From assembly GCF_000271485.2 (NCBI RefSeq), contig NZ_AKVN02000001.1:686001-750000 (forward strand): 64,000 nt of DNA, in the 5' to 3' direction. Each line of letters opens with the position of its first letter. The first letter of the stretch is position 1. The DNA is from Pelosinus fermentans DSM 17108. Its GTDB lineage: Bacteria > Bacillota > Negativicutes > DSM-13327. The position numbers and the translations under genes were made by a program. Positions 1 through 64,000 of the stretch are shown here, in pieces. Below the pieces are notes generated by a model. That model saw nothing but the letters and a program-made list of their open reading frames with translations, did not search any database and was not told where the DNA came from.

Positions 1-118
1 TCCCGCCAGAGGTTTTATGGAATAAATAATGGTTTATAGGGGAAAATAGTTGGAGGATAAGTTTATTACATACGTTTAGATTGATGATGAAATGCAATAA
101 GATGAGTTTATTTTTTAG

Positions 119-136
119 ACCCGCGATAGCGGGTTT
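119..136 (+). terminator. Rho-independent terminator of a gene left of the window
   Basis: ACCCGC and GCGGGT pair around a GATA loop and are followed by a short T run. No gene ending just before it lies inside the window, so it probably closes a transcript that starts to the left. The rest of positions 1-291 shows no credible gene. Confidence 0.65.
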
Positions 137-189
137 TCTTATTCTTTGAAGTGGCGAATAAGTATTTTGTAAATTTATATATTTTCTTA

Positions 190-217
190 TTGCACTTTTG
201 CTACTGTATGGTACAAT
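190..217 (+). promoter_or_regulatory. Promoter of the decarboxylase gene
   Basis: TTGCAC and TACAAT are separated by 16 bases, a sigma-A-like arrangement, about 75 bases before the decarboxylase start. Seen by eye only. Confidence 0.45.
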
Positions 218-291
218 CATATAGTTACTTTTCTTGCTGCAACCAGCGAAGACAGGTTCCAACGAAATAACAAACAGGATGGGAGAGGGAT

Positions 292-1443
292 ATGAATAGT
301 TATTTTAAATTATCAAAAGCAGCTGTTGAAAGTTTGGCACAACAATATGATACCCCGTTGTTATTGGTGTCAACAGAACAAGTAGAACGTAATTATTCTT
401 TTTTGGCGAGTTATTTACCGGGAGTGAAAATGCATTACGCGGTAAAAGCCAATCCTCATGAAGCAATTATCCGGAAATTGGCTGAATTGGGTTCGTATTT
501 TGATGTAGCATCAGATGGAGAAATGCAATTTTTAACGGATATGGGCATTCCAGCAGAACGTATGGTATATGCCAATCCGGTGAAGACGGCAAGCGGACTT
601 AAGATAGCCAAGCATATCGGTGTATATAAATTTACCTTTGATAGTGAAAGTGAAATAAGTAAAATGGCCAAGGCAATACCTGGTGGGACGGTGCTGCTCC
701 GGGTTAGAGTGGACAATCCTAATGCCTTGGTCGATCTAAATAAGAAATTTGGTGCTCATCCTGATGAAGTATTACCCCTTCTTACCTTGGCTCGTCAGCA
801 AGGTCTTGATGTGGCTGGCCTATGTTTTCATGTGGGCAGTCAATCTTCCAGTGCTGATGCCTATGTAGAGTCATTAGAAATATTTCGGCGTTTGTATGAT
901 CAGGCAAAAGAAGCAGGTTTTGATTTGCGCATCCTAGACATCGGAGGCGGTTTCCCTATCCCAGTAATTGATGGTAATACGATTGATATTGTTGCTATGC
1001 TGCAAACGATTAATAAAGCCATTACCCACTACTTCCCTGATACGGAAATTTGGGCTGAACCTGGGCGTTTTATCTGCGGAACAGTAGCGAATCTAATTAC
1101 TCGCGTGATTGGTACTCAAAAGCGCAATGGGAAACAATGGTATTTCCTGGATGATGGATTATATGGTACTTTTTCAGGAGTTATTTTTGATCATTGGGAT
1201 TTTGAATTAGAAACCTTTAAAAGTGGCGAGAAGGTACCTGCTACCTTTGCAGGACCAAGCTGTGATTCCTTGGACATTTTGTTCCAGGATAAATGGATTC
1301 CTAGCTTAGAAATGGATGATCTGATATTAGTGCCAACTTGCGGGGCTTATACCTCAGCGTCGGCTACTGAGTTTAATGGTTTTTCTAAAACCCGGATCCT
1401 AGTATGGGAAGAAGTAAAGGATAGTTTAAAAATAAATACATGA
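292..1443 (+). CDS. Lysine/ornithine decarboxylase, fold type III
   Basis: PLP enzyme of the alanine racemase-like (fold III) decarboxylases that convert lysine or ornithine to cadaverine or putrescine. Visible motifs: YAVKAN with PLP lysine K52, HVGSQ at 180-184, GGGFP at 218-222, EPGR at 256-259, and CDSLD with the catalytic cysteine C324, then YTSASATEFNGF. The 383-aa length fits the Selenomonas lysine/ornithine decarboxylase group, not the longer LysA. In Negativicutes the diamine is linked to peptidoglycan and holds the outer membrane, so a cell-envelope role is likely (inference). ATG start with GGGAGAGGG just upstream. It stands alone between its own promoter and terminator. Substrate preference cannot be read from sequence. 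Confidence 0.87.
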   Translation: MNSYFKLSKAAVESLAQQYDTPLLLVSTEQVERNYSFLASYLPGVKMHYAVKANPHEAIIRKLAELGSYFDVASDGEMQFLTDMGIPAERMVYANPVKTASGLKIAKHIGVYKFTFDSESEISKMAKAIPGGTVLLRVRVDNPNALVDLNKKFGAHPDEVLPLLTLARQQGLDVAGLCFHVGSQSSSADAYVESLEIFRRLYDQAKEAGFDLRILDIGGGFPIPVIDGNTIDIVAMLQTINKAITHYFPDTEIWAEPGRFICGTVANLITRVIGTQKRNGKQWYFLDDGLYGTFSGVIFDHWDFELETFKSGEKVPATFAGPSCDSLDILFQDKWIPSLEMDDLILVPTCGAYTSASATEFNGFSKTRILVWEEVKDSLKINT

Positions 1444-1448
1444 GACAA

Positions 1449-1486
1449 AAAGAGGCAGAAAACCTAAGGGGTTCTGCCTCTTTTTT
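1449..1486 (+). terminator. Terminator after the decarboxylase
   Basis: AGAGGCAGAA and TTCTGCCTCT form a 10-bp stem followed by a run of T, six bases after the stop codon. Confidence 0.9.
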
Positions 1487-1531
1487 ATCCAAATTAAATA
1501 ATAATTAAGAAATATCCATTTTTTCTCAAAT

Positions 1532-1560
1532 TTGACAAAGTATTATATTCTTAGTAAAAT
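1532..1560 (+). promoter_or_regulatory. Promoter of the yitT-like gene
   Basis: TTGACA and TAAAAT with a 17-base spacer, about 35 bases upstream of the start codon; a near-consensus sigma-A promoter. Confidence 0.75.
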
Positions 1561-1595
1561 AATATAAATCTATACGTAAAAAAGGGAGGAATTAT

Positions 1596-2456
1596 ATGCC
1601 GGGAAAGAAAATTTCAACGAAAGAGTATATCCGAAGGTATGTTTTCATGTTTATTGGTTCCATTTTAGCAGCGGTAGGGTTAGAGGTTTTTTTGGTTCCC
1701 AATCAGATTATTGATGGTGGAGTAATTGGTATCTCTATCATGGCAAGTCATTTAACTGGATGGCCGCTAGGGTTATTTATCTTCGTATTGAATTTTCCAT
1801 TCATCTATTTAGGGTACATGCAGATTGGAAAAAACTTTGCGATATCAACCTTGTTTGCCTTGACTTCTCTGTCGATCTGGGTAAGTGTTTTGCTGCCTAT
1901 TCCAGGCTTTACAAATGATGTGTTTTTAGCAGCCATCTTTGGGGGAATTATCCTTGGAATTGGTGTAGGACTCATTATTCGCTATGGCGGTTCTTTAGAT
2001 GGCACTGAAATTGTTGCCATTATATTAGATAAACGTACAGGTTTTTCTGTAGGCGAAATTATTATGTTCTTCAATATATTCATTATTGGAAGCGCAGGAC
2101 TAGTATTTAGCTGGGATAAAGCTATGTATTCTTTAATTGCCTATTTTGTTGCTTATAAATTAATAGATATTACGATCGAGGGCTTGGATGAGTCAAAGGG
2201 TGTCATGATTGTTAGTGACCATCCTCATGAAATAGCCGAAGTGCTGATGGCGCGGCTGGGGCGTGGAGTCACTATTTTACATGGTCAGGGTGCCTATACG
2301 GGTGAGTCTAAGCAAGTGCTTTACTCTGTTATTACTCGTCTGGAGATTGCCAAACTGAAAATCATTATTCAAGAGATTGATGAAAATGCTTTTGTAACGA
2401 TTAATGAGGTTCATGATGTAATGGGTGGAAAAGTAAAAAAACGCGCAATACATTAG
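1596..2456 (+). CDS. YitT family membrane protein (DUF161/DUF2179)
   Basis: A 286-aa integral membrane protein. The first two thirds contain five to six hydrophobic segments with the family pattern VPNQIIDGGVIGIS near residue 40 and GGSLDGTEIVA near 130. The last 80 residues form the soluble DUF2179 domain, ending in a segment around INEVHDVMGG. These proteins are common and multicopy in Firmicutes; their transported substrate or function is not established. ATG start preceded by AAGGGAGGA. Monocistronic, with its own promoter and terminator. Confidence 0.85.
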   Translation: MPGKKISTKEYIRRYVFMFIGSILAAVGLEVFLVPNQIIDGGVIGISIMASHLTGWPLGLFIFVLNFPFIYLGYMQIGKNFAISTLFALTSLSIWVSVLLPIPGFTNDVFLAAIFGGIILGIGVGLIIRYGGSLDGTEIVAIILDKRTGFSVGEIIMFFNIFIIGSAGLVFSWDKAMYSLIAYFVAYKLIDITIEGLDESKGVMIVSDHPHEIAEVLMARLGRGVTILHGQGAYTGESKQVLYSVITRLEIAKLKIIIQEIDENAFVTINEVHDVMGGKVKKRAIH

Positions 2457-2466
2457 ACTATTTTAT

Positions 2467-2496
2467 ACAAAACTTGGCGAAAGCCAAGTTTTTTTG
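2467..2496 (+). terminator. Terminator after the yitT-like gene
   Basis: AACTTGGC and GCCAAGTT pair around a 4-base loop and run into seven T residues. Confidence 0.9.
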
Positions 2497-2526
2497 GTGG
2501 AATCAGAATTTATAAGTTTAGGGGAA

Positions 2527-2600
2527 CGTTGAACACAGAGGGCGCAGAGGTTTTAACCCTAATTATCTTTTCTCAGTGTCCTCTGCGCCTCTGCGGTTCA
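2527..2600. repeat. Intergenic palindromic repeat, ACAGAG type
   Basis: The left arm (gaacACAGAGGGCGCAGAGG) is complementary to the right arm (CCTCTGCGCCTCTGCGGTTC) with minor mismatches, around a TA-rich centre. One of about 17 related copies in the window. It lies between the yitT-like terminator and the degS-like gene. Confidence 0.85.
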
Positions 2601-2716
2601 TTATTTTATCACAAAATCAATTTAATTATTAGGCAAGGATTTTTGCAGGTGAAAAAATCTGTATTGGCGAAGTAGATTAATCCATACTATTTTTAGGAAT
2701 TGTTAAGGTGGGTTGT

Positions 2717-3847
2717 ATGAAAAATATTGATATTAGTGACCTTGATAGGATTGTCAAAACCACAATCGATGCCGTAGAGCAAGGAAAGACACAAATTTTT
2801 GATATTTATGAGGCGGCTCGTAATGAAGTTGAAAATATAAAAAAGGATGTAGAACGTACAAAGCAGGAGACAGTTGCTATCATCTTTACAGTGGATGATT
2901 TAGAAAAAAAAGAGCGGCGTTCCAGGATCAAGTTAATGGAAGTCAGCCGTAATTTCAGCATATATTCAGAAGATGATATTAAAGCAGTATATGATGATGC
3001 GAGAAACTTACAAGTTGAATTAGCGGTAGCTCGCGCACAGGAACAAAGCTTACGTCAGCAGCGTGATGATTTAGAGCTTCGTTTACGCTCTTTAAAAGAT
3101 ACGGTGTCTAAGGCAGAAGGTTTAACAACCCAGGTAGGAGCAGTTTTAGGGTATTTAGGCGATGAAATGGGAAATGTAGTAGTAAAAATTGAATCCTTGC
3201 AGCAGAGTCAAGTGTTTGGTGCCAAAATTATCAAAGCCCAGGAAGAAGAACGCCGCAGAGTGTCGCGGGAAATTCATGATGGACCAGCTCAAGCTATGGC
3301 AAATATTGTGTTTCGGGCGGAAGTTTGTGAGCGATTGATTGATATTGATGTGCTGCGTGCAAAAAAAGAACTGGCAGATCTTCGTGCACAAGTACGTCTT
3401 TGCCTAAAAGAAACGAGAAAAATTATTTTTGATTTACGTCCAATGACATTAGATGATTTGGGATTAGTACCTACAGTGAAACGGTTTTTAGATACGGTAA
3501 AAGAGCGCAGCGGTATGATTTATGATATTAGGATATTAGGTGAAGAACGGCGCTTAGATTCTTATGTGGAAATTGGTGTCTTTAGAATTTTTCAAGAAGC
3601 AATTACAAATATTGAGAAACATGCCCAGGCTCAGACGATCTCCATTGCTATGGAATTTCGCAGGGATACTTTCTTAGCTACCATTGCTGATGATGGTAAG
3701 GGTTTTAATACAGCAGATAATTTTGGCAGCGAAAGTTTTGGTTTACTGGGGATGCGGGAGCGAATTCATCTGCTGAATGGTGAGCTGACAATAAAGTCCG
3801 AAATTGGGGTAGGCACAAAAGTCATTATTAAAGTAGTATTTAAATAA
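2717..3847 (+). CDS. DegS-like sensor histidine kinase
   Basis: Cytoplasmic two-component kinase of the HisKA_3/NarL-partner type. The N-terminal half is helical and coiled-coil (DegS sensor domain). The phosphorylation box EERRRVSREIHDGPAQ follows, with H187 as predicted phospho-acceptor, very close to Bacillus DegS. A HATPase_c domain with NIEKHAQ, DDGKGF and GLLGMRERI ends the protein. No membrane segments. A GTG nine bases upstream is also open, but AAGGTGG sits five bases before this ATG. No DegU-type regulator lies beside it; the next gene carries a receiver of a different class, so the partner is unknown. Confidence 0.85.
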   Translation: MKNIDISDLDRIVKTTIDAVEQGKTQIFDIYEAARNEVENIKKDVERTKQETVAIIFTVDDLEKKERRSRIKLMEVSRNFSIYSEDDIKAVYDDARNLQVELAVARAQEQSLRQQRDDLELRLRSLKDTVSKAEGLTTQVGAVLGYLGDEMGNVVVKIESLQQSQVFGAKIIKAQEEERRRVSREIHDGPAQAMANIVFRAEVCERLIDIDVLRAKKELADLRAQVRLCLKETRKIIFDLRPMTLDDLGLVPTVKRFLDTVKERSGMIYDIRILGEERRLDSYVEIGVFRIFQEAITNIEKHAQAQTISIAMEFRRDTFLATIADDGKGFNTADNFGSESFGLLGMRERIHLLNGELTIKSEIGVGTKVIIKVVFK

Positions 3848-3913
3848 TAGAGGATATACCTGAATCTTCCGAACAAAGAAATGGAATTTTCTTGGGTATA
3901 TCTCTATTATTTT
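3845..3913 (+). terminator. Long hairpin after the degS-like gene
   Basis: AATAGAGGATATACC and GGTATATCTCTATT form a 14-bp stem with one bulged base around a 30-base loop, followed by a weak ATTATTTTA tail. It may terminate or stabilise the transcript. Confidence 0.5.
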
Positions 3914-4145
3914 AGCAATATAGAAGATTTGATGCTGAGGGAAAATGGGCATTTGGATTTTATTTTTTAAAGAATTTTCAAAGAGATTAATTTATCCCTA
4001 TTGTTGAAGGATTATAGTGGATTTATATAGAGATTTGTTATATTATAGCAATTAAAAGCTGTGTATACTGAGTTATTGCATGATAAGAGCGGGGAGTCAA
4101 TAAAGATATCCATAGAGGAGTATATTATCACAAGGGATGGATGCA

Positions 4146-5930
4146 ATGAATCAACAATTTAAAATTCTTATTGCCGAGGATAGCAAATTAGAACGCCGCA
4201 TGCTGCGCAATAACCTTGCGTCTTGGGGCTATCAGGTTTATGAAGCCGTGAATGGCAAAGAGGCAATTGTGATGTTTGATGAGGTGAATCCTGACTTAGT
4301 CATTTTGGATGGTATCATGCCGGAAATGGATGGCTATGCTGTGTGTGAGTATTTGCAGGAGCAGAAAAGAAGAAGTAAGACTCCGATTATCCTCATTACT
4401 GCCTACGACAATGAAGAGGCGGTGGAACGAGCCTTTGCAGCAGGTGCTGGTGAGTATTTAACTAAGCCTGTGTATTGGAATGTTTTGAAATATCGCATTA
4501 AAAGAATTCTGCAAGCAAGGCAGGCGGAAATTGCCTTGGGCAAAAGTGAAGAAAAGCTGCAGGGCATTTTAAATAATGCGGTAGTCGGTATTGGGATTCT
4601 TGATGAACATGGTAATTGCATTTATGGGAATCAGAGGTTAGTGGATATGCTCGGCTATTCTTTGGACGAATTACATACAATTGGTTTAAAACAGGTAACG
4701 CACCCTGAAGATTGGCCAAGAAGTGCAGAAGGACTGCGGAAAATGGTCAATAAAGAAAAGCTGGAATATCATGTGGAAAGACGTTGCATTCGTAAAGACC
4801 GGACTGTCTTTTGGGCCAGATTGTCTGCGGCGGTTGTATATGATGAAGATCATGAAGTCAATTCGATTCTTGGCATCATGATTGATATTACAGATCGCAA
4901 GGCAATGGATGTGCAAATTAGTTTGCAAAATCAATATTTATTGGCTTTAAACGAAGTATCGCTGCAGTTGTTGAATCGTTTAGATTTGGATGATGTATTG
5001 GCCATGATTGTGACCCATGCGGTAAGTTTATTTCCTAATGCCAGTGGCAGCCTGTTTCTTTTAAAAGAAAATAATTCCCAAGTCGAACTGAAATTTGCTA
5101 TCGGGCTTGATGAAAATAGCATCGGTACAGTTCAGAACAAAGACGAAGGAATTATTGGGGAAGTATTTCGCACGGGTGAGACCGTGATAGTGAATGATTA
5201 TCAAAATTGGGCAAAGCGCATCAATAGTCATGGTATGGTACACTATGGAGTATTTATTGGAATGCCTTTGTTCTCTGACAAAAAAGTGGTTGGTGTCGTT
5301 TATATTTATTTTGATGATTCTGCCTGGGGATGTACTCAGGAACAAAAGTTCTTATTAGAGCGTTTTATTGGTCTGGCTTCTATTGCTTATGATAATGCAA
5401 TTTTATATAAACTTGCTCAGGAAGAAATTGGTGAACGTAAGTTGGTAGAGGAAAAGCTCAGATATGTAAGTATGCATGATTCCCTGACTGGCCTTTACAA
5501 CCGTACCTATTTTGAAGAAGAATTTCAAAGAATTTCGAGTGGATCATACCCATCTGTCGGGATTATTGTGTGTGATGTTGATGAATTAAAAGTTGTGAAT
5601 GATACATTAGGACACGCTTTTGGAGATGCATTGATTGTCGCCGCAGCAACGGCGCTAAAACAGGCTTGCCGCCCAGGCGATACGGTTGCTCGGATTGGCG
5701 GTGATGAATTCGTAGTATTGCTGCCTGGTGCGGACCAAGAAGTTATGCAAGACGTATGTCATCAAATTAACGAGAAAGTACAGCGCTGCCGGAAAAACTT
5801 AAATGGCACCATTGTACGCTTATCCATAGGCTGGGCTCTGCATACTGGACCAGATGTAAATCGCAAAGAGCTGTTTAAAGAGGCTGATAAAAAAATGTAT
5901 CAAGATAAAATGCTTCATAGGATCGGTTAA
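4146..5930 (+). CDS. Response regulator with PAS, GAF and GGDEF domains (diguanylate cyclase)
   Basis: Four modules in order (numbering from the alternative ATG at 4137): receiver at 8-125 with phosphorylation site D58 and conserved K110; PAS about 138-255; GAF about 270-425; GGDEF about 440-597 with an intact GGDEF signature at 521-525. RPGD at 512-515 is an RxxD product-inhibition site at the correct spacing, so the enzyme should make c-di-GMP from two GTP under feedback control. No EAL domain. ATG 4146 is preferred because AAGGG lies nine bases before it, while the ATG at 4137 overlaps that site. It follows a histidine kinase, but a 290-base gap argues against co-transcription. Confidence 0.9.
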   Translation: MNQQFKILIAEDSKLERRMLRNNLASWGYQVYEAVNGKEAIVMFDEVNPDLVILDGIMPEMDGYAVCEYLQEQKRRSKTPIILITAYDNEEAVERAFAAGAGEYLTKPVYWNVLKYRIKRILQARQAEIALGKSEEKLQGILNNAVVGIGILDEHGNCIYGNQRLVDMLGYSLDELHTIGLKQVTHPEDWPRSAEGLRKMVNKEKLEYHVERRCIRKDRTVFWARLSAAVVYDEDHEVNSILGIMIDITDRKAMDVQISLQNQYLLALNEVSLQLLNRLDLDDVLAMIVTHAVSLFPNASGSLFLLKENNSQVELKFAIGLDENSIGTVQNKDEGIIGEVFRTGETVIVNDYQNWAKRINSHGMVHYGVFIGMPLFSDKKVVGVVYIYFDDSAWGCTQEQKFLLERFIGLASIAYDNAILYKLAQEEIGERKLVEEKLRYVSMHDSLTGLYNRTYFEEEFQRISSGSYPSVGIIVCDVDELKVVNDTLGHAFGDALIVAAATALKQACRPGDTVARIGGDEFVVLLPGADQEVMQDVCHQINEKVQRCRKNLNGTIVRLSIGWALHTGPDVNRKELFKEADKKMYQDKMLHRIG

Positions 5931-5973
5931 ACCACATAGTAGTATTTGTATTATGATTCCCTTTAAATAGGGC

Positions 5974-6011
5974 ATAATAGGTAAAGAGCAGCGGCAGGTT
6001 TTACCTATTAT
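5974..6011 (+). promoter_or_regulatory. Perfect 12-bp hairpin directly before a ribosome binding site
   Basis: ATAATAGGTAAA (5974-5985) and TTTACCTATTAT (6000-6011) are perfectly complementary around a 14-base loop. The 3' arm ends one to two bases before the AAAGGAGG of the next gene. There is no T run, so a role in translation or mRNA stability is as likely as termination. Confidence 0.5.
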
Positions 6012-6028
6012 AAAAGGAGGCGATAGGG

Positions 6029-7498
6029 TTGCGTTTGAGGCAAGCAGACACCCCTTTACTGGCTGCAATGCAGCATTATGTACAAGAGGAAGTGATTCCT
6101 TTTCATACTCCAGGGCATAAGCAAGGTAAAGGAATGCATCATACATTAGAAAGAATAATAGGCAGAGGTACCCTGGCCTTGGATTTGGCTTTAATGGAAG
6201 AATTAGATGATTTTCACGAACCCTATGGCTGCATAAAGGATGCTCAGGAGCTGGCTGCACAGCTTTATGGTGCGGATCATAGTTTTTTTGTTATCAATGG
6301 TACAACGGGCGGAATTTATGCAATGATATTAGCTGTTGCCGGTCCAGGAGAAAAAATTATCGTGCCCCGTAATGCTCACCGCTCTATTATTGGCGGGATT
6401 ATCTTAAGTGGGGCGATTCCAATCTTCATGCAGCCAGAAGTTGATAATGACTTAGGGCTGGCTATGGGAGTTACGCCAGAAACGGTAGAGAATACAGTGC
6501 GCCAGCATCCGGATGCTAAAGGAGTACTCATTATTAACCCTAATTATTATGGGGTTGCTGTAGATTTAAAAAAGATTGTAAATCTTGTTCATGAACATAA
6601 CATGGTGGTGCTGGTAGATGAAGCTCATGGTCCTCACCTGCGTTTTAGCAATCGTCTGCCGATACAAGCTTTGGATGCCGGGGCTGATATTTGTGCCCAG
6701 AGTACTCATAAGATTATTGGTGCATTGACTCAATGCTCCTTAGTTCATTGCCGGGAGGGACGTATTCGTGTTCCTCATCTGAAAGCAATGCTGCAGTTGA
6801 CTCAGTCTACCAGCCCTAACTATATTATGTTGGTATCCTTAGATGTAGCTCGTATGCAAATGGCTTTAGAAGGTACGAAGCTCATTGAACGATCCATTGC
6901 CTTAGCCAATTGGACAAGGCAGGAAATTAATAAAATACCTGGTTTATACTGTTTTGGTTCGGAGAAAAAGGGGAATCCCGGAATATATGATTTAGATCCA
7001 ACGAAGGTTACTGTTACAGTTAAAGGACTGGGATTAACAGGTCCTGAGGCAGAGCGGATTTTACGTCATCAGTATAAAATACAAGTTGAGCTTTCGGATT
7101 TATATAATCTTCTTTTTTTAATTACCTTAGGGGATCGGGAAGAAGAAGTACATCTGTTGGTGGCAGCTCTTCGGGACATGGCAGAAAAATATGCAAAGGC
7201 TTATGACTTTTCCTTATTAGAACGCTGCATTCATGCACCATATCCAGTAGCGCCTCAAGGTATTTTATCTCCTCGTGAAGCTTTATTCGGCAACACCTGC
7301 ATGGTACCTTTTGCTCATTCTGCAGGAATGATTTGTGCTGAAATTGTCACCTTTTATCCTCCCGGTATCCCTGTGGTATGCCCGGGAGAGAGGATAACCC
7401 AGGAAATTATCGATTATTGTCAACTGCTTCAGCAAAGTGGCATGCATGTGTCTGGACCAGAAGACTATACATTAAAAACAATTAAAGTGGTGGATTAA
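6029..7498 (+). CDS. Orn/Lys/Arg decarboxylase family protein, fold type I (YaaO-like)
   Basis: PLP-dependent enzyme of the basic amino acid decarboxylase family. PFHTPGHKQGKG at 24-35 is the family N-terminal motif, DEAHG at 197-201 holds the aspartate facing the PLP ring nitrogen, and STHK at 225-228 carries the PLP lysine K228. The 489-aa length matches the short Firmicutes form without the wing domain of inducible LdcI/AdiA. It precedes tmk exactly as yaaO does in Bacillus. The substrate (arginine, lysine or ornithine) cannot be assigned. TTG start with AAAGGAGG eight bases upstream. It abuts tmk with no gap, so the two are probably translated together. Confidence 0.85.
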   Translation: MRLRQADTPLLAAMQHYVQEEVIPFHTPGHKQGKGMHHTLERIIGRGTLALDLALMEELDDFHEPYGCIKDAQELAAQLYGADHSFFVINGTTGGIYAMILAVAGPGEKIIVPRNAHRSIIGGIILSGAIPIFMQPEVDNDLGLAMGVTPETVENTVRQHPDAKGVLIINPNYYGVAVDLKKIVNLVHEHNMVVLVDEAHGPHLRFSNRLPIQALDAGADICAQSTHKIIGALTQCSLVHCREGRIRVPHLKAMLQLTQSTSPNYIMLVSLDVARMQMALEGTKLIERSIALANWTRQEINKIPGLYCFGSEKKGNPGIYDLDPTKVTVTVKGLGLTGPEAERILRHQYKIQVELSDLYNLLFLITLGDREEEVHLLVAALRDMAEKYAKAYDFSLLERCIHAPYPVAPQGILSPREALFGNTCMVPFAHSAGMICAEIVTFYPPGIPVVCPGERITQEIIDYCQLLQQSGMHVSGPEDYTLKTIKVVD

Positions 7499-8182
7499 AT
7501 GAATGGTAAATTAATTATTATTGAAGCCGGAGATGGCAGCGGCAAAGCAACGCAGACAGAAAAACTATATCATCGTTTGAAAGAAGAAAAAAGAACAGTA
7601 CGCAAAGTGAGCTTTCCGGACTATAAAAGTAGTTCTTCAGCACTAATAAAAATGTATCTCAATGGTGATTTTGGCAATCGTCCTGATTCGGTAAACCCTT
7701 ATGCTGCTTCCAGTTTCTATGCAGTAGACCGCTATGCATCCTACAAGCAGGATTGGGGTGATTTTTATAAACAGGGCGGCATTATCATTGCCGATCGTTA
7801 TACTACGTCCAATATGGTGCATCAAGCTGTAAAAATTCATGTACAGGAAGAAAAGGATGCTTTTTTAGATTGGCTCTGGGACTTAGAATTTGTGAAATTC
7901 GGTTTACCGATTCCAGATGGTGTGATTTTTCTCGATATGCCGCCAATGTACAGCAAAATTCTTAGAGAAGAGCGTGCTAAAAATAACGGGGAGCAAACTC
8001 CTGATATCCATGAGCGAGATGAGCAGTATTTAGAGGACTGCTATAGTAACTATTGTGCTATCGCCGATAAGTATCATTGGCATAAGATTTCCTGCATTCA
8101 TCATACACAATTAAAGACAGTGGACGAGATTCATGAAGACGTCTACCAATCGGTACAAAATATACTGGCAAGGAACAAGTAA
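7499..8182 (+). CDS. tmk: Thymidylate kinase (dTMP kinase)
   Basis: P-loop kinase phosphorylating dTMP to dTDP for DNA synthesis. Residues 9-19 read EAGDGSGKATQ: the DGSGK core and following TQ are conserved, but the first Walker A glycine is alanine and the residue after lysine is alanine instead of T/S. The DR(Y) motif lies in ADRYTTSN near residue 98. At 227 aa it is slightly longer than the usual 205-215. The start codon abuts the stop of the preceding decarboxylase. Position before yaaR-holB supports tmk. The Walker A departures suggest the variant clostridial form; some functional divergence cannot be excluded. Confidence 0.82.
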   Translation: MNGKLIIIEAGDGSGKATQTEKLYHRLKEEKRTVRKVSFPDYKSSSSALIKMYLNGDFGNRPDSVNPYAASSFYAVDRYASYKQDWGDFYKQGGIIIADRYTTSNMVHQAVKIHVQEEKDAFLDWLWDLEFVKFGLPIPDGVIFLDMPPMYSKILREERAKNNGEQTPDIHERDEQYLEDCYSNYCAIADKYHWHKISCIHHTQLKTVDEIHEDVYQSVQNILARNK

Positions 8183-8241
8183 AGTTTCAGCTTATTGAAA
8201 ACAGGGCTTACGCAGAGAACGTGTACTGCTATAAAAAGTAA

Positions 8242-8344
8242 TGAACCGCGAAGACGCGGAGAAATGCAAAGAACGCGAAGGACGTATTGTGGATAGTTCG
8301 TGTTTGACCCAGCCTTCGTTGCTTCGCGTCTTCGCGGTTCAAAA
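8242..8344. repeat. Intergenic palindromic repeat, GCGAAG type
   Basis: Left arm begins gaaCCGCGAAGACGCGG and right arm ends CTTCGCGTCTTCGCGGTTC, with further pairing inward and an unpaired centre of about 30 bases. It fills most of the 300-base gap between tmk and the GMP-kinase-like gene; nothing else is recognisable there. Confidence 0.85.
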
Positions 8345-8482
8345 TGCTTTATTTTTTAATAGTTAATTTTCTAAAAATTGCGTTTATTAATGAAAACAAG
8401 CAGGATTATCGATAATATATGTACAATGTAATACTATACGATACATTTAGATAATAATGGAATTTGCATGGGGGGAATGAGT

Positions 8483-9007
8483 ATGCTGATTGTTCTGCTT
8501 GGTCCGACTGGATCGGGAAAAAGCACAATTGAAAAGAAAATAGGACAGAGTGGAATACATAGGCTGAGGTCCCACACTACTCGTCTGAGGAAACCCGGAG
8601 AGTCTGAAGATGCCTATTATTTCGTCAAAAAAGAAGAATTTAAAAAAGTGGATTTAGTAGAAAGTGTACTGTATAAAAATAGCTTTTTTGGACTGAGTCG
8701 GGAAGAAGTAGAAATTGCAGAAACCAAGGATTGTGTAGTGACTCTCGACTGGAATGGAGCTCAGCAAATTAAACATCGCATTCCATTTGCAGTTACCATA
8801 TTTATTGATTGTCCAATGTACCAGCTGGAAAAACGCTTGCCAATTGAGATAGATAGTGAAAAACGCAAAAAAATTATGGAGCAGGTAGTGCTGGATTCAA
8901 AATGCGCTGCTAACTGTGATTATATTGTGAGAAATTATGATGGGCAGCTGGACGAAGCTTGTGCTCAAATATTAGAAATTTGTCGCCAAAGTAAAAAAAG
9001 CGACTAA
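8483..9007 (+). CDS. Guanylate-kinase-like P-loop protein
   Basis: A 174-aa P-loop nucleotide kinase: LLGPTGSGKST at residues 5-15 is a full Walker A. RSHTTRLRKPGESEDAYYFV resembles the GMP-binding segment of guanylate kinases (TTRxxRxGExxxxxYxFV). The lid and C-terminal regions are shorter and more divergent than in Gmk (usually 200 aa or more), so this is probably a paralogue and not the housekeeping enzyme. The longest frame starts at 8468, but GGGGG at 8471-8475 fits the ATG at 8483. It lies alone between a repeat and a strong terminator, outside the usual tmk-yaaR order. Substrate unknown. Confidence 0.7.
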   Translation: MLIVLLGPTGSGKSTIEKKIGQSGIHRLRSHTTRLRKPGESEDAYYFVKKEEFKKVDLVESVLYKNSFFGLSREEVEIAETKDCVVTLDWNGAQQIKHRIPFAVTIFIDCPMYQLEKRLPIEIDSEKRKKIMEQVVLDSKCAANCDYIVRNYDGQLDEACAQILEICRQSKKSD

Positions 9008-9030
9008 TTCAGGTAACGGATGGTTAATAT

Positions 9031-9072
9031 AAAAGGTAGAAACTATTAAATTATATAGTTTCTACCTTTTTT
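9031..9072 (+). terminator. Terminator after the GMP-kinase-like gene
   Basis: AAAAGGTAGAAACTAT and ATAGTTTCTACCTTTT form a 16-bp stem ending in a T run. Confidence 0.92.
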
Positions 9073-9099
9073 ACGAAGAATAGAAAGTATGCTTTCTTA

Positions 9100-9138
9100 T
9101 CTATTTTTTCTTTGTGCTCTCTGCATCTCTGCGGTTAA
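9100..9138. repeat. Solo right arm of the ACAGAG-type repeat
   Basis: The sequence CTCTCTGCATCTCTGCGGTT matches the right arm of the copies at 2527 and 36972, but no complementary left arm precedes it. This looks like a decayed or half-deleted copy. Confidence 0.6.
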
Positions 9139-9234
9139 AAAAGGTAGAAATTTTTAAAAATGGAGACCATTATTTTATAATAGGGAAAGCTAGTGTTATA
9201 ATAAAAAGGATGAATGACAGAAGCTGGAGGTACC

Positions 9235-10572
9235 ATGGATCGCTCACATTCTCTCGGGGAAGAAAAGATATCAACTCTATTGTGGAGATTTTCGCTGCCA
9301 GCAATTATCGGGATGGTAGTTAATGCTTTTTATAATGTTATCGATAGTATATTTGTAGGGCGTGGCGTAGGTGAAATTGGTCTTACGGCAGTTACGATAG
9401 CCTTTCCAATTATGATTGTATTAATGGGTTTTGGGATGTTGGTAGGAGTAGGGGCCGCTGCAGTTGTTTCTTTGAGAATGGGAGAGAAGCAGCAGGAGCA
9501 AGCGGAAAAAATATTAGGGAACGCCTTTACTCTTTCCATGCTATTATCGGCAGCTTTTACGGGATCGGTCTTGCTGTTTCTAGATCCGATCTTAATAATG
9601 TTAGGCGCAGAGCAGGATGTGCTGCCTTATGCCAGAGAGTTTACAAGAATTATTGTCCTTGGCAGTCCATTTATGTATATTGGTTTTGGTTTGAATAATA
9701 TAGTACGTGCTGAGGGAAATCCTCAAATGGCCATGTCCACTACACTCATCTCTGCAGGATTAAATATTGTGTTAAATCCTTTATTCATATTTACGTTCCA
9801 TTTAGGAATTGGTGGCTCGGCCTTAGCAACTGTGATATCCCAAGGAGTATCAGCCATATGGGTGTTAGTCTATTTTTTGCGGGGCAAAAGTGTATTAAGG
9901 CTGCGAAAAAAGAATTTCTCCTTAGATAAAAAGATTGTTCGCAGTATTTTCGAGATTGGAATGTCGCCTTTTTTAATGCAGATTGCTTCAAGTTTGACCA
10001 CGGTTTTGTTCAATTATACGTTATTACGGTATAGTGGAGAATTGGCAGTCGCTTCCATTGGAATTATCAATCGAATGGGCATGCTCATGTTAATGCCTAT
10101 TTTTGGGATTAGCCAAGGGCTTCAGCCAATCATTGGCTATAATTATGGAGCAGGGAATTATGATCGGGTTAAGAAAGCTTTAAAAATAGCAATCGGTGCT
10201 GCAACTTTATTTTCGACAGTCGGCTTCTTAGTCATTCAGATTTTTGATAAACAGATTATTATGCTGTTCAATGATAACCCTGAGCTGATTTTATTAGGGT
10301 CTGAGGCGATGCGGATTAATTTGTGTATGCTTCCGGTCATTGGTTTTCAAATTATTGGTGCTAATTATTTTCAGGCAGTGGGTAAGGCTGGTTATGCCAT
10401 TGTACTTAGTATGTCGCGGCAATTACTTCTATTAATCCCTTTAGTCTTGCTATTACCAAGGCTGCTGGGCTTACAGGGGGTTTGGCTGGCAAGTCCGATA
10501 GCAGATTTCTCGTCCGCTTTGTTAACTGGCATATTCTTATTTCGCGAGCTTCGTAAGTTGAGCCAAAAGTAA
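9235..10572 (+). CDS. MATE family efflux transporter
   Basis: A 445-aa membrane protein with about 12 hydrophobic segments arranged as two similar halves. It starts with the MATE pattern LLWRFSLPAIIGMVVNAFYNVIDSIFVGR, and the second half begins similarly near FEIGMSPFLMQIASSLTT. Such proteins export drugs or metabolites using Na+ or H+ gradients; the substrate cannot be inferred. An upstream ATG at 9214 is open with AAAAGGA before it; the ATG at 9235 follows CTGGAGG and is preferred, though the spacing is short. It interrupts the tmk-yaaR neighbourhood known from Bacillus. Confidence 0.88.
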   Translation: MDRSHSLGEEKISTLLWRFSLPAIIGMVVNAFYNVIDSIFVGRGVGEIGLTAVTIAFPIMIVLMGFGMLVGVGAAAVVSLRMGEKQQEQAEKILGNAFTLSMLLSAAFTGSVLLFLDPILIMLGAEQDVLPYAREFTRIIVLGSPFMYIGFGLNNIVRAEGNPQMAMSTTLISAGLNIVLNPLFIFTFHLGIGGSALATVISQGVSAIWVLVYFLRGKSVLRLRKKNFSLDKKIVRSIFEIGMSPFLMQIASSLTTVLFNYTLLRYSGELAVASIGIINRMGMLMLMPIFGISQGLQPIIGYNYGAGNYDRVKKALKIAIGAATLFSTVGFLVIQIFDKQIIMLFNDNPELILLGSEAMRINLCMLPVIGFQIIGANYFQAVGKAGYAIVLSMSRQLLLLIPLVLLLPRLLGLQGVWLASPIADFSSALLTGIFLFRELRKLSQK

Positions 10573-10645
10573 TGGATAGTTGGCACTGAAGTAAGATGAG
10601 TCATGTAAATATGACAAAGATAATTTTGCAAGTTAAAAGCATAAA

Positions 10646-10674
10646 TTGATTATTTGCTGGAAAACAATTATAAT
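10646..10674 (+). promoter_or_regulatory. Promoter of the yaaR-holB-ricT operon
   Basis: TTGATT and TATAAT with a 17-base spacer. The start site would lie near 10681, leaving a leader of about 150 bases before yaaR. Confidence 0.6.
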
Positions 10675-10831
10675 TTAGATGCAATCCTATGTTTGTCTAA
10701 TGATGAAGTTCATAAGCCCGAATGGTGCTTGCTCAAATAGAGTTAGCACTCCAGCAAAGAGCAGATCTTTTCTTTATGAAAGTATTATAGTAAAGCTAGT
10801 GTATATTATAGCTTGAAAGGCAGTGACCTAC

Positions 10832-11278
10832 ATGAAAATAAATAATCTAGGAGCTACCCAAATACCTTCACTGGTGGAACGGGATGGGGGGAGCAAGGCG
10901 GAAAGATCCTTAAGTCATTTTTCTTCTGATCTACTTAAAAGCCAAGATGGGCAATCTCGTGAGAGGTTAAATCAATTATTGGCGGAAATAGATAAACGCG
11001 GTAAGCGTTTAGGGGAAGTGCCAACCTATGCTGAACTCAAGAAATATCGGGAAGTCATAAGGCAATTTGTCGGTGAAGCTGTGGGACGTATGTATACATT
11101 GCAATCCCAGCAGGGGTGGGATCGCCATGGGAGGCAGAAGGTGTATACAATCATCAAAAAGGTAGATGCTACCTTAGATAGTCTGACAGAAGATGTACGC
11201 CTGGGAGAAGAACGTCAATTGGATATTCTGGCGAAACAAGATGCGATTCGTGGCATGCTAGTCGATCTGTATACATAG
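10832..11278 (+). CDS. YaaR family protein (DUF327)
   Basis: A 148-aa soluble, mostly helical protein of the family represented by Bacillus YaaR. The recognisable C-terminal portion includes LKKYREVIRQFVGEAVGRMY and LDILAKQDAIRGMLVDLYT. Function is unknown; conserved placement before holB is its best-known property. A GTG at 10823 is also open but sits almost on the GAAAGG ribosome site, so the ATG at 10832 is favoured. It starts an operon with holB (10-base gap), ricT and the methyltransferase gene. Confidence 0.8.
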   Translation: MKINNLGATQIPSLVERDGGSKAERSLSHFSSDLLKSQDGQSRERLNQLLAEIDKRGKRLGEVPTYAELKKYREVIRQFVGEAVGRMYTLQSQQGWDRHGRQKVYTIIKKVDATLDSLTEDVRLGEERQLDILAKQDAIRGMLVDLYT

Positions 11279-11288
11279 AGGTGCAACA

Positions 11289-12278
11289 ATGAAGTGGACC
11301 GATATCATTGGGCATAAAGAGCAGGTAACCATGCTGCGTCATATGGAGAGCAGCAGACGTATGCCTCATGCTGTTTTATTTGCAGGACCTAGAGGCATTG
11401 GGAAAAACCTGGTGGCGAATGTCACTGCGGCAGCTTTATTATGCAGCGATCAAGAAGAGCGCCCTTGTGGCCGCTGCCATTCTTGTCAGCAAATATCCTA
11501 TGGCAGTCATCCCGATTTTCTCCTCATTGCCCCTGATGGAACCAATATTAAGATTGAACAAATTCGAATGCTGCAGCAGGAATTGTCAATGGCATCTTTT
11601 AGTGGAAAGCGACGCGTCTGCATCATTGATGGTGCTGAGCTCATGACGACTCAAGCTGCCAATAGTCTGCTAAAAGTTCTAGAAGATCCTCCTGGGGAAA
11701 TTATCTTTCTTTTATTAGCAGCCAATAAGCAAGTGCTGCTGACTACGATTATATCTCGATGCATGGTGATTGCTTTTCAGCCTTTAGCAGACGAGCTATT
11801 GGCTCAGGATTTAATGGCTAAAGGCTATTTGCCAGAAACATCGGAAGTGGCCGCCCGCTTAAGCGGCGGTCGAATGGGAATTGCACTTGCTCTTTTGGAA
11901 CCTGAAGGTCTTGCCCTGCGTAATCAGGCTCTGGAAATGATCCAAAATCTAATGGATTCCAAACTGGAAACGGTTTGGCACTCAGCTGGAGTATTGGAGA
12001 AAATGGAACGTAATGATATTTTGGAATTTATAAAGTATGTAACTTATATCTTGCGTGATATACTATTGCTTGTTACTGGACAGGGCAAGCAATTGTTATT
12101 TAATATAGATGTTGCAGAAGATTTGTGTGAAGTAGCGGATATGTGGAGCGAAAGGCGGCTAGTAACAGCCATTAGGGCAGTGGAGTCAGCTAGGCGGGCT
12201 TTGCTGGCCAATGCAAATACAAGGCTTACAAGTGAAGCGTTATTGATAAGAATATATGACTTAGCAAGGGAGGTTTGA
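11289..12278 (+). CDS. holB: DNA polymerase III subunit delta'
   Basis: Clamp-loader subunit, 329 aa, that helps open and load the beta sliding clamp. AAA+ fold: GPRGIGKN near residue 33 is the P-loop, with N in place of the usual S/T, a tolerable change because delta' subunits often do not hydrolyse ATP. CxxxxxxxCxxCxxC near residues 52-64 is the zinc module. INGA-type sensor region is seen as IDGAELMTTQAANSLLKVLEDPP, and SRC-like ISRC follows. Located between yaaR and ricT as in Bacillus; its stop lies next to the ricT start, which suggests translational coupling. Confidence 0.9.
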   Translation: MKWTDIIGHKEQVTMLRHMESSRRMPHAVLFAGPRGIGKNLVANVTAAALLCSDQEERPCGRCHSCQQISYGSHPDFLLIAPDGTNIKIEQIRMLQQELSMASFSGKRRVCIIDGAELMTTQAANSLLKVLEDPPGEIIFLLLAANKQVLLTTIISRCMVIAFQPLADELLAQDLMAKGYLPETSEVAARLSGGRMGIALALLEPEGLALRNQALEMIQNLMDSKLETVWHSAGVLEKMERNDILEFIKYVTYILRDILLLVTGQGKQLLFNIDVAEDLCEVADMWSERRLVTAIRAVESARRALLANANTRLTSEALLIRIYDLAREV

Positions 12279-12280
12279 AG

Positions 12281-13096
12281 GTGGAGACAGTAGTCGGAGT
12301 ACGTTTTAAAAAAGCTGGCAAGGTATATTATTTTGCACCTGGTGAAATTGTCCTGGTGGCAGGAGATTTTGTAATTGTTGAAACTGCCAGAGGGTTAGAA
12401 TACGGAGAAGTTGTTATTGGACCGCGTCAGGTAGGAGAGGATGCTATTGTAGCACCATTAAAAACCGTACAGCGTAAAGCCACTGCCGAAGATGGCGCTA
12501 AAGTGGAAGAGAATAGAGAAAAGCAAAAAGAAGCCTTCTCTACTTGTGAGCAGAAGATCAAGGCTCATAACTTAAATATGAAGTTAGTGGATGTAGAGTA
12601 TACCTTTGATGTCAATAAAATCATTTTTTATTTCACGGCAGAAGGACGTATTGATTTTAGGGATCTAGTAAAAGATTTGGCAGCTGTATTTCGTACTCGG
12701 ATAGAACTTAGGCAAATTGGAGTTCGGGATGAAGCAAAAATGATGGGGGGAATTGGTTGCTGCGGCAGACCTTTGTGCTGCTCAACGTTTCTCGGAGATT
12801 TTGAACCAGTGTCTATTAGAATGGCTAAGGATCAGAAGCTTTCATTGAATCCAACCAAAATTTCTGGCATATGCGGGCGATTGATGTGCTGCTTAAAATA
12901 TGAGAATGATTCCTATGCACCTTGCTGCAAGAAAATTCCTGCACCAGTGGTCGGGCGGGAAGTCATAACTGTAGATGGAGAAGGAAAAGTTACATTTGTA
13001 AATCAAGGGAAGAAGAATGCAACGATTCTGCTGACAAATGGTAATACTGTTATTATTCCATGGGAAGAAGTAGTGGAAAAGGATATAAATGTGTAA
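12281..13096 (+). CDS. ricT: RicT/YaaT, PSP1-domain regulator of RNA processing
   Basis: Homologue of Bacillus YaaT/RicT, 271 aa, with the PSP1 C-terminal domain. In Bacillus it works with RicA and RicF as a Y-complex that carries iron-sulfur clusters and directs RNase Y maturation of operon mRNAs. The cysteine-rich core is clear: GGIGCCGRPLCCSTFLGDF and GICGRLMCCLKYE, then CCKKIP. A TTG at 12275 overlaps the holB stop, but GGGAGG leaves correct spacing only for the GTG at 12281. YabA, which follows in Bacillus, is absent here. Confidence 0.88.
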   Translation: METVVGVRFKKAGKVYYFAPGEIVLVAGDFVIVETARGLEYGEVVIGPRQVGEDAIVAPLKTVQRKATAEDGAKVEENREKQKEAFSTCEQKIKAHNLNMKLVDVEYTFDVNKIIFYFTAEGRIDFRDLVKDLAAVFRTRIELRQIGVRDEAKMMGGIGCCGRPLCCSTFLGDFEPVSIRMAKDQKLSLNPTKISGICGRLMCCLKYENDSYAPCCKKIPAPVVGREVITVDGEGKVTFVNQGKKNATILLTNGNTVIIPWEEVVEKDINV

Positions 13097-13838
13097 TCCG
13101 GTGGTGATTGGGGCGGAAGAACGTATCGATGATTTGCTGATCGGTCAGTTGAAAGTGATTCAGCATGAAAAAGAATTTTGTTTTTCCTTAGATGCAATAC
13201 TGTTATCGCATTTTGCCACCGTGAGACCAGGTGCTAAGGCCGTGGATTTGGGAACAGGAACAGGTGTGATCGCCCTTCTTCTAACGGCAAGGGGTGCGGC
13301 TCATGTAACTGGCTTAGAGTTAAGCCAGGCTATGGCGGATATGGCAGAACGCAGTGTTCTCTTGAATCAGTTGGATGAGAAAGTAAAGATTATACAAGGA
13401 GACTTGTGTAAGATAAAAGATATATTGCCCTCAGAAGGATATGATTTGGTAGTGTCGAATCCTCCCTATCGTCCAGTGGGTGGTGGTTATATGAGTCCGA
13501 ATGATAATGTGGCTAGAGCAAAGCATGAGGTTACAGCTGCCCTAAAAGATGTGGTGGGCGCTGCACGGTATTTGCTGAAGTATCGTCGTGGGCGCTTCGC
13601 AATGGTCCACTTACCGGAACGTATGGCTGAGATTTTAACTGCGATGAGCCAAGCTGGTATTGAACCTAAGTTATTGCAGTTAGTATACAGCAGTATCGAT
13701 AAAAAGCCTACCATGTTATTAGTAGAAGGGGTTAAAGGGGCAAGTCCGGGTCTTACAATCCTGCCGCCTCTTGTAGTTTATAAGCCTGATGGCACTTATA
13801 GCGATGAAATCGCGAAATATTACAAAGAATATCGATAA
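13089..13838 (+). CDS. tRNA1(Val) A37 N6-methyltransferase-like protein (YabB/TrmN6)
   Basis: SAM-dependent class I methyltransferase of 249 aa. The SAM-binding glycine motif is VDLGTGTGVIALLL near residue 55, and SNPPYRP near residue 127 is the NPPY motif of N6-adenine or glutamine methylases. Family members methylate A37 of tRNA1(Val). The ATG at 13089 overlaps the end of ricT by eight bases and has AAAAGGA upstream. Same position as yabB in Bacillus; the GIY-YIG gene yazA, normally next, is missing. Confidence 0.85.
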   Translation: MCNPVVIGAEERIDDLLIGQLKVIQHEKEFCFSLDAILLSHFATVRPGAKAVDLGTGTGVIALLLTARGAAHVTGLELSQAMADMAERSVLLNQLDEKVKIIQGDLCKIKDILPSEGYDLVVSNPPYRPVGGGYMSPNDNVARAKHEVTAALKDVVGAARYLLKYRRGRFAMVHLPERMAEILTAMSQAGIEPKLLQLVYSSIDKKPTMLLVEGVKGASPGLTILPPLVVYKPDGTYSDEIAKYYKEYR

Positions 13839-13865
13839 TAAAGTTATTGGCTTTAGGAATTATAA

Positions 13866-13931
13866 AACGAAGCACAAAGGTCACACAAAGACTTTTTTAC
13901 TATCATCTCTCTTTGTGTCCTTCGTGCTTTT
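13866..13931. repeat. Short intergenic palindromic repeat, ACAAAG type
   Basis: Arms CGAAGCACAAAGG and CCTTCGTGCTT-like pair imperfectly around a pyrimidine-rich centre. One of the smaller members of the family. The 226-base gap from 13839 to 14065 holds this copy and the solo arm described next, nothing else. Confidence 0.7.
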
Positions 13932-13979
13932 AAATATTTCATTTTTTTTGCTATACTGAGCAATTTATAATTTTTTTTA

Positions 13980-14025
13980 CCTTATCTATCTTTTCTCAGT
14001 GTTCTCTGTGCCTCTGTGGTTTTTT
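13980..14025. repeat. Solo right arm of the ACAGAG-type repeat
   Basis: TCTCAGTGTTCTCTGTGCCTCTGTGG matches the right arm seen at 2572-2600 and 37037-37065, including the upstream CTTATCTATCTTT context, but lacks a left arm. It sits 50 bases after another repeat copy. Confidence 0.65.
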
Positions 14026-14101
14026 TACTTTATATGTTTCAAAGAACGCATCAGCGTTTTTAAAAATGTGGTTAATGCCTTATAAAAAGGAAGTGGATGT
14101 A

Positions 14102-14956
14102 TTGCTGGAGAATGCTGGTGTCTTATATTTGTGTGCAACACCCATTGGGAATTTGGAAGATATGACGTATCGAGCGGTGCGTATATTAAATGAAGTGGAA
14201 GTGATTGCTGCAGAAGATACGCGTCATACGAGGAAACTGCTCAGTCATTTTGAGATTCATACTCGGCTGATCAGTTATCATGAACATAATAAAGTGGCGA
14301 GAGGACCGGAAATCATTGAGCGATTAATCACAGGTGAGAATGTAGCGGTAGTGAGTGATGCTGGATTACCGGGAATTTCTGATCCAGGATCTGACTTAGT
14401 AGAATTGGCGGTACAAGCAGGTATTCGGGTAGTGCCTCTGCCTGGTGCAAATGCAGCATTGTCTGCACTTGTATCTTCTGGTTTAGATACAACCTTATTT
14501 TCTTTTCTTGGTTTTTTGCCCAAAAATAAAAAAAAACGGCGTGAATTATTGGCTAGTTTTGCAAACTCGCCTTATACAATGGTTTTTTACGAGTCACCCC
14601 ACCGCATAAAACAGACATTGGCTGAGCTAAAAAATGCTTTTGGCGATCGCCCTGCGGTGGCAGCTAGGGAATTGACTAAAAAATTCGAAGAGTTTATTCG
14701 TGGTACGATAGAAAGTTTAGTAACTCATTTTACTGAAAATGATCCAAGAGGGGAGTTTACCCTTATTGTAGGAGGTCGCAAAACCGATCAAAGTCTTGAA
14801 GCAGATACGGATGAACAGGAACAGCTTTCTATTGAAGATGCTGTCATTGAACTAATGGAAACTGGTGTGGCTAAAAAAGATGCCATTAAAACCATTGCCC
14901 AACAAAGAGGCCTACCTAAAAGGGAAGTCTATCAGGCAACATTAGAAATAGAGTAA
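14102..14956 (+). CDS. rsmI: 16S rRNA 2'-O-ribose C1402 methyltransferase
   Basis: SAM-dependent methylase (YabC/YraL family) that modifies the ribose of C1402 in 16S rRNA, at the decoding centre. Family signatures: GVLYLCATPIGNLEDMTYRA at the N-terminus, AAEDTRHTRKLL, VVSDAGLPGISDPG, and FYESPHRI; the C-terminal domain with KKDAIKTIAQQRGLPKREVY is present, giving a typical total length. Frames from 14066 are open, but AAGGAAG at 14087-14093 favours the TTG at 14102, which puts the conserved motif six residues from the start. The exact start is uncertain. Next gene abrB is on the other strand, a layout known from Bacillus. Confidence 0.9.
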   Translation: MLENAGVLYLCATPIGNLEDMTYRAVRILNEVEVIAAEDTRHTRKLLSHFEIHTRLISYHEHNKVARGPEIIERLITGENVAVVSDAGLPGISDPGSDLVELAVQAGIRVVPLPGANAALSALVSSGLDTTLFSFLGFLPKNKKKRRELLASFANSPYTMVFYESPHRIKQTLAELKNAFGDRPAVAARELTKKFEEFIRGTIESLVTHFTENDPRGEFTLIVGGRKTDQSLEADTDEQEQLSIEDAVIELMETGVAKKDAIKTIAQQRGLPKREVYQATLEIE

Positions 14957-14998
14957 CAGCTGCGAGTATTGTATAAGTTCTTTTGGAGAAAAAACACG

Positions 14999-15090
14999 TA
15001 ACCGCGAAGGCGCGAAGAGGCGAAGTTAATAGGCCGGGAGAGTATGTTTACTTCGTGTACTTTGCATTTCTTCGCGTCTTCGCGGTTCAA
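14999..15090. repeat. Intergenic palindromic repeat, GCGAAG type, inverted copy
   Basis: Arms AACCGCGAAGGCGCGAAG and CTTCGCGTCTTCGCGGTT. The internal TTTGCATTTC lies in the right arm here, whereas other copies have GAAATGCAAA in the left arm, so this copy is in the opposite orientation. Confidence 0.85.
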
Positions 15091-15113
15091 AAAAGTTTTT
15101 TCTAATTTTGGGC

Positions 15114-15145
15114 AAAAAAAAGAAGAGGTTATTTATAACCTCTTT
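15114..15145 (-). terminator. Terminator of abrB
   Basis: On the minus strand AAGAGGTTAT pairs with ATAACCTCTT and is followed by a run of seven T residues, eight bases past the abrB stop. Confidence 0.92.
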
Positions 15146-15152
15146 AAAATTC

Positions 15153-15407
15153 TTAAACAGCTTTTGTTACCATTGCATCCAGGCATTCTTTGCAGATATT
15201 TTTATTTTTAAAGACAGTCACTTCATCCGCATTGCCACAGAAAACACATGAACAAGCTGGTTCATATTTGCGTAAGATGATACGGTCGCTGTCTACATAT
15301 ATTTCTAGAGCGTCTTTTTCTTCAATGGAGAGTGTACGGCGCAATTCTATTGGAATAACGACCCTGCCAAGCTCGTCCACTTTTCTTACAATACCAGTTG
15401 ATTTCAT
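15153..15407 (-). CDS. abrB: AbrB family transition-state regulator
   Basis: DNA-binding swapped-hairpin AbrB domain of 84 aa. The N-terminal 50 residues, MKSTGIVRKVDELGRVVIPI onward, match Bacillus AbrB closely; in Bacillus it represses stationary-phase and sporulation genes. The C-terminus differs: CxCxxC and CxxC at about 53-76 form a zinc-ribbon-like module typical of the clostridial versions. An ATG 39 bases upstream is open, but GAGGAG precedes this ATG. Near-consensus promoter and a strong terminator show a single-gene unit, divergent from metG as in Bacillus. Confidence 0.92.
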   Translation of the reverse strand: MKSTGIVRKVDELGRVVIPIELRRTLSIEEKDALEIYVDSDRIILRKYEPACSCVFCGNADEVTVFKNKNICKECLDAMVTKAV

Positions 15408-15461
15408 TATAATTAATTCTCCTCTCATTTCAACAACATTCGACAAAATATGTCCAACTAA

Positions 15462-15490
15462 ATAATACCAAATTCTGATGGGGTTGTCAA
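15462..15490 (-). promoter_or_regulatory. Promoter of abrB
   Basis: On the minus strand TTGACA and TATTAT are separated by exactly 17 bases, about 55 bases upstream of the abrB ATG. Confidence 0.8.
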
Positions 15491-15580
15491 CCTATTTTTA
15501 CCATATCAGTAAATATGTTGTACGGTATTACAATAATTATTGTCAGAAAAAGACGAATGGTGCAAAGTCTCTAGAATAGT

Positions 15581-15609
15581 TCGACATAAGTGTATATTCT
15601 TGGTAAAAT
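15581..15609 (+). promoter_or_regulatory. Promoter of metG
   Basis: TCGACA and TAAAAT with a 17-base spacer. A leader of about 140 bases follows. It contains TGTCGAATTATGACA (15646-15660), an imperfect inverted repeat. No T-box motif was found in the 345-base abrB-metG gap. Confidence 0.6.
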
Positions 15610-15753
15610 AGGGACAATAATAAAAAAGTATGATATTTTTATGTTTGTCGAATTATGACATGGATTTTTATCATTTTTAGTTATGAAAAGTACAATTATA
15701 AAAAGACCATCTTTTGTTACCAATTTAACATTATGGGGAGGCTTATTACAACC

Positions 15754-17673
15754 GTGGAAAAGAAACCATTTTATATTACAACGCCTATTTATTATCCGAG
15801 TGATCGCTTACATATTGGTCATGCTTATACAACGACCATTGCTGATGCGGCTGCCAGGTATAAAAGACTGGCAGGATCAGAAGTACTCTTTCTCACTGGA
15901 TCAGATGAACATGGTCAAAAAATTCAGCGCAAAGCGGCAGAACAAAATGTGACACCGATTGCTTATGTTGATAAAATTGTTGATTCTTTTCAGCAATTAT
16001 GGGAGAAATTAAATATTTCTCATGATGATTTTATTCGTACAACAGAGCAGCGTCATCATGATGTTGTACAAGCTATTTTCCAAAAAATTTATGATAAAGG
16101 TGATATTTACAAAGCTGCTTATGAAGGCTGGTATTGTACGCCTTGCGAGACCTTCTGGATGGAACGCCAGGTTGCAGAGGGGAAGTGTCCTGACTGCGGA
16201 CGACCAGTAGAAATCGTGCAGGAGGAAAGTTATTTTTTCCGCATGTCTAAATATCAGGACCGATTGCTTGCCTATATTGAAAACAATCCCGATTTCATTC
16301 AGCCTGTATCTCGCCGTAATGAGATGCTGAATTTTATTAAGGGGGGTTTAGAGGATCTTTGTGTTTCTCGCACAACCTTTGACTGGGGGATTCCCGTACC
16401 CTTTGATACCAAGCATGTCGTATATGTATGGTTTGATGCATTAACCAATTATATTACTGCTGCAGGTTATCTAGATGATCGGGAGAAATTTGCTAAGTTC
16501 TGGCCGGCTGACATACATTTAGTCGGAAAGGAAATTGTACGTTTTCATAGTATTATCTGGCCGATTATTTTAATGGCTTTGGATCTCGAAATACCCGCAA
16601 AGGTATATGGACATGGGTGGTTAATCATGGAAGGCGACAAAATGTCCAAATCCAAAGGCAATGTAATTGATCCGGTTACCTTAATTGAAGAGTTTGGTCC
16701 AGATGCAATTCGTTATTTTCTGCTGAGAGAGATCAATTTAGGAATGGATGGGAATTTCTCCAGAGAAGCTCTTATTAATCGAATTAATGCTGATTTGGCA
16801 AATGACTTAGGAAACTTATTACATAGAACGTTAAACATGATTGGACGTTTTAATAGTGGTGTGATTAAAGCAGCTGGAGATGTAGAAGAACTAGATCACC
16901 AGTTGGCACAATTGGTACAGAGTACTGTGATCCAATATGAAAAATTTATGGATGTTATGGATATTAATGCAGCAATCAAAGTCGTTTGGGCATTGATCAG
17001 CCGCACCAATAAATATATTGATGAAACGGCTCCCTGGGCATTGGCTAAGGATGAGGCGAAGCACTCCCGCTTAAATACGGTGCTGTACAATTTGGCAGAG
17101 ACGCTGCGAATTATAGCAATTTTGATTACTCCTTTTATGCCGGTTACAGGACCAAAGATTTGGGGGCAATTGGGGTTAACCACTGATTTTAAAGCTGTTA
17201 CCTTAGAGGATGTTAAGGGTTGGGGAAAACTATCCCCAGGTATTGTCGTATCGAAACCTGAACCGATCTTCCCGCGAATTGAAGATAAGGTTGTTGAAGC
17301 TGCGTCAGACCAAGGGAAGCAGCAGTCAGCAGCGGTACCTGATGAAAATATCTCTGAAGTTAGCATTGATGAATTTGCAAAAATGGATCTTAGAGTCGTC
17401 ACCGTACTCGCAGCCGAAAAAGTGGAAAAGGCTGATAAGCTCTTGAAATTGACGGTGGACTTGGGCACCCAGCAGCGCACTATTGTTTCAGGCATTGCCA
17501 AGCATTACACACCAGAGGAATTAGTAGGTCAGAATGTAGTCATGATTATTAACTTAAAGCCAGCGAAAATTCGCGGTATCGAATCTCGTGGCATGGTTTT
17601 AGCGGCTTCTTGTGATGATCAATTAAAAGTAGTCACCGTTCCCGGAATGCCCGCCGGCAGCAAGGTGAAATAA
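15754..17673 (+). CDS. metG: Methionine-tRNA ligase
   Basis: Class I aminoacyl-tRNA synthetase charging tRNA-Met. HIGH motif in LHIGHAYTTT near residue 22; zinc knuckle CTPCETFW...CPDCGRP near residue 125-150; KMSKS in GDKMSKSKGN near 300; anticodon-binding helical domain; C-terminal EMAP/Trbp111-type tRNA-binding domain (about 530-639) that dimerises. The 639-aa length is typical. The frame is open from 15655, but nothing before PFYITTPIYYPSD is conserved; GTG 15754 after GGGGAGG is chosen with moderate certainty (12-base spacing), ATG 15733 being the alternative. Upstream of tatD as metS is in Bacillus. Confidence 0.95.
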   Translation: MEKKPFYITTPIYYPSDRLHIGHAYTTTIADAAARYKRLAGSEVLFLTGSDEHGQKIQRKAAEQNVTPIAYVDKIVDSFQQLWEKLNISHDDFIRTTEQRHHDVVQAIFQKIYDKGDIYKAAYEGWYCTPCETFWMERQVAEGKCPDCGRPVEIVQEESYFFRMSKYQDRLLAYIENNPDFIQPVSRRNEMLNFIKGGLEDLCVSRTTFDWGIPVPFDTKHVVYVWFDALTNYITAAGYLDDREKFAKFWPADIHLVGKEIVRFHSIIWPIILMALDLEIPAKVYGHGWLIMEGDKMSKSKGNVIDPVTLIEEFGPDAIRYFLLREINLGMDGNFSREALINRINADLANDLGNLLHRTLNMIGRFNSGVIKAAGDVEELDHQLAQLVQSTVIQYEKFMDVMDINAAIKVVWALISRTNKYIDETAPWALAKDEAKHSRLNTVLYNLAETLRIIAILITPFMPVTGPKIWGQLGLTTDFKAVTLEDVKGWGKLSPGIVVSKPEPIFPRIEDKVVEAASDQGKQQSAAVPDENISEVSIDEFAKMDLRVVTVLAAEKVEKADKLLKLTVDLGTQQRTIVSGIAKHYTPEELVGQNVVMIINLKPAKIRGIESRGMVLAASCDDQLKVVTVPGMPAGSKVK

Positions 17674-17718
17674 GATTACATAAGAAAGCGCCTGCTATAG
17701 GCGCTTTCTTATGTAATA
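17673..17718 (+). terminator. Strong hairpin after metG
   Basis: ATTACATAAGAAAGCGCCT and AGGCGCTTTCTTATGTAAT are near-perfect complements of about 19 bp with a 4-base loop. A T run is lacking, so termination efficiency is uncertain. Confidence 0.7.
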
Positions 17719-17760
17719 GGATAAAAATTTATGTTGTCAGGTGGCAAGATGGAAAACGTT

Positions 17761-17860
17761 ATGAACCACAAAGGCACAATGCCGCTGACGCGGCACACAA
17801 AGGAAAAGAAAGCGCCAAATTATAAATAACCCTTTGTGTCCTTTGCGCCTTTGTGGTTCG
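17761..17860. repeat. Intergenic palindromic repeat, ACAAAG type, with nested hairpin
   Basis: Arms GAACCACAAAGGCACAA and CTTTGCGCCTTTGTGGTTC pair. Inside the left half GCCGC-TGAC-GCGGC forms its own mini-hairpin. Near-identical to the copies at 33461 and 57481. Confidence 0.88.
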
Positions 17861-17918
17861 ATTGTTTTATAGTTCACGTCCCATTTTCTTAACATAACAA
17901 GTACGAGGAGTGTTAACC

Positions 17919-18683
17919 ATGTTATTTGATTCTCATGCACATATTGATGATGAAAAGTTTGATATCGATCGTGAAGAAGTAATCCAAAGAGCGATCGATA
18001 ATGGTGTAACAGGGATTATTAATGTTGGGGCCTCGATGGAGTCCTCTGCTCGTTCCATTGCCCTGGCAGAAAAATATGAAGGTATTTATGCTGCTGTCGG
18101 TATTCATCCTCATGATGCTAAAGATGCTTTAGATACAGATTATGAACAATTAGTCCGTTGGACTGCTCTTGATAAGGTGGTTGCCATTGGAGAGATTGGT
18201 CTGGATTATTATTATGATTTTTCACCGCGAGAGGTACAACGTTCGGTATTTATTCATCAACTTGATGTAGCTCGTCAAACAAATATGCCTTTTATTATTC
18301 ACGACCGAGATGCTCATGGTGATGTATTGGAGATTTTAAAAAAAGAAGCCAAAGGTTTAAAAGGTGTGCTGCACTGTTTTTCAGGGAGTTTGGAGATGGC
18401 AAATGAAGTCATAAAGATGGGGCTGTATGTTTCCATAGCCGGTCCTGTTACCTTTAAAAATGCAGCAAAGCTTCCGGAAATTGTGACCAAAGTTCCATTG
18501 GAATATTTATTAGTAGAAACCGATTCCCCGTATTTAACACCTCAGCCATACCGAGGCAAGCGTAACGAGCCAGCTTATGTAAAATTGGTGGCCGAACAGG
18601 TTGCTAATTTACGTGGTATTGAGTTGGATGTTTTGGCAAAAGCGACGAGTGAAAATGTAAAAAGATTATTTGGAATATCTTAA
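17919..18683 (+). CDS. TatD family metal-dependent DNase
   Basis: TIM-barrel metal hydrolase of 254 aa (YabD in Bacillus). Metal ligands are visible: HAHID near residue 5, E in IGEIGLDYY near 90, H in HCFSG near 150, and ETDSPYL near 200. Members act as 3'-5' exonucleases or deoxyribonucleases and, in some cases, D-tyrosyl-tRNA hydrolases. GTG 17910 is also open, but GAGGAG at its own position leaves the ATG at 17919 as start. Located between metG and the yabE-like gene as in Bacillus, but separated from metG by a repeat. Confidence 0.9.
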   Translation: MLFDSHAHIDDEKFDIDREEVIQRAIDNGVTGIINVGASMESSARSIALAEKYEGIYAAVGIHPHDAKDALDTDYEQLVRWTALDKVVAIGEIGLDYYYDFSPREVQRSVFIHQLDVARQTNMPFIIHDRDAHGDVLEILKKEAKGLKGVLHCFSGSLEMANEVIKMGLYVSIAGPVTFKNAAKLPEIVTKVPLEYLLVETDSPYLTPQPYRGKRNEPAYVKLVAEQVANLRGIELDVLAKATSENVKRLFGIS

Positions 18684-18708
18684 GAATAACAGAATATATT
18701 AACCTATG

Positions 18709-18751
18709 GGAGAGTATTTTTAATAAAAGATATTCTCTTTATTTTTTTGTA
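18709..18751 (+). terminator. Terminator after tatD
   Basis: GAGAGTATTTT and AAAAGATATTCTC pair with a small bulge, then TTTATTTTTTT follows. Confidence 0.7.
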
Positions 18752-18829
18752 AATTTTAAGGAAAGGACATTGTAGTTTTATATTCTATTTAAGGGGGCTG
18801 ACGTCAGAAAATACGTTGGGTTCAAAATA

Positions 18830-18859
18830 TTGACAAGTATGTAACGCAGGAGGTATAAA
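18830..18859 (+). promoter_or_regulatory. Upstream promoter of the yabE-like gene
   Basis: TTGACA and TATAAA with an 18-base spacer. A perfect 10-bp palindrome CTGACGTCAG lies just upstream at 18798-18807. Confidence 0.5.
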
Positions 18860-18903
18860 AAAGGATATTTTGGTAAATAATATAGGGAAAGCTAGAAAAA
18901 AAC

Positions 18904-18932
18904 TAGACAATACGAATAAGTCATGGTATAAT
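18904..18932 (+). promoter_or_regulatory. Proximal promoter of the yabE-like gene
   Basis: TAGACA and TATAAT with a 17-base spacer. Transcription would begin about 20 bases before the start codon, so a promoter here leaves no room for a riboswitch. Confidence 0.65.
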
Positions 18933-18960
18933 ACTCAAACGTTTGAAAAGGAGGTATTTT

Positions 18961-19947
18961 ATGACTTATATTGAGTTGAAAAAAGTGTTTTTTCGACAAA
19001 AAATGCTACCCCTATTTCTCGCGCTGTTCACTGTTTTATTGGTGGCGACAGGGTTCATGTTTGCCAACAAAAAAGTACACATTGCCGTTGACGGCACTAC
19101 CATAATGATTAGCACACTACATAGCAAACCTCAAGATGTTTTAGTACAGGCTGGAATTCATTTAGATCCGAAAGATGAATATCGTCTGTCAACAAAGAAA
19201 TTAACGGATGGTAGTACCATTTCGGTATATCGTGCTGTACCTGTTACGGTAACCTATCAGGGAAAAACTGAGGTGATCGTCACAGGGAAGCCTACAGTGG
19301 GGGAATTGGCAGAAAGCTTAGGAATGAACATGGAAAATACTAAGCTGGTGCCAGAGGGGCAAAATAAAATAGAAGCCGATATGTTTATTCAAGCCATTAC
19401 GCTAACCCAGAAAGAGGTTGAACGTGATGTGGTAGAGCGATTTACTGTTATGAGGCAGCCGGATTCAACCTTGGAAAAGGGGGTTGAGAGGGTCATTGAA
19501 GAAGGGCAGGATGGAGTTAAAACGATTGTTGCTCGTATTCATTATGCTGATGGTGTGGAAGTAAGTGCAGAGCAACTAAGTGAAAAAATAAAAGAGCCGC
19601 CAAAACCACAGGTTATTCATGTAGGTACTCGTGATGTGGTTGATACATCACGTGGATCGATGCGATTCAGCCGAGTAATGGCAATGGAGGCCAGTGCGTA
19701 TCTGCCAACAGATGGTTCTGTTGAGGGAATAACTGCAACCGGTGTGAAGGCGCGTCGCGGTATTGTAGCCGTTGATCCCGATGTTATACCTTTGGGAACC
19801 AGAGTGTATGTTCAGGGATATGGTTTAGCTACGGCTGCTGATGTTGGTGGTGCAATTGTTGGCAATCGTATCGATTTGTGTATGGAAAATGACAGTGAAG
19901 CCTGGAGATTTGGTAGAAGATCAGTAAAAGTTTATATTCTTGACTAA
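18961..19947 (+). CDS. G5 and 3D domain cell-wall protein (YabE/RpfB-like)
   Basis: A 328-aa exported or membrane-anchored wall-remodelling protein. One N-terminal hydrophobic segment (about residues 13-35) follows a basic start. Two ubiquitin-like DUF348 repeats (about 40-150), a G5 domain (about 152-225), and a C-terminal 3D domain with the aspartates in AVDPDVIPLG, AADVGG and GNRIDL complete it. The 3D fold is related to MltA-type lytic transglycosylases, so peptidoglycan cleavage is likely. The TTG at 18943 is open, but AAAGGAGG is placed for the ATG at 18961. Same place as yabE in Bacillus. Confidence 0.88.
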   Translation: MTYIELKKVFFRQKMLPLFLALFTVLLVATGFMFANKKVHIAVDGTTIMISTLHSKPQDVLVQAGIHLDPKDEYRLSTKKLTDGSTISVYRAVPVTVTYQGKTEVIVTGKPTVGELAESLGMNMENTKLVPEGQNKIEADMFIQAITLTQKEVERDVVERFTVMRQPDSTLEKGVERVIEEGQDGVKTIVARIHYADGVEVSAEQLSEKIKEPPKPQVIHVGTRDVVDTSRGSMRFSRVMAMEASAYLPTDGSVEGITATGVKARRGIVAVDPDVIPLGTRVYVQGYGLATAADVGGAIVGNRIDLCMENDSEAWRFGRRSVKVYILD

Positions 19948-19975
19948 CAGGGGGTATACTCCCTGTTCTTTTTTT
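19946..19975 (+). terminator. Terminator after the yabE-like gene
   Basis: AACAGGGGG and CTCCCTGTT pair around TATA, followed by CTTTTTTT. Confidence 0.85.
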
Positions 19976-20038
19976 GATACTATAATATGGATACTTTTGA
20001 TTGCAAAGTAAGTAGAAAGAGAGAAAGTGGTAGGTAAG

Positions 20039-20563
20039 ATGATTAAAGAAGTAATTATTGTTGAAGGTAAAAATGACATACATGCGGTGAAAAGGGCAGT
20101 AGAGGCTGATTGTATTGCAACAGGCGGTTTTACATTGGCACCTCATAGCCTGGAGAAGATTTCCCAAGCTTATACGAAGCGTGGTATTATTATTTTGACA
20201 GATCCGGATAGTGCTGGTGAGCGGATACGCAATTTTTTAAGCCAGCGTTTTCCTGAAGCCAAGCATGCCTTTGTTCCCAAAGAAGACGCCATTGCCAAAA
20301 ATGATATTGGCATTGAACAGGCATCGAGTGAAGCGATACGCGGTGCTCTTGCCAAAGTGCGGTATTTGGAGTGGCAGCCAAGTGAGGAATTTATGTGGTC
20401 TGATATTATGCAGTATGGACTTAGCGGTACCCAAGATGCCTCGGCCAAACGGGCAATTGTGGGTGCCAAACTTGGCATTGGCTATGCGAATGCTAAAACC
20501 TTTTTACAGCGTCTTAACCATTATGGCGTAACCCGCGCCGAATTTGAACAGGCGGTACAATAA
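20039..20563 (+). CDS. rnmV: Ribonuclease M5
   Basis: TOPRIM nuclease maturing 5S rRNA precursors, 174 aa. The TOPRIM glutamate is in VIIVEGKND at residues 5-13 and the DxD in LTDPDSAGERIR near 60. GTG 20027 is open too, but conserved sequence begins at MIKEVIIVEG. It is followed by rsmA with only a 16-base gap, the same pair as in Bacillus. Confidence 0.92.
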   Translation: MIKEVIIVEGKNDIHAVKRAVEADCIATGGFTLAPHSLEKISQAYTKRGIIILTDPDSAGERIRNFLSQRFPEAKHAFVPKEDAIAKNDIGIEQASSEAIRGALAKVRYLEWQPSEEFMWSDIMQYGLSGTQDASAKRAIVGAKLGIGYANAKTFLQRLNHYGVTRAEFEQAVQ

Positions 20564-20579
20564 CATTGGAGGCAGTAAT

Positions 20580-21422
20580 ATGAAACAGCCGACTATAGCA
20601 AATAAAGATGTAACCTTACATATTTTAAAGCGATTTGGAATCCGGATGAGCAAAAAGCTCGGACAGAATTTTTTAATTGATGAGCATGTGGTTCAAAGTA
20701 TCGTGAAGGCCGCCAATATTACCCAGGATGATGCTGTGCTGGAGATTGGTCCGGGAATCGGCACTTTAACCCAAGGATTGGCAGAAGCTGGTGCGGCTGT
20801 CACGGCTGTGGAAATCGATCGAAGATTGATCGAGGTACTGGCAAAGACACTGGAAGGTTATGAAAACATTCGAGTTGTTCATGGTGATATCTTGCGTATT
20901 GATATTGGAAAAGAAGTAGCGGCCCCCAGGTATAAGGTGGTAGCAAACTTACCCTATTACATTACAACACCAATTATTATGGGGCTGCTGGAAGCGCACA
21001 TGCCTGTAGATATTCTAGTCACCATGGTGCAGAAAGAAGTTGCTCAGCGTATGGTTGCTGTCCCTGGCACGAAAGATTATGGCTCCTTATCCGTGGCAGT
21101 TCAATACTACACCAAGCCTGAGATTATGTTTATTGTACCACCGGCTTCCTTTATTCCGCCTCCCGCTGTTGATTCAGCAGTGATTCGCTGTACTGTGAGA
21201 GAAAAACCGCCAGTAGAGGTAAATGAAAGAATTTTTTTCCGCGTGGTAAAAGCCGCTTTTGCTCAACGTCGTAAAACCTTGTCGAATACTCTTAAAACGA
21301 CAGGTGTACCTGCTGAGACCTTAAAAGTAATATTAGAAAAAGCTGGTATTGATGGTGGGCGTCGTGGTGAGACGTTATCCTTAGAAGAATTTGCTGCGAT
21401 TGCTAATGTATGGATACAGTAA
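20580..21422 (+). CDS. rsmA: 16S rRNA A1518/A1519 dimethyltransferase
   Basis: KsgA: dimethylates two adjacent adenosines in the terminal 16S helix during 30S maturation. LGQNFLID near residue 24, SAM-binding EIGPGIGTLT near 55, and the catalytic NLPYYITTPI near 125 are intact; 280 aa is typical. ATG 20580 follows TTGGAGG; a TTG start at 20544 inside rnmV is unlikely. Operon with rnmV. Loss gives kasugamycin resistance in other bacteria. Confidence 0.95.
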   Translation: MKQPTIANKDVTLHILKRFGIRMSKKLGQNFLIDEHVVQSIVKAANITQDDAVLEIGPGIGTLTQGLAEAGAAVTAVEIDRRLIEVLAKTLEGYENIRVVHGDILRIDIGKEVAAPRYKVVANLPYYITTPIIMGLLEAHMPVDILVTMVQKEVAQRMVAVPGTKDYGSLSVAVQYYTKPEIMFIVPPASFIPPPAVDSAVIRCTVREKPPVEVNERIFFRVVKAAFAQRRKTLSNTLKTTGVPAETLKVILEKAGIDGGRRGETLSLEEFAAIANVWIQ

Positions 21423-21433
21423 AAATAATAGCT

Positions 21434-21480
21434 GAAGAGCCCCTGCTTGTTTTTGCGGCAGGGGCTCTTCTTAATTTTTT
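21434..21480 (+). terminator. Bidirectional terminator between rsmA and the glycosyltransferase
   Basis: GAAGAGCCCCTGC and GCAGGGGCTCTTC form a perfect 13-bp stem. TTAATTTTTT follows on the plus strand and an AT-rich tail on the minus strand, so it can serve both convergent genes. Confidence 0.9.
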
Positions 21481-22264
21481 ATGGATTTAAAAAATGATCT
21501 AATACATCGAAACGACGTTCATTATGGTAGCCGGTATAGGTCTTGTTTTGCCACTGACGAGTTCGAGGCGCATTTTGGAAGACGCTGATAGCCTCTAAAC
21601 AATCGCCTACAATGGTTTCAATGATTTTTGCACAATGGATATGAGTTTTTAGGGATGAACCTAATTGATAATGAGGAATGGTAGTAGCCACGTCAATTTT
21701 TAGTTTATTCATTCTGGATAAAGCCATAGTTACAGGTGGAATAGCCAATTCGCGAAGTGGGATTGTGGATAAAAAACGTCGTGAAACAGCATGAGGACCG
21801 TGAGAAGGCGTTGCTAAATTAATTTTTTTGTCTAAACCAAGTTCTTTATTTAGATTGAGCCTCCATTGAAAGGTGGGGTTATAACGTTCAATATGTCGTG
21901 GTGGTGCAGGATAGCAATTCGTTAGCGCCAAATCTAAATGTTTGATTAAGATCCCGTCAATGAGTTCGGTTAGGTTTTCTGCAAATGTCCCTACCATGTC
22001 GCCGTCCACAAAGGCCACTACATCGCTGCCTAATGCTAATGCTACCTTTGCGCCGATAGCCCGAGGGATGTCAATACCTAGACGTTCGTGGAAGTAAAGA
22101 ATTTGTAATTTTGGGATGCCAATTTGTAATACTTCATGCATGGTAGAATCATTGGAACCGTTTGCGACTAGAATAATGTGATCAATTTGGAGTGTACTTA
22201 AGTTTTGTAGAACTGTTGCGATACGTCCAGCTTCGTTCTTGGCTGGAACAACCACAGTGATCAT
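21479..22264 (-). CDS. Family 2 glycosyltransferase-like protein
   Basis: A 261-aa GT-A fold protein. ITVVVPAKNEAGRI at the N-terminus and the ANGSNDST segment are typical GT2 nucleotide-sugar motifs, and VDGDMVG at about residues 91-97 is the DxD metal site. No membrane segments, so it is probably cytoplasmic or peripheral. Acceptor and sugar unknown. It lies convergent to rsmA and divergent from yabG; Bacillus has no counterpart at this point. A role in spore or envelope polysaccharide is only a guess from the neighbour. Confidence 0.8.
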   Translation of the reverse strand: MITVVVPAKNEAGRIATVLQNLSTLQIDHIILVANGSNDSTMHEVLQIGIPKLQILYFHERLGIDIPRAIGAKVALALGSDVVAFVDGDMVGTFAENLTELIDGILIKHLDLALTNCYPAPPRHIERYNPTFQWRLNLNKELGLDKKINLATPSHGPHAVSRRFLSTIPLRELAIPPVTMALSRMNKLKIDVATTIPHYQLGSSLKTHIHCAKIIETIVGDCLEAISVFQNAPRTRQWQNKTYTGYHNERRFDVLDHFLNP

Positions 22265-22409
22265 GCGCCATCACCTCGAAGATTTTGAGTGCGGTGCATG
22301 TGGCTCCTAAAGGCCACAGGTGTAATACAGTATATTGAGAAAAGGTCTTTTTGGTTACCCGCCAAATGCAGAAGTTACTGAAATATATTGGAAGGTTTTT
22401 TGGGTGTGG

Positions 22410-22436
22410 CACTTTTTTTTTATGCTACATAGTATG
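22410..22436 (+). promoter_or_regulatory. Possible SigK-type promoter of yabG
   Basis: CAC and CATAGTATG are 15 bases apart and about 25 bases before the yabG start. This differs at one position from the usual CATAnnnTA -10 form of SigK promoters. Bacillus yabG is SigK-dependent, which motivates the call. Confidence 0.3.
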
Positions 22437-22459
22437 TAATAAGTAAGGGGGGGATAGGG

Positions 22460-23335
22460 GTGGCTAATGTAGCAGTAGGGGATTTAGTAATTCGGAAATC
22501 TCATGGCGGTGATATTGTTTTTAAGGTAACTAATATTTATGAGGATAATACAGGGCAATCACATTGTACATTAAAAGGAATGCATTTGCGGTTAGTAGCA
22601 GATGCGCCGTTAAGTGATTTAGAACGAGTGGGAGCAGAACACCTGCGTAATGAAATATTGCATATGGAAAGTGTGCATAATGATACATTGAAAAGAGTCT
22701 TGATGCGTCGCAGTATGGAAAGGGAAAAAGTGAATAACATCCGAGCAGAGCACGCGAAAAAGTATGAATACTTTGAATTGCCGGGTCGTGTACTGCATCT
22801 GGACGGAGACGAAGAGTATCTTGCCATGTGTTTAAAAACCTATAATCAAATGAATATCGATGCAGTTGGTCGATGTATTGAGGAATCAAAGCAGCCAGAG
22901 CATGTGATTGCTTTAGTGGATGAGTATCGTCCTGACATTTTAATTTTAACTGGTCATGATGCGTTATTAGGAGGTGGCAAAAAGGATTTCAAAGATATTA
23001 ATAATTATCGTAACTCCAGATATTTTATAGAATCCGTCAAGAAGGCTAGAATTTTTGAACCATCAAAGGATGATCTGGTGATTTTTGCTGGTGCCTGCCA
23101 ATCTTACTTTGAAGCCATTTTAATAGCAGGGGCTAATTTTGCCAGTGCTCCGACTCGGATTTTTATTCATGCTTATGATCCTGTGTTTATTGCAGAAAAA
23201 GTTGCATTTACTCCTATCAATCGAACGGTCGATATTGGTGATGCCATCACTGCATCCGTAACAGGTGCTGATGGTGTGGGAGGGATTGAAACCCGGGGGA
23301 AATTTAGATTAGGCTTACCAAAGACTCCTTATTAA
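22460..23335 (+). CDS. yabG: Sporulation-specific protease YabG
   Basis: Homologue of Bacillus YabG, 291 aa, a cysteine protease of the mother cell that trims spore-coat proteins late in sporulation. The N-terminal VAVGDLVIRKSHGGDIVFKV, the central RVLHLDGDEEYL and PDILILTGHDALL, and FAGACQSYFEAILIAGANFASAP are characteristic. GTG start behind GGGGGGATAGGG. It is the clearest sign that this organism makes endospores. In Bacillus it follows ksgA directly; here a glycosyltransferase is inserted. Confidence 0.93.
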   Translation: MANVAVGDLVIRKSHGGDIVFKVTNIYEDNTGQSHCTLKGMHLRLVADAPLSDLERVGAEHLRNEILHMESVHNDTLKRVLMRRSMEREKVNNIRAEHAKKYEYFELPGRVLHLDGDEEYLAMCLKTYNQMNIDAVGRCIEESKQPEHVIALVDEYRPDILILTGHDALLGGGKKDFKDINNYRNSRYFIESVKKARIFEPSKDDLVIFAGACQSYFEAILIAGANFASAPTRIFIHAYDPVFIAEKVAFTPINRTVDIGDAITASVTGADGVGGIETRGKFRLGLPKTPY

Positions 23336-23356
23336 AAATAAATACTTATGTGAAAA

Positions 23357-23403
23357 AAGAAAGCCCTAGCAATGATGCTGAAAATCATTGACAAGGGCTT
23401 CTC
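23357..23403 (-). terminator. Terminator between yabG and the DUF1836 gene
   Basis: AAGCCCT..CAATGAT and ATCATTG..AGGGCTT form an interrupted stem of about 15 bp. Read on the minus strand it is followed by TTCTTTTTT, so it best serves the minus-strand DUF1836 gene; it may also stop yabG transcripts. Confidence 0.7.
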
Positions 23404-23450
23404 AATAGTCTAGAAAGTTGATAATAAAATGCATAAGGTTATAAAAACAA

Positions 23451-23545
23451 TCAATCGCGAAGGTCGCAAAGAAATGCGAAGAACACGAAGGATATTATGA
23501 ATACTTTATATTTCTTCGTATTCTTCGCGTCTTCGCGGTTCAAAA
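23451..23545. repeat. Intergenic palindromic repeat, GCGAAG type
   Basis: Left arm TCGCGAAGGTCGCAAAGAAATG and right arm CTTCGCGTCTTCGCGGTTC, with AAAACAAT and AAAATGTTTT flanks extending the palindrome. It lies between the convergent ends of yabG and the DUF1836 gene. Confidence 0.85.
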
Positions 23546-23565
23546 TGTTTTATTTTTATACATCG

Positions 23566-24174
23566 TCAGTCTTGCACTTTAAAATAGGTATCGATCATTT
23601 CTTCGGCAAGCTGTTTGGCGGCAGTAGCTTCGGCTACCAGCAGTAATACCGTTAAAAATTTTTCTACCATATCTTTATTTGCGTTGTTTTCGAAGGGATT
23701 ATTGATTTTTTCGCAAACTCTATTAAAGCGATCCTCATAATCATTACAAGCATCGAAGTACTCTTCTTTTTGAAACTCTAAAAATGCTCTGTAAATATCA
23801 TCAAGGGCAATAATGGATGTTTTTTCTTCCGGATGGCCTAGGGTTCTTAAAATTGGATTAAAGATGGTTTTCACATCATCTAGAGAAAGAACTTGTTTGA
23901 GGTGGTAGATTAGACTTAACAGGATAATGTGATTCTTGTCATATTTCTTTTTGTCCGAAGGATTGAGTAAGCCATTCTTAGTATAATTATTAATCATTGC
24001 TTTCGTGATTGCAACGCTGGTTTCATCTCCTTTACGGCGATGGTTCAGTTTGCTGTTTAGTAATTCTGTTACTTGGTCTGCATATTGTTTAATAGAAGGG
24101 ATATCTTCCACTTTTAACTCATTATCAAGTAGTTTTGTTGCAAAACCTTCTAAAACTGATTTTGTTATTTCCAT
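23566..24174 (-). CDS. DUF1836 protein, possible regulator of the ter operon
   Basis: A 202-aa soluble protein matching DUF1836, a family with a MerR-like helix-turn-helix visible as VAITKAMINNYTKNGLL near residues 55-72. The C-terminal half is helical. No established function. A longer frame from 24222 is open, but GAGGTG precedes the ATG at 24174. It is transcribed divergently from the ter genes, and the intergenic region holds inverted repeats, so local control of the ter operon and of itself is a reasonable inference. Confidence 0.75.
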   Translation of the reverse strand: MEITKSVLEGFATKLLDNELKVEDIPSIKQYADQVTELLNSKLNHRRKGDETSVAITKAMINNYTKNGLLNPSDKKKYDKNHIILLSLIYHLKQVLSLDDVKTIFNPILRTLGHPEEKTSIIALDDIYRAFLEFQKEEYFDACNDYEDRFNRVCEKINNPFENNANKDMVEKFLTVLLLVAEATAAKQLAEEMIDTYFKVQD

Positions 24175-24192
24175 GTTATACACCTCATTTGT

Positions 24193-24222
24193 ATTATAAT
24201 ATTTTCTAATGCTAGATGTCAA
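24193..24222 (-). promoter_or_regulatory. Promoter of the DUF1836 gene
   Basis: On the minus strand TTGACA and TATAAT are 18 bases apart. CTAGATGT at 24212-24219 overlaps the -35 region and recurs in inverted form at 24333-24340. Confidence 0.7.
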
Positions 24223-24359
24223 AATTATTATAATTATATTATATGAATATAAATACTAGGTATTGAGATACTAATAGAAAAATAGCTTAAAATGGAGAAA
24301 AAAATAGATAATTATGTTGAATTGTGACAACTACATCTAGAAATAATACAAAATAAGTA

Positions 24360-24388
24360 TTGTAGTTTTTAAAACTACATGATATTAT
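24360..24388 (+). promoter_or_regulatory. Promoter of the ter operon with an overlapping palindrome
   Basis: TTGTAG and TATTAT with a 17-base spacer, about 65 bases upstream of the first terD gene. The perfect inverted repeat TGTAGTTTT-T-AAAACTACA (24361-24379) covers the -35 box and most of the spacer, a placement typical of repressor or MerR-type sites. Confidence 0.55.
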
Positions 24389-24453
24389 ATTTATATTACA
24401 ATTTTAAATGGACAAAACCACGTAATGGGATTTTGACATGAAGGGGGTCAATT

Positions 24454-25062
24454 ATGGCAATTAGTTTACAAAAGGGTCAAAAGATTGATTTGACCAAAGG
24501 CAATGCTGGACTTTCTGAATTAGTTGTTGGTTTGGGATGGGACCCAGTAGAACAGTCTGGTGGCGGCGGTTTTCTAAGTGGCTTATTTGGCGGTAAAAAG
24601 GCTGAATTTGATTGTGATGCCTCTGTTTTATTGCTGGATGCTAATGGAAAATTTACGACCAAAGAAAATGTTGTATTCTTTAACAACTTAAAAAGCCCTT
24701 GCGGCAGTGTTACTCATTTGGGGGACAATCGTACTGGCGGCGGTGATGGTGATGATGAGCAAATCTTAATCCAGTTACCAAAGGTACCAGCAAATATTCA
24801 TAAAATCGTATTTGTCGTCAATATCTATGATTGTCAGAAACGTAAACAAGACTTTGGCATGATTAAAAATGCTTTTATTAGAGTCGTGAATAAATCGGAC
24901 ATGCAAGAGATAACCCGTTATAATTTAACAGAAAGTTATGCTGGTAAAACAGCACTGATTGTGGGCGAAGTGTATCGCCATCAGGGAGAGTGGAAGTTTG
25001 CCGCTCTTGGCGAGAGTACGCAGGATCTTTCGATTAGTGCTGTAGTTAAGCGATATAGTTAA
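24454..25062 (+). CDS. TerD family protein 1 (divergent)
   Basis: A 202-aa TerD-fold protein, the calcium-binding beta-sandwich of tellurite and stress resistance systems. It begins [15 protein letters not shown] and has VGLGWDP. Compared with its neighbours it carries a Gly-rich insertion (about residues 35-50, [15 protein letters not shown]) and reads FDCDAS where the others read FDLDAS; the second acidic site [14 protein letters not shown] is intact. ATG after AAGGGGG. First gene of the ter operon, 22 bases before the next terD. Metal binding is inferred from the family. Confidence 0.88.
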
Positions 25063-25084
25063 TAATAAACAGGGGGGTAATGAA

Positions 25085-25666
25085 ATGGCAGTAAGCTTAA
25101 GTAAGGGACAGAAAGTAGATTTAACCAAAAGCAATCCTGGTTTGAAGAATATTATTGTGGGGTTAGGCTGGGACACCAATAAGTATGATGGCGGCCATGA
25201 TTTTGATTTAGATGCATCTGCATTTATCTTAGGAGAAGCCGGAAAAGTGAAAGATGAAAAGGATTTTATCTTTTACAATAATCCGACAGGGGCACAAGGA
25301 GCAGTGGTACATACTGGTGACAACCGCAGCGGTGTGGGCGACGGAGATGACGAGCAAATCAAAATTGATATTTCGAAAATTCCTGCTGATGTGCAGAAAC
25401 TTGCGTTTACCATTACCATTCACGATGCGGATGCTCGTAAACAAAATTTTGGACAAGTTGCCAATGCTTACGTTCGCGTACTCAATGAAGAAACAGGTGC
25501 AGAGCTCATTCGCTATGATTTAGGAGAAGATTTCTCCATTGAAACGGCGATTGTCTTAGCGGAAGTGTATCGCAATGGCAGTGAATGGAAATTTAATGCC
25601 ATCGGCAGCGGTTTCCAAGGCGGTTTATCAGCACTTTGTACAAACTTTGGTTTAAGTGTTGCTTAA
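25085..25666 (+). CDS. TerD family protein 2
   Basis: A 193-aa TerD/TerE protein with both calcium motifs: [12 protein letters not shown] near residue 39 and [15 protein letters not shown] near 77. The C-terminal segment with [22 protein letters not shown] is the family signature. Its length and sequence match typical TerD (about 190 aa). AGGGGGG lies just upstream. Encoded between two paralogues, suggesting local duplication. Cytoplasmic; in Ter systems such proteins associate with membrane TerC (family knowledge). Confidence 0.92.
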
Positions 25667-25697
25667 TAGAAATTTAACTTAATTTAGGAGGTAGTTT

Positions 25698-26273
25698 ATG
25701 GGTATCAATTTAAGTAAAGGTGAAAGAATCAATTTGTCTAAAGAAGCACCTAGTTTGAAAAAAGTTGGTGTAGGTTTGGGTTGGGATACAAACAGCACGG
25801 ATACGGGAGTTGATTTTGATTTAGATGCTTCTGTCTTCATGTTGGGGGCAAATGGGAAAATACCAAGTGAAAAAAGCTTTATCTTTTATAACAACCTAAC
25901 TTCTCCTGATGGTGCAGTTAAGCATACTGGCGATAATCTTACGGGTGAAGGCGATGGAGATGACGAAACTATCCTTGTAGAACTGGCCAAAGTGGATAGT
26001 GGGATTAATGAATTGGTGTTCGTTGTTACCGTTCACGAAGCAGAAAAGAGAAGACAGAATTTTGGTCAGGTACGTAATGCTTTTATTCGTCTTTATGATC
26101 AAGATACGAATAAAGAAGTTGCAAAATATGAACTGGATGAAGATTTCTCTAAAGAAACTGCCATTGAGTTTGGCAAGTTATACAAAAAAGATGGACAATG
26201 GAGATTTCAAGCTGTAGGCCAAGGGTACAATTCTGGTTTGCAAGGATTTGTTGATAAGTATTTTGAAGGTTAA
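25698..26273 (+). CDS. TerD family protein 3
   Basis: A 191-aa TerD protein with VDFDLDASVFML near residue 38 and GDNLTGEGDGDDETI near 77. It shares most of its sequence pattern with the preceding paralogue, including KYELDEDFSKETAIEFGKLYK. ATG after AGGAGG. Thirty-one bases separate it from TerD 2. A repeat and a possible secondary promoter follow, so the cluster may have two transcription units. Confidence 0.92.
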   Translation: MGINLSKGERINLSKEAPSLKKVGVGLGWDTNSTDTGVDFDLDASVFMLGANGKIPSEKSFIFYNNLTSPDGAVKHTGDNLTGEGDGDDETILVELAKVDSGINELVFVVTVHEAEKRRQNFGQVRNAFIRLYDQDTNKEVAKYELDEDFSKETAIEFGKLYKKDGQWRFQAVGQGYNSGLQGFVDKYFEG

Positions 26274-26289
26274 ATAGCAGCTGCTATAA

Positions 26290-26372
26290 AAAGGCACGAG
26301 GCGTTAGGCCGCTACCGCGGACACAAAGAATACAAAGAGGATTGGTGTCTGCTTTGTATTCTTTGTGTTTTC
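26290..26372. repeat. Intergenic palindromic repeat, ACAAAG variant
   Basis: CACAAAGAATACAAAG (26322-26337) and CTTTGTATTCTTTGTG (26352-26367) are a perfect 16-bp inverted repeat. It is preceded by CCGCTACCGCGG, comparable with the nested mini-hairpins of other copies. The only copy inside the ter gene cluster. Confidence 0.75.
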
Positions 26373-26378
26373 CATTAT

Positions 26379-26406
26379 TTACCTTATGATGTGATAGTGG
26401 TATAAT
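26379..26406 (+). promoter_or_regulatory. Possible internal promoter before the TerA-like gene
   Basis: TTACCT and TATAAT with a 16-base spacer, about 40 bases before the gene and just after a palindromic repeat. Confidence 0.45.
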
Positions 26407-26449
26407 GCAATAAAGTCGAATTGAAAAATAGATAGAAAGGATTATGGAT

Positions 26450-27085
26450 ATGAGCTTTTTTGATAAAATCGACATGACGAAGAAAACTAAAATTCCAGCA
26501 GCAATCAACCTTTCCAAAAGCGGCGACTCTCATGCAATTGATCTTAATAAGAAAACCGGGGAGCTGCGAGTTAATTTGCAATGGGATTCAACGATAGAGA
26601 AAAAAGGTATGTTTTCTTTTTTGTCCAAATCCACCCTGGATCTTGATTTAGGTTGTATGTATCGTTTAAAAGACGGCAGTCAGGGCGTGATTCAGGCATT
26701 GGGAGAATTATTTGGCTCTTTGTCCTCTTCTCCCTATATCGCTTTGGATAAAGACGATCGAACAGGACTGAGTGCAGATGGTGAAAACTTACGATTTACC
26801 AAAATGGAAGCATTGGATTTTGTTATCGTCTTTGCTTACATCTATGAAGGAGCCCCTAATTGGGAATCTGCTAAAGGTGTAGTTACGGTCAAGCAGCAAA
26901 GCGGTGCTGATATTATCATTCGTCTCGATAATCCGGATAAAGGTAAAATCATGTGTGGTTTAATAAAAATTGAAAATAAAAATCAACAATTAGTTGTGAC
27001 AAAATTAGAAAAATATTTTGGTGGTCATAAAGAATTAGATAAGGCTTATGGTTTTGGCTTTAATTGGACTGCTGGCAGAAAATAG
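26450..27085 (+). CDS. TerA-like / divergent TerD-fold protein
   Basis: A 211-aa protein whose central part (NLQWDSTIEKK, STLDLDLGCMYRLKDGSQGVIQALG, ALDKDDRTGLSADGENLRF) follows the TerD fold pattern, but the acidic calcium motifs are only partly kept. This pattern, and its position after terD genes, fits the C-terminal module of TerA. Enteric TerA is about 385 aa, so this is a short form. The ATG at 26444 is also open; AAAGGA fits the ATG at 26450 better. Exact subfamily is uncertain. Confidence 0.7.
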   Translation: MSFFDKIDMTKKTKIPAAINLSKSGDSHAIDLNKKTGELRVNLQWDSTIEKKGMFSFLSKSTLDLDLGCMYRLKDGSQGVIQALGELFGSLSSSPYIALDKDDRTGLSADGENLRFTKMEALDFVIVFAYIYEGAPNWESAKGVVTVKQQSGADIIIRLDNPDKGKIMCGLIKIENKNQQLVVTKLEKYFGGHKELDKAYGFGFNWTAGRK

Positions 27086-27129
27086 TGATGAAATGACCAA
27101 GAACAGTTGATTTACGGTGGAGGTTTATT

Positions 27130-27807
27130 GTGGATTACGAGATTTTATATCCGGGTGCTTTTCCATTATTAAAAGTTCAATTAAGGCAGGGCGATTTTTT
27201 AAAAGCAGAATCGGATGCTATGGTGTCGATGTCCACAAGTATTGATGTGGAAGGTAAAATGGAAGGCGGGTTTTTAGGTGGTATTGGGCGGATGCTGGCA
27301 GGAGAAAAGTTTTTCTTTCAGACTCTTACCGCTCGGCGTGGTTCTGGTGAAGTGACCTTAGCTCCATCCATACCTGGTGATATTATCGATGTCGATTTAG
27401 ATGGCAGTTATAGTTTGGTTGTGCAAAAAGATGGCTTTCTGGCTGGTTCTACGGGAATTGAAGTCTCCAGTAAAATGCAGAATTTAATGCAGGGGATGTT
27501 CTCGGGAGAGGGCTTTTTCACGCTGAAAGTGAGCGGTAAAGGAACGGTATTTTTAAACTCCTATGGAGCGATTCATGCCATTAATCTGGAAGCGGGAGAA
27601 GAACGGATTATTGATAATAATCATCTGGTTGCCTGGCCGGATTATATGGATTACAAAATTGAAAAGGCAACATCCGGTTGGATATCTAGTTTTACATCGG
27701 GAGAAATGCTGGTCTGCCGTTTTAAAGGGCCGGGGGTAGTGTTGATTCAGACGCGAAATCCGAAAGCTTTTGGTGAGTGGGCAAAAAGCCTGATTCCTGC
27801 CAAGTAA
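27130..27807 (+). CDS. AIM24 family protein (TIGR00266)
   Basis: A 225-aa beta-rich protein. Family marks are the N-terminal PLLKVQLRQGDFLKAESDAMVSMS, the Gly-rich GGFLGGIGRMLAGEKFFFQ, and IVLAPSIPGDI-like TLAPSIPGDI. The fold is a tryptophan RNA-binding attenuator-like sandwich related to mitochondrial AIM24. Bacterial members are often found in ter and phage-shock-like stress loci; molecular function is unknown. GTG start after GTGGAGG. Co-oriented with ter genes, 44 bases after the TerA-like gene. Confidence 0.85.
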   Translation: MDYEILYPGAFPLLKVQLRQGDFLKAESDAMVSMSTSIDVEGKMEGGFLGGIGRMLAGEKFFFQTLTARRGSGEVTLAPSIPGDIIDVDLDGSYSLVVQKDGFLAGSTGIEVSSKMQNLMQGMFSGEGFFTLKVSGKGTVFLNSYGAIHAINLEAGEERIIDNNHLVAWPDYMDYKIEKATSGWISSFTSGEMLVCRFKGPGVVLIQTRNPKAFGEWAKSLIPAK

Positions 27808-27844
27808 AAAATAAAATTTGAAGGATTAAGAGGAGCATCAATAA

Positions 27845-28570
27845 ATGATTGAATTTATTACAGGAATTGCAGGGAGCTATTCCCATTTTTTTAATATGAC
27901 GGAGTTTCTCGGGGTTATTTATAATCCGGTGAACTGGGCTATTATTGGCAGCCTGATTGTATTGGAAGGGCTTTTATCAGCGGATAATGCTCTAGTACTG
28001 GCAATTATGGTAAAGCATTTGCCGAAAGAGCAGCAAAAAAAGGCATTGTTTTATGGTATTCTAGGTGCATACCTCTTTCGTTTCATTGCCATTGGGGTGG
28101 GAACCTATTTAATTAAGATCTGGTGGATAAAGGCCGCTGGTGCTTTATATCTACTGTGGATGGCGATTCAGTTCTTTATGAAAAAGAATAAAGAAGATGA
28201 TGAAACAGCAGTTCCCGAAGCGCCCCATGGTTTTTGGCGTACGGTATTAGCCGTTGAGATCATGGATATTGCTTTTAGTATTGACAGTGTATTGGCCGCT
28301 TTTGGGGTTAGTGATCAGGTATGGGTATTGTACCTGGGGGGGATCTTCGGGGTCATGATGATGCGAGGGGTGGCGCAGATTTTCTTGACACTGATTGAAC
28401 GTTATCCTGAACTGGAAACTACAGCGTATCTTATAATTGGTATTATTGGTGCGAAAATGATGGCATCGGTTTTTAATTATCATGTCAGCCAAGTTGTGTT
28501 TTTCTCTACGTTGATTGCTATATTCCTTGGTACTTTTGCGGTCCATCATTTACGTAAACGTACTTCATAA
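27845..28570 (+). CDS. TerC family membrane protein
   Basis: A 241-aa integral membrane protein with seven hydrophobic segments. The two TerC signatures are EGLLSADNALVLA near residue 39 and EIMDIAFSIDSVLAA near 138; the acidic residues are proposed metal-binding sites. TerC proteins (YceF in Bacillus) support tellurite resistance and metal, especially manganese, homeostasis. Its stop and the start of the next gene share one base (TAATG), indicating translational coupling of the transporter with the biosynthetic genes downstream. Confidence 0.92.
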   Translation: MIEFITGIAGSYSHFFNMTEFLGVIYNPVNWAIIGSLIVLEGLLSADNALVLAIMVKHLPKEQQKKALFYGILGAYLFRFIAIGVGTYLIKIWWIKAAGALYLLWMAIQFFMKKNKEDDETAVPEAPHGFWRTVLAVEIMDIAFSIDSVLAAFGVSDQVWVLYLGGIFGVMMMRGVAQIFLTLIERYPELETTAYLIIGIIGAKMMASVFNYHVSQVVFFSTLIAIFLGTFAVHHLRKRTS

Positions 28571-29739
28571 TGCGCTACTTCAACTACCTTTCTCCTGAAG
28601 AGGAGCAAGCTATCTTTTATTTGTCACCCCAATTGATAAGGGTAGATGATCAGTCTTTGCTAGAGTACGCTTTGGGTGCAACCTTGTATATGCCTGCTAC
28701 TCGCAAAACCATTGCACAAGATGTAATTAGCGGCAAGTTAAAAGGTTTAATGTCCATGGTTCTGTGTCTGGAAGATGCGATTGGTGACAATGAGGTATCA
28801 GAGGCAGAGAGTATGATGAAGCAGCAGATGCAGCAGCTCGCTTTATTCGTCAGCCAAGGCAGTATCACGGCAGCTGATATTCCACTTATTTTTGTGCGAA
28901 TACGGGATGTAGAACAAATGTGGCGAGTGACTCATTTGTTAGGGCGGGATGCAGCCTTATTAACAGGTTTTGTTTTTCCAAAGTTTACAGCAAAGAATGG
29001 CGTTCTTTATTTTGAGGCTCTTGATAAGATTAATAAATGCCAGACGAAGCCTATTTATGGGATGCCTATTTTGGAGTCACCAGAGATTATGTATATGGAG
29101 AGCAGGCAAAACAGCCTGCTTGAAGTGAAACAATTGCTGGATTCTTATCGCGAGCTAGTACTGAATGTACGTATTGGTGCAACGGATTTCTCCGGGCTAT
29201 TTGGTTTAAGGCGCAGTCCCGATATGACGATTTATGATATTTCCGTAATTCGCAGCTGTATTGACAATATTATTAATGTCTTTACTCGATTAGATAGTGG
29301 TTATGTGGTATCAGGTCCTGTTTGGGAGTTTTATTCCAGTGAACGTGTTTTAAAGCCTTTATTGCGCCAGGGACCTTTTACGGATAATTTGGGACAAGCA
29401 GGGGAAAAGATGCGGGATGCACTTTTAGATCGTTACATGGATGGTTTACTGCATGAGATTGTTTTAGACAAAGCCAATGGATTAATCGGTAAGACAATTA
29501 TTCATCCAAGTCATATCAAACCTGTACAGGCCTTATGTGTTGTTACCCATGAAGAGTATATGGATGCATGCAGCATCCTGGCGGAATCTCATGGGAATAT
29601 AGGAGTTGTTTCTAGTGCCTATGGGAATAAAATGAATGAAATCAAGCCTCATACGCGCTGGGCGCAAAAAATAATGACAAAATCAAAAATATATGGGGTG
29701 TTTCATGAGCAACATAACTTTACCAGCTTGCTTACCTAA
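28570..29739 (+). CDS. CitE-like HpcH/HpaI-family lyase of the ter biosynthetic set
   Basis: A 389-aa TIM-barrel protein related to citrate lyase beta / HpcH-HpaI aldolases. Supporting segments are KGLMSMVLCLEDAIGD near residue 60, PLIFVRIRD near 108, and IGATDFSGLFGLRR near 210, which correspond to the acidic and arginine active-site elements. Comparative studies of Ter systems describe such a CitE-like lyase beside two phosphoribosyltransferases and a HAD protein, proposed to make a nucleoside-like metabolite. It overlaps the next gene by 35 bases. Substrate unknown. Confidence 0.85.
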   Translation: MRYFNYLSPEEEQAIFYLSPQLIRVDDQSLLEYALGATLYMPATRKTIAQDVISGKLKGLMSMVLCLEDAIGDNEVSEAESMMKQQMQQLALFVSQGSITAADIPLIFVRIRDVEQMWRVTHLLGRDAALLTGFVFPKFTAKNGVLYFEALDKINKCQTKPIYGMPILESPEIMYMESRQNSLLEVKQLLDSYRELVLNVRIGATDFSGLFGLRRSPDMTIYDISVIRSCIDNIINVFTRLDSGYVVSGPVWEFYSSERVLKPLLRQGPFTDNLGQAGEKMRDALLDRYMDGLLHEIVLDKANGLIGKTIIHPSHIKPVQALCVVTHEEYMDACSILAESHGNIGVVSSAYGNKMNEIKPHTRWAQKIMTKSKIYGVFHEQHNFTSLLT

Positions 29740-32212
29740 GATGTATTCCTATGATATTTTGGAAAATTTAAAGGTTGAGGTACATGTTGTTACGAATGTT
29801 TACAAAATTCCTATCGATAATTTATTTCTTATGGCCGCGCGAAAAAATACAAAACGCGGCTTTTTGTTTGTCAGTAAAATATTGGGGAAGCACATCCCGG
29901 TTCATCCACTGATTCCCTTACTTGGAGGTGGGGCTTTGGCATCGCGCTATGCCAGTGTGATGTATCAACAAAGGGATTTTGAGGAGCATTGTGACTTTTC
30001 TAAAGCTTTCACGAATTCATCCCTCATGACAGCGACTTGGGAATATATAAAGAGCAATCCTTTGCCCCTGCCGGAAAAAACCTTATTTATCGGCTTTGCA
30101 GAAACCGCAACTGCTTTAGGGCATGGCGCTTTTAGCTGCTTTGCCCAGAACGCTAAGTACATCCACACAACCAGGGACAATATTTTAGGTGCCGATATGG
30201 TATTGAATTTTGCAGAAGAGCATAGCCACGCCGTGGATCATTATTGTTACGGGATTGAAAGAGAATGGTTTGCCAATGACGAAACAATCGTATTAGTCGA
30301 TGATGAGATTACTACTGGCAAATCAGCTTTAAATTTCATCCGTGCCATACAGCAGCAATATCCTCGTAAGAAATATGCTGTACTGTCTCTTTTGGATTGG
30401 CGTTCAAAAGCAGATAAAAAAAAGTATCTTGAGGTGGAAAAAGAACTGCAGATACAAATTCATACGATTTCCTTGTTATCCGGGGAAATTGCTGTAGAAG
30501 GAGAACCTATGACCGATGGGCAGCAGTCTTTTTCTTATGCCGTCCAAAAACATGGAGAGCCGATTGTAGAGAAATTGATTATCAAAGATGATTTAGGTAT
30601 GGTGAAGAATTTTTCCTCGTTGAATACGAAGAGTGAGGAAAATAATATTCCTTATTTGCATGCCACAGGGCGATTTGGTATTACCAGCCAGGAGCAGAAT
30701 GATATAGAGAAAGCATATTGCAAGGTTGGCAATTGGCTAAAGCAAAAAAGACAAGGCAAAAATACTTTGTGTCTGGGGACAGGGGAGTTTATGTATATTC
30801 CCTTTCGCATCGCGGGCTATATGGGGGAAGGGGTGAATGTACAGTCCACCACCAGAAGTCCGATTTTCCCTGTGCAGCGGGAAAATTACGGAGTACAGCA
30901 GGCGATTTGTTTTGCCAATCCAGAGGATGGTTCCATTGTCAATTATGTCTATAATATTCCTCCTGATCACTACGATGACGTCTTTATTTTTTTTGAAAGA
31001 GAAGTAGAGGATAACCATTTAGAATCTTTATTGCAGGCTCTAGCGCCAATTGGCGTGAGTAGGATTTATCTTGTAACCTGTGTTAGCCGCAATTTGATCA
31101 AACCGGTGATTCCTCATCCTAAATCGATTGGCAGCTACAGCTCCAGGGATGTTGTTTTCCTGCTTAAAAATATTAGTGGACTTGTTCCTGAACTGAATAA
31201 TCAAATCAGGGAGGCTGCGATACAAGGCGGCAGGCATTATTCAGAAATGCTGCCTGTAGAATATCAGCCTAAGCCTGAATATATGACGTTATTTCAACAC
31301 ATGCTGCAGGAAACTGCCGAGAAGATTGCTTTGGCTGCTGGTAGTGTGGCAGAGCAGATTATTCAGCTTAAAGGGACTGGTATTGTCTTGGTATCACTGG
31401 CTCGTGCAGGGACACCCATAGGAATTTTAATTAAGCGTTATATAGAAGAGAAATTTGGTATTTCATTGCCTCATTACAGCGTTTCCATTATTCGCGATAA
31501 AGGTATTGATGAAAATGCTTTGCTCTATATCAGGCAGCAGCATCCTGATGCCACCCTACAATTTATCGATGGCTGGACAGGTAAGGGAGCCATTACGAAT
31601 CAACTCATAAACGCATGTACTATTTTTAATCAAAAATATAGAGAAACAGTTGAACCCGATTTAGCTGTTTTAGCAGATCCGGGGCATTGTGTACGTTTGT
31701 ATGGGACAAGAGAAGACTTTTTGATTCCCAGCGCCTGCTTAAACTCTACTGTATCAGGGTTAGTGAGCCGTACTGTCCATGTGGCAGAGTTGATTGATAA
31801 AATTGACTTTCATGGTGCAAGGTTTTATGAAGAATGGATCAAGGAAGATGTTTCTCTGCTCTTTATTGAGACTATAGTCGACAAGTATCCCCTGATTGCC
31901 CATAAAGCCAGCCAGATGGCCCAAAAACATATTCGTGACTTACAGGTACCTACTTGGGCAGGGCTGAATACAATAAAGCAGTTGCAAGATATATTTCATC
32001 TGCCTGATATCAATCTGATCAAACCTGGAGTGGGTGAAACCACCCGAGTGTTATTACGGCGCGTTCCTTGGAAAATACTAATCGACAACAAAGAGAATCC
32101 TAATTTGCAGCATATTCTCTTATTGGCAAAAGACCGAGGTGTGGCAGTAGAAGAATTTACTGGCATGTCTTATTCTTGCTGCGGCTTGATTAAAACGATG
32201 GGAGGAGACTAA
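29705..32212 (+). CDS. Fused double phosphoribosyltransferase with TRSP, StiP-like and PELOTA domains
   Basis: An 835-aa cytoplasmic protein joining modules usually found as two genes (positions counted from ATG 29693). An orotate-PRTase-like domain covers about 30-260, with PRPP loop VDDEITTGK at 202-210. A TRSP domain lies at about 318-470 and contains the literal TRSP at 387-390. A second PRTase-like domain of the StiP type (PF11202, sometimes labelled cysteine protease) covers about 480-765 with VSLARAGTPIG and FIDGWTGKGAI. A PELOTA RNA-binding-like tail ends the protein (about 785-839, WKILIDNKENPNLQ and CCGLIK). GGGGTG fits ATG 29705. It is coupled to its neighbours by overlaps on both sides. 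Confidence 0.85.
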   Translation: MSNITLPACLPKMYSYDILENLKVEVHVVTNVYKIPIDNLFLMAARKNTKRGFLFVSKILGKHIPVHPLIPLLGGGALASRYASVMYQQRDFEEHCDFSKAFTNSSLMTATWEYIKSNPLPLPEKTLFIGFAETATALGHGAFSCFAQNAKYIHTTRDNILGADMVLNFAEEHSHAVDHYCYGIEREWFANDETIVLVDDEITTGKSALNFIRAIQQQYPRKKYAVLSLLDWRSKADKKKYLEVEKELQIQIHTISLLSGEIAVEGEPMTDGQQSFSYAVQKHGEPIVEKLIIKDDLGMVKNFSSLNTKSEENNIPYLHATGRFGITSQEQNDIEKAYCKVGNWLKQKRQGKNTLCLGTGEFMYIPFRIAGYMGEGVNVQSTTRSPIFPVQRENYGVQQAICFANPEDGSIVNYVYNIPPDHYDDVFIFFEREVEDNHLESLLQALAPIGVSRIYLVTCVSRNLIKPVIPHPKSIGSYSSRDVVFLLKNISGLVPELNNQIREAAIQGGRHYSEMLPVEYQPKPEYMTLFQHMLQETAEKIALAAGSVAEQIIQLKGTGIVLVSLARAGTPIGILIKRYIEEKFGISLPHYSVSIIRDKGIDENALLYIRQQHPDATLQFIDGWTGKGAITNQLINACTIFNQKYRETVEPDLAVLADPGHCVRLYGTREDFLIPSACLNSTVSGLVSRTVHVAELIDKIDFHGARFYEEWIKEDVSLLFIETIVDKYPLIAHKASQMAQKHIRDLQVPTWAGLNTIKQLQDIFHLPDINLIKPGVGETTRVLLRRVPWKILIDNKENPNLQHILLLAKDRGVAVEEFTGMSYSCCGLIKTMGGD

Positions 32213-33039
32213 TGTTATTTGCCAGTGATCTGGATCAAACACTCATCTATTCTGCCCGGTCCTTTCGCTTATTGCCTGATCATAAATCGCCGGCAATGAG
32301 TGTAGTTGAAACGTATAATGATCAGGATATCTCCTATATGACCGATGATGCAATCAAACAGCTTTTGCAGCTGGCTTCTCAAGCCTCCTTCGTTCCCGTG
32401 ACCACACGTACGATAGAACAATTTCGGCGCATTTCTTTATTTCGCGATGCAATTCTTCCTGCCTATGGAGTGGTAAGTAATGGGGGGAATGTACTTGTAA
32501 ATGGCGTAATAGACCAGGAGTGGAATCAAAAAATAAAAAGCAATGTGTCGCAGATGTGTTTATGTACCCAAGATATACTGTCCCAGTTTGGTGAGATTAG
32601 CCATGCTTCATGGACCGGATCTTTAAAATTGGCAGATGATTGTTTTCATTATTGTATCGTTGAGCGAGAGAACATACCAACGGAGGAGCTTGCCAGTTTT
32701 TCGTTATGGGCAAAATCTCAAAACTGGAAAATATCATTACAGGGCAGAAAATTATATCTGGTACCGGCGGTAGTAAACAAGTGGCATGCTGTATTATATA
32801 TACGAGATTTATTAGAAGAAAAGACGGTTGTTGCTGCGGGCGATTCTCTATTAGATCTGTGTATGCTGGAGCAGGCTGATTACGCAATCGCGCCAAGGCA
32901 CGGGGAAGTCTGGGAGAGTTACTCCAGGGGGACGCTGCCCATTTCATCCGTTCAGTTTACAAAGCAGGCTGGTATTTTGGCGGCAGGGGAAATTTTAGAT
33001 TATGTTAGTCAGTTTACTGCTTATAAAATGCAGGCCTAA
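32212..33039 (+). CDS. HAD superfamily hydrolase of the ter biosynthetic set
   Basis: A 275-aa HAD phosphatase of the Cof/sucrose-phosphatase type. Motif I is FASDLDQTL with nucleophile D6 and D8; motif II is PVTTRT near 63; motif IV is AAGDSLLDLCMLEQADYAIAP near 205-225. It starts on the last base of the PRTase stop (TAATG), so it is translationally coupled. Probably dephosphorylates the product made by the CitE-like lyase and the PRTases (inference from conserved neighbourhood). It is the last member of the ter set; the ATP-grasp protein found in some such clusters is not present. Confidence 0.85.
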   Translation: MLFASDLDQTLIYSARSFRLLPDHKSPAMSVVETYNDQDISYMTDDAIKQLLQLASQASFVPVTTRTIEQFRRISLFRDAILPAYGVVSNGGNVLVNGVIDQEWNQKIKSNVSQMCLCTQDILSQFGEISHASWTGSLKLADDCFHYCIVERENIPTEELASFSLWAKSQNWKISLQGRKLYLVPAVVNKWHAVLYIRDLLEEKTVVAAGDSLLDLCMLEQADYAIAPRHGEVWESYSRGTLPISSVQFTKQAGILAAGEILDYVSQFTAYKMQA

Positions 33040-33143
33040 GGAGATAGAAGCATAACCATTTCTGCGCTAGTGATAGTACCTTCTATGCCGTATAACTCAT
33101 AAATTATAGTGATGCTTCATCATATAATAAAAGGGGTGAGGTC

Positions 33144-33377
33144 GTGGGAGGGAAAGAAATTCATCTATGGCGATATTGGCCTTTCTGGGGATTGCATTTC
33201 GGTGTTCACCTGGCAATCGGCATACTGGCAATGGCAGCTGGTCTGATTGTAGTGGCTAAAGGTCAAGTTTTAAACGGTCTGGCACTATGTGGAGCAGCAT
33301 TGTTTGCAGTACTAAATGGATGGGCAGGATACAAGCAGCTCTGGAAAAGCAAAAAGCGTAGAATCAATGCTACCTAA
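33144..33377 (+). CDS. Small two-helix membrane protein of unknown function
   Basis: A 77-aa protein with two hydrophobic segments (about residues 15-37 and 43-62) and a basic tail KSKKRR. GTG start with GGGGTGAGG upstream. It has its own terminator just behind and is separated from the HAD gene by 104 bases. No family recognised. Codon use and the ribosome site support it as real. Confidence 0.6.
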   Translation: MGGKEIHLWRYWPFWGLHFGVHLAIGILAMAAGLIVVAKGQVLNGLALCGAALFAVLNGWAGYKQLWKSKKRRINAT

Positions 33378-33380
33378 GAT

Positions 33381-33414
33381 AAAACAAGCGGCAGATGTCG
33401 CTTGTTTTATTTTT
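33381..33414 (+). terminator. Terminator after the small membrane protein gene
   Basis: AAACAAGCG and CGCTTGTTT pair around GCAGATGT, then TATTTTTT. Confidence 0.85.
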
Positions 33415-33460
33415 TGTACCCATAACTATAGGTTTGTAGACGAAAAGAATATAAGAATTT

Positions 33461-33549
33461 ATGAACCACAAAGGCACAATGCCGCTGATGCGGCACACAA
33501 AGGAAACACAAAAGTATAAACCCTTTGTGTCCTTTGCGTCTTTGTGGTT
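33461..33549. repeat. Intergenic palindromic repeat, ACAAAG type, with nested hairpin
   Basis: Arms ATGAACCACAAAGGCACAA and CCTTTGCGTCTTTGTGGTT. Nested GCCGC-TGAT-GCGGC. Part of a 347-base gene-free stretch (33378-33724) that holds a terminator, this copy and a solo arm. Confidence 0.88.
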
Positions 33550-33554
33550 ACGTC

Positions 33555-33583
33555 ATATTCTTCGTATCTTCGCGGTTCAAAAT
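33555..33583. repeat. Solo right arm of the GCGAAG-type repeat
   Basis: ATTCTTCGTATCTTCGCGGTTCAAAA matches the right ends of copies at 8242 and 23451. It follows a complete ACAAAG-type copy by five bases, as if one element had inserted into or replaced most of another. Confidence 0.7.
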
Positions 33584-33724
33584 TTTTTATGTTTAAGTAA
33601 CATTTATAGTTATGTAAACATTACCATGAAATAAAAACAGGAATTATTAATAAAAACGCGAATATATATAACCGTATCCAAGATTCAAAATATATTATGT
33701 TAACTAGAAAGAGAGGTAATTGCA

Positions 33725-34408
33725 TTGAGACACCGTAAATTATGCAGTATGGCAACTTTGGGATTCATGACAGTTTCCTTGATTACGACATCCTTTGGCA
33801 GCATTTTTGCTACTCCTGCTTTTGCAGCTGAACCGGAAACTGCTGCTGTGATTAAGGAAGAGAAGAGTAAGAATAATAAAGACTTGTGGGGAGGACTTTT
33901 AGCCGTTGGCGTAATTGCATTAATTGCGGGAAATCATGGCGGAAGTCATGATAATGACTCAGCCAGCAAAAATAGCAATTCGACTTCTGGAAATACTTCC
34001 ACGACTACTCCTTCCAGTCAGAATGTCACAGCAGATCAAAAGCTGGCTGTTGAGTTACTAAATGCTGACCGAGCTAAAAATGGCTTGAGTGCTTTGAAAA
34101 CGAATTCGCAGCTAACAAGTCTTGCTGGAGATTATGCGCAAGATATGATTGATCGTAATTTCTTCGCCCATAATAATCCTGAGGGTCAGACACCTTTTGA
34201 TAGAATGAAGAATGCTGGCATTAGCTATACCTATGCAGGCGAAAACTTAGCTATCAATAGTAATGTGACTGCAGCAGAAACTGCTTTTATGAACAGTTCT
34301 GGACACAGGGCAAACATTCTTAATCAGAATTACACAGATGTTGGCGTTGGTGTTCGTTATAATAACAATGGATCAGCTTATGTGGTACAAGAGTTTATTG
34401 CTAAATAA
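33725..34408 (+). CDS. Secreted CAP/SCP-domain protein (YkwD-like)
   Basis: A 227-aa exported protein. Signal peptide at 1-36: basic start, hydrophobic core, cleavage expected after AFA in TPAFAAEP. A second short hydrophobic stretch (GLLAVGVIALIAG, about 57-69) is followed by a Ser/Thr/Asn-rich linker. The CAP domain spans about 105-227 with LLNADRAKNGL, AHNNPEGQTPFDRM, YAGENLA, and SGHRANILN. Bacillus YkwD-type proteins are related; their activity is unresolved. TTG start after GAGAGG. Confidence 0.87.
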   Translation: MRHRKLCSMATLGFMTVSLITTSFGSIFATPAFAAEPETAAVIKEEKSKNNKDLWGGLLAVGVIALIAGNHGGSHDNDSASKNSNSTSGNTSTTTPSSQNVTADQKLAVELLNADRAKNGLSALKTNSQLTSLAGDYAQDMIDRNFFAHNNPEGQTPFDRMKNAGISYTYAGENLAINSNVTAAETAFMNSSGHRANILNQNYTDVGVGVRYNNNGSAYVVQEFIAK

Positions 34409-34410
34409 AT

Positions 34411-34451
34411 AAAAAAGGATCCTACGGCTTAGCGGCTGTAGGATCCTTTTT
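34411..34451 (+). terminator. Terminator after the CAP-domain gene
   Basis: AAAAAGGATCCTAC and GTAGGATCCTTTTT form a perfect 14-bp stem. Confidence 0.9.
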
Positions 34452-34503
34452 ACTTATATGATACACTATTTTTTAATTACAAGTATAGAGAATATAAAAA
34501 ATA

Positions 34504-34642
34504 CTGAACCGCGAAGGTCACGAAGAAATGCAAAGAACGCGAAGTCATATTATATATTTTTAAAGTATATTAAGCTGTTACCAGCGAGCATGACGAAGCA
34601 ATCCTTTGCACCTTTGTATCCTTCGCGTCTTCGCGTTTCAAA
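34504..34642. repeat. Long intergenic palindromic repeat, GCGAAG type
   Basis: Left arm GAACCGCGAAGGTCACGAAG, right arm CTTCGCGTCTTCGCGTTTC, with an unusually long centre of about 70 bases. The innermost right part (CCTTTGCACCTTTGTATC) resembles the ACAAAG type, so the copy is mixed. Confidence 0.8.
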
Positions 34643-34690
34643 CCGTTTTACTGTTTTAATTTGTCCTATTGTGTATGGACCGCTTAAAAA

Positions 34691-35005
34691 CTAGATCGAA
34701 ACGCCGCATTTTGGACACATGCCGCGATGTCTGTGATAATCAAATTCATGACCACAGCAAGGACATAATTTATAGAGTCGATATTGGCATACTCGATACA
34801 GTTTGTAATATGTTTTATAGGTTTTCACACATTCTTTTTCCGTTTTACATTTCATTTTATCCATATCAGAGCACATGGTAGAATAGCAATCATGCTCAGG
34901 TTTTTTTTTCATACAAGGCTTTTCACAGTCATCCTGATCATCATCGTCATCCATTTTGCAATAATGAGGTTTGGGTTTATAACAATCATATTTAGGATAA
35001 TTCAT
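34691..35005 (-). CDS. Cysteine-rich protein with a C-terminal zinc ribbon
   Basis: A 104-aa protein with 14 cysteines. An acidic run DDDDDQDD (19-26) follows a Tyr/Lys/Pro-rich N-terminus. C81PCC84G and C97PKC100G near the end form a zinc-ribbon-like pair with His residues between them. AAAGGAGG lies directly upstream, so it is probably translated. No family recognised. It is divergent from two SPOCS-domain genes; together they look like a spore-coat or metal-binding locus (inference). Confidence 0.65.
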   Translation of the reverse strand: MNYPKYDCYKPKPHYCKMDDDDDQDDCEKPCMKKKPEHDCYSTMCSDMDKMKCKTEKECVKTYKTYYKLYRVCQYRLYKLCPCCGHEFDYHRHRGMCPKCGVSI

Positions 35006-35210
35006 TGAACTAAATCCTCCTTTTATTTAAAAATTTGACATTGGGTTGCTATATTCTATGCACACCAAGGTAAAAGTGTTATGTTGCAATTTCAAAATAG
35101 TAAATTATTGATGGGGGTAAAACAAGGAATATCTTTTGCAAAACACTTTTTTGCACATAAAATATCCCACTGGCATATATATAAATAGAACATAAAAGGG
35201 GGGGATATGT

Positions 35211-35900
35211 GTGGATGAGAAAGATACACGCTTAGCTGGTTATAACCAATGTACATTGGGTACTGAGACTGGTCCACAGACCATTATCGTTCGACAGGTA
35301 ATCGGTGCGGCTGAAGAGCAAAAGGTATTGGATATTCATGTAGTCGTACCAGATAGAAAACCAGCTATTGAGCAAATTGTAGATGTTTTTGTCAAAGATG
35401 TATGTATCGATTGTGTTGATGTTATTCATAATAAGGTAATTGTACGCGGGGAATTTGAAATTAAAGCGATCTATGTAGCATATTTGCCTGACCAGCCAGT
35501 GCATGCTGTTGAAATTAAACATTTTAAATGGACTCAGGATATTGAAATACCTGGCGCACGCAGAGGTATGGATGCAGATGCAAATGTTATTGTAGAATTT
35601 GTTGATTATGATGTAGATTGTCACAGCCGTGCTTACAAGTACAAATATGGTGATAATGATTGTGACGGTAGTTGCAATGACCACCACCATCACAATGATG
35701 ATTGTGATGATGATTGTGACGATGATTGCGATAATCATCATGATGATTGCGATGACAATGGCCACCACCATCACCATCACAGATGGACTCGTCACTTTGA
35801 TGTATCCGTAGTGCTTAAGATTGTGGCTAAAGTTATGGCGGATCGTCAAGTGCAAATTGGCGGCACAAGCGGTACGATGCCAACTCAACCAAAAGGATGA
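35211..35900 (+). CDS. SPOCS (DUF3794) protein with an Asp/Cys/His-rich insertion
   Basis: A 229-aa protein with a DUF3794/SPOCS domain at about 22-140 (TIIVRQVIGAAEEQKVLD, KVIVRGEFEIKAIYVA, DQPVHAVEIKHFKWTQDIEIPGA). SPOCS domains occur in spore envelope assembly proteins such as SipL. Residues 145-190 are an insertion containing six Cys, twelve His and many Asp, ending in six consecutive His. After it the domain resumes (FDVSVVLKIVAKVMA). The adjacent paralogue lacks this insert. GTG start after GGGGGGG. Metal binding is inferred from composition. Confidence 0.8.
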   Translation: MDEKDTRLAGYNQCTLGTETGPQTIIVRQVIGAAEEQKVLDIHVVVPDRKPAIEQIVDVFVKDVCIDCVDVIHNKVIVRGEFEIKAIYVAYLPDQPVHAVEIKHFKWTQDIEIPGARRGMDADANVIVEFVDYDVDCHSRAYKYKYGDNDCDGSCNDHHHHNDDCDDDCDDDCDNHHDDCDDNGHHHHHHRWTRHFDVSVVLKIVAKVMADRQVQIGGTSGTMPTQPKG

Positions 35901-35938
35901 GCTTGAAAAACCTATTTCGTTAAAAGGGGGGGAGTTTA

Positions 35939-36886
35939 ATGAGTGATGATACAAGGCAAGATTCTGATGAAACTATTGAAAGAGCAATTAATGATGAAAT
36001 GATTTGCGGATGTCCAGAACCGGGTCCGGAAACTATTTCCGTAGAACAGGTTCTAGGGGCAGAAATGAAACAGAAGGTTGTCGAATTTGATATGTTTGTA
36101 CCGGATCCTAAGCCTGATATTGAACAAGTTATTGATGTATATGTAAAAGACGTCGACATCGATAGTGTAGATGTTATTATGAACAAAGTAATTATTCGGG
36201 GAGATCTGGAAGTCAAAGTCATGTATGTAGCCGATTTGCCAAACCAGCCTGTTCATGCATTTGAGAGACGTCATGTACGCTTTACCCGAGATATCGAAAT
36301 TGAGGGTGCTGAACCTGGCATGGATGCTAGTGCTGATGTTGTCGTTGAATATGTGGATTATGATTTTCATTGCCATCATGACAGGCGCAAAGTGCATATC
36401 ACCATTGTTCTTAAATTCTGGGCACGTGTTCTTACTACTACGGAAATGGACGTATATGGATTAACACCTATACCTGGTGCTGGACCAGTGGAATATACCA
36501 GCGCAAATGCACAAAATGGCACATATTCTTCTGGCATGCTCGGAGATGATGATTATGTTTCTGCATCCCAGACAGGCGGTGGAGATATAGAGGGCACCGG
36601 TATTGACAATGTGATTGTCACAGGACCTGGAATTACGCAGACGGCTGGAACAATGATGGGCATTAGCGGAACGGCTACGATCACGGGAAATTCTGTTAAT
36701 ATCCGAACCGGCCCAGGTACAAATTTCCCTGTAGTAACCAAGGTCAATACAGGGGAACGAGTAACGATAAAAGAACAGGCTTTTGGTTGGTATAAAATAG
36801 TTCTTTCCGGTGGTACGACTGGATGGGTTGCTAGCTGGTTAGTTAATACTGGCACTGGTACTGTACCGACAGCCCCTAAAGGGTAA
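35939..36886 (+). CDS. SPOCS (DUF3794) protein with a C-terminal SH3b domain
   Basis: A 315-aa paralogue of the preceding gene. The SPOCS domain (about 25-165) is strongly similar: TISVEQVLGAEMKQKVVE, KVIIRGDLEVKVMYVADLPNQPVHAFERRHVRFTRDIEIEGAEPGMDA, separated here by type, and FHCHHDRRK where the other has its long insert. A Gly/Thr/Ser-rich linker (about 175-240) leads to a bacterial SH3 domain (about 240-303) with NSVNIRTGPGTNFPVV and GWVASWLV, which usually binds cell-wall peptides. No signal peptide. The protein may connect a spore coat layer with cortex or wall (inference). Both genes end in PxxPKG. Confidence 0.82.
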   Translation: MSDDTRQDSDETIERAINDEMICGCPEPGPETISVEQVLGAEMKQKVVEFDMFVPDPKPDIEQVIDVYVKDVDIDSVDVIMNKVIIRGDLEVKVMYVADLPNQPVHAFERRHVRFTRDIEIEGAEPGMDASADVVVEYVDYDFHCHHDRRKVHITIVLKFWARVLTTTEMDVYGLTPIPGAGPVEYTSANAQNGTYSSGMLGDDDYVSASQTGGGDIEGTGIDNVIVTGPGITQTAGTMMGISGTATITGNSVNIRTGPGTNFPVVTKVNTGERVTIKEQAFGWYKIVLSGGTTGWVASWLVNTGTGTVPTAPKG

Positions 36887-36899
36887 TGAGTGCATTAAA

Positions 36900-36947
36900 A
36901 TACCGCACAATCTGCTTGCGATCAAGTAGATTGTGCGGTGTTTGTTT
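36900..36947 (+). terminator. Terminator after the SPOCS-SH3b gene
   Basis: ACCGCACAATCTGCTTG and CAAGTAGATTGTGCGGT pair over 17 positions with one mismatch, followed by GTTTGTTT. Confidence 0.85.
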
Positions 36948-36971
36948 CTAAATAGAGAATTTTCAAGGAGA

Positions 36972-37065
36972 ACGTTAAACGCAGAGGGCACAGAGTTCGC
37001 AGAGAGCACAGAGATTTTAACCTTATCTATTTTTTTCTCAGTGTTCTCTGCGCCTCTGCGGTTCG
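36972..37065. repeat. Intergenic palindromic repeat, ACAGAG type
   Basis: Left arm GTTAAACGCAGAGGGCACAGAG contains an internal duplication (CGCAGAGAGCACAGAG); right arm TCTCTGCGCCTCTGCGGTTC. It fills much of the 314-base gap from 36887 to 37200; nothing else beyond the terminator is seen there. Confidence 0.85.
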
Positions 37066-37200
37066 GTTTACTTTCTATGTTTTAAAGGACGCGGAGCATT
37101 TTTCTTATGAAATAATTTTTAGGGTAGGAGCATATAGTGTATCATGTGCTTTTGAAAATGGATTGATCTGTCATATTTTTAAAATTAAGGGGGGAAAATA

Positions 37201-37992
37201 GTGCTTACTGCTGTTGAATATCTTGGCTCAGTGGGAGTGGGAGTAACAGTACCCCGTGTATTTCGTGCGGATGATGGTAATATTTATGTTGTTAAATTAC
37301 AAAGTAATCCCATGGGTACGAAAGTATTGGTGAATGAATATATAGCATGCTGGTTTGGTGAACGAATGGAGCTGTGTTTCCCTCCAAGTGATCTCATTCA
37401 GATCGAGGAGCAGGTCTTAAAAAAAAATAAATCGCTGCGAGCTACTGGTTTACGCGCTAAGATTCATTTTGCCAGTCAATATATACCAAGTAATAAATAT
37501 GTTGTAAGGACAAATCTATCTAAGGCAAGTAATAAGAGCGCGATGGCAGGAGTGATGTTGTTTGATCATATGTTTCATAATATTGATCGAACAAAGAACC
37601 GTAAAAATCTGTTAGTACGTTTACAAGATTCTGCTTATGTGCTATACGCTATCGATAATTCCCATTTGTTTGTACGTGGACGATGGAATATTAAAACGTT
37701 AGAAAAATTGGCAGAAAAAATTGTTGTAAACCGGCGTAGAGCATATGGCTGGCTGTTGACTTATTTTTTTACTTCTGGAGATTTTAGCCCTTATGCTGCT
37801 AGAGTTAGGGAGATTAAAAAGGAAGATTTAGTCCAGCTAGTAGAATCGATCCCCCAGGAATGGCTGCCTAAAATTGAGGAACGAGATGCACTTTTCAATT
37901 ATATGCTTAGAAGATGTCAGATGGTGGATCAGATTGTTTTACGGTTATGCCAGTCAATTCCGGATGTAAACAGGCGTACCCACTTTTACTAA
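37201..37992 (+). CDS. HipA-like kinase-fold protein
   Basis: A 263-aa protein resembling the HipA_2 family: NIYVVKLQSNPMGTKVLVNEYIACWFGERM near residue 24 looks like the nucleotide-binding Lys region, and MLFDHMFHNIDRTKNRKNLLV with YAIDNSHLF near 118-155 like the catalytic HxxNxxR/N and Mg-binding Asp. It is shorter than toxin HipA (about 440 aa), and there is no HipB antitoxin gene next to it, so a toxin role is not supported. GTG start after GGGGGG. Its 3' end overlaps the convergent transpeptidase gene by 39 bases. Confidence 0.72.
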   Translation: MLTAVEYLGSVGVGVTVPRVFRADDGNIYVVKLQSNPMGTKVLVNEYIACWFGERMELCFPPSDLIQIEEQVLKKNKSLRATGLRAKIHFASQYIPSNKYVVRTNLSKASNKSAMAGVMLFDHMFHNIDRTKNRKNLLVRLQDSAYVLYAIDNSHLFVRGRWNIKTLEKLAEKIVVNRRRAYGWLLTYFFTSGDFSPYAARVREIKKEDLVQLVESIPQEWLPKIEERDALFNYMLRRCQMVDQIVLRLCQSIPDVNRRTHFY

Positions 37993-38589
37993 AGGGTAGA
38001 TTTGCTCTACATTTTGATTATGCATGCGAATACAGCCATTTGAGACCATGGTGCCAATCAGCCAGGGACGATTTGTTCCATGAATTCCATACGAATCATA
38101 ATTGAGACCTAACCAGCGAGTTCCTAAGACGCCTCCAGGATTCATGACTTTGAGTGCAATTGCATAGTTTCCCAGTGGCGTGGGGGTTGTTAGTTTACCA
38201 ATACCTACCGGATATTGATGTATTGGTGTATTGCCATTAAATAGTGTTAGTTGACGAGATGAGGTTGTAATTAGAATATTAGCCCTTGGCAAAGAGAAAT
38301 CCGCTCTTTTGGCGGCTGGTGATAGGGGAGTAATGGTCGTGGTAGTTGCCTGATGCAAACGGCAATAGGTGAGAGGATCTACGATGCCAGTTGCGGGTAA
38401 GTTTTCTTTTTCTTGAAATAAAGTAATTCCACGAATGGTCTGGGTATCGTATTTCTGATGAATCGGTCCCTGGTATAGATTCTTATGGAGCAACAATTGT
38501 TGTATTTCCCCAATGAGGGGATGTTCACTTTCTTCTTCAAAGGCAATGGATGCTAACCTGTGAGACAAATAGAGTGTACGAACATTCAC
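37954..38589 (-). CDS. L,D-transpeptidase (YkuD) with peptidoglycan-binding domain
   Basis: A 211-aa enzyme making 3-3 crosslinks or attaching proteins to peptidoglycan. A PG_binding_1-like helical domain is at about 20-75 (EIQQLLLHKNLYQGPIHQKY, GITLFQEKENLPATG). The YkuD domain is at about 95-211 with YGIHGTNRPWLIG and the catalytic SNGCIRM. No signal peptide or membrane segment is seen, unusual for a wall enzyme unless it acts in the sporulating cell. Start GTG 38589 follows GCAGGAGG; a TTG 18 bases upstream is less likely. Confidence 0.85.
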   Translation of the reverse strand: MNVRTLYLSHRLASIAFEEESEHPLIGEIQQLLLHKNLYQGPIHQKYDTQTIRGITLFQEKENLPATGIVDPLTYCRLHQATTTTITPLSPAAKRADFSLPRANILITTSSRQLTLFNGNTPIHQYPVGIGKLTTPTPLGNYAIALKVMNPGGVLGTRWLGLNYDSYGIHGTNRPWLIGTMVSNGCIRMHNQNVEQIYPLVKVGTPVYIRN

Positions 38590-38819
38590 AACATACACCT
38601 CCTGCAAGATCTTTAGTTATTATATGTAAGTAGAGTTTGGCTGGTGCCATGCATCTTTAACCAAGGACTTGCAGGAATAAAGAGGGGTACATGCAAAATA
38701 AAGAAATTGGACAAAATAATTGTATAAAATATTACTGGTATTTGCAGGCAAACACCGCTATAATATCGAATATAATAATAAATTTGATCTTTTGATGAAT
38801 TATGGAGGTGCATTGCCAT

Positions 38820-39290
38820 ATGGAAGATATAAAATTAGAAAATGAATTGCAGTTGGTCACATTTAAACTGGCCAGTGAGGAATATGGGCTTCCGATTACG
38901 AAAGTTCAGGAAATTAACCGTTTATTGCCAATTACCAAATTACCTCAGACACCTTCGTTTATGGAGGGAATTATTAATCTTAGAGGCCGTATTATCCCTG
39001 TTATCGATTTAAGAAAAAGATTTCAATTGCCGATTACGGAGCATAATGATGATACACGTATTATCGTTGTAGAAATTAATGGACAAACAGTAGGTGTGAC
39101 TGTTGATGCTGTGACAGAAGTCGTGCGGCTAAGTGCTGCAGATGTAGAGGATCCTCCTGCTTCCATCGCTGTAGATTCTCGTTATATTAATGGCGTAGGT
39201 AAGATTGACGATCGCTTAATTATTTTATTGGATAGCAATCAAGTTTTAACAGCACAAGAGGAAATTGCTGTTAAACAATTAAATGATTAG
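38820..39290 (+). CDS. CheW-like chemotaxis coupling protein
   Basis: A 156-aa single CheW domain: LVTFKLASEEYGLPITKVQEI, TPSFMEGIINLRGRIIPVIDLRKRF, and RIIVVEINGQTVGVTVDAVTEVVRL are all present. It couples receptors to CheA. No other chemotaxis gene lies in the window, so it is an orphan copy. ATG 38820 follows GGAGGTG by nine bases. Its stop is immediately followed by ispE, so the two are likely co-transcribed. Confidence 0.9.
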   Translation: MEDIKLENELQLVTFKLASEEYGLPITKVQEINRLLPITKLPQTPSFMEGIINLRGRIIPVIDLRKRFQLPITEHNDDTRIIVVEINGQTVGVTVDAVTEVVRLSAADVEDPPASIAVDSRYINGVGKIDDRLIILLDSNQVLTAQEEIAVKQLND

Positions 39291-40166
39291 ATGAGTATGC
39301 TAACGGTAAAGGGAAATGCAAAAATTAATCTAACGTTAGATGTTCTTTATAAGAGAGAAGATGGGTTTCACCAAGTAGAAATGATTATGCAAGCCATCGA
39401 TCTTGCCGATGTGCTGCGTTTAGAAGAAAGGTCATCGGGTAATATTAGTATTACAGCTACAATTGCTCGCCTGCCTTGTGACCAGAGAAATCTGGCATAT
39501 CGTGCAGCAGCTCTTATAAAAGAGACTTGCCAAGTAAAAAGCGGTGTACATATTTTTATTGATAAAAAAATTCCGGTGGCTGCTGGCTTGGCGGGCGGTA
39601 GTACAGATGCTGCCAGTGTCTTATTAGGCCTAAATCGTTTATGGAAACTGGGCTTAACCATTCCTGAATTGGAATTGTTAGGAAGTAAGCTGGGGTCGGA
39701 TGTGCCTTTTTGTATAAAGGGAGGAACCATGTTAGCTACAGGGCGGGGCGAAATTCTCCAGCCTCTTGCCGATATTAAGCCTTGTTTTGTAATATTGGCA
39801 AAACCTTCAGTAAGTGTTTCTACGGCCTGGGTATATCGTCAGTACCAAGGACAGAATGTGAAAGTTCATCCGAATACCGCTGGAGTAAAATCCAGTCTGG
39901 ATCAGGGAGATTTAGTGGGAGTAGCTAAGGGATTGTGTAATGTCTTAGAATCTGTAACCATTCCAGTCCATCCTGAAATAAGAAAACTGAAACAAGCTAT
40001 GGTGCAACATGGAGCAATGGCTAGCTTAATGTCAGGCAGCGGTCCTACTGTTTTTGGTCTGGCAGAAGATCAGGCTAAGGCAGAATACATTGCACAGAAG
40101 CTTAAAAGTCAATATGCTGCTGACATATTTGTTACTAAAACAGTAGGAAGAAGTGAGGGAATATAA
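39291..40166 (+). CDS. ispE: 4-diphosphocytidyl-2-C-methyl-D-erythritol kinase
   Basis: GHMP kinase of the MEP isoprenoid pathway, 291 aa. The N-terminal AKINLTLDVLYKREDGFHQVEMIMQAI has the catalytic Lys-Asn region and H residue; PVAAGLAGGSTDAA near residue 93 is the ATP-binding loop; SGSGPTVFGL is the C-terminal GHMP motif. It follows the CheW gene with no gap and shares one base with the next start. In Bacillus ispE sits between the yabG-veg-sspF region and purR, matching this location apart from inserted genes. Confidence 0.95.
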   Translation: MSMLTVKGNAKINLTLDVLYKREDGFHQVEMIMQAIDLADVLRLEERSSGNISITATIARLPCDQRNLAYRAAALIKETCQVKSGVHIFIDKKIPVAAGLAGGSTDAASVLLGLNRLWKLGLTIPELELLGSKLGSDVPFCIKGGTMLATGRGEILQPLADIKPCFVILAKPSVSVSTAWVYRQYQGQNVKVHPNTAGVKSSLDQGDLVGVAKGLCNVLESVTIPVHPEIRKLKQAMVQHGAMASLMSGSGPTVFGLAEDQAKAEYIAQKLKSQYAADIFVTKTVGRSEGI

Positions 40167-40861
40167 TGGAACGCCGATTATTGCCAATAAAATTAGACAG
40201 TTATCAGCCCCTCAGGGAAGTGGTCTGTGAAACCTTGCGTAATGCAATCGTTTCAGGTGTTTTGCAGCCTGGTGAGCGCTTGATGGAGATTCAAGTAGCC
40301 GAAGAGCTGGGGGTAAGTCGCACTCCTGTACGGGAAGCCATTCGTAAATTGGAACTGGAAGGATTTGTGGTCATGATACCCCGTCGTGGTACGTATGTAT
40401 CCGATCTTTCCATTAAAGATATCACGGAAGTCTTTGAAGTGCGTACTTCTTTGGATATTTTAGCCGCAGGACTGGCTGCAGAGCGTATTACGGAAGAAGA
40501 ACTTGAACAGATGGAACGTCTGCTGGTGGAAATTGGCGGCTATATTGAACAAAATGACATGGAAAAGATTGTAGAAGCCGATAGCCAGTTTCATGATATT
40601 TTGTATCGGGCCAGCCGCAATGAACGTCTTGTGGGTATTATCAATAATTTGCGGGAGCAATTGACTCGTTTTCGTTCATTGTCGATGTCATATCCAGGGC
40701 GTCTCAAAGCGATGTTTGCCGAACATACTCGCATGGTAGAATCATTAGGGCAGCGCAATGTGGCTTTAGCTCAGCAGTTTGCCGGAGAGCATATGGCGAA
40801 TGCGGAACAAGTTTTATTAAAAAATATGCTGGAACGCGGAGCGGATTCGAGTGAAGAATAG
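40166..40861 (+). CDS. GntR family transcriptional regulator, FadR/FCD type
   Basis: A 231-aa regulator: winged HTH at about 15-80 with LRNAIVSGVLQPGERLMEIQVAEELGVSRTPVREAIRKLELEGFV (shown in the family consensus order), then an FCD ligand domain with VEADSQFHDILYRAS and HTRMVESL containing likely metal-binding His. The start overlaps the ispE stop (TAATG). Ligand unknown; the next gene is a nucleotidyltransferase. Could control its own operon. Confidence 0.87.
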   Translation: MERRLLPIKLDSYQPLREVVCETLRNAIVSGVLQPGERLMEIQVAEELGVSRTPVREAIRKLELEGFVVMIPRRGTYVSDLSIKDITEVFEVRTSLDILAAGLAAERITEEELEQMERLLVEIGGYIEQNDMEKIVEADSQFHDILYRASRNERLVGIINNLREQLTRFRSLSMSYPGRLKAMFAEHTRMVESLGQRNVALAQQFAGEHMANAEQVLLKNMLERGADSSEE

Positions 40862-40959
40862 TTTTTAGGTTTTTGGGATAGTATATAGAAGACTTGTGTT
40901 TTACCTGATGATCAAGTCTTCTGTATTTATACGCATATTCGCATGGGAGGTTTGGGTTT

Positions 40960-41718
40960 ATGTATGATGCCATTATACTGGCTGGCGGTGAAAATAATGA
41001 ACATTTGACTAAGTTTTCATCTCAGCCGTATGAGGCGATGATTGAAATAGCTGGTAAGCCTATGGTGACCTTTGTGGCAGATGCATTGGCTGCTTCCCTC
41101 CAGGTGAAACGGATTTTTATCATGGGACCAATTCTACAATTAAAAAAATGTACCTTTCCTAAAGATACTATTTTACTTGAGGGAGGCCGTACCCTTATTG
41201 AAACGATTCAACTAGGGATCAAGGCTCTTGGACATGAGAATAAGGTATTAATCGTTACGGCTGATATTCCTCTTTTAACACCAGATGCCATTACTGATTT
41301 TCTTCGTCAATGTGACGAGGTCGAGGCCGATTTGTATTATCCGATTGTGAGTAAAGAAATCAATAATAAATGTTATCCCCAAAGCAAACGTACGTATGTG
41401 AGATTTAAAGATGGAACCTATACTGGCGGCAATATTTTTTTGGTGAATCCGGCAATTGTACCTCAATGCCTGACTGTAGCTGAAAGATTGATCAATAATC
41501 GCAAGAATCCATTTAAACTTTGCTGCTTATTAGGATGGGGATTTGTTTTACAATTTTTACTGGGCACATTAAGCTTGACTAAAGTAAAAGAAAGAGTGGA
41601 GATCTTATTGGGTATCACCGGCTCTGTGGTTCAGTCCAGCTATCCTGAGTTGGGGATTGATGTAGACAAACCTAGTGACTTAGAGTTGGTACGGACTACC
41701 TTTTCTTTCCGTATATAA
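40960..41718 (+). CDS. MobA-like nucleotidyltransferase family protein
   Basis: A 252-aa GT-A nucleotidyltransferase. YDAIILAGGENNE resembles the LAGG nucleotide-binding loop, although the following GxGxRM is missing; EIAGKPMVTFVADAL and VTADIPLLTPDAI (the Asp for Mg) fit the family. Proteins of this kind activate a sugar, molybdopterin or alcohol phosphate with an NTP. The C-terminal part has a hydrophobic stretch (CCLLGWGFVLQFLLGTLSL) that is unusual. Substrate unknown. ATG after GGGAGG. Confidence 0.75.
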   Translation: MYDAIILAGGENNEHLTKFSSQPYEAMIEIAGKPMVTFVADALAASLQVKRIFIMGPILQLKKCTFPKDTILLEGGRTLIETIQLGIKALGHENKVLIVTADIPLLTPDAITDFLRQCDEVEADLYYPIVSKEINNKCYPQSKRTYVRFKDGTYTGGNIFLVNPAIVPQCLTVAERLINNRKNPFKLCCLLGWGFVLQFLLGTLSLTKVKERVEILLGITGSVVQSSYPELGIDVDKPSDLELVRTTFSFRI

Positions 41719-41728
41719 TATAGACCAG

Positions 41729-41758
41729 CAAGACTTGGCATACGCCAAGTCTTTTCTT
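41729..41758 (+). terminator. Terminator after the nucleotidyltransferase gene
   Basis: AAGACTTGGC and GCCAAGTCTT pair around ATAC, followed by TTCTT. Confidence 0.85.
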
Positions 41759-41784
41759 ATAAGCAATGACAGGTAAAAGAACGG

Positions 41785-41888
41785 TTGAAACGCGAAGACG
41801 CAAAGACGCTGGCGCGTACACGAAGGACACAAAGGAGGGGATTTTTTTATTTTTCTCTGTGGATCTCTGTGCCCTCTGTGTTCAAAAC
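41785..41888. repeat. Mosaic palindromic repeat with non-matching arms
   Basis: The left end TTGAAACGCGAAGACGCAAAG is of GCGAAG type, the centre CACGAAGGACACAAAGGA is of ACAAAG type, and the right end CTCTGTGCCCTCTGTGTTC is of ACAGAG type. The outer arms do not pair well. It lies in the 331-base gap before purR (41719-42049), which otherwise shows only the terminator and AT-rich sequence. Confidence 0.75.
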
Positions 41889-42049
41889 GTTCTTTTTATG
41901 TTATATTTTTTATAACTTTTTCAAAAATAGTGATATAATATAAAAAAAGTACATATCTTGCAGGTATTTCATTTTTTGCGGAGAAAGTGAATGAAAATAT
42001 TAAAAAATATAATAATATTCGGTGTTTTCATGATGGAGGATAAAAAGTA

Positions 42050-42859
42050 ATGACTAAGGTACGGAGAGTAGAAAGAATCGTAGCCCTCACCAAAATGCTA
42101 ATGGATATGCCAGGGCATTTATTTTCATTAGGACACTTTAGTAACTTGTTTAGTACAGCAAAGTCAACTTTAAGTGAAGATATGGTAACAATAAAACAAT
42201 CCATGCAGGAATTCGGCTTAGGAACAGTGCAAACCGTATCAGGAGCATCTGGTGGCGTAAAATATGTGCCATATCCTTCGGAGGAACGCATTAATCATAT
42301 GTTGACGCAGATGGCAAAGCAGCTTTCCGATCCAGACAGGATCATTCCTGGAGGATTTTTGTACATGTCGGATATTTTATTCACGCCTGAATTAATGATG
42401 CAGGCTGGCGAAATTTTCAGGGCAAGATTTTCCAGTGTAACCCCTGATTATGTTATGACCGTGGAAACCAAAGGGATTCCCTTGGCATTTTCTACTGCCC
42501 GGGCTTTTGGTCTGCCTTTGGTCATTGTGCGGCAAGGGAGTAAAGTTACAGAGGGACCTTCAGTAAGTATCAACTATGTGACGGGCTCTACCAAACGGAT
42601 TCAAACTATGTCTCTGCCTAGACGGGCATTGCCATCCGGATCTAAAGTATTAGTGATTGATGATTTTATGAAAGCTGGGGGTACAGCTCAGGGAATGATT
42701 GATCTGGCAAATGAGGTGGGGGCTCAAGTGGTAGGTACCGGTGTACTCATCGCAACCATTGAACCGGAAAAAAAATTAATAGAAGATTATTTGGCATTAT
42801 TGATGCTCCACGATGTTGGGCAGCATACTAAGATGATTGACATTCGACCCGTATTGTAG
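42050..42859 (+). CDS. purR: Purine operon repressor PurR
   Basis: Gram-positive PurR, 269 aa: N-terminal winged helix (RRVERIVALTKMLMDMPGHLFSLG onward, about 1-74) fused to a PRTase-fold effector domain. VLVIDDFMKAGGTAQGM near residue 200 is the PRPP-binding loop. In Bacillus PRPP binding releases it from purine-gene operators. Gene order ispE-purR agrees with Bacillus, though two genes are inserted between them. ATG after TGGAGG. Confidence 0.93.
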   Translation: MTKVRRVERIVALTKMLMDMPGHLFSLGHFSNLFSTAKSTLSEDMVTIKQSMQEFGLGTVQTVSGASGGVKYVPYPSEERINHMLTQMAKQLSDPDRIIPGGFLYMSDILFTPELMMQAGEIFRARFSSVTPDYVMTVETKGIPLAFSTARAFGLPLVIVRQGSKVTEGPSVSINYVTGSTKRIQTMSLPRRALPSGSKVLVIDDFMKAGGTAQGMIDLANEVGAQVVGTGVLIATIEPEKKLIEDYLALLMLHDVGQHTKMIDIRPVL

Positions 42860-42938
42860 AAAGAATTGTATATCCATTCATAAATTGGGGAAAACGAGTT
42901 AAAAATAAGGATGCTCTTACATATGGAGGAAAAGTGAT

Positions 42939-44150
42939 ATGCAAAAAAATATTAGTTTGGCAGATGTTCAGCAAGCTCATCAAGCAATGTACAATGTGGT
43001 TCATCATACACCTCTGGATAAAAGTGTTACATTTAGCGGCATGGCTGGTTATGATGTATATTTAAAACTAGAAAATTTGCAAAAAACAGGGTCATTTAAA
43101 TTACGCGGTGCTTATAATAAGATCCATTCTCTAACGACAGAGGAAAAAGCGAGGGGGGTTATTGCAGCTTCCGCAGGTAATCATGCACAAGGGGTAGCTT
43201 ATGCTGCCAGAATGATGAAAACAAAGGCTACGATTGTAATGCCTGAGATCGCACCTTTAGCTAAGGTGATGGCTACCCGGGGGTATGGTGCTGAAGTTGT
43301 TTTGAGTGGAACGGTGTATGATGATGCTTTTCATAAAGCCCAGGAATTAGAAGTAGAGACGAAACAGACTTTTATTCATGCTTTTAATGATGAAGCGGTC
43401 ATTGCCGGGCAAGGGACCATCGGGCTTGAAATACTCCAGGAACTTGAAGATGTTTCTGCCATCGTAGTTCCCATAGGTGGCGGGGGATTGATTGCGGGTA
43501 TTGCATTAGCCGTAAAAGAATTGGCGCCTCATGTGAAAATTTATGGTGTGCAAGCTCAAGGCGCTCCGGCAATGTATATGTCGAAACATGCTCATGTGCT
43601 TAAAAGTACGCCAGATGCTACGACAATTGCCGATGGTATTGCTGTTAAAATACCTGGGGATATTACTTTCCCTATTGTAGAGCAGTATGTGGATGATATT
43701 GTTGTAGTGGATGATGAGGCGATTGCTGGTACCATTTTAATGATGTTAGAAAGAGCAAAGTTAATGGTAGAAGGTGCTGGAGCCATTGCTTTGGCTGCTA
43801 TACTCAATCATAAAATTCCAGCCCATGGCAAAGTGGTTAGCGTGGTGTCTGGAGGAAATGTTGATGTCAATTTCATTTCTCGCATTATTGAACGGGGACT
43901 GGTTAAGGCTGGCCGCCGTATTAAAATTTCTACGCAAATTACAGATCGCCCGGGTTTATTACAGCAATTATTAACGGTAATTGCAAATTCAAGGGCAAAT
44001 GTAATTGCTGTTTTTCATGATAGGGTAGAACAGAATGTGCCAATCGGGCAGGCGATTATCGAGATTAGCTTAGAGACACGGGATGCACTGCACACGGAGC
44101 AGATTTTAACCAATTTACGTAAGCATGGATATAGCGCTAAGATTATCTAG
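42939..44150 (+). CDS. ilvA: Threonine ammonia-lyase (threonine dehydratase)
   Basis: PLP enzyme converting threonine to 2-oxobutanoate and ammonia, 403 aa. The PLP lysine is in TGSFKLRGAYNK near residue 53; SAGNHAQGVAYAA near 86 and the Gly-loop PIGGGGLIAGIA near 178 bind PLP. A C-terminal ACT-like domain (about 325-403, KISTQITDRPGLLQQLL) suggests the catabolic or single-ACT class, not the long biosynthetic enzyme. It sits where Bacillus has yabJ and spoVG; YabJ/RidA proteins detoxify the enamine product of this enzyme, an interesting coincidence. AGGAGG-like TGGAGGAAAAG precedes the ATG. Confidence 0.92.
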   Translation: MQKNISLADVQQAHQAMYNVVHHTPLDKSVTFSGMAGYDVYLKLENLQKTGSFKLRGAYNKIHSLTTEEKARGVIAASAGNHAQGVAYAARMMKTKATIVMPEIAPLAKVMATRGYGAEVVLSGTVYDDAFHKAQELEVETKQTFIHAFNDEAVIAGQGTIGLEILQELEDVSAIVVPIGGGGLIAGIALAVKELAPHVKIYGVQAQGAPAMYMSKHAHVLKSTPDATTIADGIAVKIPGDITFPIVEQYVDDIVVVDDEAIAGTILMMLERAKLMVEGAGAIALAAILNHKIPAHGKVVSVVSGGNVDVNFISRIIERGLVKAGRRIKISTQITDRPGLLQQLLTVIANSRANVIAVFHDRVEQNVPIGQAIIEISLETRDALHTEQILTNLRKHGYSAKII

Positions 44151-44309
44151 TACCTTGTCAGTCTTAAAGCAGTAGAGAATGGCGAGGCTATTTTTCGCAG
44201 CGCAAGGCGGAGGAAGGAGGCATACCGTTAGTATGCTAACTGACGACAACGAAGTGGTGCGGAAAATAGACCGCCAGTATTCACTGGATTAAGGCTGATA
44301 AGGTACTAG
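44147..44309 (+). other. Structured intergenic element with a 20-bp outer stem
   Basis: The outer arms 44147-44166 and 44290-44309 pair at all 20 positions, two of them G-U on plus-strand RNA. Inside, CGCAGCG..., GGCTATTTTTCGCA and TGCGGAAAATAGACC form a second stem, and GCATAC-CGTTA-GTATGC a terminal hairpin (44219-44235). The ilvA stop codon is part of the outer arm. It is unrelated to the GCGAAG repeats and occurs once here. It could be an RNA element or a MITE-like insertion. Confidence 0.65.
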
Positions 44310-44354
44310 TACCTTGACCGAGTTAAACAAAATATAACTTTGTCAAGGTACTAG
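44306..44354 (+). other. Second hairpin sharing the CTAGTACCTTG arm
   Basis: CTAGTACCTTGAC (44306-44318) and GTCAAGGTACTAG (44342-44354) are perfect 13-bp complements. The first eleven bases repeat the outer arm of the preceding element, with CTAG shared between the two structures. The rest of the 422-base gap (44355-44572) is the glmU leader; a GGCGGTGG/CCACCGCC hairpin lies at about 44495-44519. Confidence 0.65.
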
Positions 44355-44572
44355 AATATTCATTATTATTAAACTTTAGTATTTTAGGCAGGAATGTTGA
44401 AATTGATGTCGAAAATTAAAGAAGTTTGGGGGGAATGGATACAAAATTCATTACCCAATGATTAGGTGAAGATCGGATAAGTTCGGCTGCGACTGGCGGT
44501 GGCGTTAAAACTCCACCGCCAATCAAGTCTTCTTTAAGAAGGATCGAGTCTGGATGGAATGGAGGAAGGTTA

Positions 44573-45934
44573 ATGTCTGATTTACTAGCGGTGGTTTTAG
44601 CGGCAGGTAAGGGTACACGAATGAAGTCGACCTTGCCCAAGGTGTTACATCAGATTGGTGGTAAGCCAATGGTGCAGCATGTGCTGGATGCAGCTCATAT
44701 GGCTGGAGCTAAAGAAAAAGTTGTGATTGTTGGCTTTGGAGCAGAATGTGTTGAAGCAACGTTAGGAAAGCAAGCAGAGTTTGTTGTACAAAAGGAACAA
44801 CTGGGAACAGGCCATGCTGTTATGCAGGCCAGGGATTTCTTGCAGGAATTTGATGGAACCGTTATGGTGTTATGTGGTGATACACCCTTGCTAAAAGGAG
44901 AAACCCTTGAAAGACTCTATGCTGAGCATAAAGCTGCAAACGCATCGGCTACAGTGTTAACAGCTCGCATGGAGAATCCAACGGGTTATGGACGTGTGGT
45001 TCGTGATGCCAGTGGGCGAGTCTTAAAGATTGTAGAACAAAAAGATGCCAATAGCAGGGAACTTGCTGTTAATGAAATTAATACAGGAATTTACTGTTTT
45101 GAGCGTGCTGCTTTGTTTGAAGCATTGCAGAATACCAATTGCGATAATATGCAGGGCGAGTATTACTTAACTGATGTAATTGGTATATTAGCAACATCTC
45201 ATGCTAAGGTATGGGCTGTGGGCGTAGATGATTTCCAGGAAACACTTGGAATTAATTCTCGTATGCAATTAGCTGAAGCAGAAAAGATATTTAGAAAGCG
45301 GAAGTTAAAAGAATTAATGGATCATGGTGTTACCATCATGGATATTGACAGTACCTTTATTGACCAGGAAGTTTCTATCGGTGCTGATACTGTAATTTAT
45401 CCTTTTACATGGATTGAAGGATCTACGGTGATTGGAGAGAATTGTCAGATCGGGCCAAATAGCCGTATTAAAAATAGCAAGATTGGCGATTGCGCTACCT
45501 TGCATTTTATCTATGCCCATGATTGCGAAGTGGGTGATGATGCGATAGTGGGTCCTTATGTTCACTTGCGGCCCAATACGGTGTTAGCAAAAGGTGTTAA
45601 AATTGGGAATTTTGTAGAGGTTAAGAATTCTCAAGTTGGAGTAGGGAGTAAGATTCCTCATTTAAGCTATATTGGTGATACGGATATGGGAGAAAAGGTT
45701 AATATTGGCTCAGGCACCATAACGGTAAATTATGATGGTAAGAACAAGAATCGCACTACGATTGAGGATGGAGCTTTTATTGGTTGTAATACCAATTTAG
45801 TAGCACCTGTGACGGTAGGGAAAGGCGCTTATGTAGCTGCGGGCTCAACAATTACGAAGAATGTGCCAGCAGACGCATTAGGTGTAGCCAGATCTCGCCA
45901 AAGCAATATTGAGGGCTGGGTAACCAAGAAATAG
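44573..45934 (+). CDS. glmU: Bifunctional UDP-N-acetylglucosamine pyrophosphorylase / GlcN-1-P acetyltransferase
   Basis: Two-step enzyme supplying UDP-GlcNAc for peptidoglycan and, in a diderm, LPS; 453 aa. The N-terminal uridyltransferase has LAAGKGTRMKSTLPKVLHQIGGKPM and GDTPLL; the C-terminal left-handed beta-helix has the hexapeptide repeats from about 250 with HLSYIGDTDMGEKVNIGSGT, and its catalytic His region. ATG after GGAGGAAGG. In Bacillus gcaD lies between spoVG and prs; prs follows here as well. Confidence 0.95.
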   Translation: MSDLLAVVLAAGKGTRMKSTLPKVLHQIGGKPMVQHVLDAAHMAGAKEKVVIVGFGAECVEATLGKQAEFVVQKEQLGTGHAVMQARDFLQEFDGTVMVLCGDTPLLKGETLERLYAEHKAANASATVLTARMENPTGYGRVVRDASGRVLKIVEQKDANSRELAVNEINTGIYCFERAALFEALQNTNCDNMQGEYYLTDVIGILATSHAKVWAVGVDDFQETLGINSRMQLAEAEKIFRKRKLKELMDHGVTIMDIDSTFIDQEVSIGADTVIYPFTWIEGSTVIGENCQIGPNSRIKNSKIGDCATLHFIYAHDCEVGDDAIVGPYVHLRPNTVLAKGVKIGNFVEVKNSQVGVGSKIPHLSYIGDTDMGEKVNIGSGTITVNYDGKNKNRTTIEDGAFIGCNTNLVAPVTVGKGAYVAAGSTITKNVPADALGVARSRQSNIEGWVTKK

Positions 45935-46047
45935 TACTGTGTTGCAAAAAAAATAGGTAGCATTAGAGAATCGATAATAGCCCTTTAATGCGTTTATGAT
46001 AGATGTATTCTGTGACAAAAAGCATAATCAGGAGGTAACGTTTTACA

Positions 46048-46995
46048 ATGGAAGATATGAAGAGATTGCGGATTTTTTCCGGTAATGCCAATCCAGGGTT
46101 GGCCAAGGAGATTGCTGACCATTTGGGTCTTACTATGGGGAATGCTTTTGTGGGGCATTTTAACAACGGAGAGACGCAAGTCATCATTGATGAGAGTGTG
46201 CGCGGTAAAGATGTATTTATTGTGCAACCTACTTGTAATCCTGTGAATGACAGCATGATGGAACTTTTAATTATGGTAGATGCTGCTAAACGGGCTTCTG
46301 CGCGTACAGTTACGGCGGTAATTCCTTATTATGCTTATGCGAGGCAAGATCGCAAAACCCGGGGACGTGAGCCCATTTCTGCGAAACTCATTGCGGATTT
46401 ATTGACGACCGCTGGAGTGAATCGTGTCTTGACAGTGGACTTGCATGCAGGGCAGATTCAGGGATTCTTTGATATTCCTGTAGATCACATGCCGGGTGTG
46501 CCTTTATTAGCTGATTATGTTCGTTCTAAGAATTTAGATGATCTGATTGTTGTATCGCCGGATTTGGGTGGCGTTACCCGGGCGAGACAATTAGCAGATC
46601 GACTGCATGCACCGATTGCAATTATTGAAAAACGCCGCCCCATGCCTGGTGTAGCAGAAGTCATGAATTTGATTGGTAATGTAGAAGGAAGAACCGCTGT
46701 TATGATTGATGATATTGTAGATACGGCTGGATCTTTGACAGAAGGTGCTAATGCATTAATTAAATTTGGTGCAAAGGAAGTCTATGCCTGTTGTACACAT
46801 GGTGTTTTAAGTGATCCTGCTGTGGCTCGCATTGAAGCATCCACGATTAAAGAACTTGTAATTACCAATACGATTCCTTTACCTCCAGAAAAAGAAAATG
46901 CAAAAATAAGGGTATTATCGATTGCGCCTCTTTTGGGTGAGGCCATTCTTAGGATTTTTGGTGAACTTCCAGTAAGTAGAATGTTTGACGAATAA
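46048..46995 (+). CDS. prs: Ribose-phosphate pyrophosphokinase
   Basis: Makes PRPP from ribose 5-phosphate and ATP, 315 aa. FSGNANPGLAKEIADHLG at the N-terminus, PYYAYARQDRKTRGREPIS (the flexible ATP loop), VSPDLGGVTRARQLA, and the PRPP loop VMIDDIVDTAGSLTEGA near residue 217 are intact. Feeds purine, pyrimidine, His and NAD synthesis, and probably the Ter-associated PRTases. AGGAGG upstream of the ATG. Follows glmU as in Bacillus. Confidence 0.96.
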   Translation: MEDMKRLRIFSGNANPGLAKEIADHLGLTMGNAFVGHFNNGETQVIIDESVRGKDVFIVQPTCNPVNDSMMELLIMVDAAKRASARTVTAVIPYYAYARQDRKTRGREPISAKLIADLLTTAGVNRVLTVDLHAGQIQGFFDIPVDHMPGVPLLADYVRSKNLDDLIVVSPDLGGVTRARQLADRLHAPIAIIEKRRPMPGVAEVMNLIGNVEGRTAVMIDDIVDTAGSLTEGANALIKFGAKEVYACCTHGVLSDPAVARIEASTIKELVITNTIPLPPEKENAKIRVLSIAPLLGEAILRIFGELPVSRMFDE

Positions 46996-47010
46996 TCCAT
47001 ATCGCAAAGA

Positions 47011-47039
47011 AACAGGGCGCATCATGCGTCCTGCTTTTT
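47011..47039 (+). terminator. Terminator after prs
   Basis: CAGGGCGCAT and ATGCGTCCTG pair (one G-U) around a single C, followed by CTTTTTG. Confidence 0.75.
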
Positions 47040-47075
47040 GCTATACTAGAAATTATAAGTTATAAGAGAAAAAAA

Positions 47076-47170
47076 TTGAAACGCGAAGGCGCGAAGATGC
47101 GAAGGACAGGTAGGATATAATATGGTTCCCGACCTGTCCTTCCTACTCTTCGTATCTTCGTGTTTCAAAA
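47076..47170. repeat. Intergenic palindromic repeat, GCGAAG type
   Basis: Arms TTGAAACGCGAAGGCGCGAAG and CTTCGTATCTTCGTGTTTCAA; inner arms GAAGGACAGGT and ACCTGTCCTTC extend the stem. It lies upstream of the GNAT gene, whose reading frame happens to stay open through part of it. Confidence 0.85.
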
Positions 47171-47271
47171 GGTTTTTGCCTTTATCCTCTGGTTTAAGTA
47201 AGATATTCCAACCTGCGTTTCTGATGTTTTTTCTCTGTCTGTCATATGATATAATTCCAGTAAGGTTGGTG

Positions 47272-47940
47272 ATGATAATGGAAAAGTGGGGAGCAAATGG
47301 GGAAATAAGCATAGAGCAGGCTGGGATCGCTGATATTTCAGCTATTGCAGCTTTATTTACCGCAAGTTTTGATGAGAGTGTACGGCATCATTGCGGAGGG
47401 AAGCTGCCAAAACCCCAGGCCATGCAGGATGTATTTACATTAGTATACCAGGCAGAACCCCAGGCTGCATTAGTGGCTCGCACGTTATCAGGAAAAGTGG
47501 TTGGTTACTGCTTTGCCCCCACACAATTATCGAATCTATGGTTCAGGGCATTATCAAGAGGGCATTTGCTGCGATGGGCGTGGCGCTGGCTAACGGGACA
47601 GTATGGGTTTGGCTTGCACCCTGTGAAGGTGATTGTCATGAATAAAATAGCATTTCTCTCTTCTGCTGTAACTCCTATGAAAAGGGCCAATGCTCGGATT
47701 TTATCCATTGCTGTAGCACAGGAGGTTCGGGGGCAAGGGGTGGCTGGTAAGCTTTTAGACAAAGCAATTCAATATTTCTCCCAAAGAAAGGCAACCCTCG
47801 TGCGTTTGGAAGTGCGTCCTAATAATGCTGCTGCTCTTTCATTATATAAGAAATGGGATTTTATCCCTGCTGGTTATACAGAAGATTCTCAGGGCAAGTG
47901 GTTGATTATGTTTAAAGAAATGGAGCGTCATCATGTTTGA
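47272..47940 (+). CDS. GNAT family N-acetyltransferase
   Basis: A 222-aa acetyltransferase: the acetyl-CoA motif is VAQEVRGQGVAGKLLDKAIQYF near residue 145, followed by LVRLEVRPNNAAALSLYKKWDFIPAG, typical of the GNAT fold. Substrate unknown. The frame is open from 47122 through a repeat, but conserved sequence and AAGG favour the ATG at 47272. It overlaps the next gene by eight bases, so it is coupled to the deacetylase. Confidence 0.85.
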   Translation: MIMEKWGANGEISIEQAGIADISAIAALFTASFDESVRHHCGGKLPKPQAMQDVFTLVYQAEPQAALVARTLSGKVVGYCFAPTQLSNLWFRALSRGHLLRWAWRWLTGQYGFGLHPVKVIVMNKIAFLSSAVTPMKRANARILSIAVAQEVRGQGVAGKLLDKAIQYFSQRKATLVRLEVRPNNAAALSLYKKWDFIPAGYTEDSQGKWLIMFKEMERHHV

Positions 47941-48760
47941 TCTAGAAATACGCTTGATTAATATGCTGGGACTACTAACCATAATTGTAATCGTTGGTTT
48001 AGTGCTAGATTATCGTAATGTTTTAAAAAAGCCGATGCGTATGGGAATGAGCTTAGCTATATTGGGGATTACGGCGGGTATTTTTTTAACTTTGAGCGCT
48101 GTACTGCCAGAAAATGATGTGTTTGGCAGAGTGTTTTCCAATACTAAAACTACGCAGAAGGTGGTAGCACTTACTTTTGATGATGGTCCGTACCCGCCAT
48201 ATACAGAGCAAGTACTGGATGTGCTAAAAGAATATCATGTACCTGCTACTTTCTTTGTTGTTGGGCAAAATGTTGAAAAATATCCTGAACTGGTAAAACG
48301 TATTGCTGATGAGGGACACCAGATTGGAAATCATACCTATCATCATATTGACTTATTAAAAGCAAATCGCAAGGATATTGCAAAAGAAATCGATAATACC
48401 AATAAGGCGATTTTAGCAGCTTCAGGTGTAAAACCGCACCTTATGAGGCCGCCTCATGGCTTTCGTGATCCTGTAGTCATGGAGATGATGGCAGAACGTA
48501 ACTTGAAGGTTGTGGAGTGGTCTGTTATGAGCCGTGATTGGACCAATCCGGGTGTGGATGTTATTGTGGAGCGTACCGTAAAGAAAGTGAAAAATGGTTC
48601 CATTATTCTTCTGCATGACGGAGATGGCATAACGTCTCAGGCTTCTCGTATACAAAGTGTAGAAGCGGCGCGACATATTATTCAAATTCTGTCGGCGCAG
48701 GGGTATAAATTTGTAACCGTGGATGAAATCTTAGAAAAAACGGAGGACGTGAAAGGGTGA
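47933..48760 (+). CDS. Polysaccharide deacetylase (NodB domain)
   Basis: A 275-aa carbohydrate esterase family 4 protein. Two N-terminal hydrophobic segments (about 9-25 and 36-55) anchor it in the membrane. The NodB domain starts at about residue 78: LTFDDGPYPP (catalytic and metal Asp), HTYHHIDL (metal His), RPPHGFRDP, and ILLHDGDG. It probably removes acetyl groups from peptidoglycan GlcNAc or MurNAc. Overlaps the GNAT gene before it and pth behind it. Confidence 0.9.
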   Translation: MFDLEIRLINMLGLLTIIVIVGLVLDYRNVLKKPMRMGMSLAILGITAGIFLTLSAVLPENDVFGRVFSNTKTTQKVVALTFDDGPYPPYTEQVLDVLKEYHVPATFFVVGQNVEKYPELVKRIADEGHQIGNHTYHHIDLLKANRKDIAKEIDNTNKAILAASGVKPHLMRPPHGFRDPVVMEMMAERNLKVVEWSVMSRDWTNPGVDVIVERTVKKVKNGSIILLHDGDGITSQASRIQSVEAARHIIQILSAQGYKFVTVDEILEKTEDVKG

Positions 48761-49314
48761 AAATCGTAGTAGGCCTTGGTAATCCAGGGCAGCAATATAG
48801 CGCAACTCGCCATAATATAGGTTTTATGGTTGTTGATGAATTGGCTCAGCGCTTAGGCATTGATAGATGGAGAAATCAGAAAGAGGCATTGGTTGCTGAA
48901 TATAAAGGAAATGACACCATATTACTGGTTAAGCCTCAGACATATATGAATTTGAGCGGCGTGGCTGTGGGAGAACTGGCTCGTTGGTATAAGGTTGCCG
49001 TAGAAGATATTATTATTATTTTTGATGATATGGATTTGCCTACAGGTCGCTTGCGTTTACGAATGAAAGGGGGTTCAGGAGGACATCGGGGCATTGAATC
49101 TTTATTAACACATTTAAGCAAGGATTCTTTTCCCAGGGTTCGTGTAGGTATCGGTCGTCCTCCTGCAGGATGGCAGGTAGTGGACTATGTTCTGAGTTCT
49201 TTTACTGCTGAAGAACAGCCTTTAGTGAAATCAGCCATTGAAAAAGCTGCTGATGCAACGGAGAGTATCCTAGAGCAAGGCATGAATAAAGCTATGAATT
49301 TGCATAATAAATGA
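48757..49314 (+). CDS. pth: Peptidyl-tRNA hydrolase
   Basis: Recycles peptidyl-tRNA dropped from ribosomes, 185 aa. GLGNPGQQYSATRHNIGFMV carries catalytic H20; KPQTYMNLSG and DDMDLPTGRLRLRMKGGSGGHRG are conserved. GTG start overlaps the stop of the deacetylase gene (GTGA). In Bacillus spoVC follows prs-ctc; here two genes lie between. Confidence 0.95.
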   Translation: MKIVVGLGNPGQQYSATRHNIGFMVVDELAQRLGIDRWRNQKEALVAEYKGNDTILLVKPQTYMNLSGVAVGELARWYKVAVEDIIIIFDDMDLPTGRLRLRMKGGSGGHRGIESLLTHLSKDSFPRVRVGIGRPPAGWQVVDYVLSSFTAEEQPLVKSAIEKAADATESILEQGMNKAMNLHNK

Positions 49315-49350
49315 TCAGAAAACGAGGAGCATTCTGTAAAACAAAGCAAT

Positions 49351-49456
49351 TAACCGCGAAGGGCGCGAAGTATTACAAAGGGCGCGAAGGGGTATTTAAT
49401 TTTCCCCTTCGCGCCCTTCGTGTCCGCGTAAGCGGCTTTGCGTCTTCGCGTTTCAA
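49351..49456. repeat. Intergenic palindromic repeat, GCGAAG type with strong inner stem
   Basis: AAGGGCGCGAAGGGG and CCCCTTCGCGCCCTT form a perfect 15-bp core at 49377-49414, with outer arms TTAACCGCGAAG and CTTCGCGTTTCAA. A nested CCGC-GTAA-GCGG hairpin is in the right half at 49423-49434. Confidence 0.88.
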
Positions 49457-49466
49457 CCGTTCTTTT

Positions 49467-49895
49467 TTACTTAACGACCAATACCGGTATTTTCGAGTAG
49501 GTTACCAATTTGTGGGCGACGCTGCCTAACAATAAGGCACCAAATCCGCCGTGTCCTCGGGTGCCGCAAATGATAATGTCTGCATTGATTTTTTGAGCAT
49601 ACTTGATAATCGCATCCGCAGGATTGCCTTCTAAAGTAACCACTGTAGCTGGTACATTATGCTCTGTATAAAGGGACTTAGCCAAATCTGTTAACTCGCT
49701 AATGTGAGCACGACGAGATTTTTCCAGTGCTGTCACATTCGAAGCTGTTTCAATTGCCAGTAGGGCCATTGATTCAAAAATAGTGGTGATATGTGTCTGG
49801 GCTCTATTTTCTTTGGCGAAGTCAATGGTCCACCGTAATGCCTTGTTGCTGCCATCAGAACCGTCAAAGGCTAAGACTATGTTTTTGATAGACAT
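49467..49895 (-). CDS. Universal stress protein, UspA family
   Basis: A 142-aa cytoplasmic Usp domain. KNIVLAFDGSDGSNKALRWTIDFA at the start and the ATP-binding loop IICGTRGHGGFGALLLGSVAHKLVTYS with GxxGxG...GSV are present, so it is probably an ATP-binding Usp. A longer frame is open from 49922, but GGGAGG lies before the ATG at 49895. It stands alone on the minus strand, next to the fructose operon but separated by a repeat. Confidence 0.9.
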   Translation of the reverse strand: MSIKNIVLAFDGSDGSNKALRWTIDFAKENRAQTHITTIFESMALLAIETASNVTALEKSRRAHISELTDLAKSLYTEHNVPATVVTLEGNPADAIIKYAQKINADIIICGTRGHGGFGALLLGSVAHKLVTYSKIPVLVVK

Positions 49896-50027
49896 AGCAA
49901 GACCTCCCTTATCGTAATACATAAGAGTTCTTCGCAGAAAAAAGGAACTCCTTCCAGATTCAAAGAAGAAATCGATTAAAATTCAGAAATTTACGACAAA
50001 TAGAAACAGACTCATAAAACATAGCCG

Positions 50028-50120
50028 TTGAAACGCAAAGGCACAAAAGACGCTTATGCAGGAACAGAGAACACAAAGGCGTAGAATCAATACGTCTTTT
50101 GTGTTCTCTGTGTTTGTTTT
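50028..50120. repeat. Mosaic palindromic repeat
   Basis: Outer left part GTTGAAACGCAAAGGCACAA is of GCGAAG/ACAAAG type. The inner pair AACAGAGAACACAAA and TTTTGTGTTCTCTGTGTT gives a good hairpin of ACAGAG character. The outer right GCGAAG arm is missing. Located between the usp gene and fruA. Confidence 0.75.
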
Positions 50121-50158
50121 CTAGCAGCGCTGAAAAACTTGAATATAAATTGTGAGTC

Positions 50159-51523
50159 TTATTTAGCAGGACTCTTTTTTAAGAGGATAATCAGAAGAGC
50201 CGTGAGAATCGTTCCAATGGCAATAGCTGCAACATACATGCCAAGATTACTTACAGCGTTTGGAATTAAGAGGACAAAAATACCACCGTGAGGTGCGCGT
50301 AAAGCACAATTAAATAACATGGATAATGCTCCTGTAATTGCAGAACCAGCTACAAGTGCGGGAATAACCCGGAAGGGATCTGCTGCTGCAAAGGGAATAG
50401 CACCTTCTGTAATAAATGAGATGCCCATAACAGAGGCCGCTTTACCAGCTTCTTGTTCTTCTGGCGTAAACTTGTTTTTAGCCAGAACGGTAGCTAAGGC
50501 CAACCCTAAAGGAGGTGTCATGCCAGCAGCCATAATGGCTGCCATTGGTTCAAACACACTGCTGCTTAATAAAGCCACGCCAAAGGCATAAGCAGCTTTA
50601 TTGATAGGGCCACCCATATCAAAGGCCATCATTCCGCCGAGGATAAGCCCCAGGAATCCTGCATTGGCAGAAGTCATGCCTTTTAATGTTTGAGTCATGA
50701 GATCCATAATGGCTTTGACTGGGGTGCCGATAACATAAACCATTAAAAGTCCGACCAGTAGAGTAGAGAAGAATGGAATAATAAGTACAGGTTTTAAACC
50801 TTCTAAGCTTTTGGGAAGTTTTACATAATTTCGAATCCATAAAGCAATATAACCAGCGCAAAAACCGGCAATAATGCCACCCAGGAATCCAGAACCGATT
50901 TGGGCCGCCAGCATGCCGCCGACAAGACCGGGAACCAGACCAGGACGGTCGGCGATGGAGTGGGCAATGAAACCTGCTAATAATGGTACCATGAGGGCAA
51001 AAGCAGCACCGCCGCCAATGTCCATTAAAGCTGCAGCTAATGTTCCCTTTTCTTTAGCAGCATCAATACCGAAAATGAAAGATAAAGCAATAATTAAACC
51101 ACCGGCGGATACTAGGGGAATCATATAAGAAACGCCGGTCATAAGATGTTTGTATGGACCGCTGCGTTTATTCTTCTCGGGCTCTTTTGACGCTGTAATT
51201 TTCTCATCCGGGCTGTTTGGTTTTTTTGCGTTCATTGCGCTTTCGATGAGTCCTTTCGGATTTTTAATGGCTTCTTGTACAGGAGCATTAATAATAGGTA
51301 ATCCCGCGAATTGTTCTCTATCGACTTGGGTATCTGCTGCAATAATAAGCGCATGAGCTTCTTTGATGTCTTGTGGGGTGATTTCATTTTCCACACCCAC
51401 AGAGCCTCTTGTTTCTACCTTAATTTCAATTCCCATGGCTTTTGCAGCCATCTGCAGAGATTCCGCCGCCATATAGGTATGGGCAATACCTGTTGGGCAT
51501 GATGTAATGGCTAATAATTTCAT
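50159..51523 (-). CDS. fruA: PTS fructose transporter subunit IIBC
   Basis: A 454-aa membrane permease. The N-terminal EIIB domain (1-100) starts LLAITSCPTGIAHTYMAAE with phosphocysteine C9. A short Lys/Pro-rich linker (about 98-122) leads to the EIIC domain (about 125-450) with eight to ten hydrophobic segments, including GGIIAGFCAGY and MAFDMGGPINKAAYAFG. It imports fructose as fructose 1-phosphate. The EIIA domain is a separate gene just upstream. ATG after GAGGAGGA. Last gene of the fru operon. Confidence 0.93.
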   Translation of the reverse strand: MKLLAITSCPTGIAHTYMAAESLQMAAKAMGIEIKVETRGSVGVENEITPQDIKEAHALIIAADTQVDREQFAGLPIINAPVQEAIKNPKGLIESAMNAKKPNSPDEKITASKEPEKNKRSGPYKHLMTGVSYMIPLVSAGGLIIALSFIFGIDAAKEKGTLAAALMDIGGGAAFALMVPLLAGFIAHSIADRPGLVPGLVGGMLAAQIGSGFLGGIIAGFCAGYIALWIRNYVKLPKSLEGLKPVLIIPFFSTLLVGLLMVYVIGTPVKAIMDLMTQTLKGMTSANAGFLGLILGGMMAFDMGGPINKAAYAFGVALLSSSVFEPMAAIMAAGMTPPLGLALATVLAKNKFTPEEQEAGKAASVMGISFITEGAIPFAAADPFRVIPALVAGSAITGALSMLFNCALRAPHGGIFVLLIPNAVSNLGMYVAAIAIGTILTALLIILLKKSPAK

Positions 51524-51623
51524 GATACAATCCTCCTCTATTCATATTAGGGAAAATAAGGAGTTTATAACGAGGCTATGTCCTGGTGGAAAAACTTCGC
51601 TATAAACCAGATTCTTGTTTGGT

Positions 51624-52070
51624 CTAGTCTTTGAAGGCCGCTAGTATTTCTTCGTAAGTGGCGGCGGATAATAAACGGTCTCTGATTTCCTGATGCATGA
51701 GTTTTCGAGAGATATAGGATAATACTTTCAGGTGGACATCATTGGATTCGGCAGGGACGGCAATTAGGAAAAAGATATGGGCCAGGCTGCCATCGAGTGC
51801 TTCATAATCAATTCCCGCCTTTGAGATGCCTAGTGTTAAAGCCGCCTCTTTAACGCTGCTGTCTTTAGCATGAGGAATTGCAATTCCCATACCGATTCCA
51901 GTAGAAAATTCCTTCTCGCGACGTAGCACAGCTTCTTTATACTTGTCTTTATCTGAAAGCTTGCCATCTTGATTGAGAACTTCAATAAGTTCATTGATGA
52001 CGTCCAATTTGTTATTGGATGTTAAATGGAATTTAACTCTTGAGGCTGATAATAATTCTTGTATATTCAT
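51624..52070 (-). CDS. PTS fructose subunit IIA
   Basis: A 148-aa EIIA-Fru domain that passes phosphate from HPr to EIIB. The phosphorylated histidine is H67 in GMGIAIPHAKDSSV. The TGIG before it and the C-terminal pattern are typical. Encoded six bases after the fruK stop, with GGAGG upstream of the ATG, and 100 bases before the IIBC gene. Confidence 0.92.
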   Translation of the reverse strand: MNIQELLSASRVKFHLTSNNKLDVINELIEVLNQDGKLSDKDKYKEAVLRREKEFSTGIGMGIAIPHAKDSSVKEAALTLGISKAGIDYEALDGSLAHIFFLIAVPAESNDVHLKVLSYISRKLMHQEIRDRLLSAATYEEILAAFKD

Positions 52071-52076
52071 AGTTGA

Positions 52077-53024
52077 TTACCTCCACTCTTCTATTTGTAT
52101 TTTATGGATCAATTTATTTACGTCTGATAAAGAGGCTGCCTGGGTACCAGGAAGTATTACGGATGCACCGGCAGCAGCAGATGCTAAACGAATGCTGTCG
52201 GCCAGAGATAAGCTGCGTGCTTGCCCTACGCTAAAGCCTGCAACAAAAGCATCGCCAGCTCCTACAGTACTGCTGACAGGGACGACAGGGGCTTTAGCTC
52301 GTAGGATTTGCTGACAATCACCAACTAAGGAACCTTTTTCTCCCAGGGAAATTGCTACTTGAGAGATTCCCTGACGGAGCAGCTGTTTTACGGCTCCTAA
52401 TATATCGTTATCAGATTCCATAGGTGCCTGCATGAGTTGGCTTAATTCCGGCAGATTTGGTTTGACTGCGAAAGGTTTGGCAGCAATACCTGCAGATAAG
52501 GCGGGGCCACTGGTATCTAATATAACGTTACAATCATATTGATGCAGCATTTCGATGAAGGTTGCATAGATATCGGTAGGGACTGTTAGCGGCAGGCTGC
52601 CGGAAAGTACAAACCATTTATGGTTGACAGCCAGTTTACGCAGAATGTCTTCGAGGTTTTTCAAATCGGCTGTTGTTGGCATTATGCCGGGGAAGTTTAG
52701 TTCGCTCACTACATCCGTTGCAGTATCAACGATTTTAATGTTTTCGCGATTTTCTCCGGAGGTCTTTACGAAACGGTCAACAATATTTTCCTGTTTAAAA
52801 TAGTCTTGGAATGTATACGCATTTTTCTTTCCAAGAAATCCTGTTACAACTACGGGATGTCCAAGGGCAGTTATAACCTTAGCTACATTAATGCCTTTGC
52901 CTCCAGGGTCCGTACGCTCCGTATCCACTCGGTTTACTTTTCCTAATGTAAAGCTAGGCAGATGCAAGGTGCGGTCAAGGGCTGGATTTAAGGTAACGGT
53001 TACAATGGGGAGCGTATTATTCAA
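52077..53024 (-). CDS. fruK: 1-phosphofructokinase
   Basis: PfkB family sugar kinase converting fructose 1-phosphate to fructose 1,6-bisphosphate, 315 aa. VTLNPALDRTLHLP at the start, DPGGKGINVAKV near residue 41, and the catalytic TVGAGDAFVAGF near 255 with base Asp are intact. The start is TTG, overlapping the end of fruR by eight bases; GGGAGG lies upstream, which indicates coupled translation. Confidence 0.93.
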   Translation of the reverse strand: MNNTLPIVTVTLNPALDRTLHLPSFTLGKVNRVDTERTDPGGKGINVAKVITALGHPVVVTGFLGKKNAYTFQDYFKQENIVDRFVKTSGENRENIKIVDTATDVVSELNFPGIMPTTADLKNLEDILRKLAVNHKWFVLSGSLPLTVPTDIYATFIEMLHQYDCNVILDTSGPALSAGIAAKPFAVKPNLPELSQLMQAPMESDNDILGAVKQLLRQGISQVAISLGEKGSLVGDCQQILRAKAPVVPVSSTVGAGDAFVAGFSVGQARSLSLADSIRLASAAAGASVILPGTQAASLSDVNKLIHKIQIEEWR

Positions 53025-53808
53025 TGAGATTCACCTCCCTTATTAAATGGGTGCTTTCAGGAATTATAACCTGAGTATAATTTCGCAGAGTTTCTAAGGT
53101 ATCTTTATTAATGCTGTTATCGGTGATGATTGCAGATAATTCATCTACATTGCAAATTTTAGAAAATGTTCTTTTTTCAAATTTAGAATGATCTGCTACT
53201 AATATAATCGATTGACTGGCCGCAATCATTGCTCTTTTTGTTTCTGCTTCTGCAAGATGTTTTGTTGTGACTCCTAAGGTACAGTCGATTCCATTGGCGG
53301 CGAGAAACAATTTGTCAAAGGAAAAGAGTTTGAGCATGGAATTGGTGAGTGGACCAATGAGAGAATTAATGGACTTTCGCCAAGTGCCACCTAATAACAG
53401 TACTTCGATATCCACCTCTTCGGCAAAAACAGAAGCCACATCCATACTGTTTGTTGCAACCGTTAATTTTTTCCCGCATAATGCGCGAGCGATTTCTCGG
53501 GTGGTTGTACCGGCATCTAATAAAATTGTTTCACCATCTTGTACCATGTCAGCAGCTAGAGCGGCGATAGCCCTTTTTTCCTCTAAGAAAAAGACTTCCC
53601 GGTCGTGGAAACTAAGCTCTGAGCCTAACTGAGATGATACGGCGCCTCCATGGGTTCGCTGGACAAGACCTGAGTTTTCAAGTTCTTGCAAGTCTCGGCG
53701 TATGGTAGCTTCAGATACGGCGAATAATGAACTAAGATCAATTACTTTAACGGGCTGTCTGGATTGAATCATTTTTATAATTTTATTACGTCTTTCTTCA
53801 GCAAACAT
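53017..53808 (-). CDS. fruR: DeoR family regulator of the fructose operon
   Basis: A 263-aa repressor: N-terminal DeoR HTH (MFAEERRNKIIKMIQ then VSEATIRRDLQEL and RTHGGAV) and a DeoRC sugar-phosphate sensor domain with ILLDAGTTTREIARAL and LFLAANGID. In Firmicutes such FruR proteins release DNA on binding fructose 1-phosphate. The frame extends upstream to 53892, but GGAGAGG precedes the ATG at 53808. First gene of the operon fruR-fruK-IIA-IIBC, probably autoregulated. Confidence 0.92.
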   Translation of the reverse strand: MFAEERRNKIIKMIQSRQPVKVIDLSSLFAVSEATIRRDLQELENSGLVQRTHGGAVSSQLGSELSFHDREVFFLEEKRAIAALAADMVQDGETILLDAGTTTREIARALCGKKLTVATNSMDVASVFAEEVDIEVLLLGGTWRKSINSLIGPLTNSMLKLFSFDKLFLAANGIDCTLGVTTKHLAEAETKRAMIAASQSIILVADHSKFEKRTFSKICNVDELSAIITDNSINKDTLETLRNYTQVIIPESTHLIREVNLIE

Positions 53809-53859
53809 ATACGCACCTCTCCAAATAAACTGTATTTTCAGTAATGTTCGATTGATTTC

Positions 53860-53888
53860 ATTATAAAAGTAACATTGCAAAAAGTCAA
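53860..53888 (-). promoter_or_regulatory. Promoter of the fru operon
   Basis: On the minus strand TTGACT and TATAAT are 17 bases apart. AGTTTATTT occurs on both sides of it (minus strand), and TCGTTT twice further upstream; these are candidate FruR operator halves. The 419-base region 53809-54227 holds this promoter, a repeat and the rpmE promoter. Confidence 0.75.
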
Positions 53889-53967
53889 TCATAAATAAAC
53901 TAAAACGATCACAAACGAATAATTTATTGTAAATTTATGAGTAAATAGAGTAGTTATGTAAAAATTA

Positions 53968-54064
53968 TTGAAACGCGAAGACGCGAAGAAAACAAGGGGT
54001 GGATTGGAACATAGCATAGCTCCCTTCGTGTTCTTCCTATTCTTCGTATCTTCGCGTTTCAAAA
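53968..54064. repeat. Intergenic palindromic repeat, GCGAAG type
   Basis: Arms TTGAAACGCGAAGACGCGAAG and CTTCGTATCTTCGCGTTTCAA around a 45-base centre; the AAAATGTTTTTTT flank matches other copies. It separates divergent fru and rpmE promoters. Confidence 0.85.
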
Positions 54065-54154
54065 TGTTTTTTTAATTTTATAACGTTTTTTCTAAACGAA
54101 CAGAAATTAGAAGTGGTTTGGAAAATATTTAAAGTGATTAACAGAAAAACAATA

Positions 54155-54183
54155 TTGCTTAGGAGAAATTGGTATGCTATAAT
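54155..54183 (+). promoter_or_regulatory. Promoter of rpmE
   Basis: TTGCTT and TATAAT with a 17-base spacer, 45 bases before the start codon. Confidence 0.7.
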
Positions 54184-54227
54184 AATGTGGTAAAAGCTAC
54201 AAGGTGCTTTAAAGTGAGGTGCAATAA

Positions 54228-54431
54228 ATGAAAGATAAAATTCATCCAAATTATGGTGAAGCAAAAGTAATGTGTGGTTGTGGCAACACTTTTGTAACTG
54301 GTTCTATCAAAAAAGAACTGCGTATCGATGTTTGCTCAAAATGCCATCCGTTCTTTACTGGTCAGCAACGTAATATCACTGCTGGTGGACGTATTGAGAA
54401 ATTCAATAAACGTTACGGTCAACAGGCCTAA
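54228..54431 (+). CDS. rpmE: 50S ribosomal protein L31, zinc-binding form
   Basis: A 67-aa ribosomal protein. C16, C18, C36 and C39 form the zinc site of the C+ form, so it should be the zinc-replete paralogue. [20 protein letters not shown] is close to consensus. ATG after GAGGTG. As in Bacillus it opens the region leading to prfA, but rho and tdk are not next to it. Confidence 0.97.
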
Positions 54432-54437
54432 AAACGG

Positions 54438-54464
54438 AGTAGCAGAGCAGAAATGCTCTGCTAC
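54438..54464 (+). terminator. Hairpin after rpmE
   Basis: GTAGCAGAGCA and TGCTCTGCTAC pair perfectly around GAAA; the tail ATTTATAT is only moderately T-rich. Confidence 0.7.
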
Positions 54465-54581
54465 ATTTATATCTGTCATCTGTATGGGAAAAGCAATCCT
54501 ATTAGGACGTCGAAGGATGAGCTGTTTACAGTTATATGGTTGTTTTAGAAGAGTATACTAATAATACAAGGAGGGGATACC

Positions 54582-55448
54582 ATGAAACCGAAAGTTAGTA
54601 TTGGTGGGCAAGCTGTCATTGAAGGTGTAATGATGCGCGGACCTGGTATAATCGCTACTGCGGTCAGAGAACCATCAGGTGAAATTATTGTAAAACAGGA
54701 AGCTTTTACACCTGTTAGTGATCGGTATCCCATTTTAAAAAAACCGATGCTGCGGGGTGTTGTTGCATTGGTTGAATCATTGGTGCAGGGTCTTAAGGCT
54801 TTATCCTTTTCTGCTCAGGCAGCTGGGGATGAAGGGGAGGAATTATCAAATAAGGAAATTGCCGTTACCATGATGTTTTCTTTGGGATTGGCCATTGTTT
54901 TATTTGTAATTATTCCAACGTACGCAGCCAAATATATTCATAGTGCGGTAACGGATCCGCGTTTATTAAATCTAATGGAAGGTGTGCTGCGTTTAGCCAT
55001 CTTTTTAGTGTATATAATTGGGATATCCAGGATGAAGGATATTCGCCGAGTGTTTGAATATCATGGTGCGGAACATAAAACGATCCATGCTTACGAGGCA
55101 GGGGTACCATTGGATGTCGAGCACGTTAGAACCTATACTACGCTGCACCCTCGCTGCGGTACCAACTTTTTATTTATCGTAATGATCGTAAGTATTGTTA
55201 TGTTTGCTTTTTTAGGCTGGCCTGATTTGTGGATTCGGATTGTATCCCGTATTATATTGATGCCGCTTGTGGCAGGTCTTGCCTATGAGATTATTCGTTT
55301 TGCAGGAAAGAGTGAGGCGGCTTGGGTGGGAATTGCTATTATGCCAGGTTTATTGCTGCAAAAGTTAACAACTAGAGAACCTAGCGATGATCAATTAGAA
55401 GTTGCGATAAAGGCATTGGAAGCAGCTCGTCCCGTAGAAGAAATGTAA
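54582..55448 (+). CDS. DUF1385 membrane protein (YqhQ-like)
   Basis: A 288-aa membrane protein. IGGQAVIEGVMMRGPG at the N-terminus and RRVFEYHGAEHKTIHAYEAG with LHPRCGTNFL are DUF1385 signatures; four hydrophobic segments lie between about 95 and 245. The His/Glu/Cys pattern in the conserved loop suggests a metal-dependent enzyme, but function is unknown. Found next to prfA in many Firmicutes. ATG after GGAGGGG. Confidence 0.88.
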   Translation: MKPKVSIGGQAVIEGVMMRGPGIIATAVREPSGEIIVKQEAFTPVSDRYPILKKPMLRGVVALVESLVQGLKALSFSAQAAGDEGEELSNKEIAVTMMFSLGLAIVLFVIIPTYAAKYIHSAVTDPRLLNLMEGVLRLAIFLVYIIGISRMKDIRRVFEYHGAEHKTIHAYEAGVPLDVEHVRTYTTLHPRCGTNFLFIVMIVSIVMFAFLGWPDLWIRIVSRIILMPLVAGLAYEIIRFAGKSEAAWVGIAIMPGLLLQKLTTREPSDDQLEVAIKALEAARPVEEM

Positions 55449-55489
55449 TAATAGAACAATAGAATAGATAGCGTTATGTAAAAAAACAA

Positions 55490-55513
55490 TGGACCGCGAA
55501 GGTCGCGAAGAAA
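55490..55513. repeat. Solo left arm of the GCGAAG-type repeat
   Basis: GGACCGCGAAGGTCGCGAAG followed by AAATAAAAG matches left arms at 8242, 23451 and 34504, including the start of the GAAAT motif. There is no right arm. It sits 25 bases before the prfA start codon, so it must be in the prfA leader or at the yqhQ mRNA end. Confidence 0.7.
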
Positions 55514-55538
55514 TAAAAGTTTTTAGAGGAGAATGACC

Positions 55539-56606
55539 ATGCTGGATAAATTGCAGGCCATTGAAGATAGACAGCTTGAATTGGAGAATTTAATTAGTGA
55601 CCCTTCGGTTATTGCCAATATGGCAGAGTGGCAAAAACATACGAAAGCTCATTCTAAATTGCTTCCTATAGTGGCTAAATTTCGAGAATATAAAGAGGTA
55701 CAGCAAGGTATTGCCGATGCCCTTGAAATGCTGAATGATAAACTGGACAATGATTTTCGTCAAATGGTTACGGCAGAATTGTCAGACTTAAAAGCACGGA
55801 ATGAAGTATTGAATGAAGAATTACGTATTTTATTGCTGCCTAAGGATCCAAATGATGAAAAGAGTGTAATTGTGGAAATTCGCGGTGGCGCTGGCGGTGA
55901 TGAGGCGGCTTTGTTTGCTGGCGATTTATTTCGCATGTATACTCGGTATGCGGAAACCCAAGGATGGCGTACGGAGTTATTAGATGCCAATGCACCTGAT
56001 TTAGGTGGTTTTAAAGAAGTCGTTTTTACCATTGATGGTGATGGTGCTTATAGTCGTTTGAAATTCGAAAGTGGTGTGCATCGTGTACAACGCGTTCCTA
56101 CCACAGAATCAGGCGGGCGTATTCATACTTCTACGGTAACCGTGGCTGTATTGCCGGAAGCGGAAGAAGTAGATGTAGTAATTAATCAAAATGATTTACG
56201 AATTGATACGTACTGTGCCAGCGGCGCAGGTGGTCAGCATGTTAATAAAACGGAATCCGCAGTACGGATTGTACATTTACCTACGGGTATTGTTGTACAG
56301 TGTCAAGATGAGAAATCCCAGCTGAAAAATAAGGACAAGGCTATGCGGGTGCTGCGTGCCAAGGTATTAGAAAAAGCCGAAGAAGAATCCCGGGCTGAAC
56401 TGGCTGAAACACGGAAAAGTCAGGTGGGAACAGGAGACCGCAGTGAGCGCATTCGTACCTATAATTTCCCCCAAGGCAGGGTAACGGATCATCGTATTGG
56501 ATTAACTTTGCACAAGCTGGATTTTGTTCTAAACGGTGATATTGATGAAATCATTAATGCTTTAATAGCGACAGATCAAAGTCAGCGCATGCAGCAAGGT
56601 GAATAA
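55539..56606 (+). CDS. prfA: Peptide chain release factor 1
   Basis: Recognises UAA and UAG stop codons, 355 aa. GGQ at 233-235 (counted from the ATG at 55533), within [16 protein letters not shown], catalyses peptide release; [10 protein letters not shown] holds the region of the RF1 anticodon-like tripeptide. GAGGAG is eight bases before ATG 55539, while the in-frame ATG at 55533 is too close. The glutamine is methylated by PrmC, encoded next. Confidence 0.96.
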
Positions 56607-56607
56607 C

Positions 56608-57474
56608 ATGGCAAATAAGAAAGAAATTTGGACCGTACAGGCAATTTTAAATTGGACTCGGCAGTACTTTTTGGATAAAGGTGTGGAAAATCCGCGTCTT
56701 GATGCGGAAGTACTGCTTTCCCATATCCTTGAGAAAGAAAGATTGTATTTGTATGTGCATTTCGATCAGCCTTTAGAGGATAAAGAACTGGCTGCATTTC
56801 GCGCAGCTGTGAAGCAAAGGGCTGCACGTTTGCCCGTGGCCTATATCATTGGAAGTAAGGAATTCATGGGGTTGGACTTTGAAGTTACGCCTGCAGTACT
56901 GATTCCGAGGCCTGATACGGAAATTCTAGTGGAGGCTGCGATAAGCCGTCTTGCTCTAGTGGAAGAACCTTGTATTTTAGATCTTGGCACAGGCAGCGGT
57001 GCTATTTGTATCAGCATGCTGAAAAACTTGCCAGTAGCGAGAGGGACGACTGTAGATATTTCTCCAGAGGCTTTGATTGTGGCGAAAAGAAATGCTGCCA
57101 AACATCAAATCGAGCAACGGCTGACTTTTTATCAAGGGAATCTATTTATTCCCGTTAAGGGGCAAAAATTTACAGCGATTGTATCAAATCCACCTTATAT
57201 TCCCGAAGGAGATATACCGGGACTTACTCCTGAGGTACAGCAAGAACCTAATTTAGCCTTGGCAGGCGGTGAAGATGGTTTGGATTTTTATCGCCGAATT
57301 GTTCAAGAAGGCAGGAACTACCTGACGGACAATGGCTTCATTGCTATGGAGGTTGGTATTGGTCAAGCTCGTCTAGTTGCTGACATGGCAGAAAAAACAG
57401 GCTATTATAAGGTCAGTGACATCATAAAAGACTACGGCGGAATCGAGCGTGTTGTGGTGCTGGAAGGACTGTAA
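56608..57474 (+). CDS. prmC: Release factor glutamine methyltransferase
   Basis: Methylates the GGQ glutamine of RF1/RF2, 288 aa. An N-terminal helical domain (about 1-85) is followed by the SAM motif ILDLGTGSGAICISM near residue 120 and the catalytic NPPYIPEGD near 193. The ATG is one base after the prfA stop and has AAGGTGA upstream; a GTG at 56599 is possible. Operon with prfA as in most bacteria. Bacillus has spoIIR next; here a repeat and sua5 follow. Confidence 0.95.
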   Translation: MANKKEIWTVQAILNWTRQYFLDKGVENPRLDAEVLLSHILEKERLYLYVHFDQPLEDKELAAFRAAVKQRAARLPVAYIIGSKEFMGLDFEVTPAVLIPRPDTEILVEAAISRLALVEEPCILDLGTGSGAICISMLKNLPVARGTTVDISPEALIVAKRNAAKHQIEQRLTFYQGNLFIPVKGQKFTAIVSNPPYIPEGDIPGLTPEVQQEPNLALAGGEDGLDFYRRIVQEGRNYLTDNGFIAMEVGIGQARLVADMAEKTGYYKVSDIIKDYGGIERVVVLEGL

Positions 57475-57480
57475 AAGAGA

Positions 57481-57575
57481 ATGAACCACAAAGACGCAAT
57501 GCCACTATCGTGGCACACAAAGGAGAACGCAAAATATAAATAACCCCTTTGTGTCCTTTGCGTCTTTGTGGTTCG
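57481..57575. repeat. Intergenic palindromic repeat, ACAAAG type, with nested hairpin
   Basis: Arms ATGAACCACAAAGACGCAA and CTTTGCGTCTTTGTGGTTC. The nested hairpin reads GCCAC-TATC-GTGGC, a compensatory change relative to GCCGC/GCGGC in the copies at 17761 and 33461. The outer arms also co-vary (GACGC with GCGTC here, GGCAC with GCGCC there). Confidence 0.9.
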
Positions 57576-57659
57576 ATTCGGTTTATCTGTTTTGAAGAAT
57601 GCGTTAGTGTTTTCTTCCTTGTATAGTAAATGTTTTATTTCATAAAGGTAGGGGTTATT

Positions 57660-58709
57660 ATGCATACTGAATATTTTATAGTGGATAAAGATCATCCGGA
57701 TCAAGGAGTATTAGGGCAGGCAGCGGAACTCTTAAAACAAGGCAAGTTGGTAGCTTTCCCGACAGAAACCGTTTATGGGTTAGGTGCAAATGGTCTGGAT
57801 GAAAAGGCGGTAGCCAATATTTATGTAGCAAAGGGAAGACCTTCAGATAATCCTTTAATCTTACATATTTCTCACATAGAAGAACTAAAACAGCTTGTTG
57901 CCCATATTCCTAATAATGCGAAAGTTTTGATGAATGCGTATTGGCCAGGGCCTCTTACCATTGTATTTCGAAGAGCTGCAATTGTACCGGATATTGTGAC
58001 TGGAGGGTTAGAGACTGTAGGGATTCGTCTGCCAGATTCTGTTGTTGCTCGTGAGCTAATCGCTTTGGCGGGTACGCCGATTGCCGCGCCCAGTGCAAAT
58101 ATTTCAGGAAGGCCGAGCCCGACTAATGCCCAAGCTGTATTAGTTGATCTGGAGGGCAAAATTGATGCTGTAGTGGATGCTGGCAATTGTCAGATTGGAG
58201 TGGAGTCGACGGTTATTGATTGCACAACGCCAGTGCCCACCTTGCTAAGGCCGGGAGGGGTTACGTTGGAAATGCTGATGGAGACATTAGGGGAAGTGGA
58301 AATGGATCCGATTCTTAGCGGGAGTTTTGAACTTGCCCCTCGCTCACCGGGGATGAAATATACTCATTACGCTCCTGATGCACCAATGGTGTTAGTGGAA
58401 GGCGAATATCCTCAAGTGCTAGAGCTGCTTTTGAAGGAGGTTTCGGCAGCATTGACAGAGGGAAAAAGGGTGGGCGCCTTAATTTCTGGCCAGACAGCCG
58501 ACAAATTGCCTGTAGGCACCATACCTTTTGTATATGGCATGCGGGAGAATGTAGAAGAGATAGCTGCAAATTTGTATCTGGCTCTACGCAATTATGATGA
58601 TCATTCGGTAGATGTGATTTTTGCAGAGGGTATTTCCGAAGAGGGCTTAGGATTGGCAGTCATGAATCGCCTGCGAAAGGCTAGCGGCTACCGGATTATC
58701 AAAGGATAA
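57660..58709 (+). CDS. L-threonylcarbamoyladenylate synthase (Sua5/YwlC)
   Basis: First enzyme of the t6A37 tRNA modification, 349 aa. The YrdC domain (about 12-205) has KQGKLVAFPTETVYGLGANG, KGRPSDNPLILHI, PGPLTIV, and PSANISGRPSPT; the extra C-terminal Sua5 domain (about 245-349) is present, as in Bacillus YwlC. A frame opens at 57630, but AGGTAGGGG precedes the ATG at 57660. Confidence 0.94.
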   Translation: MHTEYFIVDKDHPDQGVLGQAAELLKQGKLVAFPTETVYGLGANGLDEKAVANIYVAKGRPSDNPLILHISHIEELKQLVAHIPNNAKVLMNAYWPGPLTIVFRRAAIVPDIVTGGLETVGIRLPDSVVARELIALAGTPIAAPSANISGRPSPTNAQAVLVDLEGKIDAVVDAGNCQIGVESTVIDCTTPVPTLLRPGGVTLEMLMETLGEVEMDPILSGSFELAPRSPGMKYTHYAPDAPMVLVEGEYPQVLELLLKEVSAALTEGKRVGALISGQTADKLPVGTIPFVYGMRENVEEIAANLYLALRNYDDHSVDVIFAEGISEEGLGLAVMNRLRKASGYRIIKG

Positions 58710-58760
58710 CATATACACTATATCCCCCACATATATATTATAAAATGGAGGTGGGGGTTG

Positions 58761-59360
58761 GTGACGAGTTTAGAATTATTGATGTTAAGTGCAGCCCTGG
58801 GTACAGATTTATTTTCTGTGGCTGTTCCTATTGGCATGAATCCTATGAGACGTAAGATTATTTTTCGGGCAGCAGTTGTTTTTGCTTTATTTCATATTGT
58901 TCTCATATTGACAGGTTATTATATTGGTAATTTTCTGGGAGCAGTGGTAGAACGATTCGGCAGCTACCATAGTGAATATCCTCTGCTGGTTATGGAAAAT
59001 TGGGCCAGTATTTTAGGAGCATTGGTTTTAATCGGTTTGGGCATATATATGATTAGAGAAAACTTGTTTGTATCTGAATCAAATCAGAGTAAAGCTCATC
59101 CCTTGCAAGGCATCTCCTTGCTGGTATTGGCAACTAGCGTAAGCATTGATGCCTTAGCCGCAGGATTTAGTATGGGGATGATGGATGTTGATCTGGTCAG
59201 ATTAAGTTTTATTTTGGGAAGCGTTATCTTCTTAATTGCCTTGTTTGGGCTGAGTTTAGGGCGTAAAGTAGGACGTTATATAGGTGGTAAGGCGGAGTGT
59301 ATCGGAGGAATTGTACTTGCTTTATTAGGGATGCACATTCTATGGACGATGCTGCATTGA
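58761..59360 (+). CDS. Manganese efflux pump MntP-like protein
   Basis: A 199-aa membrane protein with six hydrophobic segments in two repeats. The paired acidic motifs are LGTDLFSVAVPIGM in the first half and ATSVSIDALAAGFSMGM in the second, as in MntP/YtaF. It exports Mn2+ in characterised relatives. GTG 58761 fits GGAGGTG; TTG 58758 is possible. Same place as ywlD in Bacillus. The first repeat is less typical than in E. coli MntP (VAVP in place of the usual DAFAVS), so substrate is not certain. Confidence 0.85.
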   Translation: MTSLELLMLSAALGTDLFSVAVPIGMNPMRRKIIFRAAVVFALFHIVLILTGYYIGNFLGAVVERFGSYHSEYPLLVMENWASILGALVLIGLGIYMIRENLFVSESNQSKAHPLQGISLLVLATSVSIDALAAGFSMGMMDVDLVRLSFILGSVIFLIALFGLSLGRKVGRYIGGKAECIGGIVLALLGMHILWTMLH

Positions 59361-59420
59361 TAATAAACTAGCTTGGTTAGGTAGTGCAATAATATAGCAG
59401 AAAGGCAGTGGGAGATTAAA

Positions 59421-59891
59421 ATGCTGCAGATATTAATTATTTGTACGGGTAATACTTGTCGAAGCCCTATGGCAGAGGTATTGCTGCAAGACAAAATAAA
59501 AAAATACAATGTTGCGGAGCAGATTGCTGTGGCGTCTGCTGGTATCGCAGCATGGGATGAGGGACGGGCATCAAAAGGAGCACAATGTGTCATGAAACAG
59601 CGGGGAATTGATATCTTGGGTCACCGCTCCCGTCGTCTGTCAAGAGAGGATATTGTAAGGGCAGATTTGTTGCTGACTATGACGGCCAGTCATAAAGAAG
59701 CTGTGCTTTCTATCATGCCTGAGGCATGGAATAAGGTATTTACATTGGCTGAGTTTGCTGGTGAAAAGAAAGATGTTTCTGATCCTTACGGTGGAGATAC
59801 CGCTATTTATGAGGCCTGTGCCGTTGAAATAGAAAAGATTCTGGAAAAGTCCTGGGGAAGAATCTTGGAACTTGCAGGAAAAATGAGTTGA
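59421..59891 (+). CDS. ywlE: Low-molecular-weight phosphatase, YwlE-like protein-arginine phosphatase
   Basis: A 156-aa LMW-PTP fold. The P-loop is C8TGNTCRS15; the threonine at position 12 is the residue that makes Bacillus YwlE selective for phosphoarginine. General acid Asp is in VSDPYGGD. It would oppose a McsB-type arginine kinase, not found in this window. ATG preceded by AAGGCAGTGGGAG. Between mntP and rpiB as in Bacillus. Confidence 0.9.
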   Translation: MLQILIICTGNTCRSPMAEVLLQDKIKKYNVAEQIAVASAGIAAWDEGRASKGAQCVMKQRGIDILGHRSRRLSREDIVRADLLLTMTASHKEAVLSIMPEAWNKVFTLAEFAGEKKDVSDPYGGDTAIYEACAVEIEKILEKSWGRILELAGKMS

Positions 59892-59966
59892 GTATAGAAA
59901 AAAATGACGAAGAGAGTGTTTGAAGGAATCGATACTCTGCATGCAAAAAAAACTGGAGGTTTATAC

Positions 59967-60404
59967 ATGTTGGTAGCAATTGGTAGTGATCATGGTGGTT
60001 TTTTGCTGAAGGAAGAGATTAAAAAATTATTAACAGAAGAAAACATTGCATTTGAAGATTTTGGAACTCATTCCATAGCGTCAGTTGATTATCCTGACAT
60101 TGCAAAAAAAGTGGGAGAAGCTGTGGCTGCTGGTCAATACACTAGAGGTATATTGATTTGTGGTACAGGCATTGGCATCAGCATTGCAGCAAATAAAATA
60201 AAAGGAATTCGAGCGGCTCTTTGTCATGATGTTTTTTCAGCTAAAATGACGAGAGAACACAATGATGCGAATGTGTTAGCAATGGGAGAAAGAGTCATCG
60301 GACCAGGATTGGCACGTATGATTGTTTCAACTTGGCTTGCAACGGATTTTGTCGGTGGTCGTCACGGTGATCGAGTTGCAAAAATTTCTCAGTTAGAATC
60401 ATAA
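59967..60404 (+). CDS. rpiB: Ribose-5-phosphate isomerase B
   Basis: Interconverts ribose 5-phosphate and ribulose 5-phosphate, 145 aa. IGSDHGGFLLKEEI near the start, ICGTGIGISIAANK with the catalytic cysteine near 65, and CHDVFSAKMTREHNDANVLAMGERV are conserved. ATG 59967 has GGAGG upstream; the longer open frame from 59904 is not supported. Supplies the substrate of Prs. Confidence 0.95.
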   Translation: MLVAIGSDHGGFLLKEEIKKLLTEENIAFEDFGTHSIASVDYPDIAKKVGEAVAAGQYTRGILICGTGIGISIAANKIKGIRAALCHDVFSAKMTREHNDANVLAMGERVIGPGLARMIVSTWLATDFVGGRHGDRVAKISQLES

Positions 60405-60424
60405 TGATCCTTAGGGGGAAAGAC

Positions 60425-60973
60425 ATGAGCAGCGAAATAGAGGAGATACGAAGCCAGACGATAAAAGCCGCTGAAGAGCTGCTGCAAATAGCAGGAGCTG
60501 CTTCAGGGCAGCTTATGGTCGTTGGTTGTAGTACGAGCGAGGTAATGGGCGCGCGAATTGGTTCATCGGGGTCTTCTGATGTGGCCCAAGCTATTTTAAG
60601 CGGCTTAATGACTGTTTGTGCAAAATTTGATGTATATTTAGCAGTACAGTGCTGTGAACATTTAAATAGGGCATTGGTGGTGCAAAGACCCGTTGCCGAA
60701 ATCTATCGGTTAGAGCCTGTAATGGTCGTTCCTGTTCCCAAAGCGGGAGGCGCATTGGCAGCTATGGCGATGAGTTCCTTTGAATGTCCGGTGGTAGTAG
60801 AACATATTCAGGCCCATGTTGGTTTAGATATTGGCAATACTTTGATTGGTATGCACTTAAAAGCAGTAGCTGTACCAGTGCGTTTGCAGCAAAAGAATAT
60901 TGGAAAAGCATTCTTGACCGCAGCTCTTACTCGTCCCAGGCTGATTGGTGGTCCGCGGTCTGTCTACGAATAA
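60425..60973 (+). CDS. TIGR01440/UPF0340 family protein (YwlG)
   Basis: A 182-aa soluble protein of the YwlG family. VVGCSTSEVMGARIGSSGS and VQCCEHLNRALVVQRPVA carry the family pattern; HVGLDIGNTLIGMHLK is near the C-terminus. Function unknown; it is consistently encoded between rpiB and glyA. ATG 60425 follows GGGGGAAAG; an earlier ATG at 60404 overlaps rpiB. Confidence 0.88.
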   Translation: MSSEIEEIRSQTIKAAEELLQIAGAASGQLMVVGCSTSEVMGARIGSSGSSDVAQAILSGLMTVCAKFDVYLAVQCCEHLNRALVVQRPVAEIYRLEPVMVVPVPKAGGALAAMAMSSFECPVVVEHIQAHVGLDIGNTLIGMHLKAVAVPVRLQQKNIGKAFLTAALTRPRLIGGPRSVYE

Positions 60974-60991
60974 AAATATGGGGGAAATAAA

Positions 60992-62227
60992 ATGAGTGTA
61001 CTTACTAATTTTGATCCAGAGATTGCTAAAGCTATTCAATTAGAAGGGCAGCGTCAGGAGAACAAGCTTGAATTGATTGCTTCTGAGAATTTTGTCAGTA
61101 AAGCAGTCATGGAAGCTCAAGGATCCGTCTTGACGAATAAATATGCTGAGGGATACCCAGGAAAACGTTATTATGGTGGCTGCGAGCATGTAGATGTGGT
61201 GGAACAACTGGCAATTGACAGAGTGAAAGAACTTTTTGGTGTAGAACATGCCAATGTGCAGCCTCATTCCGGTGCTCAAGCCAATACTGCAGTATATTTT
61301 GCTTTTCTGCAGCCAGGTGACACCATTCTGGGTATGAATCTGGCTCATGGCGGACATTTGACTCATGGCAGTCCTGTGAACATTTCCGGCAAATGGTTCA
61401 ATATTGTACCTTATGGCGTAGATGCGCAAACTCATTTAATTAATTATGATGAAGTTGCAGAACTTGCTGCGAAGCACCGTCCCAAAATGATTGTTGCAGG
61501 TGCCAGTGCTTATTCCCGGATTATTGATTTTCAACGTATTGGCAAGATTGCTCGTGAAGTAGGTGCCATGTTAATGGTGGATATGGCTCATATTGCTGGC
61601 TTGGTAGCGGCAGGGCTTCATCCGACGCCTGTAGGACATGCCGATATTATTACAACAACGACTCATAAAACCTTACGCGGGCCTCGCGGCGGCGTGATTA
61701 TGTGCCGCAGTGAATTGGCTGCTAAAGTGGATAAAGCTATATTCCCGGGAATTCAGGGCGGACCTTTGATGCATGTCATTGCAGCAAAAGCGGTTGCGTT
61801 TAAAGAGGCTTTATCAGAAGAATTTAAAGTATATCAGCAGCAAATTGTTAAAAATGCAGCGACATTAGCAGAGGGGTTAAAAAAGGCAGGGTTTACCTTA
61901 GTCTCAGGTGGTACCGATAATCATTTATTGCTGGTCGATTTACGTCCCCAGAACATGACTGGCAAAGAAGCAGAAAAAATCCTGGATGAAGTAGGCGTTA
62001 CTGTCAATAAAAATGCGATTCCTTATGATCCGGCCAGTCCCTTTATTACAAGCGGCATTCGGATCGGCACAGCAGCACTTACGACTCGCGGCATGAAAGA
62101 AGCTGATATGGAGATCGTAGCTGCTATTATTGCCATGGTGCTGAATCATCCGACTGATGATGCTGAAAAAGCAAAAGCAGTGAAGCTAATCAGCGAACTG
62201 TGTAAGAAACATCCCCTGTACGCTTAA
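60992..62227 (+). CDS. glyA: Serine hydroxymethyltransferase
   Basis: PLP enzyme interconverting serine and glycine with tetrahydrofolate, 411 aa. [15 protein letters not shown] at the N-terminus, [14 protein letters not shown] with the PLP Asp, and [14 protein letters not shown] with the PLP lysine near 225 are intact. GGGGGAAATAAA precedes the ATG. Last gene of the operon, closed by a strong terminator. Confidence 0.97.
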
Positions 62228-62264
62228 GATGGACAAGCAATCCTGTATAAATAGATAGAATGTT

Positions 62265-62304
62265 AAAAGTCGAGATTATATGAAAATATAATCTCGACTT
62301 TTTA
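62265..62304 (+). terminator. Terminator after glyA
   Basis: AAAGTCGAGATTATAT and ATATAATCTCGACTTT form a perfect 16-bp stem, followed by TTA. Confidence 0.9.
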
Positions 62305-62313
62305 TGTAAGAAA

Positions 62314-62408
62314 ATTGAAACGCGAAGGCGCGAAGATGTGGGGCGCAGGTGGAATATGCCAAAATCCCCTTCGCGTCCTTGCTGCTCTTCGTGTCTTCGC
62401 GTTTCAAA
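62314..62408. repeat. Intergenic palindromic repeat, GCGAAG type
   Basis: Arms TTGAAACGCGAAGGCGCGAAG and CTTCGTGTCTTCGCGTTTCAA, right flank AAAATGTTTTTAG. Between the convergent ends of glyA and the rpiR-type gene. Confidence 0.85.
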
Positions 62409-62487
62409 ATGTTTTTAGTTTTTCACCTAACTCCTGTATTTTTTTATAATTTGGTTTATGAATGAAAAAGACGTACCGGCACTTTTC

Positions 62488-63354
62488 TTATAAACGAGTT
62501 TTAGCAATGGATTGACGAATCTTTTGCATATTGTGGGTAATCCGGTCGGGCTGCCTTAACATGGCTCCGACATAAAGCACGTCAATGATTGCCAAATGAA
62601 TTAAACGTGAGGACATTGCCTCGGATCGATAATTAACTTCTTTCGCCATACCATTTAAAGTGATATGTGATATCTGGCTTAGGGGAGATCGGATGTGACT
62701 TGTGATACCGATAATCGTTGCGCCATTTTCTTTTGCGATTTTTACAGACTCCAGAACGCTTTGATTAGAACCGGTGTGAGATATGGCCATTACGACATCG
62801 CCAGGATGCAAGAGTGAGGCAGAAATTGCTTGCATATCCTGGTCGGCATAAGCTCTGACAGAAATGCCAAAACGTGAAAAGCGATGTTCCACATCGGCAG
62901 CAATAGGTGCTGAACCTCCTGTGCCGTAGACTTCAATGCGGCGAGCGGCCAAGATTGCGGTGATTGCGTTTGATAAAGATTCTGCATGGATGATTTTTAA
63001 GGTGTCATGCAATGCCTCGTTGATGTTTTGAAAAACCTTGCTGGCGACTTCGTCAATAGGATCGTTTGCATTGACTTCGTTGTATATGGATTCAAAGGGT
63101 TCGTATAAGTCGCTTGCCAAGGCTATCTTAAGACTTTGAAAACCTGGAAATCCTAATTTGTTTTTGCAGAATCGTGAAATGGTAGCCTCGGCGCTCCCTG
63201 TAATTTCAGCCAGTTCGGTGATTGTCATATGAATGACTTCAGATGGATTGGAAATGATGTACTCTGCTAATTTTCGCTCTGTTTTAGTTAAGGATTGAAA
63301 CATATTATGGATGAGTGCTAAGCACACATTTGGTTTAGGCTCTCGTGTAGTCAT
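62488..63354 (-). CDS. RpiR/MurR family transcriptional regulator
   Basis: A 288-aa regulator: HTH_6 domain at about 1-80 (FQSLTKTERKLAEYIISNP, AEATISRFCKNKLGFPGFQ) and a SIS sugar-phosphate-binding domain at about 110-250 (RIEVYGTGGSAPIAADVEHRFSRFG, GDVVMAISHTGSNQSVL). Members respond to phosphosugars such as MurNAc-6-P or GlcN-6-P. The longer frame to 63474 lacks support; AAGGAG lies before this ATG. It probably controls genes to the right of the window. Confidence 0.88.
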   Translation of the reverse strand: MTTREPKPNVCLALIHNMFQSLTKTERKLAEYIISNPSEVIHMTITELAEITGSAEATISRFCKNKLGFPGFQSLKIALASDLYEPFESIYNEVNANDPIDEVASKVFQNINEALHDTLKIIHAESLSNAITAILAARRIEVYGTGGSAPIAADVEHRFSRFGISVRAYADQDMQAISASLLHPGDVVMAISHTGSNQSVLESVKIAKENGATIIGITSHIRSPLSQISHITLNGMAKEVNYRSEAMSSRLIHLAIIDVLYVGAMLRQPDRITHNMQKIRQSIAKTRL

Positions 63355-63597
63355 ATTTTTCTCCTTGTGAACTCGTACTTTGTAGCTGAACATATTATAT
63401 TGAACAAGTTTTTTTCGAACCAGAAAACTCTCTTTGCAGCAAGGTTGCCTCGCGATTGTATAGATAAAAAACATACAGTAAATGTAAAGCCAACTGTTGA
63501 CAATGTAAGTATAACAAATGACGGGGAACTATAACAACAATTCTTTAATTGAAAATGAAAATAATATTAAAAAAGCATAGAAGATTGTGAAAAAAGT

Positions 63598-63645
63598 AAT
63601 GAGGCAGTGGAAATTGCGAAGAAATACAGAGAATACCAAGGATAT
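63598..63645. repeat. Decayed repeat copy
   Basis: GGAAATTGCGAAGAAATACAGAGAATACCAAGGATATTAT resembles in outline the left half of the copy at 23451 (GCGAAG, GAAAT, AAGGATATTAT) but has lost pairing partners. Low similarity; read in two pieces. Confidence 0.4.
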
Positions 63646-63718
63646 TATAGTTATTCTCCATATTGTTGGAGCCAGAGTGGTTTATTTTCAAAGCCAATTG
63701 TTCTTGTGTTTTAAGAAA

Positions 63719-63732
63719 TGAAAATAATTTCA
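63719..63732. promoter_or_regulatory. Candidate RpiR-family operator
   Basis: TGAAA-ATAA-TTTCA is a 14-bp inverted repeat. ATGAAAATAATT recurs at 63904-63915 and at 63989-64000 (cut by the window end), and ATGAAAATAATA at 63555. The 646-base stretch 63355-64000 is AT-rich and has no gene I can support. Confidence 0.4.
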
Positions 63733-64000
63733 CAAAAGACAAATAAAATCAAAAAAAGATACATAAATATGAATAACAGCAGTTGAAAACAATAAATTGC
63801 TATTTTTTAAAAAAATGCTCTATGCTGAAAATATCAGGAAATAGCGCCTTGTTAATTAGATATGGTTAAGGGGTGCGATATGAGTAAATGCTGAAAAATT
63901 AAAATGAAAATAATTACGAATTGAATAAAAATATTGAAAATTACATTTAAAGTTATTGATTTTATTCTTTGCAAATTATATAATACATATGAAAATAATT

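Follow-up and report, generated by a model that had tools for sequence, protein, structure and literature searches.

The SPOCS locus and its gene neighbourhood

The window analysed here, a stretch of 64,000 nucleotides from Pelosinus fermentans DSM 17108, encodes on its forward strand a protein of 229 amino acids with a GTG start (SPOCSi; positions 35211–35900), in which a SPOCS domain is combined with an insert rich in Asp, Cys and His. A run of G at 35198–35204 on the same strand is, from direct reading of the sequence, the likely ribosome-binding site. Residues 53–135 match PF12673 (SipL, SPOCS), the sole Pfam domain of the protein, at 46.2 bits against a curated cut-off of 23.6, confirming the family membership proposed in an initial annotation of this DNA. 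The following gene, SPOCS-SH3 (35939–36886, forward strand), encodes a paralogue of 315 amino acids with a short loop at the site of the insert and a C-terminal SH3_3 domain recognised by Pfam. Gene neighbourhoods were compared for 40 of the 53 genomes that carry an orthologue (13 were left out, five of them congeners), and SPOCSi adjoins SPOCS-SH3 in all 40; the two genes are probably co-transcribed.

Further conserved neighbours are a CAP/YkwD-family protein upstream (33725–34408, forward strand; family match), a HipA-like kinase downstream (PF20613; 37201–37992, forward strand) and a protein that by eye is L,D-transpeptidase-like (LDT; open reading frame at 37954–38607, reverse strand). In 36 of the 40 neighbourhoods the kinase gene accompanies the SPOCS pair; that the kinase acts on coat proteins would be a guess. 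Two stretches with sequence of the 'cgaaggtcacgaagaaatgc'/'cacagagttcgcagagagcacagag' type, at about 34490–34650 and 36965–37080, look like dispersed intergenic repeats.

A small divergent gene at 34691–35005 (reverse strand) encodes a protein of 104 amino acids that is rich in Asp, Cys and Tyr and ends in a zinc-ribbon-like CxxC...CxxC arrangement. It occurs in 30 of the 40 neighbourhoods, and contig ends account for some absences among these neighbours. Its N-terminus is variable and rich in Asp, Cys, His and Tyr, while C81, C84, C97 and C100 are invariant in 18 rows of the 30 found, forming two CxxC knuckles as in a zinc ribbon. A Pfam search of this protein returned no match, and its structural model has a mean pLDDT of 50, with about 76 over the last 24 residues.

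Additional SPOCS paralogues were observed away from this locus. Pelosinus has a second adjacent SPOCS pair (G000:C1:3127397-3128464; L003, L155) that bears Cys and His and, by eye, is without a long Asp-rich insert. A third paralogue found elsewhere in many genomes (L099–L115, 17 genomes) mostly has a longer loop of Asp, Cys and His, often accompanied by Lys or Trp, and in one case (L113) DDCDDDWDGHWKHKHHH is repeated four times in tandem.

Composition and predicted structure of the insert

The composition given in the initial annotation for residues 145–190 (six Cys, twelve His and dense Asp) holds on recounting: this segment contains 17 Asp, 12 His, 6 Cys and 5 Asn, so that 35 of its 46 residues are Asp, Cys or His. 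When the 97 stop-to-stop frames in the window that reach 100 codons or more are ranked by their densest 46-residue segment, second place goes to the small divergent neighbour, with 19 such residues, and the third has 15. From the FVDYD motif to the last strand, 39 of 61 residues are Asp, Glu, His or Cys, giving a net charge of -13 from composition alone. Part of the insert is encoded by a tandem array with a period of 12 (35695–35747, forward strand).

The Cys residues of the window insert are spaced as CxxxC (DCDDDCDDDC). Metallothioneins, in comparison, have clustered Cys of the CxC/CxxC type, and the spacing seen here counts against a metallothionein-like metal binder. ZnuA possesses a His/Asp-rich metal loop whose composition is similar to that of the insert; it belongs to an unrelated protein family and no relationship is claimed, and the NCBIfam ZnuA model touches SPOCSi residues 159–214 with an E-value of 0.93, which is at chance level.

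AlphaFold2 was applied to eight sequences, comprising the window SPOCSi, five orthologues and two paralogues. The SPOCSi model (mean pLDDT 69, pTM 0.57) has six strands, at residues 23–45, 53–72, 75–90, 97–112, 121–134 and 195–216, mostly with a pLDDT of about 77–95. Residues 137–190 (35619–35780, forward strand) lie between these confident strands with pLDDT below 50, and about 30–36 over most of their length, and the insert is therefore predicted to be a disordered loop joining strands 5 and 6 of a six-stranded beta domain. The Pfam match stops at residue 135 and the insert thus starts just beyond the Pfam boundary; its placement inside the SPOCS domain, as originally described, is correct structurally, between strands 5 and 6, and incorrect by the Pfam definition. 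A sequence search for a solved SPOCS structure gave nothing convincing (best E-value 0.065, the chains being low-complexity or unrelated), and a Foldseek search with the SPOCSi model gave nothing at an E-value of 0.001 or better (best 0.2). When the predicted SPOCS domain was compared by VIA-align, small heat-shock (alpha-crystallin) proteins filled the first 40 rows, with a top Z of 5.3 and all below Z 8.

Distribution of SPOCSi and association with sporulation

Orthologues of SPOCSi were detected in 53 of 380 Negativicutes genomes (profile search, E-value of 1e-10 or better), and the protein sequence was read in all 53, that of G290 being partial. Named relatives are Pelosinus fermentans, P. 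propionicus, Propionispora and an uncultured Pelosinus. SpoIVA scored above its cut-off in 51 of the 380. Both genes are present in 49 genomes and neither in 325, a co-occurrence from which it follows that the gene tracks sporulation; the exceptions are four genomes with the orthologue and no SpoIVA match (G004, G084, G090, G291) and two with the reverse (G002, G094). As expected of a spore-envelope protein, SPOCSi is thus largely confined to endospore formers, 49 of the 53 orthologue genomes having SpoIVA.

The insert was taken to run from the FVDYD motif up to the FDVS strand, which includes about 11 conserved residues on the left, and could be read in 52 of the 53 genomes, the copy in G290 being cut by a contig end. 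It is present in all 52, with lengths of 26–155 residues (at least 35 in 51). Asp, Cys and His together make up a median of 60% of the insert and at least 45% in 41 of the 52; every insert has at least two Cys, and 45 have at least five His. The remaining 11 fall below 45%, are richer in Glu, Pro, Ala or Ser and still contain at least two Cys, and three of the 52 (G295, G314, G291) fall below 20%, the place of these residues being taken by Glu, Pro or Ala. The family therefore does not depend on a specific metal site. The suggestion that the insertion is recent is not supported, as all orthologues that could be read, throughout the spore-forming Negativicutes, have it; a recent or lineage-specific origin is ruled out for an insert that is class-wide. 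Conversely, the short loop ascribed to the neighbouring paralogue was found as described. It reads FHCHHDRRK in the window SPOCS-SH3 and has 8–14 residues in the 36 genomes parsed out of 53; two others were off-pattern, nine were outside the set, and six had been sorted with the other protein of the pair, their loops being short by eye where intact. We found no description of the SPOCSi insert in the open-access literature covered by our search.

The repeat units that build the insert vary between lineages, being of the DCDD type in Pelosinus, the DDCDTDDSHCGHHHH type in Propionispora and the HDHDHD type in genus g81. The state of having at least 40% Asp plus His (40 of 52 inserts) switches at least six times on a tree built without the insert. 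Within these 40 inserts, the mean position of His is C-terminal of Asp and Cys in 32, and 36 have at least five His within the 11 residues that precede the RxFDVS motif. The small divergent gene lies nearby in 27 of 28 neighbourhoods whose insert has at least 40% Asp plus His and in 3 of 12 others (Fisher p = 7e-6, at a threshold chosen after the data were seen). Among the absences, the neighbourhood of G293 is cut by a contig end and that of G095 reaches no more than about 1.3 kb upstream. In G294 a copy sits at another place, and in G089, G289, G290 and G291 the matches at other places are partial and weaker. The tree offers only three supported independent pairs for this association, and a link between the zinc-ribbon-like gene and Asp/His-rich inserts is put forward here only as a suggestion.

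A conserved, putative mother-cell promoter

A sigma-K-like promoter, consisting of CACA, 16 bases and CATATATA, precedes SPOCSi in the window (35154–35181, forward strand), where 0.05 occurrences of the pattern CACA-N15-17-CATATATA are expected by chance. The same pattern was found upstream of 35 of 40 SPOCSi orthologues and before none of 40 SPOCS-SH3, 36 HipA-like, 34 LDT, 30 small divergent, 32 CAP, 24 CheW and 21 IspE genes. Both strands of the neighbourhoods, 573 kb in all, contain 38 strict elements, one in each of 38 of the 40 neighbourhoods; the three outside the 35 (L130, L135, L148) are at or inside over-long automatic start calls for SPOCSi, that of L135 lying 235 bases inside the called frame. 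Over the whole genome the pattern occurs twice and a backwards control four times, so the motif alone is unspecific and its weight derives from conservation at one place. The second genomic copy, inside an EF-G-like ORF (named by eye) and on the opposite strand, is probably due to chance.

Promoters of C. difficile, as given in PMC3789822, have AC at -35 when read by sigma-K, with CATATAAT as the -10 element of sigK P2, and ATA at -35 when read by sigma-E. In the elements upstream of SPOCSi, CACA is followed by TA (CACATA) in 25 of 35; ATA is less constant than AC, and sigma-K therefore fits better than sigma-E. Either reading of the sequence would be mother-cell specific. A looser sigma-K-like element (AACA, 16 bases, CATAGAATA) precedes the small divergent gene at 35052–35080 on the reverse strand, and the looser pattern stands before this gene in 18 of 30 cases and before the LDT gene in 9 of 34. 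The sigma-K-like element, present upstream of SPOCSi in 35 of 40 cases, gives the gene, by pattern, a mother-cell sigma promoter, and this feature together with the tracking of SpoIVA supports the spore-envelope role first attributed to the protein.

Selection on a turning-over sequence

In 770 pairs of orthologues whose N-terminal domains are 70–79% identical, aligned insert residues match at 51% on average and at 33% when counted over the longer insert. The composition cosine between the inserts of these pairs is 0.76 over all 770, compared with 0.40 when an insert is set against the N-terminal domain of the same protein; it reaches 0.93 in the 436 pairs in which both inserts are Asp/His-rich, partly by construction because the inserts were so chosen. 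The 12-base tandem array of the window copy shows that repeat turnover is real in the insert, yet the types of residue are kept among close relatives.

Further evidence comes from substitution patterns. Across 28 close pairs the pN/pS of the insert is 0.02–0.22, with a median of 0.10. Because aligning the codon pairs by their protein sequence depresses pN/pS, a shuffled-codon control was made; it gave a median of 0.30 (range 0.25–0.46), and the observed value is lower in all 28 pairs. These values indicate purifying selection on the insert beyond the control. The conserved N-terminal domain has a pN/pS of 0.00–0.29 over the same pairs, and the insert is therefore not more constrained than the domain. 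With the low ratios, the composition cosines and the Asp/Cys/His content of the 52 inserts, the composition of the loop looks selected.

Relationship to SipL and other coat proteins

The closest characterised relative by domain is SipL of C. difficile (CD3567), in which three DUF3794 (SPOCS) domains are followed at the C-terminus by a LysM domain that binds SpoIVA (PMC6436350). SPOCSi shares the PF12673 domain and, in the Negativicutes, is confined to spore formers; it differs in having a single SPOCS domain and no LysM domain within its 229 amino acids, and in its loop, with 29 Asp plus His per 46 residues as opposed to 16 or fewer in the SipL-type frames read. The SPOCS domain takes its name from SpoVID, CotE and SipL (PMC10867305), and SPOCSi shares this named domain with SpoVID and CotE of the Bacilli. 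Moorella is also reported, in PMC8745062, to be without a SipL equivalent.

Of the Negativicutes genomes with SpoIVA, the orthologue or both, 55 in all, 53 have PF12673, the longest frame being 438 amino acids among the matches listed, and no SPOCS frame of SipL length was seen among those matches. When an N-terminal-domain profile was searched against a phylum sample of 398 genomes from the larger group, the frames outside the class had 428–622 amino acids, with one of 227, among the matches listed. A long frame was obtained from 21 of 29 loci; at least three of the 21 (L166, L170, L175) look like the wrong frame, and 14 of the 21 end in LysM-like sequence by eye. One SipL-like frame of 544 amino acids (L174) ends in SH3-like sequence in place of LysM, making it a possible bridge from the SipL type to SPOCS-SH3.

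Inferred function of the insert

From what was computed here, namely the family assignment, a loop predicted to be disordered, the distribution of orthologues, the conserved promoter and a kept composition under purifying selection, we infer, at a probability of about one half, that SPOCSi is a late mother-cell component of the coat or exosporium whose loop binds metal and/or cross-links. In the proposed mechanism, the SPOCS beta domain would build into the spore coat, probably together with its co-transcribed SPOCS-SH3 partner, and the long disordered loop between the last two strands would project as a polyanionic brush rich in thiol and imidazole groups. This brush could then bind divalent metal ions and/or cross-link molecules through disulfide and metal bridges. 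In the exosporium of C. difficile, the Cys-rich proteins CdeC and CdeM resemble SPOCSi in idea, as outer-layer proteins that could cross-link; they are not known to be rich in Asp and His or to have a SPOCS domain.

The metal loading originally envisaged for this insert is plausible from its composition, and the main competing account dispenses with metal altogether, treating the loop as a structural spacer, solvated and polyanionic, or as an arm for disulfide cross-linking, in which Cys and acidic charge matter and His and Asp are one filling among others. That at least two Cys occur in all 52 inserts, that 51 of them have at least 35 residues and that eleven exchange Asp and His for more Glu, Pro, Ala or Ser is in keeping with such an arm; the His tract that adjoins the final strand in 36 of the 40 inserts rich in Asp and His argues against it, given that neither charge nor disulfides need His. 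We regard this account as possible, if doubtful, and favour the metal-binding or cross-linking coat/exosporium component over it. A loop that merely tolerates filling by triplet-repeat slippage, with no selected function, appears very improbable. It draws on the 12-base tandem array of the window copy and on repeat units and lengths that differ among relatives, but slippage would not explain an insert that is present in 52 of 52 orthologues read and short in the 36 paralogues parsed, a median pN/pS a third of that of the control, or the recurrence of similar composition in inserts built from other repeats, for instance those of the DDCDTDDSHCGHHHH type in Propionispora. The codons over the 52 inserts (GAT 510, GAC 340, TGT 127, TGC 181, CAT 356, CAC 301) are mixed for Asp, Cys and His, unlike the product of fresh slippage, and pure slippage is disfavoured on this evidence. 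The initial annotation had held that an insert highly variable or absent in close relatives would point to slippage: lengths and units do vary, and the array is there, but the insert is never absent in 52 orthologues and is under purifying selection.

The SPOCS pair could alternatively be the Negativicutes stand-in for SipL, a morphogenetic pair of the base layer that recruits to SpoIVA and in which the loop is secondary. The lack of SPOCS frames above 438 amino acids among the matches listed for 53 SPOCS genomes fits this proposal, as do the 428–622 amino acid frames outside the class (save one of 227, among the matches listed), the LysM-like ends of 14 of 21 long frames and the SH3-like end of one of them, L174. 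Base-layer proteins of the coat are expected early, however, and the promoter is sigma-K-like, that is, late; each protein also has one SPOCS domain rather than three. On balance we consider a base-layer role unlikely. A broader evolutionary scenario, in which diderm spore formers replaced the SipL coat platform by a two-gene SPOCS module with a metal-binding loop brush, the zinc-ribbon-like protein is its metal-dependent partner, and chemistry is selected while repeat turnover rewrites the sequence, is offered as speculation only and is more likely wrong than right.

On the sequence evidence, the insert is a class-wide loop under selection in a conserved spore-linked protein, belonging to a class-wide, promoter-tagged gene cluster, and its composition is largely kept where its sequence is not. 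Pelosinus is a genus with metal-transforming isolates, among them a strain from a chromium-contaminated site (PMC4582584) and a metal-reducing strain that came from a US Department of Energy field site, where the soil sampled was uncontaminated (PMC6107796). Should the loop bind metal, SPOCSi would provide Pelosinus with a natural metal sorbent at the spore surface.
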